From a bacterium HR28 (GTDB lineage: Bacteria > Chloroflexota > Chloroflexia > Thermomicrobiales > Thermomicrobiaceae): a DNA stretch of 64,000 nt. Position 1 is the first letter of the stretch. Each line of letters begins with the position of its first letter. The translations under genes and the position numbers were made by a program. The stretch lies in assembly GCA_002898255.1 (NCBI GenBank), contig BEIE01000004.1, forward strand, positions 62,001 through 126,000, given 5' to 3'. This document shows positions 1 to 64,000 of the stretch, piece by piece. The notes under the pieces are model-generated. The model had not been told where the DNA came from. It did no database searches and saw only the letters and a program-made list of their open reading frames with translations.

Positions 1-513
1 CACGGTTCCCGTGGAAATGGATGTTCCGAGGAGTTTCTGTCTCCCAACGGTCACGAGGCCGAATTGCTTCGGCGGCTCTATCGGATGCTGGCCCGTCTGT
101 TACACCCAGATTTGGCGCGTGACGATCACGATCGTCTCCAGCGTGAACATCTCATGCGCCTTGTGAACCAGGCTTGGGAGCGCCGTGATGTCGAACAGTT
201 ACAGCGGCTGGTGGCCGTCTGGTCTGCTGCTGAAGAGCCGAACTATTCGTCCGATCTGGACGATCTGCGTCGCTGTCTCGCGCAGCGGGAAGTCGAGGAG
301 ATGCAACTGGCCCGCCGGTTGCGTGAACTGGAACGCTCCGACCTGGGGCAGCTTCTCAAACGCGGTCCCCAAAGTGTGGAACGCTATCTCCAGCGGCAAG
401 AGGAGCTTCTCCGGCATGACATCGCGGTCTTGCGTTTGCGACGGCGGCGATTACTCCGCCTGATCGAGGAACGAAGACGCGAACTTGCTCTTCGCGCGGG
501 ATTACAGTACTGA
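1..513 (+). CDS. J-domain-like protein, 5' end cut by window
   Basis: The frame is open from base 1, so the gene begins upstream; 170 residues are visible. Around residues 22-36 there is an LYRMLARLLHPDLA stretch, which carries the HPD tripeptide between two helices as in DnaJ J-domains, followed by a helix (REHLMRLVNQAWERRD). The C-terminal half is strongly charged and helical and probably a coiled coil. An internal TTG at 64 could be a start, but the J-domain helix begins before it, so a longer protein is more likely. J-domains stimulate Hsp70 ATPases; whether this one does is inference. It ends directly against the next gene (TGA then GTG), so the two are probably cotranslated. Confidence 0.6.
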   Translation, partial: HGSRGNGCSEEFLSPNGHEAELLRRLYRMLARLLHPDLARDDHDRLQREHLMRLVNQAWERRDVEQLQRLVAVWSAAEEPNYSSDLDDLRRCLAQREVEEMQLARRLRELERSDLGQLLKRGPQSVERYLQRQEELLRHDIAVLRLRRRRLLRLIEERRRELALRAGLQY

Positions 514-1710
514 GTGCCTCATATGCTGACTACCGACCTCGAACATCCAACCTTGCCGACCGGCTCGCTGCTAGGGGCACTGAAATACCCTCCCCTCCAG
601 CGCTGGAGTGACCGGGGTGGGGCAAGCCGGATCATTGGAGATGCCTGGGCGCGGTACGTTGTCGGGTACCTAGAGCCGCTGGTCGGGGGTCCAATCGATC
701 TTTGGGAAGGTCGAGGGACGCTCCGCGCGCTCATTCCGCTCGACCTCGATTCGTCGCTCAAAGGGACGCTCCCACGCCGCGTCCGAATACCGGATCTTCT
801 GCTCGTCATTGAGGAACCCGCGGGGATGTTTGTGCGGGCCTTGGACGCGAAGTTTGACATCTCGGTGGCAGAAGCCGAGCAGGTGAGCATACAGAACCTG
901 GAGCGTTTACTCGCTGGATCGGAGTCTATCGCACGCCGCGTAATGACGGTGAGTCGTTGTGGCCGTCTGATGACGGGCGAAGGGGGTGTCGCTGCGCCAG
1001 AGCATTGGTCAACGCGAGCCCTCCTCCCCAAGCTCGACGGCCGAGATGCGCGACTGCATCGTAGGCAGGTGCTCTGTCTACCAGTGCGTCCACCCGACCT
1101 ATTTCGGACAGTTCCTGAAGCACAATTGGTCGGGCAGTTGGCGCGGCTCGATCGACTGCCAGTGTCCCCGGCGCAGGACTTAGCGGTTGCGACGTACTAC
1201 CTGCGGCTGGTTTGTGCCTGCCGGTGGTGCTACACAGAAGAGCGGAAGCCGTTGCTCGACGTAGGGGAGTTTCGCGTCGTCGACGACGAATTCGCTGCGG
1301 CTCTCGCGGAACGGATCGCCGGTGCCTCCAGTGCATTCCAGGTAGTCGAGGTGTGGACACAGCAGGTGGAGCCGATCCAGCGAGCACGGCGTGAGCTAGA
1401 ACCGTTCTTAGAGCCACCGGTGTCGAAGGAGGAGGTCAAGACGCTTCTGGCCTGTTACGGCAACCTCGGCGGAGCGTCGGGACTTAGGGGTGTCTTGCGA
1501 ACGTTACGCGAACGGTATCGGATTCGTTTAGTCGAGCAGGTGGGAGTCATTCCTGCGTCGCAAGCGGCGGAATCGGTCGCTCAACGCGCTCGAGAACTCG
1601 CTACGCTTCAAAGAGAACTACGCTCCTGGGCACTGGAGGAACTTCGGCGCATTGTTATTGAGAGCCGTGCTGCACCTTTGCCAGGAACGAGCCAGGTATC
1701 TCACACATGA
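514..1710 (+). CDS. Unknown protein with PD-(D/E)XK-like motif
   Basis: A 398-residue soluble protein that I do not recognise. It starts at GTG 514 immediately after the stop of the J-domain gene; ATG 523 is an alternative. Around residues 90-115 it has IPDLLLVIEE followed by ALDAKF, the spacing and chemistry of a PD-(D/E)XK nuclease core (Asp on one strand, then D-x-K on the next strand after a turn). An acidic residue in the preceding helix (near GYLEPLVGG) could supply the third carboxylate. The C-terminal third is helical, with many Arg and Glu. Nuclease activity is inference from this motif only; no signal peptide or membrane segment is visible. The 3' end overlaps the convergent ylxP-like gene by 10 bases. 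Confidence 0.55.
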   Translation: MPHMLTTDLEHPTLPTGSLLGALKYPPLQRWSDRGGASRIIGDAWARYVVGYLEPLVGGPIDLWEGRGTLRALIPLDLDSSLKGTLPRRVRIPDLLLVIEEPAGMFVRALDAKFDISVAEAEQVSIQNLERLLAGSESIARRVMTVSRCGRLMTGEGGVAAPEHWSTRALLPKLDGRDARLHRRQVLCLPVRPPDLFRTVPEAQLVGQLARLDRLPVSPAQDLAVATYYLRLVCACRWCYTEERKPLLDVGEFRVVDDEFAAALAERIAGASSAFQVVEVWTQQVEPIQRARRELEPFLEPPVSKEEVKTLLACYGNLGGASGLRGVLRTLRERYRIRLVEQVGVIPASQAAESVAQRARELATLQRELRSWALEELRRIVIESRAAPLPGTSQVSHT

Positions 1711-1991
1711 ATGATTTCGGTCTGATAGTCAAGGAGATATCCCTCCGACAAATGTTCTTCGATGTACTGCAGGACGTGACGGAGCATCTCATCGGCGTGT
1801 TGCGCTGAGGTTGACACACAAGCGATGCCAAGTTCGGCGAACTGCCACTGTGAATGACCATCGACCTCGGCGATGGAGACATTAAAGCGATGTTGGACTT
1901 GGTGGATGATTGACTTGATGACCTTCCGCTTCTCCTTTAAGGAGTGCGCGCTTGGAATTTCTATAGCAAGACGAGAAATGCCGACGACCAT
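1701..1991 (-). CDS. ylxP: DUF503/YlxP family protein
   Basis: A 96-residue protein matching the DUF503 (YlxP) family over its full length: start MVVGISRLAIEIP, then SLKEKRKVIKSI, FNVSIAEVDGHSQWQFAELG and a C-terminal helix. The family is a small ferredoxin-like fold often encoded with infB/rbfA and tied loosely to ribosome assembly; the molecular role is not established. Here it follows a DAO oxidase gene on the same strand at a 23-base gap, without translation genes beside it. A GGAG lies about 8 bases before the ATG. Its end overlaps the rightward gene at 514 by 10 bases. Confidence 0.85.
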   Translation of the reverse strand: MVVGISRLAIEIPSAHSLKEKRKVIKSIIHQVQHRFNVSIAEVDGHSQWQFAELGIACVSTSAQHADEMLRHVLQYIEEHLSEGYLLDYQTEIIHV

Positions 1992-2014
1992 ACTCTGAGC
2001 TCCAACACGCCGTT

Positions 2015-3160
2015 CTAGATGACGTTCCGCTCCTGGATGAGTTGACCTCGCCGGAAGCGGGCCGGACTGAAGGCACGAATGTCAACCGATGTGGCTACAC
2101 CGTCGAGTAGGAGCTCCGCCATGCAGCGACCAACTGCCGGCCCGTGCATGAATCCGTGTCCACTGAATCCGGCAGCGACTGCCAAGCCAGCGATCTCCTC
2201 GATGCGGCCAATGAGTGGGTTGGCGTCCGGCGTAACCTCGTAGAATCCTGCCCAGCCACGGCGGATACGAGCCTGCTCGAAAACAGGGGCCCGGCGGCAA
2301 AGCGCCTCGACCGTACGGGCCATCCATTCGGGATCCACAGTCTTGTTAAATCCCGGAGGCTCATTCGGATTGGACATGCCGAACAGGAATCCTTCACCCT
2401 CTGGGTGGAAGTAGAGTGACGATTCGAACTCGATGGTCATTGGAACGGTCTTGGGGACGAGTTCGAAGGGTTCTGTTACAAAGCACATTCGACGATACGG
2501 TACAACTGGAAGCTCGAGCCCCGCCAGTTTTCCGACTTCACCAGTGTACGGCCCGGCACAGATGATGGCTGTGCCACAGGCGATCTCTCCCTCAGGGGTG
2601 AGAACGGCCTGCAGGCGATCACCGACAATCCGGAACCCAGTCACCGGACAGTGCTCGCGAAACTCGACGCCGAGTTCACGGGCCGCTGTAGCGAAGCCCA
2701 TCGTCGCCGTATAGGGATCACACCAGCCGTCACGTGGGCAAAAGGTACCGCCAAGGAGGTCGTCTGTACGGACTGCTGGCTGGAGCTCGGCGATCTCCTG
2801 CGGCTCCACCCATCGCGCAGGTACCCCTAACGATGTCTGGAGGGCGAGCGAGGCGCGGAACGCATTGACGTCCTCGGGACGAGTCAACAGAAAAAGGTAG
2901 CCGTATTGATGGAGGCCGATATCGACGCCGAAACGCTCAGTGAAATGTTCCCAGTACTCGAAGCTGAGGAGGGACAGACGAATGTTCGTCTCGGTCGAAA
3001 ACTGCAGGCGAATACCACCCGCGGCGTCAGCGGTTGCGCCCCGCGCAATCTCGTCACGTTCCAGCACAACAATGTGTCCAGCTCGTCGTTCCGCGAGGTG
3101 ATAGGCGACGCTGCACCCCATGATCCCCGCGCCAATAATGACGAAATCAGCTCGTTCCAC
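2015..3160 (-). CDS. FAD-dependent oxidoreductase, DAO family
   Basis: A 381-residue flavoenzyme of the DAO/sarcosine-oxidase class. The N-terminus VERADFVIIGAGIMGCS is the Rossmann GxGxxG dinucleotide site, followed by VVLERDEIARGATADAAGG, typical of glycine/sarcosine/proline-type oxidases with FAD near the N-terminus. The C-terminus has GFSGHGFMHGPAVGRCMAELL, the family's flavin-closing motif. I chose GTG 3160 because GGAGGGG sits just before it; the frame stays open further upstream, but that part runs antisense across the CBS gene. The likely reaction is oxidation of a secondary or N-methyl amine or amino acid; the substrate is unknown. Confidence 0.85.
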   Translation of the reverse strand: MERADFVIIGAGIMGCSVAYHLAERRAGHIVVLERDEIARGATADAAGGIRLQFSTETNIRLSLLSFEYWEHFTERFGVDIGLHQYGYLFLLTRPEDVNAFRASLALQTSLGVPARWVEPQEIAELQPAVRTDDLLGGTFCPRDGWCDPYTATMGFATAARELGVEFREHCPVTGFRIVGDRLQAVLTPEGEIACGTAIICAGPYTGEVGKLAGLELPVVPYRRMCFVTEPFELVPKTVPMTIEFESSLYFHPEGEGFLFGMSNPNEPPGFNKTVDPEWMARTVEALCRRAPVFEQARIRRGWAGFYEVTPDANPLIGRIEEIAGLAVAAGFSGHGFMHGPAVGRCMAELLLDGVATSVDIRAFSPARFRRGQLIQERNVI

Positions 3161-3196
3161 TGCCGCCCCTCCGGCCACTGGATCAGCCCATGACGA

Positions 3197-3202
3197 AGTA
3201 TA
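3197..3202 (-). promoter_or_regulatory. Possible -10 box for DAO gene
   Basis: Reading leftward the sequence is TATACT about 35 bases before the GTG at 3160. No good -35 element is seen at 16-18 bases, so this is a weak call. Confidence 0.3.
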
Positions 3203-3283
3203 GAAGACCGACCTCGTGTGGTCGCCGATCGAGTGGTACGATGCGAGTGCCGGAACAGGCGTGGGTGGGAAGCGAGGTTCCTT

Positions 3284-3769
3284 ATGGGTGATACGATCGA
3301 CACGGTCTATGCCCGAGAGATCATGACCCCCAATGTCATCGCTGTCCATCCGGACACGACCCTCGATGAGATCGCCCAAACGCTTGTCGCACACCGTATT
3401 ACGGGAGTTCCGGTCGTCGATGACGACGGGCGCGTTCTGGGCATCGTGTCCGAGTTCGATTTGATCGCCAAGCGTGGACGCACAGCAGCTGACGTGATGA
3501 CAAGAGATGTCATCGCGGTGGCGGAGAATACCCCGGCCGAAACGATCGCTGACCTCATCGTACAGCAACGTGTGCGACGTGTTCCCGTCTTGCGCGAGGG
3601 CCGGCTCGTGGGCATCATCACACGGGCTGACTTGGTACGGCTGTTTGCGATGACCCGTTGGAGCTGTCTCAATTGCGGCTACTTTGAGCGTGGGATCCAT
3701 CGACCTGAGATCTGTAGCGCCTGTGGGCACCGTGAGTTCACGCTGCAAAGAGAGCCACCTGGGATGTGA
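3284..3769 (+). CDS. Twin CBS-domain protein with C-terminal zinc ribbon
   Basis: A 161-residue protein. Residues 8-62 and 67-122 form two CBS repeats (AREIMTPNVIAV and AADVMTRDVIAV, each followed by GVPVVDDDGRVLGIVS or RVPVLREGRLVGIIT). CBS pairs usually bind adenosine ligands such as AMP, ATP or SAM and act as regulatory sensors. A rubredoxin-like ribbon follows: Cys128, Cys131, Cys144 and Cys147 (CLNC, then CSAC) for a metal. ATG 3284 is chosen because a GAGG lies upstream and the CBS domain begins right after; an upstream GTG at 3218 lacks support. It precedes the LhgO-like gene by 12 bases, so the two may be cotranscribed and the CBS unit may regulate that enzyme (inference). Confidence 0.85.
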   Translation: MGDTIDTVYAREIMTPNVIAVHPDTTLDEIAQTLVAHRITGVPVVDDDGRVLGIVSEFDLIAKRGRTAADVMTRDVIAVAENTPAETIADLIVQQRVRRVPVLREGRLVGIITRADLVRLFAMTRWSCLNCGYFERGIHRPEICSACGHREFTLQREPPGM

Positions 3770-3781
3770 GGATCGAAGGCG

Positions 3782-4981
3782 ATGTTCGATGTTGTGATCA
3801 TTGGCGCTGGCCTTGTCGGTCTGGCGACAGCCCGTGAAGTTGCGCTCCGCCGTCCCCGACTCAAGATCGCGGTCTTCGACAAGGAGTCGCGGGTTGCCGC
3901 GCATCAATCGGGCCACAACAGCGGAGTGATTCATTCTGGTCTGTATTATCGACCGGGCTCATTGAAAGCACGGGCCTGCGTCGCCGGAGCTGCCAGGCTC
4001 ATAACGTATTGCGAGGAGCGCGGCATTCCCTATCGTATGGTGGGGAAACTCGTTGTTGCCACGACACCTGACGAGGTACCGCGCCTCCTGGAACTCTACC
4101 GGAGAGGGCAGGCGAACGGCGTCGAGGGGTTGCAACTTCTGGCTGCTGAAGAAATTCGGGAACGGGAGCCCGCGGTGACGGGCGTACGCGCGATCTGGTC
4201 GCCCCGGACCGGTATCGTCGACTTCATTCGTGTCGCGGAGGCGTTGGCCGAGGATGTGAGAAATGCAGATGGAGAACTCTTTTTTCGCCACACCGTGCTG
4301 AGCTTCCGCTCGCGGAATGGGGTGATAGGCCTGGAAACGACCGGTGGGCACTATGAGGCGCGCTTCGTGATCGTGTGCGCTGGTCTCTACAGTGACCGGT
4401 TGGCACGCGCAAGTGGAGGATCTCCTGATCCGGTGATTGTGCCGTTCCGCGGGGACTATTACCTGCTCCGGCCGGAGCGGGCGTGTCTTGTACGTACGAA
4501 TGTCTATCCGGTGCCCGATCCACGCTTTCCATTCCTTGGGGTGCACTTTACTCCACGCCTTGATGGTTCAGTGCTCCTCGGACCAAATGCCGTTCTGGCG
4601 TTTGCCCGTGAAGGGTATCAGCGAACTGACTTCTGCTGGCGAGACTTGGTAGAGACGCTGTCCTATCCTGGTTTTCGTGCGCTGGCGCGACAGTACTGGC
4701 GTGTCGGAATTACCGAGTTCTGGCGTGATGTCAGCAAGCGCGCCTTCTTGAAGGAGCTCCGTCGTTTTGTCCCGGAACTTGAGGAAGACGATCTCCTGCC
4801 GGGCCCGTCCGGCGTACGTGCTCAAGCCCTGTCACGCGATGGGAAGTTGATCGATGACTTTGTTCTCGAGCGACAACGAGGAATCGTGCATGTACGGAAT
4901 GCGCCCTCGCCAGCGGCAACATCCTGTCTGGAAATTGCTCGTCTAATCGTCGATACTCTCGAAACGGACCTTCCGTCGTGA
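3782..4981 (+). CDS. lhgO: L-2-hydroxyglutarate oxidase-like flavoprotein
   Basis: A 399-residue FAD enzyme matching the LhgO/L2HGDH branch of the DAO superfamily. It has MFDVVIIGAGLVGLATAREV for FAD, HQSGHNSGVIHSGLYY (the branch signature around the active site), then VVCAGLYSD and FLGVHFTPRLDGSVLLGPNA in the second half. The family oxidises L-2-hydroxyglutarate to 2-oxoglutarate, passing electrons to quinone or oxygen. The length fits the family. It follows the CBS/zinc-ribbon gene closely on the same strand and converges with the MFS gene, leaving 7 bases between the ends. Confidence 0.88.
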   Translation: MFDVVIIGAGLVGLATAREVALRRPRLKIAVFDKESRVAAHQSGHNSGVIHSGLYYRPGSLKARACVAGAARLITYCEERGIPYRMVGKLVVATTPDEVPRLLELYRRGQANGVEGLQLLAAEEIREREPAVTGVRAIWSPRTGIVDFIRVAEALAEDVRNADGELFFRHTVLSFRSRNGVIGLETTGGHYEARFVIVCAGLYSDRLARASGGSPDPVIVPFRGDYYLLRPERACLVRTNVYPVPDPRFPFLGVHFTPRLDGSVLLGPNAVLAFAREGYQRTDFCWRDLVETLSYPGFRALARQYWRVGITEFWRDVSKRAFLKELRRFVPELEEDDLLPGPSGVRAQALSRDGKLIDDFVLERQRGIVHVRNAPSPAATSCLEIARLIVDTLETDLPS

Positions 4982-4988
4982 GCGCGAG

Positions 4989-6281
4989 TTAGGAGTGCTG
5001 TTCACTCACCGAAGGAATGGATCCTGCGCGGGCATGCGCAGCTGGATGGTGACGAAATTGCTGCACGAAATATGCGATGGCTGCGGTGCAGAAGAGCGTA
5101 TAGAGTGCAAAGACAGGCACGTAGCCGAAGGTGACGATCAGGCGACCGCCGAGAAAGCTGGCGGCGGCGAAGCCGATGTTCCACGCGGCACTCCGGAAGC
5201 TAAAGGCGTTCGCCCGCGCTCTCGAAGGGAGCGTTTCGGCTACCAGCATAGAGTCGATCGGCCAAGCCATTGAGATCGAAATCATGCGGATAACGTGTGC
5301 AGCGATGGCAAGCGGGATTGCTTGAAGCAACATGAGACTGGCGAAGACCGGCACTGGTGCGAATCGGATAATGGTGACCGCGCGGAGCGGGCCACAGATG
5401 CGGGCGATCGCCGGGCCGACAAGACCAAAGAGTGCGCCGACAAGGCTGGCTACTGCGTAAATGACACCGATCGTGCGAGCGGAAAGCCCGAGGGTATCAA
5501 GATACACGTTGTAGAACGGAACCACTGCTCCGTTGCCGATACTCAAGAGTCCGCCAGCAATCACAAACGCAGTGAGATACCGACGGATCTCGACCCATGA
5601 ATTGGACTTCGGGTCGTGTATGTGCAGTGTGCTTGTTGCCTGGGGTGGGCGATCGCGAGCTTCTCGCATGAGGAGAAGCGGCACTATCGCGACAGCACAA
5701 ACACCAATGCCCGCGAGCAACGCCGCACGGTAGGACAGAGCACCCGGAACGGGAAGGCCAATGACCGTACCAAGTGCGGAGGGAAGCCATCCAGCCAAAA
5801 GACTGCCGATAGTCGACGATACGGAAGTGAGAGACAGGGCGACTGCAGCAACGGTGGCCCGGTGAACGGTCGGAGCATGGTCGATGACAAATGGCATAAG
5901 CGGCACAAAGAGGAATGTTGTGGCCATACCCTGGAGAATTGCACTAGCCAGGACGACGGCAGGCTGGGTGGCCAGTGCCAGGATCGTCGAGGCGGCCAAG
6001 TAAGCTCCGGTACCGTAGGTCAAACACCACCAGGAGCCGCGCTGGTGAAGCAGTCGGCCTAAGCCGAGTGCGGAGAGTGCAAGAGCTCCTGTCGATGCTG
6101 CGTTGACCAGACCAATGAAGTCCTCGCGATATCCAAGTTGGATGAGGTAGAGGTTGTACAGTAGGGTGAAAGCGCCGATCGCGACGTTCGAAAAGAGCGC
6201 ATACACGAAAAAGAGGCGGATGTCGCGGGGTAAAGCACGGAGCGATCTCGCGTATCGGATGAGACCTTGGAAAAGCGGCAC
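4989..6281 (-). CDS. Major facilitator superfamily transporter
   Basis: A 430-residue polytopic membrane protein with about 12 hydrophobic segments in two halves, e.g. LFFVYALFSNVAIGAFTLLY at the start, a central charged loop (REARDRPPQATSTLHIHDPKS) and a second bundle from about residue 230. This is the MFS pattern of two six-helix bundles, and MPFVIDHAP-type loops resemble drug/sugar MFS carriers. GTG 6281 is chosen since GGAGGG precedes it and the first helix starts soon after; the longer reading to 6380 adds a Cys/His-rich stretch unlike a transporter. Substrate unknown. It is divergent from the trehalose-phosphatase gene, with only about 36 bases between. Confidence 0.85.
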   Translation of the reverse strand: MPLFQGLIRYARSLRALPRDIRLFFVYALFSNVAIGAFTLLYNLYLIQLGYREDFIGLVNAASTGALALSALGLGRLLHQRGSWWCLTYGTGAYLAASTILALATQPAVVLASAILQGMATTFLFVPLMPFVIDHAPTVHRATVAAVALSLTSVSSTIGSLLAGWLPSALGTVIGLPVPGALSYRAALLAGIGVCAVAIVPLLLMREARDRPPQATSTLHIHDPKSNSWVEIRRYLTAFVIAGGLLSIGNGAVVPFYNVYLDTLGLSARTIGVIYAVASLVGALFGLVGPAIARICGPLRAVTIIRFAPVPVFASLMLLQAIPLAIAAHVIRMISISMAWPIDSMLVAETLPSRARANAFSFRSAAWNIGFAAASFLGGRLIVTFGYVPVFALYTLFCTAAIAYFVQQFRHHPAAHARAGSIPSVSEQHS

Positions 6282-6317
6282 TGCTGAGCGTCCCTCCCAT
6301 GCCGAAGGGAGTATACG

Positions 6318-7163
6318 ATGGTGGCACCTTGCAGCGATGATGACCACATGGCAACACCACCGCGCACGAGCGATATCCATCGGCTCCTCGAGCGATCGCT
6401 TGCAGTTCTGCGCCTATTTCCCGCTGGTGTCATCACTGATTTCGATGGAACATTAAGTCCCATCGTGGCGCATCCCGAAACCGCTCAACCGCATCCCCTC
6501 GCAGCCCAAGCGTTACGCCTGCTTGTGAGACGCCTGGAATTGGTCGCCGTCGTGTCTGGACGTCGGGCGCTCGATGTGGCCACTCGGTTGAACATCCCAG
6601 AACTCGTAATCGTTGGAAATCACGGAGCCGAGTATTTGGTTGAAGGGCAGCTCACCATTGCTGCAGAGATCATCCCCTGGCTCCCAAGCGTCCAGGAGGC
6701 AGCCCGCGTCTTACGTGCGGAACTGTGTGACTTTGTGATTGAGGAAAAAGGGGCGACGCTGACGGTCCATCTACGCGGTATCGACGCGAATGAACAGCGC
6801 CAACGGGCGGGAAAGGTCGTGGAGCAGATTGCGACGCGTTATGGTCTGCTTGTTCGTCGTGGCCGGGAAGTTCTGGAGCTCCGACCGAACGTGCCGATCG
6901 ATAAAGGGACTGCCGTTGACGCGCTTGTCACAAGGTACGGGTTGCGGGGCGTTCTCTTTGCCGGTGATGACGTGACGGACCTCGATGCCATGCGATATCT
7001 ACGGGAACGTAGGTCGGCTGGGGGTATTGACACAATCCTGATCGGTGTTTGGAGCGAAGAGGCGCCAGAAACACTTGGTCATCTCGCCGATGCCTTGGTG
7101 AGCGGAGTGGAAGAGTTCGCTCAGTTCTTGTACGCGATGGCACAACGTCTCAGTGAAGACTAG
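6318..7163 (+). CDS. otsB: Trehalose-6-phosphate phosphatase
   Basis: A 281-residue HAD-superfamily phosphatase of the OtsB type. The nucleophile motif is VITDFDGTLSPIV (DxDGT), the second motif is VAVVSGRRALDV, the middle carries the cap, and the metal motif FAGDDVTDLDAM is near the C-terminus. It dephosphorylates trehalose-6-phosphate to trehalose, an osmolyte and thermal protectant. AGGGAG stands 7 bases before ATG 6318; ATG 6348 is an alternative. No trehalose-phosphate synthase (otsA) is seen in the window. The stop is shared head-on with the M81 gene through a CTAG tetranucleotide. Confidence 0.92.
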   Translation: MVAPCSDDDHMATPPRTSDIHRLLERSLAVLRLFPAGVITDFDGTLSPIVAHPETAQPHPLAAQALRLLVRRLELVAVVSGRRALDVATRLNIPELVIVGNHGAEYLVEGQLTIAAEIIPWLPSVQEAARVLRAELCDFVIEEKGATLTVHLRGIDANEQRQRAGKVVEQIATRYGLLVRRGREVLELRPNVPIDKGTAVDALVTRYGLRGVLFAGDDVTDLDAMRYLRERRSAGGIDTILIGVWSEEAPETLGHLADALVSGVEEFAQFLYAMAQRLSED

Positions 7164-8629
7164 AGTTCATCCAGAGGCCAGATTGGCCGTGGGAGCTGAC
7201 GAAAGGTAAAGAAGGAAAGATCAGTTGTGGAGATGCCAGGAGTTAACGCCTGAATGACCTCTCTCGGGAAAGAATTGGACTTCCAGAGTCGACTGTCATG
7301 ACACCAGGCAAACACGTCCAGCGCGGACTTCAACACGAGGACGGAAGCACGATGGGGAGAGAGGCCGAGTGAAAAGAGCAGTTCCGGGTCATCGAAAGGT
7401 ATCGGGTGTGAGGTGACAATCACATCAACGCGGGCATGATAGCGCCCTTCGAGTTCGAGCCAAACCGAGGGACCTGCGTCGACCGGTTGTTCTGGGGCCA
7501 ATGGGGAGCGTCTCCGGTAGAAACCGGCTCCGATCCGGCGCACCACGCCTCGGACTGGGATGGGATATCCGTGACGATGATCGTGCTTCCCGCCGAGTTC
7601 GAGCTCGATTGTGGCCCCAGGACCAGCACGGTGGGCAATCTCGACAGCCTCGGGATCGACAATGCCGGACACAATTGTTCCCCGTGCTCCTAAGTCCAAC
7701 GCTGCCCAAAGGGCGGCTGTACCCTCTCCTGGTGCTCCAGCCTCAGGCGCGTCACCAGTGTCAAGGATGACGACTGGGTGGTCCGGAGCGGTCATGGCTC
7801 GATGGATTGCCTCCTCGATGGTCAGAGTGGGCCAATGAATAGAGTGGCGGAGTTCGAGTAATTCTTGCCCGAGCTCATGCGCAATGGCGTGGCCAAGTTT
7901 CTGGTCGCCATTGGTAACGACTATGATGCTGGCTCCGGCGTAAGTCACGTCGGCGTACGGAAAACCGCCCAAAACACTCACTGCGAGAACGTTTGAGTGC
8001 GCTTCCCATGTGGCGAGCTTCCTAAACAACCTATCGAATGGAGGAATATCGGTTCGCTGCACGGCAAGGGGAAAAATGAGCGGGAGGCGAAGTACAGCAA
8101 GGGAGGGCTGGATGCGTCCGCTTGCCCATTGTCTCAGGAGATCCAACGCACGTTCGAGCCTCTGAGAGCGGTCGCGTGGAGGCCAGCGGTGCGGACCAAG
8201 AATCAACGGCGTGACGTTAGCGATGTCCGGTGGCAACTGCGCAACATGATCAACCAATACAGCGATAGGTAGAGTGGGATTATGTTGGCGGAGGTGTTGC
8301 AGGAGAAGTAAATCGCCACTCATGCCATCCACGACGAGGGTACCGGAGGTATGGAGGAGAAGGGCATCGATCGGCTTGGTGCGGTCCAAGGTCTCATCGA
8401 ATTGCTGAAGAAACGCGAGAAATTCAGCAGTCGAGACGGAACCTCCGGCAGATTGAACTTCGCACAAGGTGGCGAGCTCTAGGCCGAGTCGTTGGGCGAG
8501 GGGCTCGAGCATGCTGCGCAGCCAATTCAGCGCTGGTTTGGGATCTTCTCCCCATCGGGCGGAGAGTTTTCCTGGTGTCATGGCAAACGTATTACTTCGG
8601 TAAGCGAGCCAAGCGATTCCGATGCGCAT
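7160..8629 (-). CDS. M81 (MlrC-like) family protein, divergent
   Basis: A 489-residue protein with the MlrC/M81 architecture: start MRIGIAWLAYRSNTFAMTPG, TSGTLVVDGMSGDLL, a central glycine-rich motif (DTGDAPEAGAPGEGTAALW), then an all-beta C-terminal domain. The family is named after microcystinase C, a zinc hydrolase of linear peptides; most members are of unknown substrate. The usual metal motif LDLHAN reads VLVDHVAQ here, with the Asp shifted by one position, so the metal site may be altered. It is convergent with otsB and divergent from the carboxyltransferase gene. Confidence 0.8.
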   Translation of the reverse strand: MRIGIAWLAYRSNTFAMTPGKLSARWGEDPKPALNWLRSMLEPLAQRLGLELATLCEVQSAGGSVSTAEFLAFLQQFDETLDRTKPIDALLLHTSGTLVVDGMSGDLLLLQHLRQHNPTLPIAVLVDHVAQLPPDIANVTPLILGPHRWPPRDRSQRLERALDLLRQWASGRIQPSLAVLRLPLIFPLAVQRTDIPPFDRLFRKLATWEAHSNVLAVSVLGGFPYADVTYAGASIIVVTNGDQKLGHAIAHELGQELLELRHSIHWPTLTIEEAIHRAMTAPDHPVVILDTGDAPEAGAPGEGTAALWAALDLGARGTIVSGIVDPEAVEIAHRAGPGATIELELGGKHDHRHGYPIPVRGVVRRIGAGFYRRRSPLAPEQPVDAGPSVWLELEGRYHARVDVIVTSHPIPFDDPELLFSLGLSPHRASVLVLKSALDVFAWCHDSRLWKSNSFPREVIQALTPGISTTDLSFFTFRQLPRPIWPLDEL

Positions 8630-8767
8630 CCGGCACCCCGATCGTTCGTACTTGCGTCCTTGTCTTGTGGTTCAGCGGCGTGTCGCGCTGCTCCGATCAG
8701 CTATGATAGGACGCGTTGTAGAGGTTTGCCGAACGTGAGGGCTGGGTGCACCGGAAGGTGACGAAAG

Positions 8768-10555
8768 ATGCCAAGTCTTTCCCGATTGATGGGCGAAGGG
8801 GGTCAGTTGGTTTCCTGCCCGCGCTGTGAGGCGCAGTTGGGAGGGGACGAGGTCTACGAGCGATATCGCGTGTGTTCACATTGTGGCTACCATTTCACCC
8901 TCTCGGCTGAGGAGCGGATCCGGCTACTGGTTGATCCTGGCACGTTTGAGGAGTTCAATCGGCATCTGGTGTCCATGGATCCGCTTGTCTTTTCGGATCG
9001 CCTTCCCTATCGCAAGCGTATCCTGCAGGCGCGTGAAGAGACGGGCCTGCGTGAGGCGGTAATCACCGGTATCGGCCGAATCCGGGGACACGAGGTCGTC
9101 CTCGCAGTACTCGACTTTCGGTTTCTCGGTGGCAGTATGGGGTCGGTTGTTGGCGAGAAGATCACGCTGGCGTTCGAACGCGCGGCGGAGCGCCGGTTGC
9201 CAATTGTCACCGTCTCTGCATCGGGCGGCGCACGTATGCAGGAGGGCGTCCTTAGTCTGGTGCAGATGGCGAAGACCACTGCAGCAGCGAAGCGTGCGCA
9301 CGACTCCAGCGTGCCGTTCATCTCAGTGCTGACCCATCCGACAACTGGCGGCATTTATGCGTCGTTTGCGAATCAGGGCGATATCATCCTTGCGGAACCT
9401 GGGGCGCTGATCGGCTTTGCCGGACCACGAGTGGTGAAGGAAACGGCGGGGCACGAGCCGCTTCGCTCGCACTCGGCCGAATTCTTATTCGAGCACGGAT
9501 TTGTTGATCAGATTGTAGATCGTCGACGGCTGCGCGACACGATTGGTTTGATTCTGCGGCTTGTACGGGCGGAGAGTGAGCTCGTGTCCCGACCGGTGAT
9601 CCGGCGTGCGGTGTCGGACGATGCTCCGGTGCGCCGTGCATGGGAGGTCGTGCAGCTGGCGAGGCATCCGGAACGACCGACAACGCTGGATTTGATCCGA
9701 CGGATCAGTCCGCAATTTGTGGAACTCCACGGTGATCGCCTCTACGGGGATGACCCGGCGATCGTGGGGGGAATCGGAGAGATTGCTGGGCAGGGGGTTG
9801 TCCTGATCGGGCACGAGCGGGGGCATGGGGATCCGGCACGACGAAACGGTCAGGCGCTGCCGGAAGGGTATCGAAAAGCGATGCGTCTAATGGATCTGGC
9901 GGCTCGGCTACGGCTGCCGGTCATCACGCTAATCGATACTCCTGGGGTCTATCTGGGTGAGGGGGCTGAAGAGCGGGGAATTGCCTCGGCCTTGAGTCAG
10001 TGTCTTGCGATGATGAGCGTACTACCTGTTCCGACGATTGCTGTGATCATCGGCGAGGGAGGCAGTGGCGGAGCGATCGCGCTCGCGGTGGCAGATCGGG
10101 TGCTCATGCTAGAGAACGCGATCTACAGTGTGATATCGCCAGAGGGGGCGGCGGCAATTCTCTACCGAGACGCATCACGTGCGCCAGAAGTTGCGGAGTC
10201 ACTGAAACTGACGGCGCCGGATTTGTTGCGGTTGGAAGTTATCGATGGGATCGTGCCGGAGCCAGAGGGAGGGGCACACCGGGATCCAGACTACGCAGCG
10301 GTGCTGCTGCTGGATGCGATCGTTGAGTCGCTGGACGAGCTTCACGACATATCCCCGGAACGACTCGTCCGGGACCGGTATCGGAAGTTCCGCCGTATGG
10401 GACAGACGAACACCTATTTCCGAGAACTTGTGGCGCAAGAGGTAGCGGAGCTGAGCGGATTAATCGGTCGCACGTTGGGAGGCTTGCGCGAACGCCTACC
10501 GTTCGGACGAGAAGAGGAGGCTGTGGGACAAGGATCGCCGGGCGCCCGCGACTGA
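8768..10555 (+). CDS. accDA: Acetyl-CoA carboxylase carboxyltransferase, fused beta-alpha
   Basis: A 595-residue fusion of AccD and AccA. The N-terminal half has the beta-subunit zinc ribbon (Cys17, Cys20, Cys36, Cys39), then GSMGSVVGEKI, VSASGGARMQEG and PTTGGIYASFANQGD. From about residue 285 the alpha subunit follows: FVELHGDRLYGDDPAIVGG, IDTPGVYLGEGAEERG and IGEGGSGGAIALAVADRV. The complex transfers carboxyl from biotin to acetyl-CoA to give malonyl-CoA for lipid synthesis. The biotin carrier and biotin carboxylase subunits (accB, accC) are not in the window. A TATGAT at 8702 is a possible -10, without a clear -35. Confidence 0.95.
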   Translation: MPSLSRLMGEGGQLVSCPRCEAQLGGDEVYERYRVCSHCGYHFTLSAEERIRLLVDPGTFEEFNRHLVSMDPLVFSDRLPYRKRILQAREETGLREAVITGIGRIRGHEVVLAVLDFRFLGGSMGSVVGEKITLAFERAAERRLPIVTVSASGGARMQEGVLSLVQMAKTTAAAKRAHDSSVPFISVLTHPTTGGIYASFANQGDIILAEPGALIGFAGPRVVKETAGHEPLRSHSAEFLFEHGFVDQIVDRRRLRDTIGLILRLVRAESELVSRPVIRRAVSDDAPVRRAWEVVQLARHPERPTTLDLIRRISPQFVELHGDRLYGDDPAIVGGIGEIAGQGVVLIGHERGHGDPARRNGQALPEGYRKAMRLMDLAARLRLPVITLIDTPGVYLGEGAEERGIASALSQCLAMMSVLPVPTIAVIIGEGGSGGAIALAVADRVLMLENAIYSVISPEGAAAILYRDASRAPEVAESLKLTAPDLLRLEVIDGIVPEPEGGAHRDPDYAAVLLLDAIVESLDELHDISPERLVRDRYRKFRRMGQTNTYFRELVAQEVAELSGLIGRTLGGLRERLPFGREEEAVGQGSPGARD

Positions 10556-10793
10556 ATGTCTGTGGTCTTGCAGCGTGCATGAATCGAGAAGCGATCTGAG
10601 GACGGGTACTCGTGCAGCGTGCCTGTTCTGGTTCGTTGACGCTGCAAGAAGCGATCGTCTAGGATAGCGGTAGTACGCCGTCACGGGCGCTATCGATTAG
10701 TATCAGTTCCTCGTTCAGGCGCTGACGGTGCGTGCAGAGATCTTTCCGGCACCTCGTCTTGCGAAAGCGTGCAGCCGGTGAGGCGGTGGAGTC
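10556..10793 (+). promoter_or_regulatory. Importer-operon control region with promoter and repeats
   Basis: A 238-base non-coding stretch before the importer operon. A good promoter is TTGACG at 10636-10641, an 18-base spacer, and TAGGAT at 10660-10665. The same stretch carries repeated motifs: GCAGCGTGC at 10570-10578 and 10614-10622 (44 bases apart), AGAAGCGATC at 10587-10596 and 10647-10656, and an inverted pair CTTGCAGCGT (10567-10576) / ACGCTGCAAG (10639-10648) that overlaps the -35. These could be operator sites; no regulator gene lies next door. Confidence 0.55.
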
Positions 10794-11912
10794 ATGGTGA
10801 CGGTGAAGGAGAGCACTACACCAGGAGCCGCGCAGACCTTGGGAGCTCGCTTGCAGTTAATCGAGCTGACAAAGGTCTACGGAGAGGTCATTGCCGCTGA
10901 CCGCGTGACACTAGATATCGCGCCGGGAGAGTTCATCACGCTGTTGGGCCCCTCGGGGTCCGGGAAGACAACGACGCTGATGATGGTGGCGGGATTTGTG
11001 ATTCCCACCTCGGGGCAAATTCTCGTGAATGGAGAAGATATCGCGTTCCGACCGCCTCACAAGCGGAACATTGGCATGGTTTTCCAGAACTATGCACTCT
11101 TCCCGCACATGACAGTGGCTGAGAACATTGCTTTTCCTTTAAAGATGCGGAAATGGCGACGCGACGAGATAGAGCGGGCAGTGAAAGAGGCGCTGCAACT
11201 TGTTCGCTTACCGGGTTTCGAGGAGCGGTACCCGCGGCAGCTTTCTGGTGGTCAGCAGCAACGCGTTGCCCTTGCACGAGCGCTTGTCTTTCGGCCGCCG
11301 GTGCTGCTGATGGATGAGCCGTTGGGAGCACTCGATAAGAAGCTTCGCGAAGAGATGCAGCTCGAAATCAAGCACATCCAGGAATCCCTGAATATCACCA
11401 CGATTTACGTGACTCATGATCAAGAAGAGGCACTCACAATGTCTGACCGCATCGCGGTCATGCGGGATGGTCGGATCGAGCAGGTTGGGACGCCGCGCGA
11501 ACTCTACGAAAGACCAGTCAGCGAGTTCGTGGCCAACTTCATTGGGGAGTCGAACTTCCTCGAAGGGCGGTTCGAACGACGTGACGGGCGAGGTTATCTC
11601 GTCACAGACGACGGCTGGCGCATTGCGGTGCAGTCGGGAGACGATGTCAGCGCAGGTGAACGGGTGACGATCGCATTGCGCCCGGAACGGATCGTCCTCG
11701 GCGAGGAGCGGGGTGACAACCGCGTTGAGGCGACCATCGAAGAGATTATCTACGTTGGGGAGGCGACGAAGTTCCGCGTCCGCGTGCATGGCGAGCGGAT
11801 TCTGAGCGTCAAGCAGCCGAGCCGTCTGGAGACGATGCGCTGGCAACGCGGTGATCGTGTGCTCCTCAGTTGGCGGGCTGAAGACGCGGTGCTGTTGCGC
11901 GCAAGAAAGTGA
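10794..11912 (+). CDS. PotA-type ABC transporter ATPase
   Basis: A 372-residue ATP-binding subunit of the CUT1/Pot class. It has Walker A (GPSGSGKTT, about residues 52-60), the Q-loop (VFQNYALFPHMTV), signature LSGGQQQRVALARAL, Walker B (LLMDEPLGALD) and the switch His (YVTHDQEEALT). A C-terminal TOBE domain follows from about residue 245 (GESNFLEGRF, LRPERIVL). It powers import through the two permeases at 16212-17965. GGAG lies 3 bases before ATG 10794 and 6 before GTG 10797, so either may start. Polyamine-type families also move other cationic or amino compounds; the substrate here is not fixed by sequence. Confidence 0.92.
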   Translation: MVTVKESTTPGAAQTLGARLQLIELTKVYGEVIAADRVTLDIAPGEFITLLGPSGSGKTTTLMMVAGFVIPTSGQILVNGEDIAFRPPHKRNIGMVFQNYALFPHMTVAENIAFPLKMRKWRRDEIERAVKEALQLVRLPGFEERYPRQLSGGQQQRVALARALVFRPPVLLMDEPLGALDKKLREEMQLEIKHIQESLNITTIYVTHDQEEALTMSDRIAVMRDGRIEQVGTPRELYERPVSEFVANFIGESNFLEGRFERRDGRGYLVTDDGWRIAVQSGDDVSAGERVTIALRPERIVLGEERGDNRVEATIEEIIYVGEATKFRVRVHGERILSVKQPSRLETMRWQRGDRVLLSWRAEDAVLLRARK

Positions 11913-11921
11913 GGGCATCAT

Positions 11922-13157
11922 ATGAGCCAGGAGCTGCCGCGCGACGCTGATGTGGTGGTGATTGGGACAGGTGCTTTTGGCCTCTCAGTCACGACGCAGT
12001 TGGCGCGGCTTGGAGTCCGACGTGTTGTGGCGCTGGATCGTTTCGAAATCGCATCACAGACCTCGCCGCGGGCAGCGGGTCTTTTTAAGTTGGTGCAAGC
12101 TGACGAGCTCCGGACACGTCTGGCGCGGCTGGCGGTGGATACGGTGCGGAACTTCGAAGTCGAGTTCGGTGTGCCAGTTCCGTTCGTCCATTCTGGAAGC
12201 TTGATGATCGCGCGCACTGACCGCCACAGTCGCCTGATTGAGGAAGAGGTGGCTGCGGCGCAGCGATGGGGGGTCGAGGTCGAACTCATCTCTCCCCAGG
12301 AAGCGAGTCGTCTTGCACCCTATCTCGAGCCGGAGGAGATCCGTCAGGCAGCCTACGTACCGGGAGACATCTATATCGAGGAACCTGTGAGCTTATTGGA
12401 GGCATATCACACGGCGGCAGCGTGCTTGGGGGCAACGGTCGTCGGTGGCGTGCCGGTGACGGGAATTGTCGTGCGGAACGGGGCTGTACACGCTGTCGAG
12501 ACGCCGCTCGGCCACATTCGGACAGAAACTGTGGTGGATGCAGCTGGCGCATGGGTTCGCCAGGTGAGTCAGTTGGCTGGGGCCGATTTAGCTGTACTAC
12601 CAATGCGTCATCAGTTGGCAATTACGCACCCAATCCCGGGTATTGAGGCGACCTACCCGATCACGCGTGTCTTCGATGCAGCCGTTTACGTGCGGCCTTG
12701 CCGGGGTGGCTTAATGTGGGGAGGATTCGAGTCAGATCCACTTCCGCTGGATCCGGCGAACCGTGGGCAAGATTTTCGCATTGAGCATGTGCCACTTGAG
12801 TTTGGTGTGCTAGAGCGCTTCGCCCAGTTAGTACGTGGTGTCATACCGTCCTTACACGACGCAGCAGTGCAGGAGCACCGTGGTGGGCTCTTCACGATGA
12901 CACCGGATGGGCGTTTTGTGGCCGGGCCGGTGCCGGAGGTCCGCGGGCTCTGGGTATTGAGCGGATGCAACGGCAGTGGATTTTCTTTCTCCCCGGCCTT
13001 GGGGCGGCTGTTAGCAGAATGGATTGTTAGTGGCGCCCCTTCCATCGATCTGAGTCCCCTTGCGCCTGGGCGGTTTGTTGGCCCGATCGATGCGGGGGCA
13101 TTGGTGGAGGCGGCGATCTTGCAGTACACGCGCTATTACGAGCCTCTGGAGAGCTGA
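11922..13157 (+). CDS. FAD-dependent oxidase, DAO family, in importer operon
   Basis: A 411-residue flavoenzyme of the DAO superfamily: DADVVVIGTGAFGLSVTTQL for FAD, ALDRFEIASQTSPRAAGL as the second flavin contact, and GCNGSGFSFSPALGRLLAEW near the C-terminus. The overall layout is like monomeric sarcosine, glycine or N-alkyl-amino-acid oxidases. It is encoded 9 bases after the ATPase gene and before the M20-like gene, all on one strand, so it probably oxidises the imported compound or its cleavage product (inference). The initial YIEEPVSLLEAY segment in the middle is typical of the substrate domain. No membrane segment. Confidence 0.88.
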   Translation: MSQELPRDADVVVIGTGAFGLSVTTQLARLGVRRVVALDRFEIASQTSPRAAGLFKLVQADELRTRLARLAVDTVRNFEVEFGVPVPFVHSGSLMIARTDRHSRLIEEEVAAAQRWGVEVELISPQEASRLAPYLEPEEIRQAAYVPGDIYIEEPVSLLEAYHTAAACLGATVVGGVPVTGIVVRNGAVHAVETPLGHIRTETVVDAAGAWVRQVSQLAGADLAVLPMRHQLAITHPIPGIEATYPITRVFDAAVYVRPCRGGLMWGGFESDPLPLDPANRGQDFRIEHVPLEFGVLERFAQLVRGVIPSLHDAAVQEHRGGLFTMTPDGRFVAGPVPEVRGLWVLSGCNGSGFSFSPALGRLLAEWIVSGAPSIDLSPLAPGRFVGPIDAGALVEAAILQYTRYYEPLES

Positions 13158-13198
13158 ATTCGGCTGCACGACCGAGGTCCTCAGTAAGGAGCGAGAGC

Positions 13199-14809
13199 AT
13201 GCCAGCACCGCTCTACGAGGCGAAGAAAACGGCATTTCGCTGGATCGAGGAGAACGCTGACTGGCTTTCGGAGTTTGATCTCGAAATCTGGCGATATGCG
13301 GAGCCGGCCTGGCGAGAGTACAAGTCCGCCCGGGCATATGTGGAACTCTTACGTCGTCATGGTTTTGACGTTGAAGTTGGTTCCGGGGGGATGCCCACAG
13401 CATTCGTTGCCAGTTGGGGCGAGGGACGACCGGTTCTCGGTGCTTACGCAGAGTATGACGCCGTGCCTGGGAATTCTCAGGAGCCCGTTCCGTATCGGAA
13501 GCCGCGTGAAGGGATGCATCCCTGGGCAGCGGGACACACAGATCCACACTCGATGCTCGGCGTGGCAGCACTGACTGGGGTGCTGGCGGCGAAGTACGCG
13601 ATGGAGAAGCATGGTCTGCGCGCCACGCTACGGTTCTTTGGGGAACCTGCGGAAAAAGTGTGCGGGTCCAAGCCGGTGCATGCAGCGAAAGGGTACTACG
13701 ACGGATTCGATGCTTTTATCGCTTATCATCCGTCCTATTACCCCAAGGGCACGAACACCGTGGCATGGGAGACTCACTGTGGCTCATATTGGAGCTGCGT
13801 TTTCACCTTCGAATGTGTAGAGCCGGAAAAGTGGATCGACCGTAGTTTATTCCCGGATGTGGGCGGGGCACATGCAGCAGCGCGGTGTCCTGGGGCGATC
13901 GATGCGTTGTGCCTCATGTACACGATGACCAAGTATACGAAAGAAGCGATGTTTCCACATACTGGGTCCTGGAGCCTGAACGAATTCATTCTGGTCGCAG
14001 GGGATGCGACGGCAGATAATTTACCTCCCCGGTTTGCACAGATCCAATATGCGTGGCGCTCACCAACGCTGGGAATTCAGGAGCAAATCTATCGGGTTCT
14101 TGTCAACAACGCGAAGCGCGCAGCGGAAGCGACCGGTTGTCGTGCGTCGGTACGCTGGGTGACGAAGACCCGCGTGGGGTTACCAAATCTAACAGTATCT
14201 CGAGTTGCCTACGACAATCTGGAGCTCGTGGGCCCGCCGCGTTACAGCGAGGCAGCGCGGGCATTCGCGCGGGAGATCCAACGGAATCTTGGCCTGGAGC
14301 CGATGGAGGACCCGTTCATCGACGACGTGGAGCGAGTGATCCCACCGGAGGAGTACGAGGCGAAGATCCGTTCGGCCCTGCCTGAATGGCAACGTAACTT
14401 CACGTCAGACGATTACGTGGAATACACGTGGCATGCGCCGACAGTCCGGCTGTACACTGCGCGGCCGCGTTTGCGTCCGCCGACACCGGACTATGCTTAT
14501 CCGGCCTGGGCGGACAATGCACTTGGGGGGCGGCCAGAGATCGTTGATCCGGGGATGTTCGTGGCTGGGAAAGTGATTGCGGCAACGATTCTCGACCTTG
14601 TTACCTATCCTGCCTTGCTGGAGCAAGCGTGGGTCGAGTTCCGGGAGCGGACCGGAGGCGGAATTGGCGGACAACACTGGGTGGCACCGTTGCTTCCGGC
14701 TGATTTTGCGCCGCCGATTGATTTGCGTTGGCCAGAATATATTACGACGGTTCGCGGCGAGGAATGGTGGATTCCCACGCCGAACCTGGATGCATATCAC
14801 CCCTTGTAA
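13199..14809 (+). CDS. M20-family amidohydrolase, AbgB-like, altered metal site
   Basis: A 536-residue protein with the M20D/AbgB architecture: GAYAEYDAVPG (residues 81-91), a His motif, GEPAEKVCGSK (148-158), then FDAFIAYHPS and a C-terminal GxxxAAxTxLDL helix. M20D enzymes cleave amides such as aminobenzoyl-glutamate or acyl-amino acids with two metals. Here the expected GHxCGHN reads GHTDPHS (residues 112-118), so Cys is replaced by Asp115. The usual Glu-Glu pair is Glu152-Lys153. The metal set is thus non-standard: a changed cofactor, a changed substrate or loss of activity are possible. An AGGAGCGAG stretch precedes the ATG at 13199. Its place between the oxidase and the binding protein ties it to the importer. 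Confidence 0.82.
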   Translation: MPAPLYEAKKTAFRWIEENADWLSEFDLEIWRYAEPAWREYKSARAYVELLRRHGFDVEVGSGGMPTAFVASWGEGRPVLGAYAEYDAVPGNSQEPVPYRKPREGMHPWAAGHTDPHSMLGVAALTGVLAAKYAMEKHGLRATLRFFGEPAEKVCGSKPVHAAKGYYDGFDAFIAYHPSYYPKGTNTVAWETHCGSYWSCVFTFECVEPEKWIDRSLFPDVGGAHAAARCPGAIDALCLMYTMTKYTKEAMFPHTGSWSLNEFILVAGDATADNLPPRFAQIQYAWRSPTLGIQEQIYRVLVNNAKRAAEATGCRASVRWVTKTRVGLPNLTVSRVAYDNLELVGPPRYSEAARAFAREIQRNLGLEPMEDPFIDDVERVIPPEEYEAKIRSALPEWQRNFTSDDYVEYTWHAPTVRLYTARPRLRPPTPDYAYPAWADNALGGRPEIVDPGMFVAGKVIAATILDLVTYPALLEQAWVEFRERTGGGIGGQHWVAPLLPADFAPPIDLRWPEYITTVRGEEWWIPTPNLDAYHPL

Positions 14810-14865
14810 CGCCGTTGGTGGCATAGTTGTGGTAAAGGGTGGCACGTGAGGAAGGAGGGAGATCC

Positions 14866-16098
14866 ATGGCCACCGAATGGGAACAGTTGCTCCGACGACT
14901 CGAGCGGGAGGGGCGCCTGCGTCGTCGCCAGTTCCTGCGGGCGCTGCTTGCCTCTGGTCTGACTGTGGCGGGTGCTAGTGGATTGGTTGCCTGTGCTGGC
15001 GGACAACAGGCTACACCGACGACGGCACCGGCGGCCGGTCAAACGCCAGCCGCAGCGAGTCCAACGGCGGCAGCCGGCGGTGAACTCAAAGTTGCAGGGT
15101 ACGACAATCCGAATAAGTGGAAAGGGAAAACGCTTGTCTTCGCCGGGTTTGGCGGAGCAATGCAGGATGCACAACGCAAAGCGGTACTTGAGCCGTTTGC
15201 ACGCTTGACTGGCGCGACGATCGTGGAGGACACGACGGATATCGGCAAACTCAAGGCGATGGTTGATGCCGGTGCCGTCGAATGGACGGTTGCTCAGCAA
15301 GGAACGTTCGAAAGCCGTGTCCTCGGGAAGCAGGGGTATCTCGAGCCGATTGACTACTCAGTGGTCGATAAGACGAACTTCTTTGAGGATGTTGCTGGAG
15401 AATTTGACGTTGCAGTGATTTACTGGTCACTCATTCTTGCTTATCGAACCGACAAATTCGGGAACAATCCGCCGCAGGGCTGGAAGGACTTCTGGGATGT
15501 GCAAAAGTTCCCCGGCCCACGAGCGATGGATAAGGTCGACGGTCCGGTGGGCAATCTTGAGTTTGCACTGATGGCGGACGGTGTTCCGAAGGATCAGGTG
15601 TATCAGGTTCTGCGAACCGCGGAGGGTGTGGAACGAGCTTTCAAGAAGCTGGATGAGATTAAGCCGCACGTGACCGTCTGGTGGGAAGCGGGGGCGCAGC
15701 CGGCTCAGTTGTTGACCGACGGTGAAGTGGATATGGCCCAGGCGTGGAATGGTCGAATCGACGCTGCCCAGCGCCAGGGCGCCCCAATTGCCATCCAGTG
15801 GAATGAGGGGCTGTTGCGGACCGACTCCTTCATCATCCCCAAAGGGGTGAAGGAGAAGGAACTGGCAATGGACTTCATCAACTTCGCAACTCGCCCCGAG
15901 GTGCAGGCTGAACTTTCGAAGTACATTCCCTACAGCCCGACGAACGCCAAGGCGTTCGATCTCATGACGGAGGAATTGAAGGCGCGCCTGCCAAGTGCGC
16001 CGGCACAGAAGGAGAAGCAGCTGCTTGCGGATGCATCGTTCTGGCTGGAAAACCTGGATCGGCTGACTGAGCAATTTAATGACTGGTTGACCAAGTAG
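14866..16098 (+). CDS. PotD-type substrate-binding lipoprotein
   Basis: A 410-residue extracellular binding protein. The N-terminus has a twin-arginine-like RRRQFLR (residues 19-25), a hydrophobic run, then the lipobox LVAC with Cys43 and a Pro/Thr/Ala-rich linker. The body is a two-lobe PotD-like domain (KTLVFAGFGGAMQDAQRKAV, DFWDVQKFPGPRAM, WWEAGAQPAQLLTDGEVDMA, FINFATRPEVQAEL). The lipobox implies anchoring to the outer face of the membrane, perhaps after Tat export. ATG 14866 is chosen because AAGGAGGG precedes it. It lies between the M20-like gene and the permeases. Confidence 0.92.
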   Translation: MATEWEQLLRRLEREGRLRRRQFLRALLASGLTVAGASGLVACAGGQQATPTTAPAAGQTPAAASPTAAAGGELKVAGYDNPNKWKGKTLVFAGFGGAMQDAQRKAVLEPFARLTGATIVEDTTDIGKLKAMVDAGAVEWTVAQQGTFESRVLGKQGYLEPIDYSVVDKTNFFEDVAGEFDVAVIYWSLILAYRTDKFGNNPPQGWKDFWDVQKFPGPRAMDKVDGPVGNLEFALMADGVPKDQVYQVLRTAEGVERAFKKLDEIKPHVTVWWEAGAQPAQLLTDGEVDMAQAWNGRIDAAQRQGAPIAIQWNEGLLRTDSFIIPKGVKEKELAMDFINFATRPEVQAELSKYIPYSPTNAKAFDLMTEELKARLPSAPAQKEKQLLADASFWLENLDRLTEQFNDWLTK

Positions 16099-16109
16099 TT
16101 GTTGTGGTG

Positions 16110-16141
16110 GCGTCCGGAGGGACAAATGTCCCTCCGGACGC
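16110..16141. other. 15-bp perfect hairpin between binding protein and permease
   Basis: GCGTCCGGAGGGACA, a two-base loop, then its exact complement. There is no T-run after it on the + strand, so it is not a classical terminator. Its place just after the binding-protein stop and before the permease start resembles known mRNA-stabilising or partial-termination hairpins that give the binding protein a surplus over the membrane subunits. Confidence 0.75.
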
Positions 16142-16211
16142 TTGTCAAAACAGCATGGTTGACGGTACTGTTGACAGCAGCGAAAGCCAGCAAGCGTGAA
16201 GGATAACGCCT

Positions 16212-17114
16212 ATGACCACCGGTGAGGTCCTGGCTGGGCGAGCGTATCGGGAGAGCACCACGAGCCGCCGACTAGAATTTCGGCGCCAACTGGGGTACTT
16301 TCTTTTGCTACTCCCCACATTGCTCTTGCTCCTTGTGCTCTTTGTCTACCCGATCGTTCGCCTGATTGTGACGAGCGTCTATGACGGAAACCACTTCACG
16401 CTGGAGCATTACCGGCGCATCGTCGAAGTTGACCTCTACCTTCGTGTTTTGCAGACAACCTTTACCATCGCCTTGCAGGTGACTCTGCTCTGTCTGATTC
16501 TGGGTTATCCACTCGCGTATTTTCTCGCGACCCTACGCGCGCGAACGGCTCGTTTGCTCATGATCCTTGTGCTGATTCCGTTCTGGACAAGCATTCTTGT
16601 GCGCACGTATGCCTGGATGGTGCTCCTCCAGAGACAGGGTGTCTTCAATCGTTGGCTTCTGGAGCTAGGGTTGATCGACGAACCGCTCCGGATGATGTAC
16701 AACCGCATCGGGGTCCTCGTGGGTATGACTCATGTTCTCCTGCCTTTCATGGTCCTCCCAGCCTATGCGGTCATGCGCGGAATCGATCGGAATCTGTTGC
16801 GGGCGGCTTATAATCTCGGAGCTTCACCCTTCCAAGCCTTTCTTATGGTGTTTCTCCCGTTGAGTCTGCCGGGGGTGGCGGCGGGAAGTTTGCTCGTCTT
16901 TATCCTCGCGCTTGGGTTCTTCATCACGCCTGCATTGATGGGCGGGCGAACTGACATGATGATCGCGCAGTTAATCGAGACACAAATCCGTACGCAACTC
17001 AACTTTCCGTTCGCTGCTGCCTTGGCGGCAGTACTCCTCGTCATCACGCTTGTGATCTTCGCGATTTACAATCGCTTGCTCGGGCTCGATAAGATGTTCG
17101 GGGGTGGCTACTAA
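16212..17114 (+). CDS. PotB-type ABC transporter permease
   Basis: A 300-residue membrane protein with about six helices ([20 protein letters not shown] first, [21 protein letters not shown] in the middle). The conserved cytoplasmic EAA-like loop reads [27 protein letters not shown] and contacts the ATPase. The family pairs with PotC as a heterodimer. The start ATG 16212 follows the intergenic hairpin. The stop TAA shares one base with the ATG of the next permease, so translation is coupled. Confidence 0.93.
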
Positions 17115-17965
17115 TGGCTGAGACCGCTGCACCATTGCAGCGAGCAGCTGTCGCGACACAGCCGGCGAGGCGCAGGTGGTCGATTCCGTGGTCTCGTGTC
17201 ATTTTGGGCCTCTTCAGCGCACTTGTCCTTTTGTACCTGGTAGCACCCGTGGCTATCGTTATCCCGATGTCTTTCAGCGCAGCAAAGTACTTATCGTTCC
17301 CGCCGCCGGGACTTTCGTTACAGTGGTATCAGAATTTCTTTGCTCGCGCGGACTGGACATCCGCGACGATCCAGAGCATTCGGGTTGCCTTCACAGTCAT
17401 GATCCTTGCGACGGTGCTGGGGGTTGCAGCATCGCTCGCGCTCGTGCGAGGCTCCTTTCCTGGAAAAGACATCGTCAACCTGATCATTGTCTCACCACTC
17501 GTTGTTCCGGCCATTATCGTTGCCATCGCAATTTATGGGATTTATGTGCGTCTGTATCTCGTGCAGACGTTTTGGGGACTGGTGCTAGCGCATACGGTGC
17601 TTGCCGTGCCCTATGTTGTCGTCAACGTATCGGCGACGCTGCGGGGCTTCGACATTCGCCTCGAGCAGGCGGCCCAGAGTCTTGGGGCAAATGCTTGGCA
17701 AACTTTCCGGTATGTGACCTTGCCGATGATTAGCCCGGGAATCTTTGCCGGTGCTGTGTTTGCCTTCATTGCGTCGTTCGACGAATTAATCGTTGCGTTG
17801 TTCATTGCTGGTGCCCGCGGTCGTACCTTACCAATGCGCATGTTCGAAGGGTTGCGCATGGAGATCGATCCAACGATCGCGGCGGTTTCTTCGATGCTGA
17901 TCACGTTCTCGGTGCTGGTTTTGGCCTCGGCTGAGTTTGCCCGTCGGCGTAGCCGCGGAGATTGA
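17114..17965 (+). CDS. PotC-type ABC transporter permease
   Basis: A 283-residue membrane protein with about six helices. The EAA-like loop reads RLEQAAQSLGANAWQTFRYVTLPMI, and after it comes AGAVFAFIASFDELIVALFI, the typical PotC sequence. It starts with ATG overlapping the previous stop by one base (TAATG), and forms with PotB the channel of the importer. The N-terminal 30 residues are basic and polar before the first helix. Confidence 0.93.
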   Translation: MAETAAPLQRAAVATQPARRRWSIPWSRVILGLFSALVLLYLVAPVAIVIPMSFSAAKYLSFPPPGLSLQWYQNFFARADWTSATIQSIRVAFTVMILATVLGVAASLALVRGSFPGKDIVNLIIVSPLVVPAIIVAIAIYGIYVRLYLVQTFWGLVLAHTVLAVPYVVVNVSATLRGFDIRLEQAAQSLGANAWQTFRYVTLPMISPGIFAGAVFAFIASFDELIVALFIAGARGRTLPMRMFEGLRMEIDPTIAAVSSMLITFSVLVLASAEFARRRSRGD

Positions 17966-17992
17966 CACGAAGCGAGCGGTGGGAGGGCTCTG

Positions 17993-19150
17993 GTGCAGCC
18001 AATCGAGCGCCCTTCAGCGCAGCCGACCGGGAAGCGGTGGTTGCGCCGTGGCCTCGTCGCGCTCGCCCTGATCACTGTTGCTTGGATCGGATGGTCGGCA
18101 CGCAGTGCCCTCTTGCCGTTTATTGTCGGGGCTATTTTCGTCTATCTCCTAGCTCCCCTCGTGGGGATCTACGAACGGCTACTCCCGTTCCGGGCCCGTT
18201 TCCCAGGTCTGACGCGGACAGTCGCCATACTGGCGACATATGTCACTGCGGCAGCGATCATCGCCGGCGTGGCTATGCTTTTCGTCCCACCGCTGGTGCG
18301 ACAGACGAGCGAGTTTATTCAGGCTGCGCCCGGCTACTGGCAAGCGGTGAATGAATACGTGAACGGATGGTTGGCTGAGTACGAAGCGAATGTGCCACCG
18401 GGTGTCCGTGCACAGATTGAAGGGGCTTTAGGAAGTCTGTGGTCGATGGCACTTGCGGCCCTCCAGCGTGCGATGCGCTTGACATTCGGAGCCGTGGGCG
18501 CAGCGATCGGGTTCTTTTCGGCAGTAGTTCTCGTACCGTTCTGGATGTATTACGTGCTAAAGGACAGTAGTCGGGCGCTACAGTGGTTCTACGGGTTGTG
18601 GCCGGAGAGTTGGCGGCCGGACGTGCAAGCTATCGTCCGTATTGTCGATCGAACGCTGGCCGCATACATTCGTGGCCAACTCTTTCTCGGATTGATCATC
18701 GGCATTGCGGTTGGAGTTGCTATGTGGGCGATCGGGTTGACGCAACCGATCGTTCTTGGGCTGATCGCAGGGGTACTGGAACTTGTGCCGATTCTCGGAC
18801 CGATCTTGACGTTCATCGTGATTGCACTTGTTGCGTTGGCCACCGATCCCAGCAAGCTGGTATGGGTAGGCCTTGCTTTCATCATCATCCAGCAGCTTGA
18901 GAACAATCTCCTGGTGCCGCGGGTTCACGGCTATGTGGTGGAAATGAACCCAGCAGTCGTGATGGTGCTTGTGGTGACCGGCGGGGCACTTTGGGGCATA
19001 CCCGGTATGGTCATCGCGGTTCCGCTGGCGGCAGTGTTCCGCGACGTTTTCCGGTACCTCTACCGGCGGTGGAGCGATCCCGGGCCAGCAACGACCGTTC
19101 AACCGGAGTTTGCCTCGGTCGGCGAATCTTCGCACGCCAACGAGTCCTGA
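17993..19150 (+). CDS. AI-2E family transporter (PerM-like)
   Basis: A 385-residue polytopic protein of the AI-2E exporter/PerM family: ALLPFIVGAIFVYLLAPLVG near the N-terminus, PFWMYYVLKDSSRALQWFY in the middle, and the C-terminal signature ELVPILGPILTFI, then QQLENNLLVPRVHGYVVEMNP. Members export autoinducer-2 or act as Na+(Li+)/H+ antiporters; the role here is open. GTG 17993 is preceded by GGGAGGG. Its last 52 bases overlap the end of lysS on the opposite strand, so both C-terminal tails are coded in the same DNA. Confidence 0.88.
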   Translation: MQPIERPSAQPTGKRWLRRGLVALALITVAWIGWSARSALLPFIVGAIFVYLLAPLVGIYERLLPFRARFPGLTRTVAILATYVTAAAIIAGVAMLFVPPLVRQTSEFIQAAPGYWQAVNEYVNGWLAEYEANVPPGVRAQIEGALGSLWSMALAALQRAMRLTFGAVGAAIGFFSAVVLVPFWMYYVLKDSSRALQWFYGLWPESWRPDVQAIVRIVDRTLAAYIRGQLFLGLIIGIAVGVAMWAIGLTQPIVLGLIAGVLELVPILGPILTFIVIALVALATDPSKLVWVGLAFIIIQQLENNLLVPRVHGYVVEMNPAVVMVLVVTGGALWGIPGMVIAVPLAAVFRDVFRYLYRRWSDPGPATTVQPEFASVGESSHANES

Positions 19151-20688
19151 ACACCCGGCACAAGATCGAGATATGGCTGAAGATCCTCGGTTAATCCAAG
19201 TGGCTCGGGTTTTGAGCGCAGCTGCGGAAAGAGAATGACTTCGCGAATCGTTTGCCGATTCGTGAAAAGCATGACGAGCCGATCAATCCCCAGGCCGAAG
19301 CCACCGGTTGGAGGCATGCCGTACATGAGTGCATTGATGAAGTCCTCGTCGATCGGCATCGCTTCTTCATCACCGCGCGCACGATCGCGGGCCTGCTCGA
19401 GAAAGCGGTAAAACTGGTCAAGCGGATCGTTGAGCTCGGTGTAGGCGTTGGCCAATTCAAGGCCCCCAACAAAGAGTTGGAATCGCTCAACCAGGCGTGG
19501 ATCTTCAGGCTTCCGCTTGGCAAGAGGCGAAAGAGCCACAGGGTAATCGTACACAAAGGTGGGTTGAATCAGTTCGGGACGGACAAAGGTTTTCAGAAGT
19601 TCATCGAGGATTCGTGGCCAAACCGTGTCAGGACGGACGTCGGCTCCAAGGTCGCGCGCGAGGCGATAAAGGGTTGGTTGGTCAGTGACCGCCAGAAAAT
19701 CGATCCCGGTGTAGCGCAGGAGGGCCTCACGTAAGCTCATCCGCGTCCAGGGTGGCGTGAGGTCGATCGTATGCGAACCCCAGGGAAGGAGGAGCGTGCC
19801 GAGCGCCTCCTGAGCCGCGAAGACAATGAGTTCTTCGCACATCTGCATGATGTCTCGATAATCGGCATATGCGACATAGAACTCTAGCATCGTGAATTCA
19901 GGATTGTGTCGGGCATCAATTCCCTCATTGCGAAAATCCTTGCATATCTCATAGACGCGATCGTAGCCACCAACAATGAGGCGCTTCAGGTAGAGTTCGT
20001 CGGAGATGCGCAAATAGAATGTTTGATCTAACGCATGGTAGTAGGTCGTGAAGGGACGGGCGGCAGCGCCACCATAGATGGGTTGAAGCGTGGGTGTCTC
20101 GACCTCTAAGAAGCCTCGTTCGTCTAAGTACCGCCGGATAGCCCGAATGACTTGTGCCCGCGTCACGAAGACTTGGCGTGTTGAGGGATTCGTCATCAGA
20201 TCGACGTAACGCTGGCGATATCGGGTCTCGACATCGGTCAGACCGTGCCACTTGTCTGGTGGTGGGTTGATCGCCTTGCTGAGGAGCCGTAGCGCAGTCA
20301 CTTGGAGCGAAATCTCACCGGTTCGCGTGCGGAAGAGATGCCCGTCGGCTTCAACAAAGTCGTTGAGATCGATGTAGCGCTTGAACCATGCCAGCTGCTC
20401 GGCACCAACCGTATCGCGGCGGAGGAAGAGCTGGATCGATCCTGAGCCGTCACGAATGTGGCTGAAAACCGTGCCACCCATGTCACGAATCGAAACGACC
20501 CGACCTGCCACCGTCACCGGCTCGGGGTCTGGTTCGCCACCAAGGTGCGGTTCGAGCTCAGCGAATCGTGCTACCGCATCGGCGGCGGTCAGGGTTCGCG
20601 ATGATCGAGGCGGGTAAGGATCTATACCCTGTGCGCGGAGCTCGCGGATCTTCTCGAGACGCGCTCGCTGCTGATCGTTAAGCGGCAT
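19099..20688 (-). CDS. lysS: Lysyl-tRNA synthetase, class II
   Basis: A 529-residue class II LysRS. An N-terminal OB-fold (VTVAGRVVSIRDMGGTVFSHI) binds the anticodon. The catalytic domain shows YRQRYVDLM, motif 2 (FRNEGIDARHNPEFTMLEFY) and motif 3 (GFGLGIDRLVMLFT). The family normally stops just after LFPQLR, so about 36 extra residues (SKPEPLGLTEDLQPYLD and on) form a tail, coded within the overlap with the AI-2E gene. ATG 20688 is preceded by GGGAGG. It lies downstream of greA, probably in one transcript. Confidence 0.95.
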   Translation of the reverse strand: MPLNDQQRARLEKIRELRAQGIDPYPPRSSRTLTAADAVARFAELEPHLGGEPDPEPVTVAGRVVSIRDMGGTVFSHIRDGSGSIQLFLRRDTVGAEQLAWFKRYIDLNDFVEADGHLFRTRTGEISLQVTALRLLSKAINPPPDKWHGLTDVETRYRQRYVDLMTNPSTRQVFVTRAQVIRAIRRYLDERGFLEVETPTLQPIYGGAAARPFTTYYHALDQTFYLRISDELYLKRLIVGGYDRVYEICKDFRNEGIDARHNPEFTMLEFYVAYADYRDIMQMCEELIVFAAQEALGTLLLPWGSHTIDLTPPWTRMSLREALLRYTGIDFLAVTDQPTLYRLARDLGADVRPDTVWPRILDELLKTFVRPELIQPTFVYDYPVALSPLAKRKPEDPRLVERFQLFVGGLELANAYTELNDPLDQFYRFLEQARDRARGDEEAMPIDEDFINALMYGMPPTGGFGLGIDRLVMLFTNRQTIREVILFPQLRSKPEPLGLTEDLQPYLDLVPGVQDSLACEDSPTEANSG

Positions 20689-20775
20689 GCGTCCTCCCTG
20701 CTCGTCGAGAACGCCACGTGGCAGCACGAGAGCGCCGCGGTGCGGCACCGTCGGCGCTCCCCAATTGTTCCATGA

Positions 20776-21246
20776 TTACTCGATCCGCTGAATCGTAAGC
20801 CGCATCTCGCCGCCAGGAGCCTTCACAACCACGGTCGTCCCGGCGCGCTTGCCCAGCAGAGCAGCACCGACCGGGGACTCGATGGAGATCCGGCCTTGCG
20901 CGGCATTCGCTTCCTCGGGGCTCACAATGACCCAGGTTTCGGTTACACCCTCGTCATCGATCACGGTCACCCGTGAGCCAAGGCGCACTTCGTCCCCAGG
21001 GCCGGTATGAGCCACCATCTGGGCGCGGCGCAAAATATGCTCGATTTCGCGAATACGAGCCTCTGTGAGCACGAGTTCCTCTTTCGTATCCTCGTACTCG
21101 CTATTGTCGGAAATATCACCCTCGTTGCTGAGTTGCTGCAGCCGCTCGAGCAACGCTGGGAGCTTGACGTGACGAAGTTGCTCAAGCTCCTGCTCTAGTG
21201 CTGCCTTGCCTTCGGGGGTGAGCACAATTGGTCGCTCACGAACCAT
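20776..21246 (-). CDS. greA: Transcription elongation factor GreA
   Basis: A 156-residue GreA. The N-terminal coiled coil carries the acidic tip NEGDISDNSEYEDTKEE (residues about 40-58), which reaches the polymerase active site to stimulate cleavage of backtracked RNA. The C-terminal FKBP-like domain has GSRVTVIDDEG and ISIESPVGAALLGK. ATG 21246 is preceded by GAGG. It is followed by lysS about 87 bases on. Confidence 0.95.
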   Translation of the reverse strand: MVRERPIVLTPEGKAALEQELEQLRHVKLPALLERLQQLSNEGDISDNSEYEDTKEELVLTEARIREIEHILRRAQMVAHTGPGDEVRLGSRVTVIDDEGVTETWVIVSPEEANAAQGRISIESPVGAALLGKRAGTTVVVKAPGGEMRLTIQRIE

Positions 21247-21437
21247 CTTCGACACCTCGCCTGTCGTTCGTTCGCCTCTCCAGCCACTTCCCCTGGAGAG
21301 GGAGCATACCGGGAGGACGGCCGACCAGGCACCGGCGCGTGTGGAGGATCGCCTCAAACGGTATCTGGTCTTCACGTAACACAAGAGTGGCCGCGGTTGT
21401 GCACCGCGCCACTTCACCGATTCCCGTACTCCCTCGG

Positions 21438-21511
21438 TGGGTGAGAAGGGACTCGAACCCCTGACCTCGCGGATGTGAACCGCGCGCTCTAACCGGCTGA
21501 GCTACTCACCC
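21438..21511 (-). tRNA. tRNA-Val (anticodon CAC)
   Basis: Read leftward, the cloverleaf is complete: acceptor GGGTGAG/CTCACCC, D-stem GCTC/GAGC, anticodon stem CGCGG/CCGCG with loop TTCACAT, and a T-arm with TTCGAGT. The anticodon is CAC and the discriminator base is A. CCA is not encoded. Confidence 0.95.
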
Positions 21512-21523
21512 TTACCCGCACGC

Positions 21524-21553
21524 AGTATAGCAAACGAGCGCGCGGTTCAGCAA
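21524..21553 (-). promoter_or_regulatory. Promoter of tRNA-Val(CAC)
   Basis: Read leftward: TTGCTG (21548-21553), an 18-base spacer, then TATACT (21524-21529), just upstream of the tRNA. The -10 is near-consensus. Confidence 0.65.
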
Positions 21554-21561
21554 CTACATGC

Positions 21562-21945
21562 TCACTCGACAAAGGCAATACAGTCGACTTCGACCAGCGC
21601 ACCAGCTGGTAGTCGTGCTGCTTGCACGGTCGTGCGTGGGGGCGGATTCTCACCAAAGTAACGGGCGTAGACTCGATTGAAAGCCGGGAAATCCTCTAAA
21701 TTTGCCAGGAAACAGGTCGTCCGCACGACCTGTGTGAGTGAGCTCCCAGCTGCTTCGAGTATGGCTTTAAGATTCTCCAGCACGCGCTCCGTCTGCTCTT
21801 CAATTCCCCCTTCGACAAGTTTTCCTGTCGCCGGATCGAGGGGAATCTGTCCCGCTGTAAAGATGAACTGACCGACCCGCACGGCCTGGACGTATGGGCC
21901 AATGGGCCGTGGTGCGCGGTCCGTTTCGATCACCTGTCGCGTCAT
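21562..21945 (-). CDS. RidA family enamine/imine deaminase
   Basis: A 127-residue protein of the RidA/YjgF family with the full signature: PRPIGPYVQAVRVGQFIFTAGQ, ENLKAILEAAGSSLTQVV, and near the end PPPRTTVQAARLPAGALVEVDCIA. Arg in PRTTVQ is the active-site residue that binds the carboxylate. RidA hydrolyses reactive 2-aminoacrylate made by PLP enzymes. ATG 21945 is preceded by GGAGGGA. It stands alone, divergent from the VanW gene. Confidence 0.92.
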   Translation of the reverse strand: MTRQVIETDRAPRPIGPYVQAVRVGQFIFTAGQIPLDPATGKLVEGGIEEQTERVLENLKAILEAAGSSLTQVVRTTCFLANLEDFPAFNRVYARYFGENPPPRTTVQAARLPAGALVEVDCIAFVE

Positions 21946-22097
21946 ACCGTTATTCCCTCCTCGCCCTAAGGCCACCACCATCGACGGACCCTACCATGCA
22001 TGTCGCCGCCTGACAACCTTGGACCGGTACGGCAGGCGTCCCCTCTGGTACACTCTTGGCCGGTTCGGTGTCCGGACACTTCTGGCATGGGGGGACC

Positions 22098-24419
22098 GTG
22101 AGCATCGCCGAAGTTGTCCGCGAGGTCGTCCAGACACAGGTGCGGTGGGGATCACTGCGTCGCATCCTCATCGGGGTGAGCGCCGCGCTGGCAACGGCTC
22201 TGCTCCTCGCTGCTACTGCGCTCCTGAGCTATGGCTTGGCACAGGGGGACCGAATCTACCCAGGGGTGCGTGTCGCCGGAGTCGATGTTGGAGGACTTCG
22301 GAGCGAGGAGGCTACGCAGCGTGTTGATGAAGCGCTGCGAGCGATTCGTGAAACGGAGCTCGTGCTTGTTTTCCAAGGGCGCAAGGTGACTGTCCCAATC
22401 GAGGAACTGCAACCGAGTTGGGAAACAGCCAGTGCTGTGAGCCGTGCTCACCAACTCGGTCGTAGCGGTAACTTATGGAATGACTCCCTCACATGGGTTC
22501 GTGCACGGCTTGGACAAGAGAACGTGCTGGTTCCAGTTACGTTCGATCCCAAACCGGTGGAACGGGCATTGGCGCAACTCGCCGAAGTCGCAGCAACGCC
22601 ACCCAGCGACGCGTATTTCGTGGCCGATAAAGACGGGAAAGTGCGCATCGTGCCCGAACAACAAGGCACCGGAATCGATGTCGGGGTGGCGCTCAGCGCC
22701 GTCGAGCGATCGCTCGCCGCAGGGCGCAGTGGAATCATCGAACTGGAGCCGGTTCCACTCGAACCGTCCCTCCACAGGACGGACTTGGAGACCGTTCTTC
22801 CGGATGTACAGCGTCTTCTCGAAGGGCCGGTGACGCTGACGGTCGAGGGCGAGCCGCGCTGGATGGTTACTCCACAGGATCTCGCGACGCTCGTGGTCGT
22901 GGAACGGCGGGAAGAAAGGCTTGAGGTGCGGCTCGAGCGTACGAAGGTCGAGCGCTATCTGTGTGAGATCGCTGATGTGGTGGTCGCACCGGCAAGCGAT
23001 GCACAGGTGCGTTGGAACGGTACGAGTTTTGTGGTCGTACCGGCCCAGTCGGGAGCAGTCCTTGACGTGTCTGCGACTGTCGACGAGTTCTTAGTCCGAC
23101 TTGCGCGGGGCGAGCGGACGGTCCCAGCCCGCGCGCGTCGGGTGGATCCCCTGGTAACGAATGCAATGGCCGAGCAGGCGAGAGCAATCGCCGCTGCTGT
23201 CCTCGAGCGAGGGTTCGTGCTGACATGGCCAGAGGGGGAACATGCCCTACGCGGCGATGTGTTGGCGAATCTGCTTGCCTTCGCACCCCGCCAAGAAGGT
23301 GGGCGAGTTGTGTCCCTGGATGTGGTTCTGAATCGCGACACTGCAAGAGGGCTGCTGGAATCTCTGGCGCCAAACGTCCGGCGCGAGGCGCGCGATGCGG
23401 TTCTCCGTTACATCGATGGACGCGTGCGTGTTGTGACCCCGGAGCAGGAAGGAAGAGAAATCGATATCGACGCGACCCTTGAGGCAATGGATCGTGCGCT
23501 CCGCGCAGGTCAGACGACGGTTGCTCTCTCGTTGCGGAAGATTGCTCCCAAGATCACCGCTGCGTCTGCGGCGCAAATCGTCATCCGGGAACGGATATCC
23601 TCCGGTGCAACGTACTACGGCGACTCGGCTCCGAATCGACGGCACAACGTGGAACTCGCGGTTCAGCGTGTGAATGGGGCACTCGTGCCGCCTGGTGAGA
23701 TCTTTTCGTTCAATCAGACAGTCGGCCCGATCAACCTTGATAGCGGGTACAAGGTCGGGTACGGAATCGTTGCGACGAACGGCCGCGTGCAAACGGTCCC
23801 ATCGGTTGGTGGGGGCGTCTGTCAAGTATCGACGACTTTGTTCCACGCGGCTTTCTGGGGCGGGTTCCCGATTGTGGAACGGAACTGGCATCTTTACTGG
23901 ATTCCGCTATATGGTCAACCACCGAGTGGGCTCATTGGGCTCGATGCCACAGTTGATACCGACTACGGGCTGGATTTCAAGTTCCGAAACGCAACGAACG
24001 ACTGGATCGCGATTGTGGCCTGGGCGGACGGCGCGTGGGTGCACTTTGAGATCTGGGGTACGAAGCCGAACTGGCGAGTCGAAGTGGAGGATCCCGTCGT
24101 AACAAATGTGGTTAAGGCTGACCCGACGCCTGTTTTCCGAGAGTCTCCTGATCTTGCGCCGGGTGAACAGGTCGTTGTGGAACGTGCGCGCGATGGCTTC
24201 ACAGTCACTATTCGTCGGCGTGTCTACGAGGGAGAGCGCTTGATCGACGACTTGACATTGCGGAGCACTTATCAGCCATCGCAAAACGTGACACTGGTAG
24301 GGCCACAGCCATCGCCAACCCCGACTCAAACGCCAGAGGGAGCGTCGAATCAATCGACGCCTGAACCTGAGCCGACATTGCCAAATAGTCCTGAATCAAC
24401 GGCAACACCGACTCCCTGA
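22098..24419 (+). CDS. VanW-domain cell-envelope protein
   Basis: A 773-residue protein with one N-terminal membrane helix (ILIGVSAALATALLLAATALLSYG) and a large extracytoplasmic region. Repeated PG_binding_4/YoaR-like units come first (YPGVRVAGVDVGGLRSEEA), then the VanW domain (GEIFSFNQTVGPINLDSGYK, VPSVGGGVCQVSTTLFHAAF), then a Pro/Thr tail rich in PTPTQTP-like text. VanW occurs in vancomycin-resistance clusters but is widespread; the role of the domain is unknown. GTG 22098 is chosen because GGGGGG precedes it; an upstream TTG (22056) lacks such a site. It is divergent from the RidA gene. Confidence 0.88.
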   Translation: MSIAEVVREVVQTQVRWGSLRRILIGVSAALATALLLAATALLSYGLAQGDRIYPGVRVAGVDVGGLRSEEATQRVDEALRAIRETELVLVFQGRKVTVPIEELQPSWETASAVSRAHQLGRSGNLWNDSLTWVRARLGQENVLVPVTFDPKPVERALAQLAEVAATPPSDAYFVADKDGKVRIVPEQQGTGIDVGVALSAVERSLAAGRSGIIELEPVPLEPSLHRTDLETVLPDVQRLLEGPVTLTVEGEPRWMVTPQDLATLVVVERREERLEVRLERTKVERYLCEIADVVVAPASDAQVRWNGTSFVVVPAQSGAVLDVSATVDEFLVRLARGERTVPARARRVDPLVTNAMAEQARAIAAAVLERGFVLTWPEGEHALRGDVLANLLAFAPRQEGGRVVSLDVVLNRDTARGLLESLAPNVRREARDAVLRYIDGRVRVVTPEQEGREIDIDATLEAMDRALRAGQTTVALSLRKIAPKITAASAAQIVIRERISSGATYYGDSAPNRRHNVELAVQRVNGALVPPGEIFSFNQTVGPINLDSGYKVGYGIVATNGRVQTVPSVGGGVCQVSTTLFHAAFWGGFPIVERNWHLYWIPLYGQPPSGLIGLDATVDTDYGLDFKFRNATNDWIAIVAWADGAWVHFEIWGTKPNWRVEVEDPVVTNVVKADPTPVFRESPDLAPGEQVVVERARDGFTVTIRRRVYEGERLIDDLTLRSTYQPSQNVTLVGPQPSPTPTQTPEGASNQSTPEPEPTLPNSPESTATPTP

Positions 24420-24462
24420 TGAGCTGACGAGTGACTCGCGAGGCGCGGAAGTGGAGACAATC

Positions 24463-25665
24463 ATGAGTGAACGCTCGGCACGAGTCATCGGACTGCTTGT
24501 CGGACTTTCTCTGGGGCAGTGGGTCGGGCGACGGGCACGGGATCGCGTTGCAACTTGGGAACCGCCGGGACTGATCGATTGGGGACGTGCTCGAGAGCTC
24601 GCGGTGCGCTTCGCGGGAGAAGTGCGACTAAGCGCGAAAGAGAGAGAAGAAGCCACCGCGACCTACCGGCGGTTGATTGAAGAGTTGGCACCGGCGATTG
24701 CTAGCTTTGTAGGAGCTCCTGTTCCGCCAGGAATTCACCGTGTCTATGCCTTTGATCGCATCGACTGGATCGATGCGAATCTTGAGGGTTTTGCGGAGAT
24801 CCTGCGACCACTAGAGACACTGGTGTCTCTCCCACAGCATCCGCTGGCCCGGGTGGGGGCCCTGGCGTGGGCGTATGCTGGGAGATCGGCCGCGACCGTG
24901 GAAATCGGTATGGCGCTGGGTTTTCTCTCCCGCCGCGTACTGGGCCAGTACGATATTACTGTTCTCGGGCGTGAACCGGTCACAACGGGGAAACTGTACT
25001 TTGTCGAGCCGAATGTACGGTGGCTCATTCGGACATGGCGGCTGCCCGAAACCGATTTCCGCCGATGGCTCGTGCTTCATGAGGTGACGCACGCCTTCGA
25101 GTTCGAAACGTACCCTTGGCTACGCGAACACGTTAATGGACTCCTGCGCGAGTGGGTGGAGGCCCTTCGTCTGGACGGAAATCTGGGACGGCGATTCATC
25201 GAGGCCGTACGCTCCGCAACTCGAGGTGAAGTAGGCCATGAAGTTACGTGGATCGAACTCCTGATGTCGCCCGGGCAACGTCGCCTCTTTCGAGCGCTGC
25301 AGGCGGTGATGGCAGTCATAGAGGGGTACAGTAATTTTGTCATGCGGCAGGTAGGACGACATCTGGTCAGCGAGTACGAGGTCATCGAGCGGAAGTTTGA
25401 AGAACGTGAGCGAATGCGCACGCCCGCCGAGCAACTTGTACTCCGCCTGACGGGGTTGGACATCAAGCTTGAACAGTATCGACGAGGGGAGATATTCTGT
25501 CGCACCATCGCCGAGCGCTATGGGCGAGACGCTCTTAACCTTCTCTGGCGTGGACCGGATTGCTTGCCGAGTTACACGGAGCTTTCCGATCCCGATGCAT
25601 GGTTCCAGCGGGTAAGACGGAGCAGCGATCAGCATGACGCTGGACCTAACGAAAATCGTCAGTGA
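24463..25665 (+). CDS. DUF2342 zinc metalloprotease
   Basis: A 400-residue protein of the DUF2342 group (found next to F420-biosynthesis genes in actinobacteria, but not limited to them). The zinc motif is HEVTHAFEF (His206, Glu207, His210), with GYSNFVMRQVG and EIFCRTIAERYGRDALNLLW in the C-terminal part, as in the family. It is a predicted zincin; the substrate is not known. ATG 24463 has GGAG 8 bases upstream. The 3' end overlaps nurA by 32 bases, so the two are likely cotranslated. Confidence 0.85.
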   Translation: MSERSARVIGLLVGLSLGQWVGRRARDRVATWEPPGLIDWGRARELAVRFAGEVRLSAKEREEATATYRRLIEELAPAIASFVGAPVPPGIHRVYAFDRIDWIDANLEGFAEILRPLETLVSLPQHPLARVGALAWAYAGRSAATVEIGMALGFLSRRVLGQYDITVLGREPVTTGKLYFVEPNVRWLIRTWRLPETDFRRWLVLHEVTHAFEFETYPWLREHVNGLLREWVEALRLDGNLGRRFIEAVRSATRGEVGHEVTWIELLMSPGQRRLFRALQAVMAVIEGYSNFVMRQVGRHLVSEYEVIERKFEERERMRTPAEQLVLRLTGLDIKLEQYRRGEIFCRTIAERYGRDALNLLWRGPDCLPSYTELSDPDAWFQRVRRSSDQHDAGPNENRQ

Positions 25666-26827
25666 ATTGCGACGCGCGGTTGCGGTTGCCGTTGCCCATG
25701 CGCAGAGCGGGGCAGACGAATTTGTCGATCTGCTTCGTCGATTCGACGATGCAGAAGTCCTGCAGCGAGTTGAGGAAGCTCGAACATCCTGGCTTCTTGC
25801 AGTCGCGCTCGAGCGGTATTTTGCGCGCTATGGTGTTCCCGAGTTCCACTCGCTGAACTACAGCTGTGTCGCGACTGACGGGTCGATCGTTGCTAGTGAT
25901 CGGCATGGGCCACTGCACTACGCGATCGTGAATATCGGGTATTGTGTTCTGGAGTACGGTCCCCATCCCCGAGCGCGACTTGGTGCGGAACCGACGGTGC
26001 TTTGGAAAGACGAGGATCTGTGGATCACGGACGGTGCGCGCCGAATTCCGGTCACCGGAGCTGCTCTCGCCGCGCGACGCGCGGTTATGGAGTTGGAGAC
26101 CGGTTTGCGTCTGTGTGGTGACGTGCAGTCGCCAGTGGCGGTCTTGCAGGATGGGACACTCATTCCCTGGGGGCTAGAAGGTCAAACGGGGCCAGTTGTC
26201 GCATGGGCCCTTGAACGCTTCGCGACCGTTCTCCAGGAGTACCGCCAGCGAAAGATTCCAGTCGCTGGAGTAATCAGCTACCCAGGGTCGAGGGATGTCG
26301 TGAATGTGCTTCGCGTCGCGGCGTGCGACTACCCGCAACTCGGACGTGCGGTAGACTGCGACGACTGTCTTGCCCGTGTCCAGCGGGGGGAGCGACACCA
26401 GGCATGCAGGATTGTCCCTGACGTGACGGATCGCTGGCTTTTTGGACGATTTGAGGGGATACAGTTGAGTCCCGGCGAACGCAGTGCCTGTTACCGCAGC
26501 CGGTCGACGATTTTGCGCCAGCTTCCGGAGGAGGACCAGATTGTGTTTTTCTACCTCCACACCGGCTCAGAGATTGCGCGTGTGGAGATTCCACTTTGGA
26601 TTGCTGCCGATCAACGCCTCCTGGAAGCGATTCACGGAATCATTTGGGATCAGTGCTGTCGGGCGCGTGGCTACCCGCTCGCCCTGCAAGAAGCTCATGA
26701 GCAGGCAGTTGTTCATCGGGAAGAACGCCTTCAAATTGAGGCTATCGTCGACCAGCTCTTCGCTGATGCAGGTCTGATCCAGGAGCGTTCAGCGAAGGAG
26801 CGAAGCAAGCGTGTGCGCTTTGCATAA
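25634..26827 (+). CDS. nurA: NurA-domain nuclease
   Basis: A 397-residue NurA-family protein. The core motif ATDGSI (Asp82) and LQDGTLIPWG (Asp173) are the two conserved carboxylate sites of the RNase H-like nuclease fold, and GVISYPGSRDVVNVLR follows in the last third. In archaea NurA makes 3' overhangs with the HerA translocase for double-strand-break repair. Here the next gene codes a HAS-barrel protein without the ATPase. NurA in a bacterium points to a thermophile or a lineage with archaeal-type repair. The 3' end overlaps the next gene by 17 bases. Confidence 0.88.
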   Translation: MTLDLTKIVSELRRAVAVAVAHAQSGADEFVDLLRRFDDAEVLQRVEEARTSWLLAVALERYFARYGVPEFHSLNYSCVATDGSIVASDRHGPLHYAIVNIGYCVLEYGPHPRARLGAEPTVLWKDEDLWITDGARRIPVTGAALAARRAVMELETGLRLCGDVQSPVAVLQDGTLIPWGLEGQTGPVVAWALERFATVLQEYRQRKIPVAGVISYPGSRDVVNVLRVAACDYPQLGRAVDCDDCLARVQRGERHQACRIVPDVTDRWLFGRFEGIQLSPGERSACYRSRSTILRQLPEEDQIVFFYLHTGSEIARVEIPLWIAADQRLLEAIHGIIWDQCCRARGYPLALQEAHEQAVVHREERLQIEAIVDQLFADAGLIQERSAKERSKRVRFA

Positions 26828-27440
26828 GTCTCGTCGTATTGGCGAAGTCGTTGAGACCTCGACGGTGCAATTTGCTGTCGAGTGCGATGAACTCGATGTG
26901 GTGCCTGAGCTGGGATCGTTCGTACGGGTTGGTGGGACAGGCGTCGATGCCATCTACGGGATTGTGGCATATGCGGAAACCACGGCGGTTGATCCTGGAC
27001 GGCGTGTCGTTCGCCGTGGATCAGCGCAACTTCAAGATCGCGCACTCTACGAAGCAAATCCGGAACTGCGCTTCGTCCTCCGCTCACTGTTCTTGGCGGT
27101 GGCCATGGCATACGAGCACTCTGGGAATCTCATGTTCTTGGTGCCGCCGTTTCCGCCACCCCTCCATTACAGCGTGGAACTCGTGCCAGAGGGTGACGTG
27201 GGGCGATTGACGGATGCATGTGCGTATTTCGCGCTTCTTTTCGATTTCACAGGTCCGGTGCCTGCCGAACAACTCCTTGCAGCGCACCTCTACTACGTGT
27301 ACCGCAAGCGCGGCCAAGATTGGGATTGGCTCGAACGAGCGGCCAAGGAGATAGCGCGGCTCTCGAAACGGGACTATGAGCGCTCACTCCGCGTGCTTGG
27401 CACGCTGGAGGCGGTCCTGCAGCGTGAACTCCACCGTTAG
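26811..27440 (+). CDS. HAS-barrel protein without ATPase domain
   Basis: A 209-residue protein whose N-terminal 90 residues match the HAS-barrel of HerA (SRRIGEVVETSTVQFAVECDE, SFVRVGGTGVDAIYGIVAY, and the PPFPPPLHYSVELV strand). In HerA this barrel is followed by a P-loop ATPase; here no GxGKS-like motif exists, and a helical C-terminus ends at RELHR. So it is a HAS-barrel-only partner, likely to bind NurA (HAS-barrels contact partner proteins). Start GTG 26811, after AAGGAG at a rather long distance. It overlaps nurA by 17 bases; its stop overlaps purH's end. Confidence 0.75.
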   Translation: MCALHKSRRIGEVVETSTVQFAVECDELDVVPELGSFVRVGGTGVDAIYGIVAYAETTAVDPGRRVVRRGSAQLQDRALYEANPELRFVLRSLFLAVAMAYEHSGNLMFLVPPFPPPLHYSVELVPEGDVGRLTDACAYFALLFDFTGPVPAEQLLAAHLYYVYRKRGQDWDWLERAAKEIARLSKRDYERSLRVLGTLEAVLQRELHR

Positions 27441-28951
27441 TGGCGAAAATGCCGCTCTCCGGTGAAGACCATCGCTATACCCGCGCGTTCTGCTGCTGCG
27501 ATGACTTCTCCATCGCGGCGTGATCCCCCTGGTTGGATGATTGCGGTGATGCCAGCAGCGGCTGCAACCTCGATGCTGTCGGGGAAAGGGAAGAAAGCAT
27601 CGCTGGCCAGCACTGCACCGCGGGCTCGCTCTCCAGCTCGCCAAATGGCTAAACGAACGGCATCCACGCGATTTGGTTGACCACCACCGATTCCGACTGT
27701 TTGCCCGTCACGCGCAATGACGACGCCGTTGGAGAGGACGAACGGCACGATGGTCCAGGCGAACGAGAGATCCCGCCACTCAGTCTCATTCGGATGCCGC
27801 GTTGTCACGACCTGCCAGGACTCTTGCAGGCGAACAGGTCTGTCTGGTGACTGCACGAGTGCGATGTCGCCAGCACTTCGGACCACATAAGGGGGATCGA
27901 CCCACGGAGGAGCGAAAATCAGGCGGAGGGCCTTTCGTCGTCGCAGTACTTCTTCGGCCTCGCGATCGATTGACGGGGCCACGATAAGGTCGAAGAGATG
28001 TTGAGCGAGTGCTCGGGCCGTTGGGATATCGACCGGACGATTCAAGGCCACAATACCGCCGAAGGCAGAAACCGGATCCGCGTCGAAGGCACGAGCGAAT
28101 GCTGCCTCGATTGTCTCGGCAACAGCGACACCACAGGGAGCAGCGTGCTTGACAATCACCACTGCTGGCTCAGCGAAGCGGTTGACAAGCTGCCAGGCGG
28201 CCGAGGCATCGAGGACGTTATTGTATGAGAGTTCGACTTCGCCGACCGTGCGCCAGCGATTGATTTGCGAGGGGAAGCCTGCGACCTGGTATAAGGCGGC
28301 CGTCTGATGGGGGTTTTCCCCGTAACGAAGCGCCCGAATCCTGCGCAACGGTAGCGGTAGGAGGTCGGGGAAGGGCTCAGTTCGCAAGTAGGCTGCAATC
28401 TGCGCGTCGTAGGTAGCAAGGTGTGCGAAAGCTTTCGCAGCGAGTTCGCGGCGGAGAGCGTATGGGACGGATCGGGGTCCACCTCGCGCGAGCTCGTGGA
28501 GAATGCGCTCGTAGTCGGCGGGGTCGACGACAGGAAGAACCCAATGGAAGTTTTTGGCTGCGGCGCGAAGCAAGGTTGGTCCGCCGACGTCGATCAGTTC
28601 GATCGCTTCGCCTTCCGGTGTCTCGGAGGTCACCGCTCGATCGAAGGGGTACAAGTTGACAACAACTAGTTCAATTGGCTCAAACCCGTACCGTGCGAGC
28701 TGTTCGAGGTCCTCCGGGTGATCGTGACGGGCAAGAATTGCAGCATGGATGGCTGGATGCAACGTTTTCACACGGCCGCCCAAGAGATCCGGAAACCCGG
28801 TGAGCTCGGAGATTTCGCGAACCGGGACGCCGTGTTCGCGCAGAACCCGTGCTGTTCCGCCTGTAGAGAGAAGTTCCCATCCAAGGGCGACGAGTTGCTG
28901 GCCCAACTCTCCGATGCCGGACTTCTCATAGACCGAAAGGAGTGCGCGCAT
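27437..28951 (-). CDS. purH: Bifunctional AICAR transformylase/IMP cyclohydrolase
   Basis: A 504-residue PurH. An N-terminal MGS-like cyclohydrolase domain (MRALLSVYEKSGIGELGQQL, STGGTARVL, VKTLHPAIHAAIL) is followed by the AICAR transformylase (RYGENPHQTAALY, VKHAAPCGVAVA, IGGGQPNRVDAVRLA). It makes the last two steps of IMP synthesis. ATG 28951 has GGGAGG before it. It is the last gene of a leftward set with purM, mglA and an HD protein; its end overlaps the HAS-barrel gene by 4 bases. Confidence 0.95.
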   Translation of the reverse strand: MRALLSVYEKSGIGELGQQLVALGWELLSTGGTARVLREHGVPVREISELTGFPDLLGGRVKTLHPAIHAAILARHDHPEDLEQLARYGFEPIELVVVNLYPFDRAVTSETPEGEAIELIDVGGPTLLRAAAKNFHWVLPVVDPADYERILHELARGGPRSVPYALRRELAAKAFAHLATYDAQIAAYLRTEPFPDLLPLPLRRIRALRYGENPHQTAALYQVAGFPSQINRWRTVGEVELSYNNVLDASAAWQLVNRFAEPAVVIVKHAAPCGVAVAETIEAAFARAFDADPVSAFGGIVALNRPVDIPTARALAQHLFDLIVAPSIDREAEEVLRRRKALRLIFAPPWVDPPYVVRSAGDIALVQSPDRPVRLQESWQVVTTRHPNETEWRDLSFAWTIVPFVLSNGVVIARDGQTVGIGGGQPNRVDAVRLAIWRAGERARGAVLASDAFFPFPDSIEVAAAAGITAIIQPGGSRRDGEVIAAAERAGIAMVFTGERHFRH

Positions 28952-28964
28952 TGAACCTCCCTCG

Positions 28965-29567
28965 TCATACCGATTCGATACGCTGAGGCAGAATCAGAAC
29001 GTCCTTCCCGAAGACAGTTCGGAAGAGACCTGCGCGAGCCTGTGCCTTCTCGACTTCCAGTGTGGGGTATATGTTCGACACTGCGTAGATGGTGATGTAC
29101 CCATCGGAAAACTCGATGAGGACGTCCTTGACGAATTGCTGATGGCTCGCATCAAGTCCCTCGGCAATACGAAGAATCGCTGCCAGTTGTTCGACGAGGT
29201 GGCGGAATCGGGGTGGTAAACGCTGGAACTGTGGATGGCGAAGTGAGGGTTCGGCAGCGCGATGATACCGTGCGATATTCGCAATAGCCAGCTGTTCGGT
29301 ACGGTCAAATCCCTTGAGGGGAATTGCCATGATTCGATCGAAACTGTATCGGTGGTGCTCTGGAAGCGAACGGAATTGCCCGCAATCATGCCAGAGTGCG
29401 GCTGCAGCCAGGAGATCACGGCCCTCTGGCGGAAGGTGAAAACGGTCTCGGAGCTGATCGAAGAGCCGGAGCGCGAGAAAAGCAACGTGCTCGCTATGCT
29501 CGGGATCGGGTGTCTCGATCGACGCAGCTGCCCGTGCCCGCTCGAGTGATGGATCGGCGCGAGTCAT
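28965..29567 (-). CDS. HD-domain protein, Ppx/GppA C-terminal type
   Basis: A 200-residue protein carrying an HD phosphohydrolase fold: EHSEHVAFLALRLF, AAALWHDCGQF, EHHRYSFDRIM and RFRHLVEQLAAILRIAEGLD. This matches the C-terminal HD part of exopolyphosphatase/guanosine pentaphosphatase (Ppx/GppA), but the N-terminal actin-like half is absent. The function is not fixed; phosphohydrolase activity or nucleotide sensing is possible. ATG 29567 is chosen since GGAGG lies 8 bases before it. It lies between mglA and purH. Confidence 0.8.
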   Translation of the reverse strand: MTRADPSLERARAAASIETPDPEHSEHVAFLALRLFDQLRDRFHLPPEGRDLLAAAALWHDCGQFRSLPEHHRYSFDRIMAIPLKGFDRTEQLAIANIARYHRAAEPSLRHPQFQRLPPRFRHLVEQLAAILRIAEGLDASHQQFVKDVLIEFSDGYITIYAVSNIYPTLEVEKAQARAGLFRTVFGKDVLILPQRIESV

Positions 29568-29618
29568 ACGGTCCGCCTCCACTTGGGGGCAAGTATGCCT
29601 GAGCGAGCGTTGTTGGGA

Positions 29619-30194
29619 TTAAAGTCGGTCGACAACAAGCTTAATGATGGCGCGGAGTGTTTCGATGACGCCGATAGACCGTACCGCGATAGCTGGAAAA
29701 CGAGGGGCGCGCATTGGGTTGAGATAGCGATCGAGTATTGGAACTGGTAACGCGTTCGGGAGATCCAGCTTGTTGTATTGGAGCACCAAGGGAAAGTCGA
29801 GTGGACGCTTACCCTGCTTTGCTAGGTTCTGTGCGAGTTCCCGCAGGCTCTGGAGATTTTCTGCCAATCGCTCCCGCTGCGCATCTGCCACGAAGACGAC
29901 TCCATCAGCACCACTAAGGACCGCAATCCGAGTCTGCCGATAGAGTGTTTGTCCCGGAACGGTGTACAACTGGAGACGGAGCCGATACCCATGCACTGTG
30001 CCGACATCCAGAGGCAAAAAATCGAAGAACAAAGTTCGCTCGCGTTCTGTTTCGATCGAAATCAGCTCGCTTTTGGCATGGTCCGGGAGCGATTGGTGAA
30101 TGACTTGTAAATTGGTTGTTTTTCCGCTCAGCCCGGGTCCGTAGTAGACGATCTTCCCGTGAATTTCTCGAGCCGCAATGTCAATCAGTGCCAT
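29619..30194 (-). CDS. mglA: MglA-type small GTPase
   Basis: A 191-residue Ras-like GTPase of the bacterial MglA group: P-loop GPGLSGKTTN (residues 19-28), the switch 2 TVPGQTLYRQTR (with the typical PGQ), and the guanine motif YNKLDLPN. In Myxococcus MglA sets cell polarity for gliding and is switched off by MglB; other bacteria use it in motility or polarity. Here mglB is 1.2 kb upstream on the same strand, with purM between. Polarity or motility in this organism is inference. Confidence 0.92.
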   Translation of the reverse strand: MALIDIAAREIHGKIVYYGPGLSGKTTNLQVIHQSLPDHAKSELISIETERERTLFFDFLPLDVGTVHGYRLRLQLYTVPGQTLYRQTRIAVLSGADGVVFVADAQRERLAENLQSLRELAQNLAKQGKRPLDFPLVLQYNKLDLPNALPVPILDRYLNPMRAPRFPAIAVRSIGVIETLRAIIKLVVDRL

Positions 30195-30258
30195 AGCTAT
30201 TCACCACCGAGTCGCGGCGGTGGTTCTCGGTCGAACTGTATTAGCCAGCTCTACGATC

Positions 30259-31332
30259 TCAGGAACCACTCGTCAAGACCAGTTCTGGGTCTGTTCCGAG
30301 GCGCACAAGAACGCGCGGCGTATCTCCTTCGGTAACTTGTCCGATGATCCATCCTTCTCCGATCGCTTGCTGAAGTTCGCGAATGAACGGCGCCTCCCCA
30401 ATGACGACGAAGCCGATTCCCATGTTAAACACACGATACATTTCGATGAGAGGTACTTGACCCCGTTGTTGGAGCTCAAGGAAAAGCGGGGGGACAGTCC
30501 ATGTTGTGGCGTCGATCTCCACACGGCGACCTTGAGGAACGATGCGGGCGATGTTTTCGACTAACCCTCCGCCAGTGATGTGAGCAAGCCCATGCAGGCC
30601 TGGGTGACCCAACCAGGGGCGTAAGAGCGGATAGTAGCATCGGTGAGGCTCGAGCAGGAGCTCGCCCAGCGAATGCTGAGACCATACCGGGATCTCAGAG
30701 AGTATCTGCCGGTCGCGTTCGCGTTCTCCGGTCAAACCTAGGCAGGCTCGCGCGAGCGTGTAGCCGTTCGTGTGTAACCCACTACTCGGCAACCCGAGGA
30801 CAAGATCTCCAGCTGCGATGTGACGCCCGTCAATGATTCGATCAGTCGACACCACACCGACCATGCAACCGGCGAGGTCGTAGGTTCCTGATTGGTAGAT
30901 GCCGGGGAGCTGCGCTGTTTCCCCCCCAATGAGCGAGCAGTGCAAAGCTCGACAAGCATCGGTCATACCGTGGACGAGCTCCTCCAGGATACTCTCCTCG
31001 AGGCTGGCAGCAGCGAAGTAGTCCAGGAAGAACAGCGGCTGCGCCCCGCAGGCAAGCAGGTCGTTTGCGCTGTGATGCACGAGATCAACACCGATGCCGT
31101 AGTGGCGACCCAGTGTTGCAGCAATAAGCACTTTTGTACCGACACTATCAATCGTCGCGACCAGCGCGAGGGTACCGTTGCTTCCGGGGGCAGCAAAGAA
31201 GCCGCCAAAAAACCCGAGCGGTCGGAGAACATCCGGACCGAATGTGCTCTCTACTGCGCGAGTGATACGTTCTTTAACAGTTTTCGCCCGTGCGAGATCG
31301 ACCCCACTACGGGCGTAAGACAGCGGTTCCAT
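30259..31332 (-). CDS. purM: AIR synthetase (PurM)
   Basis: A 357-residue phosphoribosylformylglycinamidine cyclo-ligase. It has YARSGVDLARAKTVK at the start, VGTKVLIAATLG, GVDLVHHSANDLLACGAQPLF, ALIGGETAQLPG-like text (CSLIGGETAQLPGIY) and GLHGLAHITGGGLVENI. It makes AIR from FGAM with ATP. ATG 31332 follows AGGAG. It sits between mglB and mglA, an unusual interruption. Confidence 0.95.
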   Translation of the reverse strand: MEPLSYARSGVDLARAKTVKERITRAVESTFGPDVLRPLGFFGGFFAAPGSNGTLALVATIDSVGTKVLIAATLGRHYGIGVDLVHHSANDLLACGAQPLFFLDYFAAASLEESILEELVHGMTDACRALHCSLIGGETAQLPGIYQSGTYDLAGCMVGVVSTDRIIDGRHIAAGDLVLGLPSSGLHTNGYTLARACLGLTGERERDRQILSEIPVWSQHSLGELLLEPHRCYYPLLRPWLGHPGLHGLAHITGGGLVENIARIVPQGRRVEIDATTWTVPPLFLELQQRGQVPLIEMYRVFNMGIGFVVIGEAPFIRELQQAIGEGWIIGQVTEGDTPRVLVRLGTDPELVLTSGS

Positions 31333-31344
31333 GAGGGCTCCTCG

Positions 31345-31755
31345 TCATGCTGACACGGATGGCGTGGCCTCGCTGGTCAGGGTACCAAGACGACGAACGG
31401 CTAGCCGCAGGCGTCCGAGGTTTGCACTGCCAGCTGCAACGAGAACCAATGCTGTGTCCTGGTCGAGTGGTGCGACAAGCACGAGATGGCGATCAAACTC
31501 AATGATTGCCTGGCGGGGCGTACTTGCGAACTCTTGTCCCAGTGCCTCCAGCATCAAAAGCCCACTCACGGCATTTGCAGCAATCGCCTCGGCGTCAATT
31601 TCAGTTCCACTCGCTGTTGCTGCATCCACGACTAAACCGTCGGTGGTGACGACGAGGGCGGCCTCAAGACCGTAGTCCTTTTGCAACTTTTGGACGAGTT
31701 CACTGAATGTCACGTCCAACTCCTGTTCCTCTGTGCCGATCGCCTCAGCTCTCAT
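31345..31755 (-). CDS. mglB: MglB-like Roadblock/LC7 protein
   Basis: A 136-residue protein of the Roadblock/LC7 fold: QKLQKDYGLEAALVVTTDGL, GTEIDAEAIAANAVSGLLML, then RQAIIEFDRHLVLVAPLDQ. It is the GAP partner class of MglA. ATG 31755. It is separated from mglA by purM. The pairing with an MglA gene on the same strand supports the call. Confidence 0.9.
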   Translation of the reverse strand: MRAEAIGTEEQELDVTFSELVQKLQKDYGLEAALVVTTDGLVVDAATASGTEIDAEAIAANAVSGLLMLEALGQEFASTPRQAIIEFDRHLVLVAPLDQDTALVLVAAGSANLGRLRLAVRRLGTLTSEATPSVSA

Positions 31756-31815
31756 TATCGACTGCTGGCGGCGAAGGTGCGACGGGAATTTCGTCCCAAC
31801 TCTTCATCCGCACTG

Positions 31816-33126
31816 TCAAGGTGTTTCATGCGTGCGCAGTCGCGGTACAACATAGCGGTCGAGCCGAGGTAGAAGCGCGACTGGGACCCGAGCATCAACG
31901 ATGATGTCGTTGGCACTGTATCGCCGCTCGGCAATTGTACCCCGCTCCTCGATAAGTGCCAGGAGATTTGTTTCGCGGTACGGGATACGCAATCGAACCG
32001 AGACAGGTGTCGTGATTTCCCGTAGCGTTGCGGCAATGCGTTGCCGCAGTGCGTCCAATCCCTGACCGGTAACTGCCGAGACAAGGAGCGCGTTCGGGGG
32101 AAGCCCGAGCTCTTGGGCAAGCTGCTCGGGATCGACGTCCGGTGTCAGTAAATCGATCTTGTTCAACACAGTAATCGTTGGGTAACCATCTGCCCCGAGT
32201 TCCCGTAACACCCTACGGACGGTCGCTGCCTGTTCGGCGGCTTTGGGATGTGTGACATCTACAACATGCAGGAGCAAGTGAGCATCCAGAATCTCTTCGA
32301 GGGTGGCCCGAAATGCAGCGACAAGAGATGTTGGAAGCTTATGGATAAATCCGACGGTATCGGTCAAGAGAGCAATTTGCCCGTCTGGCAGGGCAAGCCG
32401 GCGAGTGGTGGGATCCAAGGTCGCGAACAGCTTGTCCTCGGCAAGGACGGAAGCGCCAGTCAGTGCATTGAGGAGCGTTGACTTCCCGGCGTTGGTGTAG
32501 CCGACGAGCGACACAACAGGTAGGCGCTCTTGCCGACGCCGCTGGCGATATCGCTCACGATGCCGCCGCACATCTTCGAGCTGGCGACGGATCCAAGCGA
32601 TCCGCTCTCGGGCGCGCCGGCGGTCAATTTCCAGCTGTGTCTCACCAGGCCCGCGCAATCCGACTCCACCAACAGCCTGGCGGGACAAGTGAGTCCACAT
32701 GCGGGTCAGGCGCGGCAAACGGTACTCCAACTGCGCCAACTCTACTTGTAAGCGACCTTCGCGGGTCTGTGCGCGCCGAGCAAAGATGTCGAGGATGAGC
32801 GCCGTACGATCGAGGACTTTCACCTGCAATGCATCCTCGAGGTGCCGGAGCTGCGCTGGACTCAGCTCGTCGTCCGCCAGGAGGACGGAAAAGTCGAGCT
32901 CACGACGAAGAGCGGCGATCTCGGCCAGCTTGCCCGGTCCGACGTAATGTCGTGGGTGGGGATGAGGCAAATGCTGCGTTACTGCGCCAACAACCTGGAG
33001 TCCGGCAGTTTCAGCCAGCTGAGCGAGTTCCGCGAGAGAGGATGCAGGATCCCAACCGTCTCGTCGCCAATGGACGCAGACGAGGAGTGCGCGCTCAACA
33101 GCCGTGGAGCGATTTGTCTCGTGCGT
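31816..33126 (-). CDS. hflX: GTPase HflX
   Basis: A ribosome-associated GTPase with the HflX N-terminal domain (HYVGPGKLAEIAAL, LDRTALILDIFARRA, GPGETQLEIDRRR) and a G domain (VSLVGYTNAGKSTLLNAL). HflX splits stalled or 70S ribosomes under stress. No ATG/GTG/TTG stands near the expected start. An in-frame ACG at 33126-33124 lies 6 bases after a perfect AGGAGG, giving 436 residues that start HETNRSTAVERALLV. The alternative ATG at 33195 (459 residues) has no such site. Confidence 0.85.
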   Translation of the reverse strand, partial: THETNRSTAVERALLVCVHWRRDGWDPASSLAELAQLAETAGLQVVGAVTQHLPHPHPRHYVGPGKLAEIAALRRELDFSVLLADDELSPAQLRHLEDALQVKVLDRTALILDIFARRAQTREGRLQVELAQLEYRLPRLTRMWTHLSRQAVGGVGLRGPGETQLEIDRRRARERIAWIRRQLEDVRRHRERYRQRRRQERLPVVSLVGYTNAGKSTLLNALTGASVLAEDKLFATLDPTTRRLALPDGQIALLTDTVGFIHKLPTSLVAAFRATLEEILDAHLLLHVVDVTHPKAAEQAATVRRVLRELGADGYPTITVLNKIDLLTPDVDPEQLAQELGLPPNALLVSAVTGQGLDALRQRIAATLREITTPVSVRLRIPYRETNLLALIEERGTIAERRYSANDIIVDARVPVALLPRLDRYVVPRLRTHETP

Positions 33127-33241
33127 GGTGCTCCTCCTGTGAATGTTGAGAGTTTTGATTCGGTCCGAGGTGGGTGGTCGAGCAATCTTGCGCATAGTGT
33201 TGAGTAGAAAGGCCACCGTCCAACACGACGGTGGCTCGTGG

Positions 33242-33312
33242 CTGGGGAGTAGGGATTCGAACCCCAACTAGCTGATCCAGAGTCAGCCGTCCTACCGTTA
33301 GACGACTCCCCA
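33242..33312 (-). tRNA. tRNA-Gln (anticodon CTG)
   Basis: Read leftward: acceptor TGGGGAG/CTCCCCA, anticodon stem GCTGA/TCAGC with loop CTCTGGA (anticodon CTG), T-loop TTCGAAT, discriminator G as usual for Gln. The D-arm is short (GTCT/GGAC). CCA is not encoded. Confidence 0.95.
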
Positions 33313-33325
33313 ACGACCGCGATGA

Positions 33326-33355
33326 AGTGTAATCGATCTGCACAACGCATGTCAA
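33326..33355 (-). promoter_or_regulatory. Promoter of tRNA-Gln
   Basis: Read leftward: TTGACA (33350-33355), 18-base spacer, TACACT (33326-33331), followed by the tRNA about 13 bases on. Confidence 0.75.
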
Positions 33356-33358
33356 GGC

Positions 33359-33387
33359 TTGCAGCCGCACCCAGTGTGCGCTAGGGT
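33359..33387 (+). promoter_or_regulatory. Possible promoter of DUF2090 gene
   Basis: TTGCAG (33359-33364), 17-base spacer, TAGGGT (33382-33387), about 36 bases before the start at 33424. The -35 overlaps the region of the divergent tRNA-Gln promoter. Confidence 0.45.
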
Positions 33388-33423
33388 TGGGGCAGGAGAC
33401 GGCGCAGGATGGGAGGTGCCGTG

Positions 33424-34344
33424 ATGCAAGTGGGATACGATCGACCGCTGTATATCCTGGCCTTCGACCATCGGAGTTCTTTTGAGGAGATGGCAGCAAA
33501 GGCCGGAATAGGCGAAGAAGAGCGGGCGGAGAAGATCCGTCAGGCGAAGCAGGTGATCTTCGAAGGGTTCGAAGTCGCGATCGCGCAGGGAGCTCCACGT
33601 GAGTCAGCGGGGATCCTCGTTGACGAGCAATACGGAGCTGAGGTGGCTCGCCGAGCGCGGGAGCGTGGTTACCTGTTCGCCATGCCGGTCGAGAAGAGTG
33701 GGCAAAAGGTTTTCGACTTTGAGTATGGAGAGCAGTTTGGCGAGCACATCCTGGCCTTCGACCCGACGTTTACCAAGGCGCTCGTCCGGTACAACCCGGA
33801 TGATCCCTCCGATACGAAGAAGATACAACTTGAGCGTCTCAAGCGGCTCCACGATTGGCTCCGGGAGCGGGAGCGGCGATTCCTGCTTGAGCTGCTTGTG
33901 CCGGCGACGAAGGGGCAGCTTGAGCAGGTAGGCGGAGATACCGAGCGCTATGACCGAGAGATCCGTCCAGAGCTCACGCTGCAGGCCATCGACGAGTTTT
34001 ATGCGGCAGGTGTTGTACCGGACATCTGGAAGATCGAGGGACTCGATCGGCGGGAAGACTGCGAGCGTATGGCAGCAAAGGTGCGGAGCGGTGGTCGCGA
34101 CGCAGTGAGTTGCGTTGTGCTCGGTCGCGGTGCTGATCCGGCGCGGGTGGACCATTGGTTGCGCATGGGGGCAGGGGTGCCGGGGTACATAGGATTTGCG
34201 ATCGGCCGTACGCTGTGGTGGGAGGGTGTGCAGGGCTTTTTGAACGGAACGCTGACGCGAGAAGCTGCTGCGGAGAAGATCGCCGCGAATTATCGCCGCG
34301 CAATTGATCTCTTTGTGGAGGCTTCCCAGGCCGTCGTCAGATGA
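33424..34344 (+). CDS. DUF2090 aldolase-like protein
   Basis: A 306-residue protein of the DUF2090 family: YILAFDHRSSFEEMAAKAG at the start, GILVDEQYGAEVARRARERG, AMPVEKSGQKVF, LLELLVPATKGQLEQ, PDIWKIEGLDRREDCERMA and a C-terminal GFAIGRTLWWEG. This is the domain that in other bacteria is fused to IolC and acts as a class I aldolase in inositol breakdown. Here it stands alone, with no iol genes in the window. ATG 33424 has GGGAGG 7 bases upstream. A strong hairpin follows the stop. Confidence 0.82.
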   Translation: MQVGYDRPLYILAFDHRSSFEEMAAKAGIGEEERAEKIRQAKQVIFEGFEVAIAQGAPRESAGILVDEQYGAEVARRARERGYLFAMPVEKSGQKVFDFEYGEQFGEHILAFDPTFTKALVRYNPDDPSDTKKIQLERLKRLHDWLRERERRFLLELLVPATKGQLEQVGGDTERYDREIRPELTLQAIDEFYAAGVVPDIWKIEGLDRREDCERMAAKVRSGGRDAVSCVVLGRGADPARVDHWLRMGAGVPGYIGFAIGRTLWWEGVQGFLNGTLTREAAAEKIAANYRRAIDLFVEASQAVVR

Positions 34345-34365
34345 GATATAGCAAGGTTGAATCGC

Positions 34366-34406
34366 GAGCGGCACGAGCATCGAGCCACTCGATGCTCGTG
34401 CCGCTC
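34366..34406. other. 19-bp hairpin after DUF2090 gene
   Basis: GAGCGGCACGAGCATCGAG, a three-base loop, then its complement. There is no T-run after it on the + strand. A stable transcript-end or RNA-protecting structure is likely. The palindromic terminator at 34431 follows 24 bases later. Confidence 0.7.
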
Positions 34407-34430
34407 TAACAGGAGAAGTGAAAGCAATAA

Positions 34431-34454
34431 AAACCGGCTCAATTGAGCCGGTTT
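34431..34454. terminator. Bidirectional terminator between DUF2090 gene and tRNA cluster
   Basis: AAACCGGCTC, loop AATT, then GAGCCGGTTT. Leftward it is followed by TTTTTATT, a good intrinsic terminator for the tRNA cluster; rightward by a weaker T-rich run (TCTCATTCTGTTT). Confidence 0.85.
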
Positions 34455-34469
34455 CTCATTCTGTTTCGG

Positions 34470-34542
34470 TGCCGAGGGGCGGGATCGAACCGCCGACACC
34501 GTGATTTTCAGTCACGTGCTCTACCAACTGAGCTACCTCGGC
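34470..34542 (-). tRNA. tRNA-Phe (anticodon GAA)
   Basis: Read leftward: acceptor GCCGAGG/CCTCGGC, D-arm GCTC/GAGC, anticodon stem CGTGA/TCACG with loop CTGAAAA (GAA), T-stem GGCGG/CCGCC. Discriminator A. Last tRNA of the leftward cluster. Confidence 0.96.
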
Positions 34543-34564
34543 TCATGCTGCCTTACGGCACTCG

Positions 34565-34637
34565 TGGGCGATAGAGGACTCGAACCTCTGACTTCCACGG
34601 TGTAAACGTGGCGCTCTACCAGCTGAGCTAATCGCCC
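34565..34637 (-). tRNA. tRNA-Val (anticodon TAC)
   Basis: Read leftward: acceptor GGGCGAT/ATCGCCC, anticodon stem CCACG/CGTGG with loop TTTACAC (TAC), T-stem AGAGG/CCTCT. Discriminator A. Confidence 0.96.
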
Positions 34638-34646
34638 GCGAAGTGG

Positions 34647-34730
34647 TGCCGAGGAAGGGATTTGAACCCCCACGCCCTTTCGGGCACTACCCCCTCAAGG
34701 TAGCGCGTCTGCCTATTCCGCCACCTCGGC
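34647..34730 (-). tRNA. tRNA-Leu (anticodon GAG)
   Basis: Read leftward: acceptor GCCGAGG/CCTCGGC, anticodon stem CTACC/GGTAG with loop TTGAGGG (GAG), and a long variable arm (GCCC, GAAA, GGGC) as expected for a class II tRNA. Discriminator A. First of the cluster. Confidence 0.96.
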
Positions 34731-34759
34731 ACGTCCCTGCCGCCTCGGCAGCACCATAG

Positions 34760-34789
34760 AGTATAGGCAGCAGCTGGGTGCGCTGTCAA
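34760..34789 (-). promoter_or_regulatory. Promoter of tRNA cluster (Leu-Val-Phe)
   Basis: Read leftward: consensus TTGACA (34784-34789), 18-base spacer, TATACT (34760-34765), about 30 bases before tRNA-Leu. The best promoter in the window. Confidence 0.85.
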
Positions 34790-34995
34790 GGGTCGGTGTG
34801 CAGGACTCGGAACCTTTGCACCAAACTGGACGCTGGTTCCAACGAGTACCGCGTCACCAACTCTGTGCCCTTGTCTTGGCCCAATGAGCTACGGGCTTCG
34901 TGGGACAAGGCCGTCGCCGAGGCGCGACTGCACGCCATCACGTGCGGTCTAGCGAGAACCGAGCCCAACCGCGCCGATGATCCGCACCCAACAGT

Positions 34996-35039
34996 CTTGA
35001 CACTGTCCAAACGAGTCTGCTATGTTGGACAGTGTCAAG
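34996..35039 (+). promoter_or_regulatory. Dyad operator over promoter of Fur/PerR-type gene
   Basis: CTTGACACTGTCCAA (34996-35010), 14 bases, then its exact inverse TTGGACAGTGTCAAG (35025-35039). The promoter TTGACA (34997-35002), 18-base spacer, TATGTT (35021-35026) lies inside the dyad, so a bound repressor would block it. Each arm is itself near-palindromic (TTGACA/TGTCCAA), consistent with two Fur-type dimer sites. Autoregulation by the downstream gene is inference. Confidence 0.8.
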
Positions 35040-35055
35040 AAAGGATCGTCCTTCG

Positions 35056-35601
35056 GTGAGTCACGATCTCCCTGAGGAGCGGATGAGCCAGCTCGTGGCG
35101 CGACTGCGTAGAGCAGGACTGCGTGCCACTCGACCGCGGATCCTCGTGCTCGATGTGTTGGATCGAGCTGGCGGGCATCTGGCCGCGGATGAAGTGTTGG
35201 CTCGCCTGCGTGCCCGCGGTTTCCGACTCTCCCGTGCGACCGTCTATAACGTCATTCATTCTTTGGTGTCGTCGGGACTTGTGATGATTGCGGACACAGG
35301 GCCGGGACGAATGCTCCTGGAGCCAGCGAGGGTGTGGCACCATCACTTTGTCTGTCGAGAATGCGGTAGTGTTATCGACGTCCCGTGCGCCGTCGGAGCG
35401 AAGCCTTGTCTGCAGCCCGATCTCCCTGGTGCTGAGGTCGATGAAGCCCAGGTGATTTGGCGCGGCCGATGTCCACGCTGTGTCATGCGCTCAGCAACGG
35501 GAGGTGGTAGCCATGCGGAGACGACTTCCTCCGGGGCGAGCACCACCGTGATCGACCGACGAGAGTTTGGGCGACCTGGTCTGATGTCGGAGAGGCACTA
35601 A
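35056..35601 (+). CDS. Fur/PerR-family metal-dependent repressor
   Basis: A protein of about 181 residues. The winged helix (TRPRILVLDVLDRAGGHLAADEVL, LSRATVYNVIHSLVSSGLV) is followed by a metal domain with VWHHHFVCRECGSVIDVPC (His-rich site and CxxC) and a later CPRC pair for structural zinc. Fur, PerR and Zur share this layout; peroxide sensing is suggested because a catalase gene follows 18 bases on. The start is uncertain: GTG 35056 has AAAGGA upstream, while ATG 35083 has GAGGAG closer. The GTG at 35032 lies inside the operator and is unlikely. Confidence 0.8.
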   Translation: MSHDLPEERMSQLVARLRRAGLRATRPRILVLDVLDRAGGHLAADEVLARLRARGFRLSRATVYNVIHSLVSSGLVMIADTGPGRMLLEPARVWHHHFVCRECGSVIDVPCAVGAKPCLQPDLPGAEVDEAQVIWRGRCPRCVMRSATGGGSHAETTSSGASTTVIDRREFGRPGLMSERH

Positions 35602-35619
35602 AACAAGGGAGGGAGTGCC

Positions 35620-36507
35620 ATGTACCTGCGCATCGATCGGCTGCAGATCGAGTTGCCACAACCAAAGGAGCCGGATCCGAATGCCGCGGCGGCGGTTCAG
35701 GAGCTCCTCGGCGGGCGGTTCGGCGAGATGTCGACGCTCATGAACTATACCTATCAATCCTTCAACTTCCGGGGGCGCGACAAGCTGCGCCCGTATTACG
35801 ATCTCATCGCGAACATCGCGACGGAAGAACTTGGGCACATTGAGCTGGTCGCGGCGACGGTCAATCTTATGCTCACTGGTACGACCAAGCCGGGTGCTCC
35901 GGAGACTGCACCGCTGGCACCTGCAGTGAATCTGCGCAACACGCACCACTTTATCGCCACTGCACAGACAGCTTTCGTTGGGAACTCAATGGGGGCGTTC
36001 TGGCACGGTGACTACGTTTTCTCCAGCGGTAATCTGGTGCTCGATCTGTTGCATAACTTTTTCCTTGAGTGTGGAGCTCGCTTGCACAAGATCCGCGTCT
36101 ATGAGATGACAACGAATCCGGTCGCGCGTGAGATGATTGGTTATCTGCTGGTCCGCGGTGGCGTCCATGCCACAGCGTACGCTAAGGCGCTTGAGACACT
36201 GACGGGCGTGCAGGTGACGAAACTGCTGCCGATCCCGAACATCGAGAATAGTAAGTTCCCGGAAGCCCGGAAGTACGAGAACATGGGAGTGCACCGACGC
36301 CTCTACCGGTTCAGTCCTGAGGATTACAAGGAGATCGCCCGGATCTGGCGAGGACCCTCGCCAACTGGAGATGGCGAGCTCGAGGTGGTCGATGGGCCGC
36401 CCGCAGGAGGACCGGTGCCCGACTTGCCAGAGGTTCCGGAAGAGTTTGCACCAGGCCTTGCCCCAGAGGAGATCGCCGAGCTCGCGAAGAAGCTGGCCGC
36501 AAGCTAA
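35620..36507 (+). CDS. katN: Manganese catalase
   Basis: A 295-residue non-haem catalase. The dimanganese ligands are all present at the positions known for the Thermus enzyme type: Glu36 (GGRFGEMSTL), Glu70 and His73 (TEELGHIEL), Glu150 (FFLECGARLHK) and His183 (GGVHATAYAKA). It disproportionates hydrogen peroxide. The C-terminal 60 residues are Pro/Glu-rich and beyond the catalytic bundle. GGGAGGGAG precedes ATG 35620. It is cotranscribed with the Fur/PerR-type gene, which suggests peroxide-induced synthesis. Confidence 0.93.
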   Translation: MYLRIDRLQIELPQPKEPDPNAAAAVQELLGGRFGEMSTLMNYTYQSFNFRGRDKLRPYYDLIANIATEELGHIELVAATVNLMLTGTTKPGAPETAPLAPAVNLRNTHHFIATAQTAFVGNSMGAFWHGDYVFSSGNLVLDLLHNFFLECGARLHKIRVYEMTTNPVAREMIGYLLVRGGVHATAYAKALETLTGVQVTKLLPIPNIENSKFPEARKYENMGVHRRLYRFSPEDYKEIARIWRGPSPTGDGELEVVDGPPAGGPVPDLPEVPEEFAPGLAPEEIAELAKKLAAS

Positions 36508-36539
36508 CAGGGCAAACTCCTCGCTGCTCACCACGAGTT

Positions 36540-36569
36540 GGGGACCGGCGGGTGCCGGTCCCCCTCTTT
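36540..36569 (+). terminator. Terminator after manganese catalase
   Basis: GGGGACCGGC, loop GGGT, then GCCGGTCCCC, followed by CTCTTTC. A 10-bp GC-rich stem with a short T-rich tail 33 bases after the catalase stop. Confidence 0.75.
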
Positions 36570-36597
36570 CCCGCGGAAACCTGTTTTAGGGGGCGGC

Positions 36598-38436
36598 TCA
36601 CGACGCAGTCACATCGTTTTCCTCCTCAGGGTAAATCACGCGGAGATGCAATTCTCGGAGTTGCTTCTCGTCTAGGGGTGAGGGGGCTCCGAGCATGAGA
36701 TCTTGCGCCCGCTGGTTCTTCGGGAACGCAATCACCTCGCGGAGCGAAGACTCTCCAGCGAGGATCATGACGGTTCGATCCAAGCCCGGTGCCATTCCAC
36801 CGTGCGGTGGCGCACCATACTCAAAAGCTCGCAAGAGATGTCCGAACCGTCGCTCAATCTCTGCATCGTCGTACCCCATAATGGCGAAGATCTTGTTCTG
36901 TACCTCCCGGCGGTGGATTCGAATACTCCCGGTTCCGAGTTCGTAGCCATCCGCAACCAGATCATAGGCCTTGGCACGCACTCGTCCGGGATCAGTGTCG
37001 AGGAGCGGAACGTCCTGGTCCAAAGGACTCGTGAACGGGTGATGCATAGCTTCCCAGCGCTGTTCTTCCTCGTTCCACTCGAAAAGTGGTGGATCGACAA
37101 CCCAGCAGAAGGCATGAACACTCTCGTTGATCAGCTTTCGTTCGCGCCCGACATGATTTCGGAGTCGGCCGAGCACATTGGCTGCTACACTCTCGACGTC
37201 TGCCACAAGCAAGACAAGGTCGCCGGGGCCGGCTCCCAGGCGCTGGGCAGTTGCCGCGATTTCCTCTGGCTGCAGGAACTTGGCGACAGGGGAGCGGGCA
37301 CTCAAACGGCCCTCTTCCTGATGCAGTGCCAGCCAGACGAGTCCCTTTGCCCCGAAGGTTCGTGCCACCTCTGTCAACTGATCAAGCTGAGAGCGCGAGG
37401 CATCGGCGAAGCCGGGTACGGCGAAGCCACGGACCACACCCCCGTTTTCTAGGGCTGTGCGGAACACGCCAAACGAGGTTCCTCGGAACACATCGGAGAC
37501 GTCTTCAATTTCCAGGCCAAACCGCAAGTCTGGCTTGTCGCTTCCATAGCGGAGCATCGCTTCCGAATAGGTGAGCCGGGGAAACGGCTTTGCGAGGAGC
37601 GGCTTTGAAGCAAAACGCTCGAAGAGCTCCGTGTAGAGACCCTCAACGAGTTCGATGACATCTTCGACATCCACGAAGGACATCTCGAGGTCAATTTGAG
37701 TGAACTCGGGTTGCCGGTCGGCGCGCAGATCCTCGTCGCGCATACAGCGGGCGATCTGGTAATAACGATCGAAGCCTGCGACCATTAACAGTTGCTTGAG
37801 CTGCTGTGGGGACTGAGGTAAGGCATAGAAATGCCCTGGGAAGATACGACTGGGAACAACGTAGTCTCGAGCACCCTCCGGCGTGCTCTTAATGAGCATT
37901 GGTGTCTCAATCTCGACGAAATCACGCTCCTCGAGGTACTGGCGAATGAAGCGCACCACTTGGTGGCGAAGCAAGAGGTTACGCTGGAGGCGCGCTCGCC
38001 GCAGATCGAGGTAGCGGAACTCGAGGCGTAACGACTCGTCAACATCTGTCTCTTCCGCGATCGGGAAAGGTGGCGTCTTCGCTGGGTTAAGAATCTCAAT
38101 CCGGTCCGCGAGGACTTCAATTTCCCCTGTAGCGAGAGCTGGGTTGACGGTTCCCTCCGGTCGAGCGACAACCTGGCCAGTCACGGACAGGACATACTCG
38201 GTCCTGACGCGCTCGGCCATCGCGTGCGCTTCGCTTGAGTGCGCCGGATTGGCCACCACCTGGGTGATCCCGTACCGATCGCGGAGATCAAGGAAGATCA
38301 ACCCACCATGATCGCGCCGGCGATGGACCCAGCCTTTTAGCGTAACTGTGCGACCAACGTGTTCGCGGCGGAGTTCCCCGCACGTAGTGTAACGGCGAGT
38401 TCCGGCCCGCTGCGTCGAAGTCAGCCCATCGGTCAT
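36598..38436 (-). CDS. aspS: Aspartyl-tRNA synthetase
   Basis: A 612-residue bacterial-type AspRS. It has an N-terminal anticodon OB-fold ([20 protein letters not shown]), catalytic motifs ([40 protein letters not shown]), the GAD insertion in the middle, and motif 3 ([17 protein letters not shown]). It charges tRNA-Asp, possibly also tRNA-Asn if AsnRS is lacking. ATG 38436 with GGGAG before it. Followed upstream by the MazG-type gene on the same strand. Confidence 0.96.
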
Positions 38437-38492
38437 GCTCTTGCTCCCTTCCGGGCGCGATGAATCGTGCCCCTAAAGCCTTTCCAGATCTG

Positions 38493-39869
38493 TCAGCCAT
38501 CGGATTGATATGCGGATGCTTCACCGAAATGGGTTCGTTCGAGTTCCAGCGTCCACATACGAAGCGCTGCCTCTGCATCGAGCGCCTGCTCAGAGGCAGC
38601 CAGCACGCTGCTCACGAGTTGCTGCAGGATTGTGTCGGCCGTTGTCTCCGGTGTCGTCCCTGCCACGTGTTGTCGTAGGGCTTCATAGCGTTCCGGATAA
38701 AGTCGTCGGAGCCGTTCGACCAGTTCTTGCGCTCGTGCAAGCGCCGGTAGTGTGAGCGGGACAACGTGACGTGGTGGCTCCTCTTCCTCCCGTTCAGCTG
38801 CCTTAATCTGTTCCCATCGTGTCAAAACGACGCCCACCGATTCGGCTTTTGTTTCTCCGAAGACATGCGGATGACGACGCACGAGCTTCTCGATCACTGC
38901 AGCGACGATGTCCTCGTAGACAAAGGTGCCTCGCTCCTCGGCCAGCTGTGCATGCATGATGACCTGCAAGAGGACATCTCCAAGTTCCTCACACAGCGCC
39001 TCGTCATCCTCACGATCAATCGCCTCCAACACCTCGTACGTCTCTTCCAGGAGGTGCCGTCGGAGGCTCTGATGTGTCTGTTCACGGTCCCAGGGGCATC
39101 CCCCTGGGGCGCGGAGTCGCGCCACGACCTGCTGCAGTGCCTCGGTCACACGCGCGTCAAGTGGATCGACCGGGGGGAGATAGACGGCGGTCGAGGCGTC
39201 GTAGTGATAATGGTCCAGCTCGTGCAACGGAACGTGCAGTACCAGCGGTGAGCTGGTACCTGCCTGGCGCACGATGCTGACAGTGACGGTTGGAGGATAC
39301 AGGCGCTCCAGTGCCAGCTTGACCTGGGAGGCAAGCGGCCGATCATAGAGCTGGCCCAACAGGGCTGGTCGCAGTGGAGAGAGAGGAGACCGGCCGGCTG
39401 CGAAGGGCGCTGCTTCCAGACAGCTCACCAGTTCAAGCGCATCGACGATTTGCAGATTTGTTGCCAAGGCGTCGATGCCCAAAATCGGCAAGACTGCGTC
39501 GACAAAGCTTAGACCGGGCACGATTGAGTACTCAATCCCGTGCTGGGGTGCATCAACGAGGAGACGGCGCACCGTCGCTTCGCCGACAAGGGGGTGACCA
39601 GGTACAGCATAAACAAGCGGAGCTCGGCGAGCCTCCTCGATAACACGACCTACAATCCGGTCATAGACCTCCTCAAAGGAGCTTGCTGCTTCGTAGAGGT
39701 CGTCGCACGACATCCAGCGGTCTGCATTGGGGAAGGACTGGGCAACTGGGTGGAGACGGGTGCGGACCAAGACGCGTGCCTCGGAAAGGGCAGCGGCAGC
39801 AGCAGCTGTAAGATGCTCAGGCGCGCCCGGCCCTAGGCCGACAATTGTGAGGCGTGCACGTGCAGACAT
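38493..39869 (-). CDS. Tetrapyrrole methylase-MazG fusion (YabN-like)
   Basis: A 458-residue fusion. The N-terminal part (RLTIVGLGPGAPEHLT, AVPGHPLVGEATV, YSIVPGLSFVDA) is a SAM-dependent tetrapyrrole-methylase fold. The C-terminal MazG part has CPWDREQTHQSLRRHLLEETYE, EELGDVLLQVIMHAQLAEE and RRHPHVFGE. MazG hydrolyses nucleoside triphosphates to monophosphates, removing abnormal nucleotides; the role of the methylase-like part is unknown. ATG 39869 begins 5 bases after the lepA stop. Confidence 0.92.
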   Translation of the reverse strand: MSARARLTIVGLGPGAPEHLTAAAAAALSEARVLVRTRLHPVAQSFPNADRWMSCDDLYEAASSFEEVYDRIVGRVIEEARRAPLVYAVPGHPLVGEATVRRLLVDAPQHGIEYSIVPGLSFVDAVLPILGIDALATNLQIVDALELVSCLEAAPFAAGRSPLSPLRPALLGQLYDRPLASQVKLALERLYPPTVTVSIVRQAGTSSPLVLHVPLHELDHYHYDASTAVYLPPVDPLDARVTEALQQVVARLRAPGGCPWDREQTHQSLRRHLLEETYEVLEAIDREDDEALCEELGDVLLQVIMHAQLAEERGTFVYEDIVAAVIEKLVRRHPHVFGETKAESVGVVLTRWEQIKAAEREEEEPPRHVVPLTLPALARAQELVERLRRLYPERYEALRQHVAGTTPETTADTILQQLVSSVLAASEQALDAEAALRMWTLELERTHFGEASAYQSDG

Positions 39870-39873
39870 GTCG

Positions 39874-41700
39874 TCACCGTGAGGAGTGGGTTGATGAATC
39901 GCCGCCGAGGCTGAGAACAGCGAGGAAGGCCTCCTGCGGGATCTCGACACTGCCGATCCGCTTCATGCGGGCCTTTCCTTCCTTTTGCTTTTCCAGTAGC
40001 TTGCGCTTCCGGGTGACATCGCCTCCGTAGCACTTGGCGAGCACATTCTTCCGAATGGCCCGGATCGTCTCGCGCGCGATGACTCGACTGCCGATCGCAG
40101 CCTGGATCGGTACGTCGAACAGCTGTCGCGGAATTAAAGAGCGAAGCTTCTCGACCAGCTCTCGCCCACGGGCGTAGGCCTGATCACGGTGGCAAATGAG
40201 CGACAGGGCGTCGACACGCCGCCCATGGACGAGGATGTCCAGCTTGACCAGATCGCCGGCCCGGTAACCGATCGGTTGGTAATCCATCGATGCATAGCCC
40301 TGAGAGCGCGACTTAAGCTGATCGTAGAAGTCGACAATGAGTTCGGCCAGTGGCACGTCGACGGTCAAACGGACTCGGTCTTCACCAAAGTACTCCATTT
40401 CGACGAGCTGACCGCGCCGGCTGGTGACGAGATCCATGAGTCCGCCGATATACCGGCTGGGTGTCAAGATCGTGGCTCGTGCCCAAGGCTCACGGATCTC
40501 TTCGATCTCGCCCGCTGGCGGCATCTCGGCCGGGGAATCAATGAGTACGGTCGTGCCATCCCGTTTCACGATCTCGTATTGCACGCTAGGTGCCGTCGCC
40601 AGCAGCTCCAGCTCGTACTCGCGCTCGAGTCGTTCTTGAATGATCTCCATGTGAAGAAGTCCCAGGAAGCCGCAGCGGAAACCGAAGCCGAGTGCTTCGG
40701 ATGATTCTGGTTCGAAAACCAAAGCCGCATCGTTGAGCCGAAGCTTCTCCAGAGCGTCGCGCAGCGCCTCGTAGTCGTCGCTGTTCACGGGATAGAAGCT
40801 GGCGAAGACCATCGGCTTGACTGGGCGGTAACCAGGCAGTGGTTCGCGAGCTGGGCGTTGAGCGTGCGTGACGGTGTCTCCGACCTGGCAGTCACGCACA
40901 ACCTTGAGCCCAGTCGCCACATAGCCCACTTCCCCAGCAGCCAAAGCTGCAACTGGTGTCATAAGCGGCCGGAACTGACCGAGTTCTAAGGCCTCCCCAT
41001 TCGCGCCGCTCGCCATCATGAGAATCGGCTCACCGGTGTGCAAAGTTCCGTCGACTACACGAATGTAGGCAACGACCCCCTTATACGGATCATAGTGGGA
41101 GTCAAAGATCAGTGCCCGGAGAGGTGCTTCGCGATTGCCGCGCGGCGGTGGTACACGACGCACGATCGCTTCGAGGATTTCTTCGACGCCAATCCCCTCC
41201 TTTGCGGAGGTGAAGATGATCTCGTCCGGTAACAAACCGAATTGATCCATCAAGTCTTGGGCAACGCGTTCTGGCATTGCGTTCGGAAGATCGATTTTGT
41301 TGACTACACCGATAATCGTAAGCCCGAGATCGATGGCCAGCATACCGTGGGCGAGTGTCTGGGCCTCGATCCCCTGTGTTGCATCGACGACCAAAAGCGC
41401 ACCCTCGCAGGCAGCCAGGCTGCGAGAAACTTCCGCTGAAAAGTCCACATGTCCCGGGGTGTCGATCAGGTTCAAGACGTAAGTCTCCCCGTCACGCGCT
41501 CGATACTGCATCCGAACCGCGCGTGCCTTGATGGTGATACCTTTCTCGCGTTCGAGGTCCATGGAGTCGAGCACTTGCTCGACCATCTCCCGGTCGCTGA
41601 TCGTCTGTGTGAACTCAAGGAGACGGTCAGCGAGCGTCGACTTCCCGTGGTCGACGTGCGCGATGATACTGAAGTTGCGAATTCGTTCCTGTTCCGTCAT
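39874..41700 (-). CDS. lepA: Elongation factor 4 (LepA)
   Basis: A 608-residue translational GTPase. It has the G1 motif [15 protein letters not shown]3 [10 protein letters not shown]4 NKIDLPNA, and the LepA C-terminal domain ([39 protein letters not shown]). It back-translocates or remodels stalled ribosomes. It is upstream of the MazG-type gene in the same transcript direction. Confidence 0.97.
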
Positions 41701-41730
41701 CGCCCGCTCGTCGTCCCATCTACCGCAGCA

Positions 41731-43341
41731 TCACCGTCCAAGTATAGCTGCCACGATTTGCCTCATCGGCCGGCGAAGCATTCGCTTGAAGGTGGCGGCG
41801 AGGCGTGTGATGTCAGGTTGACCAAAGACAAGAGCAATGAGCACATAGGCCGCGAGGACGGCTGCCACTGTGTATCCAAAGGCGAAGAATTGTGCGAACG
41901 ACCGTCCGCGCGTGGGATCCGTTGCCAGCGCTAGGGGAGTTGCAAACCAGAGAGTGGCTATGGTGAGCGTTGCGAGGGCTGGAAGTGCTCGCGCTAATCC
42001 TCTGAGTGTCTCGCTTAGGTTCAGGCGTACCCGTCGGTGCACAAGGAGACCGAGGACACCCATTTCGACTGTCGTTGCCAGTGCGAGACTAAGGGCCAAG
42101 CCACGATGACCGAGGACTCCGATGAGTGTGAGACTGAGCACAAGATTTGTCCCAACTGCGACGAGCGCGGCGATGACGGGCGAGCGGCTGTCCTTAAAAG
42201 CGTAGGACAGGCGTGTGAGGAGTTCCACGATTGCATAAGCGAGGAGCCCGGGTGCGAACCAGCGGAGGGCCTCCGAGACCAGGTATGTCGAGGTGGCGGT
42301 GAAGGCACCGAACTGGAAAAGTGTTTGCACGATGCTGCGCGAGAATCCGCCAAAGAGTACTGTCATTGGGATCGTAATGAGAACCAGCACACGCAACGTC
42401 TGGCCAACTGTCTGTTGGAGCTGGTGGTAGTCTCCCGCTGACCGATAGCGTGTCAGGGTAGGAAAGAGAACTGTGGCGACGCTGAGCGCGAAAATACCGT
42501 GTGGAAGGAGAAATATTTGGTAGGCATACTGCAATGAGGCAATGTACTGGTGGCCGATTCGCGAGGCAAGGTTGGTGGTAATCAGGAGATTTGCCTGCAT
42601 GGCAGCTTGAGCAAGCAGGCGTGGTCCAAGGAGAGATAGGACATCGCGGAGGCCGGTGACAGAGCGGTCAAAGGATAGGCGAAACTGCCACCCGGTCCGG
42701 TAGAGCGCCCAAAGTTGCAGAGCCGCATAACCCGCGGCACCCACGATGACGCCGATAGCCAGGCCGTAGACACCGGCGAAAGGGGCGAGGGCGACCGTTC
42801 CGGCGATGATACCTAGGTTATAGAGGAGCGGTGCAACTGCTGGTTCCGTAAAGCGGGATTCCGACTCGAGCATAGCCTTGGCGGCGGCTCCGATTCCGAG
42901 GCACAACGGTGAGAGCATAAGCAGGCGAGTGAGATCCGCTGCCAGCGCACGGCTTTCGGGGCTGAGCCCTGGTGCAACGAGAGAACCGATCAAGCTATCT
43001 GCGGTGATCAGCACAGTTAGAGAGGCGAGCAGAAACATGGCGACCGTCATGCTCAGGAGCGTGTTGGCTAGTCGCCAAGCCGAGTGACGCTGCCCCTTCG
43101 TCAGAAGTTCAGCATAGACCGGAATGAATGCCGAACCGAAAGCACCGCTCATCACCACGAGGAAGATGAGATCAGGGATCCGGAAGGCTGCAACATAGGC
43201 ATCGTAGTCCGGTGAGGTCCCGAATCTTGCCGCGATGAGGATGTCGCGTAGTAGACCGAGGAGGCGGCTTGCGACAAACAGCGCGGCGACAACGAGCGTC
43301 GCGCGAGCGAGATGCTGCCTTTTCTGCTGCTCGACCGTCAT
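41731..43341 (-). CDS. murJ: Lipid II flippase MurJ (MviN)
   Basis: A 536-residue membrane protein of the MviN/MurJ type with about 14 helices. The start has ASRLLGLLRDILIAARFG, the family's first-helix signature, then RIPDLIFLVVMSGAFGSAFIP. It flips lipid II across the membrane for peptidoglycan synthesis. ATG 43341 is preceded by AGGAGG. It lies upstream of lepA on the same strand. Confidence 0.94.
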   Translation of the reverse strand: MTVEQQKRQHLARATLVVAALFVASRLLGLLRDILIAARFGTSPDYDAYVAAFRIPDLIFLVVMSGAFGSAFIPVYAELLTKGQRHSAWRLANTLLSMTVAMFLLASLTVLITADSLIGSLVAPGLSPESRALAADLTRLLMLSPLCLGIGAAAKAMLESESRFTEPAVAPLLYNLGIIAGTVALAPFAGVYGLAIGVIVGAAGYAALQLWALYRTGWQFRLSFDRSVTGLRDVLSLLGPRLLAQAAMQANLLITTNLASRIGHQYIASLQYAYQIFLLPHGIFALSVATVLFPTLTRYRSAGDYHQLQQTVGQTLRVLVLITIPMTVLFGGFSRSIVQTLFQFGAFTATSTYLVSEALRWFAPGLLAYAIVELLTRLSYAFKDSRSPVIAALVAVGTNLVLSLTLIGVLGHRGLALSLALATTVEMGVLGLLVHRRVRLNLSETLRGLARALPALATLTIATLWFATPLALATDPTRGRSFAQFFAFGYTVAAVLAAYVLIALVFGQPDITRLAATFKRMLRRPMRQIVAAILGR

Positions 43342-43491
43342 GGAGCCTCCTGTGACTCCCGCGGTATCTTACTGGGAGCTCCGTCGTACCGGTGACCGGG
43401 AATGCTGGAGCGGCAGCGAAATCCTTTTCATGCTAGACTTTGGAGCCAGGACAACGCGTGCAGGTTCGAGAAACCAAGGGGGTAAGGAGCC

Positions 43492-43794
43492 TTGCCGAAC
43501 ACGAAGTCTGCTGCGAAAGCTCTCCGTCGATCGGAGCGGCGACGTATCCGTAACCGGATGTGGCGCTCTGCGGCACGCACATTCATCAAGAAGGCGCGAA
43601 AACTCATGGAAGCCGGCGACCTCGAAGCTGCAGCGCGAGCAATTGGCGATGCGATCTCGACGCTCGATCGCGCAGCAGCGAAAGGGGTTATCCACAAGAA
43701 CAATGCTGCTCGCCGGAAGTCTCGCCTGATGAAGCGCTTCAACGCTCTGGTGAAGGCACGCCTGCAGCAACAACAGCAGCAACAGACATCCTGA
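43492..43794 (+). CDS. rpsT: Ribosomal protein S20
   Basis: A 100-residue S20: PNTKSAAKALRRSERRRIRN, RTFIKKARKLMEAGDLEAA, and KGVIHKNNAARRKSRLMKR. It binds 16S rRNA early in assembly. The start codon is TTG (43492), directly after AAGGAG with a short spacer. The C-terminus ends with a run of seven Gln, an unusual but harmless-looking tail. It stands between murJ and holA, with a -10-like TAGACT at 43434. Confidence 0.95.
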   Translation: MPNTKSAAKALRRSERRRIRNRMWRSAARTFIKKARKLMEAGDLEAAARAIGDAISTLDRAAAKGVIHKNNAARRKSRLMKRFNALVKARLQQQQQQQTS

Positions 43795-43803
43795 GCAGCA
43801 AAG

Positions 43804-44838
43804 TTAACGCTTTGGCGATCCGGGCGACGGCCGCGCTTGTTGCCCAAAGGACAGAAGAGCGGCAACGAGCGCGGCCTCCATGTCGGGCACAATACCACGC
43901 TTAAAACCCGCGTCGATCGTGCGCAGCATCGCGAGCGCCTCGCGGGCCTGTTCAATAGTTCGCTGGCTTCGCTGCCGCCGTAGCTGCGCAATCCTCCTCG
44001 CCGCTACGCCTGTCACTGCTGCAACTACGTCGGGCGAGAGGTCTGGTTGCGTCAGCGCCGCAACCAGACCTTCGAAGTAGCCAGCGAGTTGGCCGAGCAA
44101 CAATTCCGGCGGGTTTCCTGTGTCGAGGGCGCGCTCCAGCTCACGAACGATGACGTCGGACTGTCCTCGTTGCACAGCGTCGATTAGTGCCCATTCGAGC
44201 GGCGGTTCATCCGGACTCACGAACGTGCGCACGTCGGCCACGCGAATGACGGTAGCCGGATACACCGCAACAGCGAGCTTCGCCAGTTCTGTATTGATCC
44301 GGGTGAGATCCACTGAGTTTGTCTCGCTTCGATCAGAATTAATCTCGGCGTGACGATCCTGCAGTGCCGTTGGCGCAAGGGCAAGGACAAACTCTTCCGC
44401 TGCGTCAGGTTCAATCTCTACACCGTAAGAGCGCGCTCTCTCGCGAACCCAACGAACCATCTCCTTCCCGGATGGGACAATGCAGCTAATAAATTGAACG
44501 GAGGCTCCGAGGTGTGTCGTGAGTCGTTGGATCACTTCTTGGGGAAGGAGTGGCTCAATGGTTATGAGGTGGCAGGATTCTGGGAGAGTCCGGATTAAGT
44601 CCAGGAGCTCTTGGTCCAAAGTATTAACACGCAGAGCGTCTGATAGCAGTCCTTCAGCCACGATGAGTCGACGCTCCGCAAAGAATGCAGGAGTGCGTGC
44701 TGCTGCGGCGATTGAAGCAAGCGGGGTGCCAGGAGGAAAACGTGTCGTCGCGAATCCGCTCGGATCTTCGCGATTCGTGAGAGACGCTAGTGTCTCTCGC
44801 CGGAGAAGTTCGCTGTTGCCGTAGAGGACAGTGAGCAT
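43804..44838 (-). CDS. holA: DNA polymerase III delta subunit
   Basis: A 344-residue HolA-type clamp-loader subunit: MLTVLYGNSELLRRETLASL at the start, PAFFAERRLIVAEGLL, VRWVRERARSYGVEIEPDAAEEF, then a C-terminal helical collar domain (RAELEL-type region with LLLGQLAGYFEGLV). It opens the beta clamp. ATG 44838 has GGAGG 5 bases upstream. It is convergent with rpsT, 9 bases between ends. Confidence 0.9.
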   Translation of the reverse strand: MLTVLYGNSELLRRETLASLTNREDPSGFATTRFPPGTPLASIAAAARTPAFFAERRLIVAEGLLSDALRVNTLDQELLDLIRTLPESCHLITIEPLLPQEVIQRLTTHLGASVQFISCIVPSGKEMVRWVRERARSYGVEIEPDAAEEFVLALAPTALQDRHAEINSDRSETNSVDLTRINTELAKLAVAVYPATVIRVADVRTFVSPDEPPLEWALIDAVQRGQSDVIVRELERALDTGNPPELLLGQLAGYFEGLVAALTQPDLSPDVVAAVTGVAARRIAQLRRQRSQRTIEQAREALAMLRTIDAGFKRGIVPDMEAALVAALLSFGQQARPSPGSPKR

Positions 44839-44909
44839 ATTCGCCTCCGGCGTCCCACCCTGTCATCAGTGTATCGTTTCGCACGGGACACCAGCACGGA
44901 GTCGGTCTC

Positions 44910-45602
44910 TTGGTACGGGCCCGGAACACCGCGTTAGGATTGGTAATCCTCGTGTTTGCCAGTGTCCTTCCCCTCGCGGAAGGGGAAGTCCACGGAAGTG
45001 CGCCGTTCGCTTTGCCTTTCGCGGAACCTCCGGGAGTCTCAACCTGGTTTGTGAGTCAGTGGTACGGCAACACAGTGACCGCCTACCGCAATCGGGCCGT
45101 CCTTTACCGGGCTGGTCAAGGCCTGCATTTCGGTGTGGATTTTGCTGCCCGATGTGGCACGATCGTGCGAGCCATCGGAGACGGTATCGTCGTCGCAGTC
45201 GATGGGCCATATGGTGCGGCGCCTCACAACGTCGTTATCGCGCATCCAAACGGGTATCGATCGCTTTACGGACACCTTCTGGAGCGCTCTCCGCTTCAGG
45301 TGGGACAGCGTGTACAGCAAGGCGATCCGGTTGGCAAAGTTGGGGATCCCGCGAGCCCGAACTGTGATCGAGCGCCCCATCTCCATCTGGAAATTCGCGA
45401 TGCCAGTATGAGACGGGCATTCAACCCTGTGTCCCTGATCGAGGCAGACTGGCGTCGGCTGACACTCGGGTTGACGCTTCCAGGGCAACGGTTCGTGTTG
45501 CCCTACGAAAGCCCAATGCAATGGCGGACGCCTTGGGATCAGCCGGACGTGACCTTTGGAGGGATACTCCTGAATGAGTGGCAGGACACCTGGCCACGGT
45601 GA
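44910..45602 (+). CDS. M23 family metallopeptidase
   Basis: A 230-residue secreted peptidase with an N-terminal signal-like segment (ALGLVILVFASVLPLAEG). The M23 motifs are HFGVDFAARCGTIVRA and the HLHLEIRD pair near residue 155, with IAHPNGYRSLYGHL between. M23 enzymes cut peptidoglycan cross-bridges. The start codon is TTG 44910, with GGAG upstream. The 3' end overlaps the next gene by 29 bases. Confidence 0.9.
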   Translation: MVRARNTALGLVILVFASVLPLAEGEVHGSAPFALPFAEPPGVSTWFVSQWYGNTVTAYRNRAVLYRAGQGLHFGVDFAARCGTIVRAIGDGIVVAVDGPYGAAPHNVVIAHPNGYRSLYGHLLERSPLQVGQRVQQGDPVGKVGDPASPNCDRAPHLHLEIRDASMRRAFNPVSLIEADWRRLTLGLTLPGQRFVLPYESPMQWRTPWDQPDVTFGGILLNEWQDTWPR

Positions 45603-46785
45603 GCGCGTGCTCTGGCGGTACTTCCTACCGATTCTTGCCGCCACATTGTTTGGGGTACTAGTGAGCTGTCGTTTCCAAGGCATAGGACCTGCCGCGCATC
45701 CGACGGCGCTATACTCCGCAACTGCTCTCCCTTCCAGTACTCCCGCTTCGTTGGACGGGATGGTGTCGACACCGACACCAACTAGCCGGAGAGAGCTACT
45801 GACGCGCACGGTGCCGAAAGAGGCGTTGGGGGATTGGACAGCTTCTCCTACAGTACAGCCCACTGCTGAGGATCGCAGTGAGATCGTTGCTGCAGAGTGC
45901 TGTGGTGTCTTTGCCTGGGCTGGTGTCGATTGGCTGCTGGTCTACGATGTCGAGCCGCGACCTGGTGGGTGGCTAGTAAACGTGGTATCAGGGGAGCGGC
46001 GTTGGATTGCTCCACGATTTGGTGTTCCTGGTGCGGACGTCATTGCAGTCCCTGATCCGATTTCAGGGCGAACCACTCTGTTCAGATGGGATGGTTCAAG
46101 CGGTGGGACGATTGAGAACGGAGGAGCCATCGTCTACCCTGATGCGACCGGTCGCTGGATAGCTTGGTCTGTCGCGGAAGAATATGCAGTTCCGAGCTCG
46201 GCCGTCAGCCGTATCTCACGGGTCATGGTGTTGGATCGTGCAAGTGGTGAGACGCATTTCGTTGGACGTTTACGCGTGAGCGCGCTCGCATGGTCGGGTG
46301 TGGGCTCGGAGCTCCTCGTGGTAGGCGAAACTCCAGAGGACTCACAGGCCGGGCTCTGGGTGGCGACACCGCCGAGCAGTGGTCTGCATCTTGTGAAGGA
46401 AGGTCGATTTTTTGTCAATCTGCGACCAGTCCCGGGAACTCGCAGTGTGCTTGTGACTCAAGTATTGTCTGGCGAACCGAAGGACGATGGCGTGTGGCTG
46501 ATCGATCTCGACAGAGGAGCCCTACAGCATTTGCCGATCGAGACAAATTACCGGGTGGCGCAGAAGTCTGTATGGGTGCTTCAGTGGGGCGAGGAACACG
46601 ATCGACTGATCGGCTATTCCCTTCCGGACCTGGAGGTGTGTGCATCAGCTGAGCTTGGCGATCAGGTTCTGTCCGACGTGTGGGAGATTGCCCCCGACGG
46701 TCGCTGGGTAGCGTACTGGCGGACGAGTGACCAACGTGTGGTAGTCGAGCCACTACCAGGTTGCCACGCTGGCAGTCAAGGCTGA
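45574..46785 (+). CDS. Putative lipoprotein with beta-propeller-like repeats
   Basis: A 403-residue protein of unknown function. A hydrophobic N-terminal segment (FLPILAATLFGVLVSC) ends in a lipobox with Cys32. Past a low-complexity Ser/Thr/Pro stretch come repeated WD40/TolB-like strands (GWLVNVVSGERRWIA, RTTLFRWDG, RWIAWSVAEEYAV, VLDRASGETHFVG, GRWVAYWRTSDQ). It may sense or bind something outside the membrane; no closer call is possible. ATG 45574 is preceded by GGAGGG at about 10 bases. Its end overlaps the flippase gene by 10 bases. Confidence 0.7.
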   Translation: MSGRTPGHGERVLWRYFLPILAATLFGVLVSCRFQGIGPAAHPTALYSATALPSSTPASLDGMVSTPTPTSRRELLTRTVPKEALGDWTASPTVQPTAEDRSEIVAAECCGVFAWAGVDWLLVYDVEPRPGGWLVNVVSGERRWIAPRFGVPGADVIAVPDPISGRTTLFRWDGSSGGTIENGGAIVYPDATGRWIAWSVAEEYAVPSSAVSRISRVMVLDRASGETHFVGRLRVSALAWSGVGSELLVVGETPEDSQAGLWVATPPSSGLHLVKEGRFFVNLRPVPGTRSVLVTQVLSGEPKDDGVWLIDLDRGALQHLPIETNYRVAQKSVWVLQWGEEHDRLIGYSLPDLEVCASAELGDQVLSDVWEIAPDGRWVAYWRTSDQRVVVEPLPGCHAGSQG

Positions 46786-48356
46786 AGGCGCGACGAACTG
46801 AAACGCGGGAGGAGCGGGCGGAGCAGGGCCAGTTCTTCGCTGCGAATCGTGCCGGTGAGGCGAAGTGCGATGGTGTAGAGCACGATTGCGCAGGGGATCG
46901 ATAGCCAGAGGAGGTGCGGCACTACAAGACTTCCAAGGTATGCAACTGTGAAGGCGAGAAACGGTCTTAAGAGAAGGCTTTTCCAGTCGATTGCTCCCAG
47001 TCCCCGCTCTAGGGAGCCTCGTAGGAACAAGAAGAGCACGAGTTCGGTCAGGACGGTGACAACTGCAGCGGCACGATAACCGAAGAGTGGTACACCGATG
47101 AGATTCGCGGCGACATTGAATGCCGTCGCCACGGCATATGCCGGAGCGATTTCGCGTTGGCGATTAGCTGCAATCACTGCGTACTGCGCAATACCGTTCA
47201 GGTAATGTAGTGGCGTGAACCAAATGAGAATGCGCAAAGTGTCCGCCGCGTCTGGTAGGAAGGCTTTCCCGCCGAGAATCCTGATGAAGAGGGGTGCGGC
47301 GAAGAGTGTCACCAAGACGATCAGCCAGGCAATAACGACAAGGAATTTTGCTCCGAGTTCGAAGGTCCGACGGAGGTCGGATCCAGATTGGCGGGACAAC
47401 AACGGAAAGATTGCGAGCACGAAGTAGGACGGAAGTAAGGGAAGAAGATTGGGGAGCTTGTAGGCTGCATCGTAGATGCCGAGTGCACGTGTTCCTGCAA
47501 AGCCTTGGATCACGAACGTGTCAATACGGAAGAAAACCGTGATGAGCAGCCCGTTGAGCAATAGCGGCCAGGCAGTTTGGGCGAGCTCCTTCGCTTCGGT
47601 TGCAGACAACCCCCAAGCGATCCGAACGTTCTGGCGCTGGACGGCGAGGTGGAGCGCCACAGCGTTGCAGAGCGCGGCGAAGACAGCTGCGCTAGCGATA
47701 CCGGGAACACCGAGCCCATGACCGAGTAAGAGCAATCCGACGGAGAAGCGAATCAGGTTGGTGAAGACGGTGAGTACTGCTGGCAAGTGCAAACGCTCAA
47801 CGCCTGTAAAGACCGAATTGATTGCTTCGCCGTAGCTTGCGGGAACAATCGAAATGGTCAAGAGCAGGATTGCCAGAGCGCTGGCACGGGAGAGATCGAG
47901 CCAGTGTCCACCGAGCACGAGAAATGAGATCAGGAGGGGGAGAAGAAGGGCAAGCATGGAGAGACGGAAAAGTGTCGTTGAACCGATGAGACGTCCAGCA
48001 GACTCGGGATTTTTGGCGACTTCCCGTGCGACGAGGATTGAGAGGCCAAAGTCCGAGATTGTCTTGAGGTAGAGCCAGGTGACGGTCGCAATCGCGTACT
48101 GGCCATTCCCTTCGACGCCAAGAATCCGGAGGGCAATAGCCGCGAACACGAGGTCCACGAAACGGTTAAGAAGTTGTGCGGCGAGAGGGGTTGCGGAGTT
48201 GGCGAGAATTCGCCGAGCCTGATTATCGGCAAGGCGGTCGATGGTCGTCGATCCGATGGAAGCGATGCCGAATAGCCCGACGAAACTGACCCCCAAGGTG
48301 CCGATCAGTAACCATTGAATGGAGTCCGAGCCGAGTGTCCACTCTGTACCGAGCAT
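46776..48356 (-). CDS. Polysaccharide flippase (Wzx-type)
   Basis: A 526-residue polytopic protein of the MATE-like MOP flippase group. The N-terminal flippase signature is ANSATPLAAQLLNRFVDLVFAA followed by RILGVEGNGQYAIA, with about 12-14 helices afterwards. It would carry lipid-linked repeat units across the membrane. About 45 residues, including one extra helix, precede the usual start. It is the last gene of the leftward polysaccharide operon. Confidence 0.88.
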   Translation of the reverse strand: MLGTEWTLGSDSIQWLLIGTLGVSFVGLFGIASIGSTTIDRLADNQARRILANSATPLAAQLLNRFVDLVFAAIALRILGVEGNGQYAIATVTWLYLKTISDFGLSILVAREVAKNPESAGRLIGSTTLFRLSMLALLLPLLISFLVLGGHWLDLSRASALAILLLTISIVPASYGEAINSVFTGVERLHLPAVLTVFTNLIRFSVGLLLLGHGLGVPGIASAAVFAALCNAVALHLAVQRQNVRIAWGLSATEAKELAQTAWPLLLNGLLITVFFRIDTFVIQGFAGTRALGIYDAAYKLPNLLPLLPSYFVLAIFPLLSRQSGSDLRRTFELGAKFLVVIAWLIVLVTLFAAPLFIRILGGKAFLPDAADTLRILIWFTPLHYLNGIAQYAVIAANRQREIAPAYAVATAFNVAANLIGVPLFGYRAAAVVTVLTELVLFLFLRGSLERGLGAIDWKSLLLRPFLAFTVAYLGSLVVPHLLWLSIPCAIVLYTIALRLTGTIRSEELALLRPLLPRFSSSRLQP

Positions 48357-48447
48357 TGCTCACCGTCAGACGACTGATCCGTTTCGTGCGCGGCGGGTGC
48401 TCATGCTCCGTTCGCTTCCAGCGACATGATGGGTCTTGTTCCATGTG

Positions 48448-49572
48448 TCAGCTCCGACGTGCAAACTGACGATACACCTCGAGATGTTGCTCAGCCGACT
48501 GTCGCCAGGTAAATGACCGTGCGCGCTCTCTCGCAGCTCGACTTAGACGTTCGCGCAATGAACCATTCATGAGCACGGTCAGAATTGCCTCTGCGAGTTC
48601 GTGCGGTGCGTCGATTGGGACGAAGAGGGCTGCGTCTCCGGCCACCTCGCGATGTGCAGGAAGATCAGTCGCGATCACTGGAGCAGCACAGGCCATTGCC
48701 TCGAGTAAGGGAAGGTTGAAACCTTCGTAGTACGACGCAGTGACAAAGGCTGCTGCGCCGCTGTAGAGCGTTGCCAAGGTTCTATCTCCTATGCTACGGA
48801 ACCGTACTAGCCGCCCACGCCGTTCAGCTTCCAACAGAGCCGCTTCGATCGGTTCTGCGAGCCAACCAGTCGATCCTACGACGACGAGTTGAAGGTCAGG
48901 CAGCTGGGTTGCCGCGAGTTCGATCGCTCGGATGAGAACTGGGTAGCCCTTACGTGGTTCGATCGTGCCGACTGCAATGACATAGGGATCGCGCAGACCG
49001 AAACTGGCAAGAACTGGCCGGCGTTCCTCCATCGGAATTGGCGTGAACAGGGATGAGACACCATGCGGGATGGCAAAGATGCGGTTCGGAGCAATGTGGT
49101 ACAAGCGCAGCAGATCCTGGCGAACGGCCTCACTCACGGTGATGATGGCGTCGACTTCTCGGAGCATCCGTGGCACGGTGTTGGACAGAAAGCGCACTAA
49201 CCGAGGATGCCCGAGTTCCGGAACCAGGAGGAAACTCAAGTCGTGGATCGTCACGAGGCGTGGAGCGCGTGCCGGGGGCACAAGAAAGTTGGGACCATGA
49301 ACAAGGTCAACCTCACCCGTGACAAGTTCGACGGGAAGCGGAAAACGGAGACGATGCCAAAGACGCGTGAGCCAGGTTTCTGACAGGGGAAGAGCACGGT
49401 TGGTGGTCGTCGCGGGAGGGGTGCCATAGCAGTGACCAGAGGGACGACCATACCAGAGCACAAGGTCGTGACCAAGGAGACTCGCAAGTTCGCGTACCAG
49501 TTCGCGGACGTAGCGTCCGATACCAGCTGGTTGCGCGATACCAGCTGAGAAGTCGAGGGCTACCTTGACCAT
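48448..49572 (-). CDS. Glycosyltransferase, GT4 family
   Basis: A 374-residue enzyme with the GT-B fold: VALDFSAGIAQPAGIGRYVREL at the start, IHDLSFLLVPELGHPR, VIAVGTIEPRKGYPVLIRAI and the C-terminal EGFNLPLLEAMACAAPVIATD (the nucleotide-sugar motif with E-x7-E). It would add a sugar to the polysaccharide repeat. ATG 49572 begins one base after the stop of the next upstream gene (TGATATG). Confidence 0.9.
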   Translation of the reverse strand: MVKVALDFSAGIAQPAGIGRYVRELVRELASLLGHDLVLWYGRPSGHCYGTPPATTTNRALPLSETWLTRLWHRLRFPLPVELVTGEVDLVHGPNFLVPPARAPRLVTIHDLSFLLVPELGHPRLVRFLSNTVPRMLREVDAIITVSEAVRQDLLRLYHIAPNRIFAIPHGVSSLFTPIPMEERRPVLASFGLRDPYVIAVGTIEPRKGYPVLIRAIELAATQLPDLQLVVVGSTGWLAEPIEAALLEAERRGRLVRFRSIGDRTLATLYSGAAAFVTASYYEGFNLPLLEAMACAAPVIATDLPAHREVAGDAALFVPIDAPHELAEAILTVLMNGSLRERLSRAARERARSFTWRQSAEQHLEVYRQFARRS

Positions 49573-49573
49573 A

Positions 49574-50590
49574 TCAGCTCCCGCGTAGGTGGTCAATTAA
49601 CCAAGGAACGCCGGCCACCGGAAATACACTCCAGTAGGCGACAAATCGATCGAGAAGCGCCAGCGCGATGGCCTGTTCGATGGGGATGCCCAACAGGGCA
49701 AGCGTGCTCGCGATACCGAGCTCGACAGCTCCCACTCCAGCTGGCGTAAGCGGGACAGTGGTCAAGAGGGCTGCCACGAGTGCGACGAGGAGCGTAAGAG
49801 GGGGGCTCAAATAAAGATCCAGGGCGCGGGACTCGGCGTAGACGCGTAGCCCCTCCAACAGCCAAAGGGGGAGGGTCGAAATACCCAGGGCGATACCAGT
49901 GCGTCGATCGACCAAGAGCCCCGAGGCAAGTGTTTGTGCTGGGCGTTGTAGGAATGCTGGAAGTATGCCGAGAAAACGCCCGAGGCGGCGTAATGCGAAG
50001 AGGCCGGCAACCAAAGCGATGCTCGTGAATACAGCAACGAGTTGCAGCAGAAGAATTGGTCGCCCTGGATCGGTACCGAGCGCTAGTACGGCGACGAGGG
50101 GAAAAAGAGCGGCGAGGAAGAGGAAATCTGCTGTGCGTTCGACGAGGACTGTGCCGACGATGGTTCCGAGCGAAGTCTGGAGCCGTCGGTGAGCGAGGTA
50201 GCTACGGTAGAGTTCGCCGACCTTCGCGGGAAGGGCGCAGTTGAGGAGCCAGCCGTAGAGGTAAGGCCGCAGGAGGTGATAGGAGCGGATCGAGCGGGCG
50301 TGCGTCGGGAGTTGGGAGAGGAGGCGATGCCAACGCCAGGCACGAAGGGGGAAAGAGCCATAGTAGGCAGCGAAAGCCATTGCGACATATCCCCAGTGAG
50401 CTTGCCCAAGCAGCTCAACCACCCGACGAAGGTCAGCACCACTCCGCCACCACGCCACAGCAGCTAGCCCTATCAAAGCGATGAGGCCAGTGGAGATCCG
50501 CAGCACTGTAGGCCAGGAACGTGCGCTAATCCAAGCTGGGTTGGTAGCTTCGCCTCTCGACAGGCGGACCTCTGACTGCTCGGTACTCAC
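49574..50590 (-). CDS. UPF0104 membrane protein (flippase-like)
   Basis: A 338-residue membrane protein of the UPF0104/LPG-synthase-TM family, with about 8-9 helices; PLRAWRWHRLL, GWLLNCALPAKVGELYR and TVPLTPAGVGAVELGIA are the family's conserved loops. Members are found in glycolipid and sugar-transfer pathways; the exact step is not known. GTG 50590 has GAGG before it and overlaps the previous stop by four bases (GTGA), so translation is coupled. Confidence 0.85.
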   Translation of the reverse strand: MSTEQSEVRLSRGEATNPAWISARSWPTVLRISTGLIALIGLAAVAWWRSGADLRRVVELLGQAHWGYVAMAFAAYYGSFPLRAWRWHRLLSQLPTHARSIRSYHLLRPYLYGWLLNCALPAKVGELYRSYLAHRRLQTSLGTIVGTVLVERTADFLFLAALFPLVAVLALGTDPGRPILLLQLVAVFTSIALVAGLFALRRLGRFLGILPAFLQRPAQTLASGLLVDRRTGIALGISTLPLWLLEGLRVYAESRALDLYLSPPLTLLVALVAALLTTVPLTPAGVGAVELGIASTLALLGIPIEQAIALALLDRFVAYWSVFPVAGVPWLIDHLRGS

Positions 50591-52095
50591 CGATCGCCTC
50601 CAAATCGAGTCCACCCGGCTGCTGCTCGCCACACCAGCCCCCACAGCGCGAACAGGTGAACGCTAAGATGCAATTCATGTAGATTCTCGACGAGGTTATG
50701 GACCATAACAGCTGCTGTCGCTGCGAGAGCCCCAAGCGCCAGAAGGCGATCATAGGAGGAGCGCCCGCGACGAAGTGTCCCGACGAGCATCGTCAGCCCA
50801 GTGGTCAGTACTGCGGCATATGCCAAGAGTCCGGGTATTCCCAACTCCGCAAGGACGTGAAGATAGTAATTATGCGCATGGCCGCGAGCGATCCGGAATA
50901 ACGGGTGAGGTGAATACTCTGGAAAGGCGACACCGAAGTTGCCTGCTCCGACGCCTGTCCATGGATGATCCAAGAACATGCCCCATGCGGCTTGCCAGTG
51001 GACCATCCGTTCCACGACAGCCCAATTTTCGCTCGTGAGCTGTACGTCTCGTACGTCAAACGGTCGACTTTGCGTAATGAGCTGCTGTGCTCGCTCACGA
51101 ACCGCAGCAGGGAGTTCTTGCCATCCACCGGCGAACGCTACCGTGGCCACCAGCAGAGCCGCAACCAGACTCAATCGGCGTACCGTTCGCGGAGCAAACA
51201 GAACGAAAACACCGATGCCTGCTAAGGTTCCAACCCAGGCGCCGCGTGAAAAACTGAGAACAATCCCAACAAAGCTTGCGAAGGCTCCGATTCCGAACCA
51301 AGCCGCCGTAATAGCGGTAATGAGCATTCGCCTTCGTGTCGCCACACTGGAAACGAGATCGCGAAGACGTTCCCGTCGATAGCGCCGCAGTAGTCCACCC
51401 GCATGCCGTACGGCCCACAAGCTCAGTGCAGCCAGCCACAGACCGGTCATCTCAAGATACCCAGCAAAGGGATTAGGCTGGCCAAATGTTCCATAAGCCC
51501 GATAAATACCACTCGCCACTGCGAAGCTGGGTGGTGCCAGACCGAGCGCGCTCTGCAACGTTCCGAAGCCAACTTCGGCTACTGCCGCCGCACTGATCCC
51601 GAAACCTAGGACAATGACCGCTCTTCTCGTTGTAACGAGGTGAATGGTGGCAAGGAAAGCAAGGAGTGCCGCCGTCCACCGGTAGATCGTCGCCACGCCG
51701 AAGAGCAAGTTCTGCGCGGCAGCAAGTGAAGCAATCTGGACAAGAAGAAAGAACGTCAAGGCAACCGCAATTGCTGGATAGTGCACAAGTCGACGCCGCA
51801 CGAGGAGGACGATCGGCAACAAGAACATGGCTGTGGCAAGCATGAGCTGTGTGGCCGTGATCCCGATGCCGGCTAACGGCAGCTGGACGACATCCTGTAC
51901 CGGAACTGAGAGGACAAGCGTGATTGGGATCGCAGCTGGCCAGATGAGCAGGATTAGACCGACAAGCGAGCCAATAACCATAGCGATGCCGAGCGGCGCT
52001 GGAACCACCACCAGAACAAGCGCTGCGAGGATCCCTGCCAGCGCAAGCCCTAAGTCCAGCATGCGGAGTCGATAGGAGCGAATCGCTTCATTCAT
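50587..52095 (-). CDS. O-antigen ligase/polymerase-type protein (1)
   Basis: A 502-residue Wzy_C-type membrane protein with about 12 helices. The conserved segment SFSRGAWVGTLAGIGVF and the extracytoplasmic loop with GVGAGNFGVAFPEYSP and GHAHNYYLHVLAELG (with a key His) are typical for O-antigen ligases/polymerases. ATG 52095 overlaps the stop of the next upstream gene by 8 bases. A second gene of the same type is 1 kb upstream. Confidence 0.85.
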   Translation of the reverse strand: MNEAIRSYRLRMLDLGLALAGILAALVLVVVPAPLGIAMVIGSLVGLILLIWPAAIPITLVLSVPVQDVVQLPLAGIGITATQLMLATAMFLLPIVLLVRRRLVHYPAIAVALTFFLLVQIASLAAAQNLLFGVATIYRWTAALLAFLATIHLVTTRRAVIVLGFGISAAAVAEVGFGTLQSALGLAPPSFAVASGIYRAYGTFGQPNPFAGYLEMTGLWLAALSLWAVRHAGGLLRRYRRERLRDLVSSVATRRRMLITAITAAWFGIGAFASFVGIVLSFSRGAWVGTLAGIGVFVLFAPRTVRRLSLVAALLVATVAFAGGWQELPAAVRERAQQLITQSRPFDVRDVQLTSENWAVVERMVHWQAAWGMFLDHPWTGVGAGNFGVAFPEYSPHPLFRIARGHAHNYYLHVLAELGIPGLLAYAAVLTTGLTMLVGTLRRGRSSYDRLLALGALAATAAVMVHNLVENLHELHLSVHLFALWGLVWRAAAGWTRFGGDR

Positions 52096-53041
52096 CAGCC
52101 GAGGCCGTTGCTGCGAGCACGTTACGGAAATACCGGATCGTCTCGCCCATGCCCTCTTCGAGTGACACGCGTGGCTCCCAGCCCAAGATCGTCTGGGCGC
52201 GTGTGATGTCTGGGCAACGCCGTACCGGGTCATCTGGGCGAGGTGGCCGGAACACAAGAGGAACCGATCTGCCAATCAGGCGTTGGACAAGCTCAGCCAG
52301 TTCCAACACTGTTCGCTCATCAGGGTTCCCTAAATTGAAGACTGCGCCAGCTAGCTGATCGCGTTCCATGACGAGGCGAAGTCCACGAACCATGTCCGAT
52401 ACGTAGCACAGCGAACGGGTTTGCAAGCCATCGCCAAAGATTTCGAGTGGCTGACCAGTCAGGGCACGAACAATGAAGTTAGGAACCACGCGACCATCGT
52501 CGGGATCCATTCGCGGCCCATAAGTGTTGAAGATTCGTGCGATCCGGGCATCGACCCCATACTCCCGGACGAATTCCATAGTCAAGGCTTCGCCAAAGCG
52601 TTTCCCCTCGTCATAACAACTCCGCGGCCCAACAGGATTGACGTTTCCAAAGTAATCTTCGGGCTGCGGATGAACAAGAGGATCCCCATAGACCTCAGAA
52701 GTCGACGCAAAGAGGAAGCGTGCGCCAGTTCGGCGTGCCAGTTCGAGAAGTCGTAACGTGCCGAGCGAATTCACTAACAAGGTTTGAATCGGATAACGCC
52801 GGTAGCCGACTGGGCTCGCCGGGCTTGCCAAGTGATATATGGCATCGACCTCGAACTCCGCTCCCTCCGTGACATCCTGTTGGATGAACTGGAAACGGGG
52901 GTGGGCCAGTAGGTGTTGGATGTTCTCGACCCGTCCGGTCAAGAGGTTGTCGACAGCGATGACTTCGAACCCGTCTTCCAGTAATGCCTCGCAGAGATGC
53001 GACCCAATGAAACCTGCGCCGCCTGTCACCAGCACTCGCAC
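52088..53041 (-). CDS. UDP-glucuronate decarboxylase-like SDR enzyme
   Basis: A 317-residue SDR/NAD-dependent epimerase: VLVTGGAGFIGSHLCEALL (Rossmann), DNLLTGRVENIQHL, STSEVYGDPLVHPQPEDY and SCYDEGKRFGEAL, whose Tyr-x3-Lys pair is catalytic. The sequence around the pair and IFNTYGPRMDPDDGRVVPNF is like UDP-xylose synthases. It would give UDP-xylose for the surface polysaccharide. GTG 53041 has GGAGGG before it and overlaps the previous gene's end by 16 bases. Confidence 0.86.
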   Translation of the reverse strand: MRVLVTGGAGFIGSHLCEALLEDGFEVIAVDNLLTGRVENIQHLLAHPRFQFIQQDVTEGAEFEVDAIYHLASPASPVGYRRYPIQTLLVNSLGTLRLLELARRTGARFLFASTSEVYGDPLVHPQPEDYFGNVNPVGPRSCYDEGKRFGEALTMEFVREYGVDARIARIFNTYGPRMDPDDGRVVPNFIVRALTGQPLEIFGDGLQTRSLCYVSDMVRGLRLVMERDQLAGAVFNLGNPDERTVLELAELVQRLIGRSVPLVFRPPRPDDPVRRCPDITRAQTILGWEPRVSLEEGMGETIRYFRNVLAATASADE

Positions 53042-54456
53042 GGCTTCCCTCCAGTCTCCATTGCCGCGCTGCGTGCGGTGCGCGGCGCATCTAGTATGAC
53101 AGCCGCGAGCCAAAACGAGAGCGACAGCTCAGGAGTGAAAAAGCCCCGATCAACTAGACCGTGCACCAATCCCCCCAGCAGGCTTATACCGACCGCGAAG
53201 TCCAGTGGCCACACCAGACGCTGGCGAGCTGTTTTGACGACCAACCAGACGGCGCTCGCCAAAAGAAAGATCCCGTTCGTCCCGAACGTCACCCAAGCAT
53301 CCAGGAAGAGATTATGCGGATGACTGGTAAAGCGCTCGGGCCACGCCGCGGGATCGATGTAGCGCGGTGCATATTGATAGAGAAACTGATCGAGTCCAAC
53401 TCCTGTCAATGGGCGATCACCAATCATCGCTAAGGTGCTTTTCCAAATCGCGAGCCGCAGTGCCTCTCCATCAGCCCAGAGCCCAGCGCGGAGACGTTCA
53501 GGGAAAGCAACGACTGCAAAGAGCCCAACCAAGAAGCCAGCAAGGAAAAGCCCGTAAAACCATCGGCGATGGTGCAGCGTCCAAAGCACGGCCGCCGTGC
53601 CCAGGAGAAGGGCGAGCATGGCTCCACGCGAGAACGTGAGCGCCGTCGCCAGGCCGATGACAGCACTCGAGCACCCCCAGACATAGCGGGCACGACCTGT
53701 GCTTGCTAAGCCGATTGCGAGCGCTAGCAGCGCTGGCCGTTCAAGCGCCAATGCAGCAGCGTTCGGATGCGGATAGAACCCGGTCAAGCGACGAACTCCC
53801 TCAACCGTTAGCCCCCCACCAGAAAACCATTGCGTGACGCAGACTATCGCTGCAAGCACCGATGCACCGATCCATGCTCCAAGCAGTTTGTGCCATCCGT
53901 CAGGGCGCTTCAAAAGCCAGAGCGCCGCCACGTAGTACGCGATCGGCTCCACGATGACCCACCGCCACTCGCGAAGGCTCTCGCGCACATGTGACGGATC
54001 AGCAACAATACCTAATGAGGCGGTTCCCACTACGACCAAGGCTAGTGCAAGCGGCGCGAATGCAGCGCGCGAGGCCAGCTCTACAGCCCTCGAGAGAGAA
54101 TGTCGCAACGAGCGAGCCCTCAGACAGCTCCAAACTTCTCGTAGCGCGACGCTACCGACGGCACAGACCAGTGCCAGTTCCAGCACAGAAAAAGAAGCGC
54201 CACCTATCACAGCATGAAGCGGCGCGAACGGTATGGTTGCCGGAACAGCGAGAAGCGCTGCTCGTGGGCGCCACACGGCTGCGATCACCATTGCGCCCAG
54301 CAGGCCAACAGCAATACCGAACGGCAGTCCGGTGGCGAGGACAGCAAGCAAGATAAGAAGAAGGCAAGTCAGAAGGTCGGTGGAGTCTACCCATCTAGGC
54401 CTAATTCGCCTCCCCCGAGAGAATGCGCGCTGAACAGGCGATGAGCGTTCGATCAT
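53026..54456 (-). CDS. O-antigen ligase/polymerase-type protein (2)
   Basis: A 476-residue Wzy_C-type membrane protein with about 11 helices; FSRGAMLALLLGTAAVLW, then the loop GVGLDQFLYQYAPRYIDPAAWPERFTSHPHNLFLDAW, a ligase/polymerase signature. It differs from the first copy, so they may have separate roles (polymerase versus ligase to the carrier). ATG 54456 overlaps the previous stop by ATGA. Confidence 0.85.
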   Translation of the reverse strand: MIERSSPVQRAFSRGRRIRPRWVDSTDLLTCLLLILLAVLATGLPFGIAVGLLGAMVIAAVWRPRAALLAVPATIPFAPLHAVIGGASFSVLELALVCAVGSVALREVWSCLRARSLRHSLSRAVELASRAAFAPLALALVVVGTASLGIVADPSHVRESLREWRWVIVEPIAYYVAALWLLKRPDGWHKLLGAWIGASVLAAIVCVTQWFSGGGLTVEGVRRLTGFYPHPNAAALALERPALLALAIGLASTGRARYVWGCSSAVIGLATALTFSRGAMLALLLGTAAVLWTLHHRRWFYGLFLAGFLVGLFAVVAFPERLRAGLWADGEALRLAIWKSTLAMIGDRPLTGVGLDQFLYQYAPRYIDPAAWPERFTSHPHNLFLDAWVTFGTNGIFLLASAVWLVVKTARQRLVWPLDFAVGISLLGGLVHGLVDRGFFTPELSLSFWLAAVILDAPRTARSAAMETGGKPCECW

Positions 54457-55139
54457 GACTCAGTTCCAAGTTTCCACCAGCCCAGGGCCGTTACCAGCGC
54501 GTTCCACCAGGCATGGAGAGATGCCCCCAGCCCCAAAAGTCCCAGACCAAGTGGCGGCAACCAAGCCCACCAAATACCCGGACGGCCGTGGACAATAATC
54601 GCGGCGAGGGCCAGTTCGGCTGAGTCCTCGTTGCGAATTTCGGCCACGTGAACGCCAGGGGCAAGGCTCTTTCCGAGAGTGAGTGTCTCAACTCGGGCGG
54701 AGGACCTCTCAAGGTTGAGGACCGTGGACACCTCGCGAGATGCCGAGTCATTTCTGGTGCCTTCGCGTATCCGTACCGAGATGCTTCCAGCATCTGGTCC
54801 CGCGCGCACGACGATACCCAATTCCGTCCCCACAAACTCGAAGCGAAGCCTGTCGCCAGCAACGCGGGTCGCCACGAATGACTCGGTTCCGATAGTCTGC
54901 ACTACCCAGTCACCTACGAATTCGACGCGTGAGTCCGGCAGTTGTGTCACTCCTGGGCGAAGGAGCGATGGTGCATCCACCGAGGAGGGGACGTTGGTGG
55001 TGACTCGCGCAAGGACACTCAACCACCAGGTGAGCATCCCAAGCAAGAGCAGAACACGGAGCGTCGCACTCCAAAATGGCCAGCTCCGCGAGTGGGTATC
55101 ATCACGTTCCGGGAACGAAGTGCTATCCTGCAGCTGCAC
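54453..55139 (-). CDS. Unknown membrane protein, beta-domain between two helices
   Basis: About 228 residues, of unknown function. An N-terminal helix (ATLRVLLLLGMLTWWLSVLA) and a C-terminal one (IWWAWLPPLGLGLLGLGASL) flank an extracellular beta-rich part (RLRFEFVGTELGIVVRAG, VHVAEIRNEDSAELALAAII) that looks carbohydrate-binding-like. GTG 55139 is chosen since GGAGG lies upstream; the longer GTG at 55184 has none. First gene of the leftward polysaccharide set, with a -10-like TACACT just before it. Confidence 0.6.
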   Translation of the reverse strand: MQLQDSTSFPERDDTHSRSWPFWSATLRVLLLLGMLTWWLSVLARVTTNVPSSVDAPSLLRPGVTQLPDSRVEFVGDWVVQTIGTESFVATRVAGDRLRFEFVGTELGIVVRAGPDAGSISVRIREGTRNDSASREVSTVLNLERSSARVETLTLGKSLAPGVHVAEIRNEDSAELALAAIIVHGRPGIWWAWLPPLGLGLLGLGASLHAWWNALVTALGWWKLGTES

Positions 55140-55223
55140 GAGACGCGTCACCTCCGCGCGGTAGTGTAACGCGCGATCGGTCACAAGGCGCTGGGCTGAG
55201 GCGAAGGGAATAAGAGGGGCGTC

Positions 55224-56093
55224 ATGAGGGCAGAACTGGGTGTTCTCGGCGGAAGTGGCTTATACCGGATGGACGATTTAGAGGACGTGGAAGAGGTCGA
55301 ACTGGACACGCCCTTCGGGCAACCAAGCGACGTGATCACGCTCGGTACGCTGCGCGGTATGCGTGTTGCCTTCCTGCCACGGCATGGTCGGAACCATCAA
55401 CATAGTCCGAGCCGGGTACCAGCTCGTGCGAACTTCTGGGCGTTCAAGCAGCTTGGTGTTCGTTGGGTTGTCTCGGTGAGTGCTGTCGGAAGTCTGCGTG
55501 AAACGATCCGGCCGCTCGACTTCGTTGTTCCCGACCAGGTGGTCGATCGGACGGTACGTCGAGCGCGATCCTTCTTTGACGAAGTTGGCCCCGTCGTGCA
55601 CGTGGCACTGGACGAACCCTTCTGCCCCGAGCTCCGCGGAGCATTGATTCAAGCTGCTATTGAGGCAGGCCCGAACGTCCATGACCGTGGAACCTACATA
55701 TGTATCGAGGGACCGCAGTTCTCTACCAAGGCAGAGTCGAAACTGTATCGCTCATGGGGGCTTGATGTCATCGGCATGACTGCCATGCCGGAGGCTCGGT
55801 TGGCACGGGAAGCGGAACTCTGCTTTGCAGTTCTAGCGCTCGTGACGGACTACGATGTGTGGCACAGTGAAGAGGAGCCAGTGAACGTCGCTGTCGTGAT
55901 CCAGCGTTTGCAGCAGAACGTCGATGCAGCACAGCGCACATTACGTGCATTAGTGGAGCGTCTGAGAGAACTCCCCGGTCAGTGTTCCTGCGGATCCGCG
56001 CTCGAACACGCGATTGTGACGCGACCAGAAGCAGTGTCCCGAGAGATCCGGGAGCGTTTCGCACTGCTGCTCGGAAAGTACCTACCGGCGTAG
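55224..56093 (+). CDS. mtnP: S-methyl-5'-thioadenosine phosphorylase
   Basis: A 289-residue MTAP/PNP-family phosphorylase: LGVLGGSGLYRMDDLEDVE, LPRHGRNHQHSPSRVPARAN, ICIEGPQFSTKAESKLYRSW and GMTAMPEARLAREAELCFAV. It splits methylthioadenosine into adenine and a ribose phosphate, salvaging polyamine by-products. Related purine phosphorylases have a similar fold; GMTAMPE fits MTAP/MTIP more than PNP. Stop and start of the next gene are 4 bases apart. Confidence 0.9.
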   Translation: MRAELGVLGGSGLYRMDDLEDVEEVELDTPFGQPSDVITLGTLRGMRVAFLPRHGRNHQHSPSRVPARANFWAFKQLGVRWVVSVSAVGSLRETIRPLDFVVPDQVVDRTVRRARSFFDEVGPVVHVALDEPFCPELRGALIQAAIEAGPNVHDRGTYICIEGPQFSTKAESKLYRSWGLDVIGMTAMPEARLAREAELCFAVLALVTDYDVWHSEEEPVNVAVVIQRLQQNVDAAQRTLRALVERLRELPGQCSCGSALEHAIVTRPEAVSREIRERFALLLGKYLPA

Positions 56094-56097
56094 TCGG

Positions 56098-57402
56098 ATG
56101 ACGAGACGCGGGTTTTCTCTGCGCTGGCTCGAATTGCAGCTGCTTGTCATTCCTGCTGCAGTGTCACTGATTGGGCTATTGACGATCTCGCTGGCCCGCG
56201 TCGGAAGCACCCGCTGGTCGTGGGGGGATCTGACTGTCAGCCTTGTCTTCATTGTCGCGGTGTTCGCGACAAGTTTCTGGCTGACCCTCCTCAAGGTTCA
56301 GGGGGATCAGATCCTCCTGCCGATCGTGGTCATGCTGGCTTGCCTGGGTCTACTCTTGAGCCAACGTCTCGGTCCCAGCCTGCCAGAAGGTGGGGTATGG
56401 GCGTCACTCAGTGAGCGTCAACTCGTGTATTTGGTCATGGGACTTGCGCTCATGTGGGTAACTGTCGGACTCGTACGCCACTTCTTTTGGCTGAAGCGGT
56501 TGAAGTACACGTGGGCTGTTCTGGCATCCTTTTTGACCTTCTTCACAATGGCCTTTGGAACGGATCTTGGATCGGGAGCTCGACTTTGGCTGGATCTCGG
56601 GCCCATCACGGTTCAACCAGGCGAAGTTGTCAAGGTTCTCCTCGTCTTGTTCCTTGCGGGTTACCTCGACGATTATCGAGAGCTGATCACCAGTAGCTAC
56701 CGCGTCGGCCCGTTCTCACTGCCCCCGCTTCCGTATCTCATTCCGCTCGTTGGGATGTGGGGCATCGCCGTACTTGCTGTGATCCTCCAGAACGACTTGG
56801 GTAACGCGCTGCTTCTCTTCGGTATTTTCCTGGTCATGCTGTATGTCGCTTCGGGGCGACTGCTCTACGTCGTGGGAGGTCTTGCTGCCTTCGCGGCAGC
56901 GTTTGTCGTCGCATTGCGTCTCGTCCCGCGCGTCGCGCAGCGGGTTGATATCTGGCTCGATCCGTGGAGCGATCCAACTGGCATCGGCATGCAGCCAGTA
57001 CAAGCGGATCTTGCATTCGCACACGGCCATATCCTTGGTACCGGTTGGGGATTTGGTTTCCCGCAAGCGATTCCAGTCGTCGCCACGGACTATGCATTCG
57101 CGGCACTCGGTGAGGAGCTCGGTAGCCTAGGCACAGTGGCGGTAATCGGCCTGTATCTCGCTCTGGTGATGCGTGGTCTACTGGTTGGGAGCCGTATCCG
57201 GAATAGCTACGTCCGACTCCTTAGTGTCGGCTTGGTGAGCGTCTTAGGACTACAAACATTGATCATTCTGGCGGGTACTGTGCGACTCTTGCCCCTCACC
57301 GGTATCACGCTGCCTTTTATTAGCGCTGGAGGGAGCTCCCTTGTCACCAACTTTCTCCTTGTAGGGCTGCTGATACGTGCGAGCGAGTTCTCGAGAGGGT
57401 AA
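56098..57402 (+). CDS. SEDS-family cell-shape/division polymerase (FtsW/RodA)
   Basis: A 434-residue polytopic SEDS glycosyltransferase: GTDLGSGARLWLDLGPITVQPGEVVKV is the family signature, QNDLGNALLLFGIFLVML the central one, and LPLTGITLPFISAGGSSLVTNF is the C-terminal one. It polymerises glycan strands with a class B PBP. The next gene is such a PBP, 7 bases on. Confidence 0.93.
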   Translation: MTRRGFSLRWLELQLLVIPAAVSLIGLLTISLARVGSTRWSWGDLTVSLVFIVAVFATSFWLTLLKVQGDQILLPIVVMLACLGLLLSQRLGPSLPEGGVWASLSERQLVYLVMGLALMWVTVGLVRHFFWLKRLKYTWAVLASFLTFFTMAFGTDLGSGARLWLDLGPITVQPGEVVKVLLVLFLAGYLDDYRELITSSYRVGPFSLPPLPYLIPLVGMWGIAVLAVILQNDLGNALLLFGIFLVMLYVASGRLLYVVGGLAAFAAAFVVALRLVPRVAQRVDIWLDPWSDPTGIGMQPVQADLAFAHGHILGTGWGFGFPQAIPVVATDYAFAALGEELGSLGTVAVIGLYLALVMRGLLVGSRIRNSYVRLLSVGLVSVLGLQTLIILAGTVRLLPLTGITLPFISAGGSSLVTNFLLVGLLIRASEFSRG

Positions 57403-57409
57403 CTCGAAG

Positions 57410-59050
57410 GTGCGCGGAGTATTGCAAGTTGCCGCGATCCTCGCATCCATCCTTATCATCGCCTACGGCGTGCTGATTACCGAGGACCGAGCCGATCCGC
57501 GTTGGCTTGGCATGCTCGTCGTCGTTGGTGGACTCTGGATCATCGCATTGTGGCCAAGACGAGGGTATCAGCTTGCGCGAAGCGCTCGTCCCCTTGTTCA
57601 TCTCGCTCTGGTTCTCGCGGTTGGGTTTGGGCTCGTGACGATTCAAGTGCTGCGTGCCCAACTGCTCGACCGGGACCGGATTCTCGCGAAAGCGTCTGAC
57701 CCCGCTGCCGGCGTCGTTGATCTACGGCGCTATATTGCCGAGCGCCAGATCGAGCGGGGACGCATTCTCCTCTCGGATGGAACGGTGATTGCGCGCGATG
57801 GTACTGACAAGCGCGGCATTCGTTACCGAGTGTACGAAGGTCCCTCATCCTATCTGGCCGGATACTACTCGCCAGGGTTGTATGGGGCTGCCGGAATCGA
57901 GCGTGCATTTGACCGCGAGCTCTCAGGCAGCAGCACGAGTGGATGGAATGCGTGGCTCGACGGCATCTTGCACCGCACGCGGCGGGGTAATGACGTTGTC
58001 CTTTCCGTCGATCCCCGATTGCAGGAACTCGGCCAAACCATGCTTGGCGAACGCGCAGGAGCCGCGGTGCTCCTAGACGCTGATAGTGGTGCCGTCCTCG
58101 CGTTTGTGTCCAGTCCGACCTTCGATCCGAATCAGCTGAGTGTGCCTCTGGGGGCACCTACGGAAGATGTGGAACGCGCTCGTGCCTATCTCGAAATGTT
58201 GCAGAAGGATGGTCGCGGGCCATTACTGCTGCGGCCAATTCAAGGGCTCTACGTGCCCGGTTCGATTTTCAAGACAGTGACCGCTGCGGCTGCCTTACAG
58301 TCTGGTATTGCCACACCGACTTCGGTCTACCGGGACGACGGCGCGCTGGCCGTGGACTCACGGGTCATCATTGAGCAGAATCGGCCGGATCCTACACGCG
58401 TGAGCTTTACACTCCAAGAGGCGTACGGGTACTCGTTGAACGTCGTCTTTGCGCAAGTTGGTCTGGAGTTGGGTGCTCAGCGACTCGAGGAGATGGCGCG
58501 GGCAGTCGGTTTCGAAGAGAGGATCCCTTTCGATCTGCCGGTTGCACCAAGCCAGATTGCTCAAACGCCTGATTTTCTCACAAGTCGCGCTGGCATCGCA
58601 GAAACAGCGTTTGGGCAAGGGCAGCTCCTCGTTACGCCACTACAGATGGCTCTGCTGACCGCTGCCGTTGTGCGCGATGGGACCATACCTGAGCCGTACC
58701 TGGTTCGCGAAATACGCAGTCCAGATGGTGGTCTCATCTGGAGTCGGCAACCGAAGGAATGGCGCCGCGCTTTCAGTGGTGAGACGGCAGCAGCGCTCCG
58801 CGACTTGATGGTGTGGTCGGTGGAGCATGGGTATGCACGGCCCGCTCGCATCGATGGGGTGACGGTGGGAGGTAAGACAGGCACGGCGGAAGTTGGTGAT
58901 CGTGCTCCGCATGCCTGGTTCATTGGCTTCGCGGAACGGGCAGGCAAACGCGTCGTGGTGGCAGTTGTGGTCGAACACGGTGGCTCCGGCGTGCAAGCTG
59001 CCCTCCCCATTGGGAGAGCGCTACTCGAGGCAGCCGTGCAAGGCTCGTGA
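57410..59050 (+). CDS. Class B penicillin-binding protein
   Basis: A 546-residue transpeptidase with an N-terminal membrane helix pair (VLQVAAILASILIIAYGVL and following). The catalytic triad motifs are SxxK (PGSIFK, Ser285 and Lys288), SxN (YSLN, Ser342) and KTG (GGKTGTAE, Lys489). It cross-links peptidoglycan with the SEDS protein just upstream. GTG 57410 is chosen; an earlier in-frame GTG (57377) overlaps the ftsW end. Confidence 0.93.
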   Translation: MRGVLQVAAILASILIIAYGVLITEDRADPRWLGMLVVVGGLWIIALWPRRGYQLARSARPLVHLALVLAVGFGLVTIQVLRAQLLDRDRILAKASDPAAGVVDLRRYIAERQIERGRILLSDGTVIARDGTDKRGIRYRVYEGPSSYLAGYYSPGLYGAAGIERAFDRELSGSSTSGWNAWLDGILHRTRRGNDVVLSVDPRLQELGQTMLGERAGAAVLLDADSGAVLAFVSSPTFDPNQLSVPLGAPTEDVERARAYLEMLQKDGRGPLLLRPIQGLYVPGSIFKTVTAAAALQSGIATPTSVYRDDGALAVDSRVIIEQNRPDPTRVSFTLQEAYGYSLNVVFAQVGLELGAQRLEEMARAVGFEERIPFDLPVAPSQIAQTPDFLTSRAGIAETAFGQGQLLVTPLQMALLTAAVVRDGTIPEPYLVREIRSPDGGLIWSRQPKEWRRAFSGETAAALRDLMVWSVEHGYARPARIDGVTVGGKTGTAEVGDRAPHAWFIGFAERAGKRVVVAVVVEHGGSGVQAALPIGRALLEAAVQGS

Positions 59051-59108
59051 ACCGTACAGACGGCGGGGAATCAGGTATACTTGTTCGGGTTGGGCGACAG
59101 GGGGCACG

Positions 59109-59486
59109 ATGCCGGTCTTCTTGAGCCGTCGAGCATTTGAGGAGCTCGTGCGGGAAGCGCTCGACTTGTTGCCCGAACCGATCTGGGAAGCGCTCGACAA
59201 CGTCGCCATCGTTGTCGAACGTGAGCCACGAGTGCGACACCGGCGAGTGGCCGGTGTTCGTGGCGGAACCTTATTTGGGCTATATGAAGGCGTTCCATTG
59301 CCAGCTCGGACGAGTGGCTACGGCATGGTGGCACCGGACGTCATCACGCTCTTTCAAGGGCCATTGTGCCGTGCTGCACGTGATCGAACCGAACTCATGC
59401 GTCTCGTTCGTGAGACAGTGCTGCATGAACTGGCCCATCACTTTGGGATTGACGATCACCGGTTGCAGGAACTCGGTCGATATTGA
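59109..59486 (+). CDS. Small zincin metallopeptidase (DUF1025/COG3824)
   Basis: A 125-residue protein with the zinc motif HELAHHFGIDDHRLQELG near the C-terminus (His-Glu-x2-His). The start MPVFLSRRAFEELVREALDLLP is typical for this small family of uncertain function. ATG 59109 is preceded by GGGGG. A TATACT at 59076 may be a -10. Confidence 0.85.
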   Translation: MPVFLSRRAFEELVREALDLLPEPIWEALDNVAIVVEREPRVRHRRVAGVRGGTLFGLYEGVPLPARTSGYGMVAPDVITLFQGPLCRAARDRTELMRLVRETVLHELAHHFGIDDHRLQELGRY

Positions 59487-59498
59487 GCTGGAGGCACT

Positions 59499-62395
<2,897 letters not shown>

Positions 62396-62398
62396 AAT

Positions 62399-62423
62399 GC
62401 CGAGGCGGAAAACCCGCCTCGGC
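62399..62423. terminator. Bidirectional hairpin between gyrB and HU gene
   Basis: GCCGAGGCGG, loop AAAAC, then CCGCCTCGGC. Read leftward it is followed by ATTTTAGA, so it serves the HU gene; rightward there is no T-run. Confidence 0.75.
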
Positions 62424-62446
62424 TGACCAATGGATTCCGAGAACGC

Positions 62447-62725
62447 TCAGCGCCCCGCGACTGCACGCTTGAGCTGTGTTCCTGGGCGAAAGCTTGGGCT
62501 TCGCCGGGCCGGAATCTCGATCGGCTCGCTTGTCCGCGGGTTTCGGCCCCGCCGGCGTGCGCGCTCGCTTACGCGGAAAGTTCCAAAGCCGGCAATGCTA
62601 ACCTCTTCCCCCTTTGCAAGTGTGTCCTGGATCGTCTGGAAAACAGCGTTCACGATTGGAGCGACCTGGCTCTGCCGAGCGTTGGTTCGCTCTGCCACTG
62701 CTCGAATGAGATCGCTCTTACGCAT
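62447..62725 (-). CDS. HU-family DNA-binding protein
   Basis: A 92-residue histone-like protein: MRKSDLIRAVAERTNARQS, VSIAGFGTFRVSERARRRGRNP, the beta-arm and IEIPARRSPSFRPGTQLKRA. It bends and packs DNA as a dimer. ATG 62725 is chosen since GGGGG precedes it; an upstream start at 62755 is less likely. Confidence 0.93.
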   Translation of the reverse strand: MRKSDLIRAVAERTNARQSQVAPIVNAVFQTIQDTLAKGEEVSIAGFGTFRVSERARRRGRNPRTSEPIEIPARRSPSFRPGTQLKRAVAGR

Positions 62726-62784
62726 GGCTCGAACCCCCTTCGTCGGCCTTCCCAATCCCTAGATCTCTTCTCGAGATCACCGTC

Positions 62785-62812
62785 ACTATAGCATGAATCG
62801 CGAATTTTGCAA
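62785..62812 (-). promoter_or_regulatory. Promoter of HU gene
   Basis: Read leftward: TTGCAA (62807-62812), 16-base spacer, TATAGT (62785-62790), about 60 bases before the start. Confidence 0.65.
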
Positions 62813-62822
62813 GAGGTTGAGG

Positions 62823-63638
62823 CTACTCGCGGGTAGTGGCTTTGCGCGTTGCCATCCGCCGCTGTCGGGCCGCCTCGAACAACATAACCGATCCAGCAAC
62901 TGCTGCGTTGAGAGACTCCAAGCCACCGCGCAACGGAATGGCGACGTGGTGTGTGGCGAGTTGTCTCAGCTGCGGGCTTACTCCGTGTGCTTCGCTGCCG
63001 ATAACGAGAGCAGAGGCACGGGTCCAGTCGAGTTGATCGTAGGCCAGGCTAGCGCGCGGGTCACCGACAACAAGCTGCTCAACGCGATGAATCCAAGCCT
63101 CCTTATCGCCGGCTAATTCCTCAATTGGCAGACGGAAGTGTGACCCCGCGGCGGCCCGGACCACCTTGGCATTGAATGGATCCACCGTTCCCGGCGTCAG
63201 AAAAGCGGCATGTGCTCCGGCGCCGAGCGCGGAACGCAGGAGAGTACCCAAGTTCCCCGGATCTTGCAGTCGGTCGACGACAAGGAGAAGTAACGCTTCG
63301 CGCTCTGGGATACGGATCTCTAGGGAGGGGAATGGAAAAACTGCAATCACTGCCTGCGGCGTGACGGTATCCGCGACATATTGCAGAATCTCGTCGCTCA
63401 CCGCTACGATCGAGATCCCGCGCTTCCTGGCCTCCTCAACAATCTGCTGCTCCTCGGCGCCAGCACGGTGAGGAGAAAAGTAGAGGAGCTTTGGCCAAAA
63501 ACCAGCTGCGATCGCATCCGCGATTGTGCGTGGCCCTTCTACAAGGAAAGCCCGTTCTCTCTCTCGCACGCGGCGCTCACGGAGAGAACGGGCATAAGCC
63601 ACGAGCGGATGTCGACGACTTGTCACCAATCGCGTCAC
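62823..63638 (-). CDS. TrmH/SpoU-type RNA methyltransferase
   Basis: A 271-residue SPOUT-class enzyme: [59 protein letters not shown] and [23 protein letters not shown] are motifs 1-3 of the SpoU family; an N-terminal substrate-binding domain precedes. It 2'-O-methylates a ribose in rRNA or tRNA. The GTG at 63638 overlaps the rplT stop by four bases (GTGA). Confidence 0.92.
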
Positions 63639-63988
63639 AGGGCTTGACGTGCCACCTCAACCAAGCGGCTGAACGCTGCGGGATCGTGGACAGCAAGATC
63701 AGCCAGCATCTTGCGATCGATCTCGACCCCTGCCTGCTTCAGGCCATGCATGAAGTCCCGGTAGGGAAGCCCGTGCTGACGAGCAGCGGCATTGATACGG
63801 ACGATCCAAAGGCGGCGAAAATCCCGCTTGCGGGCACGGCGGTCGCGATACTGGTATCGTAGAGCTTTGAGGACCGCTTCATTCGCATGCCGGTACAGCT
63901 TGCTCCGCCCGAGCTGATATCCTTTCGCTAGCTCCAGAATCTTCTTGTGTCGTCGGTGTTTGGTCACTCCGCGTTTGACGCGAACCAT
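63635..63988 (-). CDS. rplT: Ribosomal protein L20
   Basis: A 117-residue L20: [61 protein letters not shown]. It binds 23S rRNA during early assembly. A good ribosome site (GAGGGAGA) stands before ATG 63988 at the window edge. Its usual partners infC and rpmI would lie beyond the right end. Confidence 0.97.
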
Positions 63989-64000
63989 CGTTCTCCCTCT

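Follow-up and report, generated by a model that had tools for sequence, protein, structure and literature searches.

Two FurA-like boxes over the promoter of a putative regulator–manganese catalase operon in Thermomicrobiaceae

The PerR box of Bacillus subtilis is TTATAAT. For mycobacterial FurA, the box is given as TCTTGACT-N-ATTCCAGA in an excerpt of one paper (PMC4218801) and as T[CT]TTGACT[CG][AG]TTCCA[GA]A... in an excerpt of another (PMC4319475), and in the furA promoter it has been mapped to the region of the −35 (PMC2443159, in part). The same portion of that paper reports that H2O2 inhibits FurA binding to its box and that the levels of furAII and katGII in M. fortuitum were unchanged by H2O2 (PMC2443159). 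For FurS of Streptomyces reticuli, an extract states that H2O2 abolishes binding to its own operator through a disulfide in CxxC (PMC3184428). CatR of Streptomyces, transcribed divergently from katA1 in S. natalensis, is described as an H2O2-sensitive repressor by the title of a cited reference (PMC3219662). Here we analyzed a window of 64,000 nucleotides from contig BEIE01000004.1 of the bacterium HR28 (Thermomicrobiaceae) and computed, for one regulator–catalase gene pair within it, the boxes, the placement of the promoter, their conservation, their tie to the regulator, its kinship with FurA, and its residues.

The two genes are on the plus strand. The first (35056–35601) encodes a FurA/PerR-like Fur-family regulator of 181 amino acids counted from GTG 35056, and the second (35620–36507) encodes a katN-like manganese catalase of 295 amino acids; the 18-nt gap between the regulator stop codon and the catalase ATG (35602–35619) is purine-rich and Shine-Dalgarno-like. 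The regulator scored 64.9 bits against PF01475 (cut-off 23.1), which assigns it to the Fur superfamily, and the catalase scored 290.5 bits against PF05067 (cut-off 27), which assigns it to the manganese catalases. An earlier note on this DNA, made from the letters alone, had thus named both proteins and the 18-base distance correctly. The catalase was below the cut-off of the NCBIfam model ManCatBAC (172.1 versus 350). In a phmmer search it matched chain 2cwl_A, listed as a pseudocatalase (E 6.7e-131) and presumably from Thermus, and it has E36, E70, H73, E150, and H183 at the positions that we take to be the Mn-ligand places of manganese catalases. The earlier note had begun the regulator frame at GTG 35032; the more likely start is GTG 35056, because the start codons of the orthologs are equivalent there and 35032 lies inside the operator described below. 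Farther upstream, three tRNA genes (Leu, Val, Phe) occupy 34468–34730 on the minus strand and are faced by a promoter-like sequence on that strand, TTGACA-18-TATACT (34760–34789; 11 of 12 matches). Just past a plus-strand frame ending at 34344 is a hairpin (34366–34406) whose 19-bp arms pair perfectly around a 3-nt loop, perhaps the terminator of that frame.

With numbering from GTG 35056, the regulator has the structural-zinc CxxC pairs at C100, C103, C139, and C142, which are invariant in six orthologs. An extra Cys pair, C111-x6-C118, is located outside these zinc motifs. The metal-site residues H41, E89, H95, H97, and D108 include four of the five PerR equivalents; the PerR set (His37, Asp85, His91, His93, Asp104) is incomplete, with Glu replacing Asp85. 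The best match to a PerR NCBIfam equivalog, NF047406, reached only 54.7 bits against a cut-off of 200. These residues suit an H2O2-sensing repressor, with Asp at the Asp104 place, yet the regulator is not a textbook PerR, because Glu stands at the Asp85 place. An excerpt describes a PerR-like protein of B. licheniformis, BL00950, that has Glu at this place as well, and says that histidine is the residue oxidized in the two additional PerR-like proteins of this species (PMC4866751); BL00950 is presumably one of these two. Contig C5 of genome G000 (43028–43417; L001) encodes a Fur paralog in which both acidic positions of PerR are Asp. That paralog has its own upstream 7-1-7 dyad, CGAGAATCATTCTCA, which is unlike the katN box, and the frames downstream of it appeared by eye to be sufC/sufB-like.

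The residues bear on what the signal might be. The operator and autorepression proposed below could be the same while the regulator responds to metal status, that is, to Mn or Fe supply rather than peroxide, so that katN would be made only when there is manganese to load it or when iron is scarce. The enzyme does need Mn, and E. coli Fur also has Glu at the Asp85 place. Against a metal signal, the regulator has Asp at position 108, where E. coli Fur has Glu; the corresponding Asp104 place of PerR has been suggested to set H2O2 sensitivity, via access of H2O2 to the iron site, and so to part H2O2-sensitive PerR from Fur (PMC4866751, in part). This metal-supply signal is the main rival to a peroxide signal, and we judge it unlikely, also in view of the genes beside related regulators discussed below.

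Upstream of the regulator gene there is an inverted repeat with arms at 34995–35010 and 35025–35040, complementary at 16 of 16 positions and separated by a 14-nt spacer. It is perfect, as had been noted previously, and measures 16 bp rather than the 15 bp given at that time. The left arm contains the 7-1-7 box CTTGACA-C-TGTCCAA (34996–35010) and the right arm the 7-1-7 box TTGGACA-G-TGTCAAG (35025–35039), both read on the plus strand. The sole plus-strand sigma-70-like promoter found in 34750–36650 is TTGACA-18-TATGTT (34997–35026), which has 10 of 12 matches and a TG before the −10. Its −35 (34997–35002) is within the left box, in agreement with the earlier reading; its −10 is at 35021–35026, and the final two bases (35025–35026) fall in the right box, such that the right arm overlaps the −10 instead of simply flanking it, as had been supposed.

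From base composition, approximately 0.0014 perfect 16-bp repeats with a loop of 0–60 are expected per window; two distinct ones are present, the operator dyad and the hairpin starting at 34366. We concluded that the dyad is not a product of chance, because related genomes preserve both its sequence and its spacing. Each arm is also self-complementary at five of seven pairs around the central base, which accounts for its earlier description as near-palindromic; this palindromy was not above that of dinucleotide shuffles, and the same result was obtained for most loci tested, including that of the window. Palindrome counting was too weak and was replaced by a sequence-specific matrix test.

Once transcribed, the repeat would form a stable stem of 16 bp around a loop of 14 nt, and it might therefore act as an RNA hairpin, either an attenuator or a terminator, rather than as a DNA operator. 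The promoter, however, lies between and inside the arms, which would leave the left arm outside the transcript; the right arm is not followed by a T-run; and no Rfam match was found at the repeat. On these three grounds the RNA reading was rejected. In addition, one related genome (G004, below) has one arm only, and similar boxes stand singly upstream of other homologs. We regard an RNA function as scarcely credible.

Conservation was examined in 41 genomes, consisting of the organism's own genome and 40 relatives. Six of the 40 relatives have an ortholog of the regulator (G003, G004, G001, G002, G013, and G005; 62–96% identity), that of G005 being fragmented by stops and frame changes. Both boxes are kept in G003, G001, G002, and G013, with one base different in the right arm of G001 and an altered left box in G013. 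G004 retains the −35 and only the right box, TTGGACA-G-TGTCCAG, and G005 retains the right box only. Two boxes are thus not obligatory, because G004 has the right box only. The five promoters tabulated have 17 or 18 nt between −35 and −10 and 28 or 29 bp between box centers, and the two distances co-vary (for G004, with one box, the distance was measured from the box to its −35). The boxes hold their position in the related promoters, and the intervening bases vary. In G005 (contig C46, 37443–37919; L025) the regulator is broken, the adjoining katN frame is open, and the right box alone remains, as if control had been lost before the enzyme.

An exact search with TTKGACANTGTCMA gave matches in 7 of the 41 genomes, and these seven are identical to the seven with a regulator ortholog. 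Twelve of the 13 matches are at the regulator promoter, two of them representing one box found on both strands; the thirteenth is within a coding frame of G001. The reversed control pattern had three matches in the 41 genomes. The exact box was present in none of the 34 genomes without a regulator ortholog, some of which are incomplete assemblies, one being only 62% complete. Eight genomes have a katN homolog (64–79% identity; one partial) but no regulator, and the box is absent from all eight. The box thus goes with the regulator, not with katN.

Because inverted repeats are used by many regulators, the dyad could in principle be the site of another DNA-binding protein, with the regulator gene a mere neighbor. 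Against this, box and regulator ortholog occur together in seven of seven genomes, the 34 remaining genomes contain no exact copy of the box, the 7-1-7 geometry is typical of the Fur family, the dyad matches the FurA box, and held-out sites were found before homologous regulators in other phyla (the last two are described below). We consider such a foreign site quite improbable. The co-occurrence in 7 of 41 genomes and the conservation at the promoter support the view, already taken in the earlier note, that the dyad is very probably the regulator's own operator.

A search for further sites in the organism's own genome used the pattern TTGACANTGTCCAA with up to two mismatches and gave 39 matches (20 + 19 by strand) versus 26 for the reversed control; two of the 39 are the operator itself. 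No second exact site was found in this genome. The only one-mismatch site is in a small frame upstream of a succinate-dehydrogenase-flavoprotein-like frame (assigned by eye), and a pair of sites on contig C2 is inside a coding frame; both were set aside as coincidence. Apart from the two matches of the operator, inspection covered this one-mismatch match and this one pair among the 39. The search of the genome for the half-site at other genes, which had been proposed as a check, accordingly gave no second exact site, and the weaker sites inspected were in coding frames. The regulon may be one operon.

We compared the arms with the published FurA motif (PMC4319475). Over its first 17 positions, the motif agrees with the left arm at 34995 in 14, and no other place on either strand of the window scores as high. 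The right arm agrees at 13 of 17, level with seven other places and not independent of the left arm. The place of the match is what counts, because one 14/17 match in the whole window is about what chance would give and TTGAC is common to any −35. In the upstream stretch, the match had p 0.00995 (200 shuffles); when TTGAC was fixed and the 12 remaining positions were scored, p was 0.0019, and only 1 of 116 TTGAC sites in the window reached 14/17. Motif sites at p ≤ 0.01 were found in five of the six loci of FurA proteins, which served as a positive control, in 10 of 62 other loci, the window's included, and in none of five outside rows. Within the window's own family, L060 (p 0.11) and L062 (p 0.21) had no FurA motif at p ≤ 0.01. 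The 10 other loci include Acidimicrobiia, with boxes such as TTTAGACTAGTTCCAAA that bridge the FurA and Thermomicrobiaceae forms. The FurA box is thus the form of which the operator box is best regarded as a variant. The earlier note had put the operator box forward as a recognition sequence new to the family; the box of the katN operon is indeed unlike the TTATAAT box of PerR, but the 14/17 agreement of the left arm with the FurA box, together with the sister position of the regulator's clade to katG-linked FurA (below), weakens the claim of novelty.

Kinship with FurA was assessed in a tree of 86 rows, from which L115, L118, L121, L122, and the duplicate L059 were left out. In this tree, which carries the tool's warning of few columns and long outgroup branches, the window regulator is within a 62-row clade (99/93), the sister of which (97/83) is a six-row FurA clade (100/98); the regulator is not inside the FurA clade. 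Five of the six FurA rows stand before katG (L120 by motif; L124, L125, L127, and L129 by annotation), and the sixth, L126, stands before an organic hydroperoxide resistance gene. His41, Glu89, His95, and His97 are found in 62 of 62 clade rows, and each of Asp108, Cys111, and Cys118 is found in 61 of the 62. The six FurA rows have all seven residues.

For a wider survey of the box, 64 loci with homologs from named genomes were combined with eight added from plasmids, and a matrix was built from Thermomicrobiaceae half-sites only. With L115 dropped because it had no upstream DNA and six training rows set aside from a total of 74, 67 held-out loci were scored against shuffles of the same DNA. 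Sites were found for 16 of the 67 held-out regulators at p ≤ 0.01 and 26 at p ≤ 0.05, compared with 0 of 67 and 1 of 67, respectively, in coding-sequence controls; the 67 loci are not independent, and some rows are outside the regulator clade, so that nominal binomial values exaggerate the strength of this result. The matches include Streptosporangiaceae, Pseudonocardiaceae, Nitriliruptorales, Acidimicrobiia, Ktedonobacteria, Hydrogenedentota, and Planctomycetota. No matrix site at p ≤ 0.01 was found in 51 of the 67 held-out loci, all six FurA rows included (0 of 6; 2 of 6 at p ≤ 0.05). In many loci the code may have diverged or the site may be placed elsewhere.

Some of the boxes are closer to an ideal palindrome than those of the window: TTGGACA-G-TGTCCAG in G004, TTGGACA-T-TGTCCAA in L094, and TTGGACA-T-AGTCCAA in L083 and L096. 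The two-box layout recurs at 28 bp in two Ktedonobacteria loci, L080 and L095, where it is part of a promoter-like sequence that lies near the regulator and is divergent from it, with TTGACA or TTGACT inside one box and the second box overlapping the −10. These pairs are descriptive only, because the matrix used to list paired boxes also held half-sites from other phyla. The double box is on the minus strand in both loci, approximately 200 bp upstream of the regulator in L080 and 150 bp in L095, and the divergent gene side of L095 has a response-regulator-like frame.

The genes downstream of the regulator differ among lineages. By motif scan, a manganese catalase follows it in only four of the 64 named loci, all Thermomicrobiaceae. 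Ten downstream proteins of relatives, picked by eye, included two heme catalases, two VIT1-family proteins, and one ferrochelatase; the other five had no plain peroxide or iron link. The VIT1-family proteins, with an N-terminus that looked ferritin-like by eye, follow members of the regulator clade in some Actinomycetota (L083, L097). The heme catalases follow clade members in a Phycisphaerales and a Chloroflexi MAG (L076, L117); no box was found at L117 (p 0.40). The VIT1-family proteins and the ferrochelatase would fit a metal-status signal. The heme catalases of L076 and L117 and the katG genes behind five of six FurA rows argue against it, since the factor common to them is peroxide, not Mn.

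We consider it likely that the window holds an autoregulated, peroxide-responsive operon of a FurA-like repressor and a manganese catalase. We infer binding, repression, co-transcription, peroxide as the signal, and the oxidation chemistry in the following scheme. The regulator would act as a dimer, with structural zinc on the two CxxC motifs and regulatory Fe or Mn on His41, Glu89, His95/His97, and Asp108, and such a FurA-like dimer would bind each of the two 7-1-7 boxes. The bound repressor would cover the −35 in one box and the end of the −10 plus the start region in the other, shutting off RNA polymerase. H2O2 would oxidize the iron-loaded sensor, and the repressor would leave the promoter; regulator and manganese catalase would then be made until peroxide drops, when fresh repressor would reset the switch. 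The unchanged furAII and katGII levels under H2O2 in M. fortuitum (PMC2443159) speak against the scheme, and the distance of 28–29 bp between box centers, approximately 2.7 helical turns, does not favor same-face cooperation.

A broader proposal can be made tentatively, as one somewhat more apt to fail than to hold. A widespread Fur subfamily (62 rows, seven phylum labels), sister to FurA, may read TT(G/A/T)GACA-N-TGTC(C/A/T)AA, with several lineages using the −35 and the last bases of the −10 as half-sites, and may govern whatever gene for handling peroxide or iron is available (for a Mn catalase, a heme catalase, or a VIT1-family protein); the nearly invariant pair C111-x6-C118 would be a possible second, thiol-based peroxide sensor. 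The boxes offer a testable operator code for a branch of the Fur family and link the manganese catalase of a thermophile to control of the FurA type. In a Fur box built from a −35 hexamer, repression and promoter strength would use the same bases. For annotation, the start codon of the regulator is corrected. Among the matches listed in a search of open-licence PMC papers, no paper on this operon was recognized; one of those listed, PMC11641199, which concerns a mycobacterial protein and mouse ferroportin, contains the letters TGTCCAA and mentions the Fur family.

The operon resembles the furA-katG operon of mycobacteria and their relatives in that a Fur-family regulator gene is just 5′ of the gene for a peroxide-removing enzyme, and in that the regulator's own promoter has a box at its −35 (for furA, PMC2443159, in part). 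The regulator shares with FurA the metal-site residues and the extra Cys pair, C-x6-C. It differs in that the downstream gene encodes a manganese catalase and not KatG, that two boxes embrace the promoter, that the inner bases of the box are CA/TG instead of the CT/AT of FurA, a difference large enough for the Thermomicrobiaceae matrix to miss the FurA boxes at p ≤ 0.01, and that the regulator is placed in a sister clade. Like PerR of Bacillus subtilis, it is a member of the Fur family with two CxxC motifs and equivalents of His37, His91, His93, and Asp104; unlike PerR, it has Glu at the Asp85 place and is far below the PerR NCBIfam cut-off. FurS and CatR are likewise Fur-family regulators tied to catalase genes, but their targets are heme catalase or catalase-peroxidase. 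The circuit for catalase control therefore looks like a clean variant of one known from mycobacteria, with no new kind of DNA code; what would be modestly new is a sister subfamily with its own box, a two-box clamp over the −35 and −10, and the pairing with a manganese catalase.
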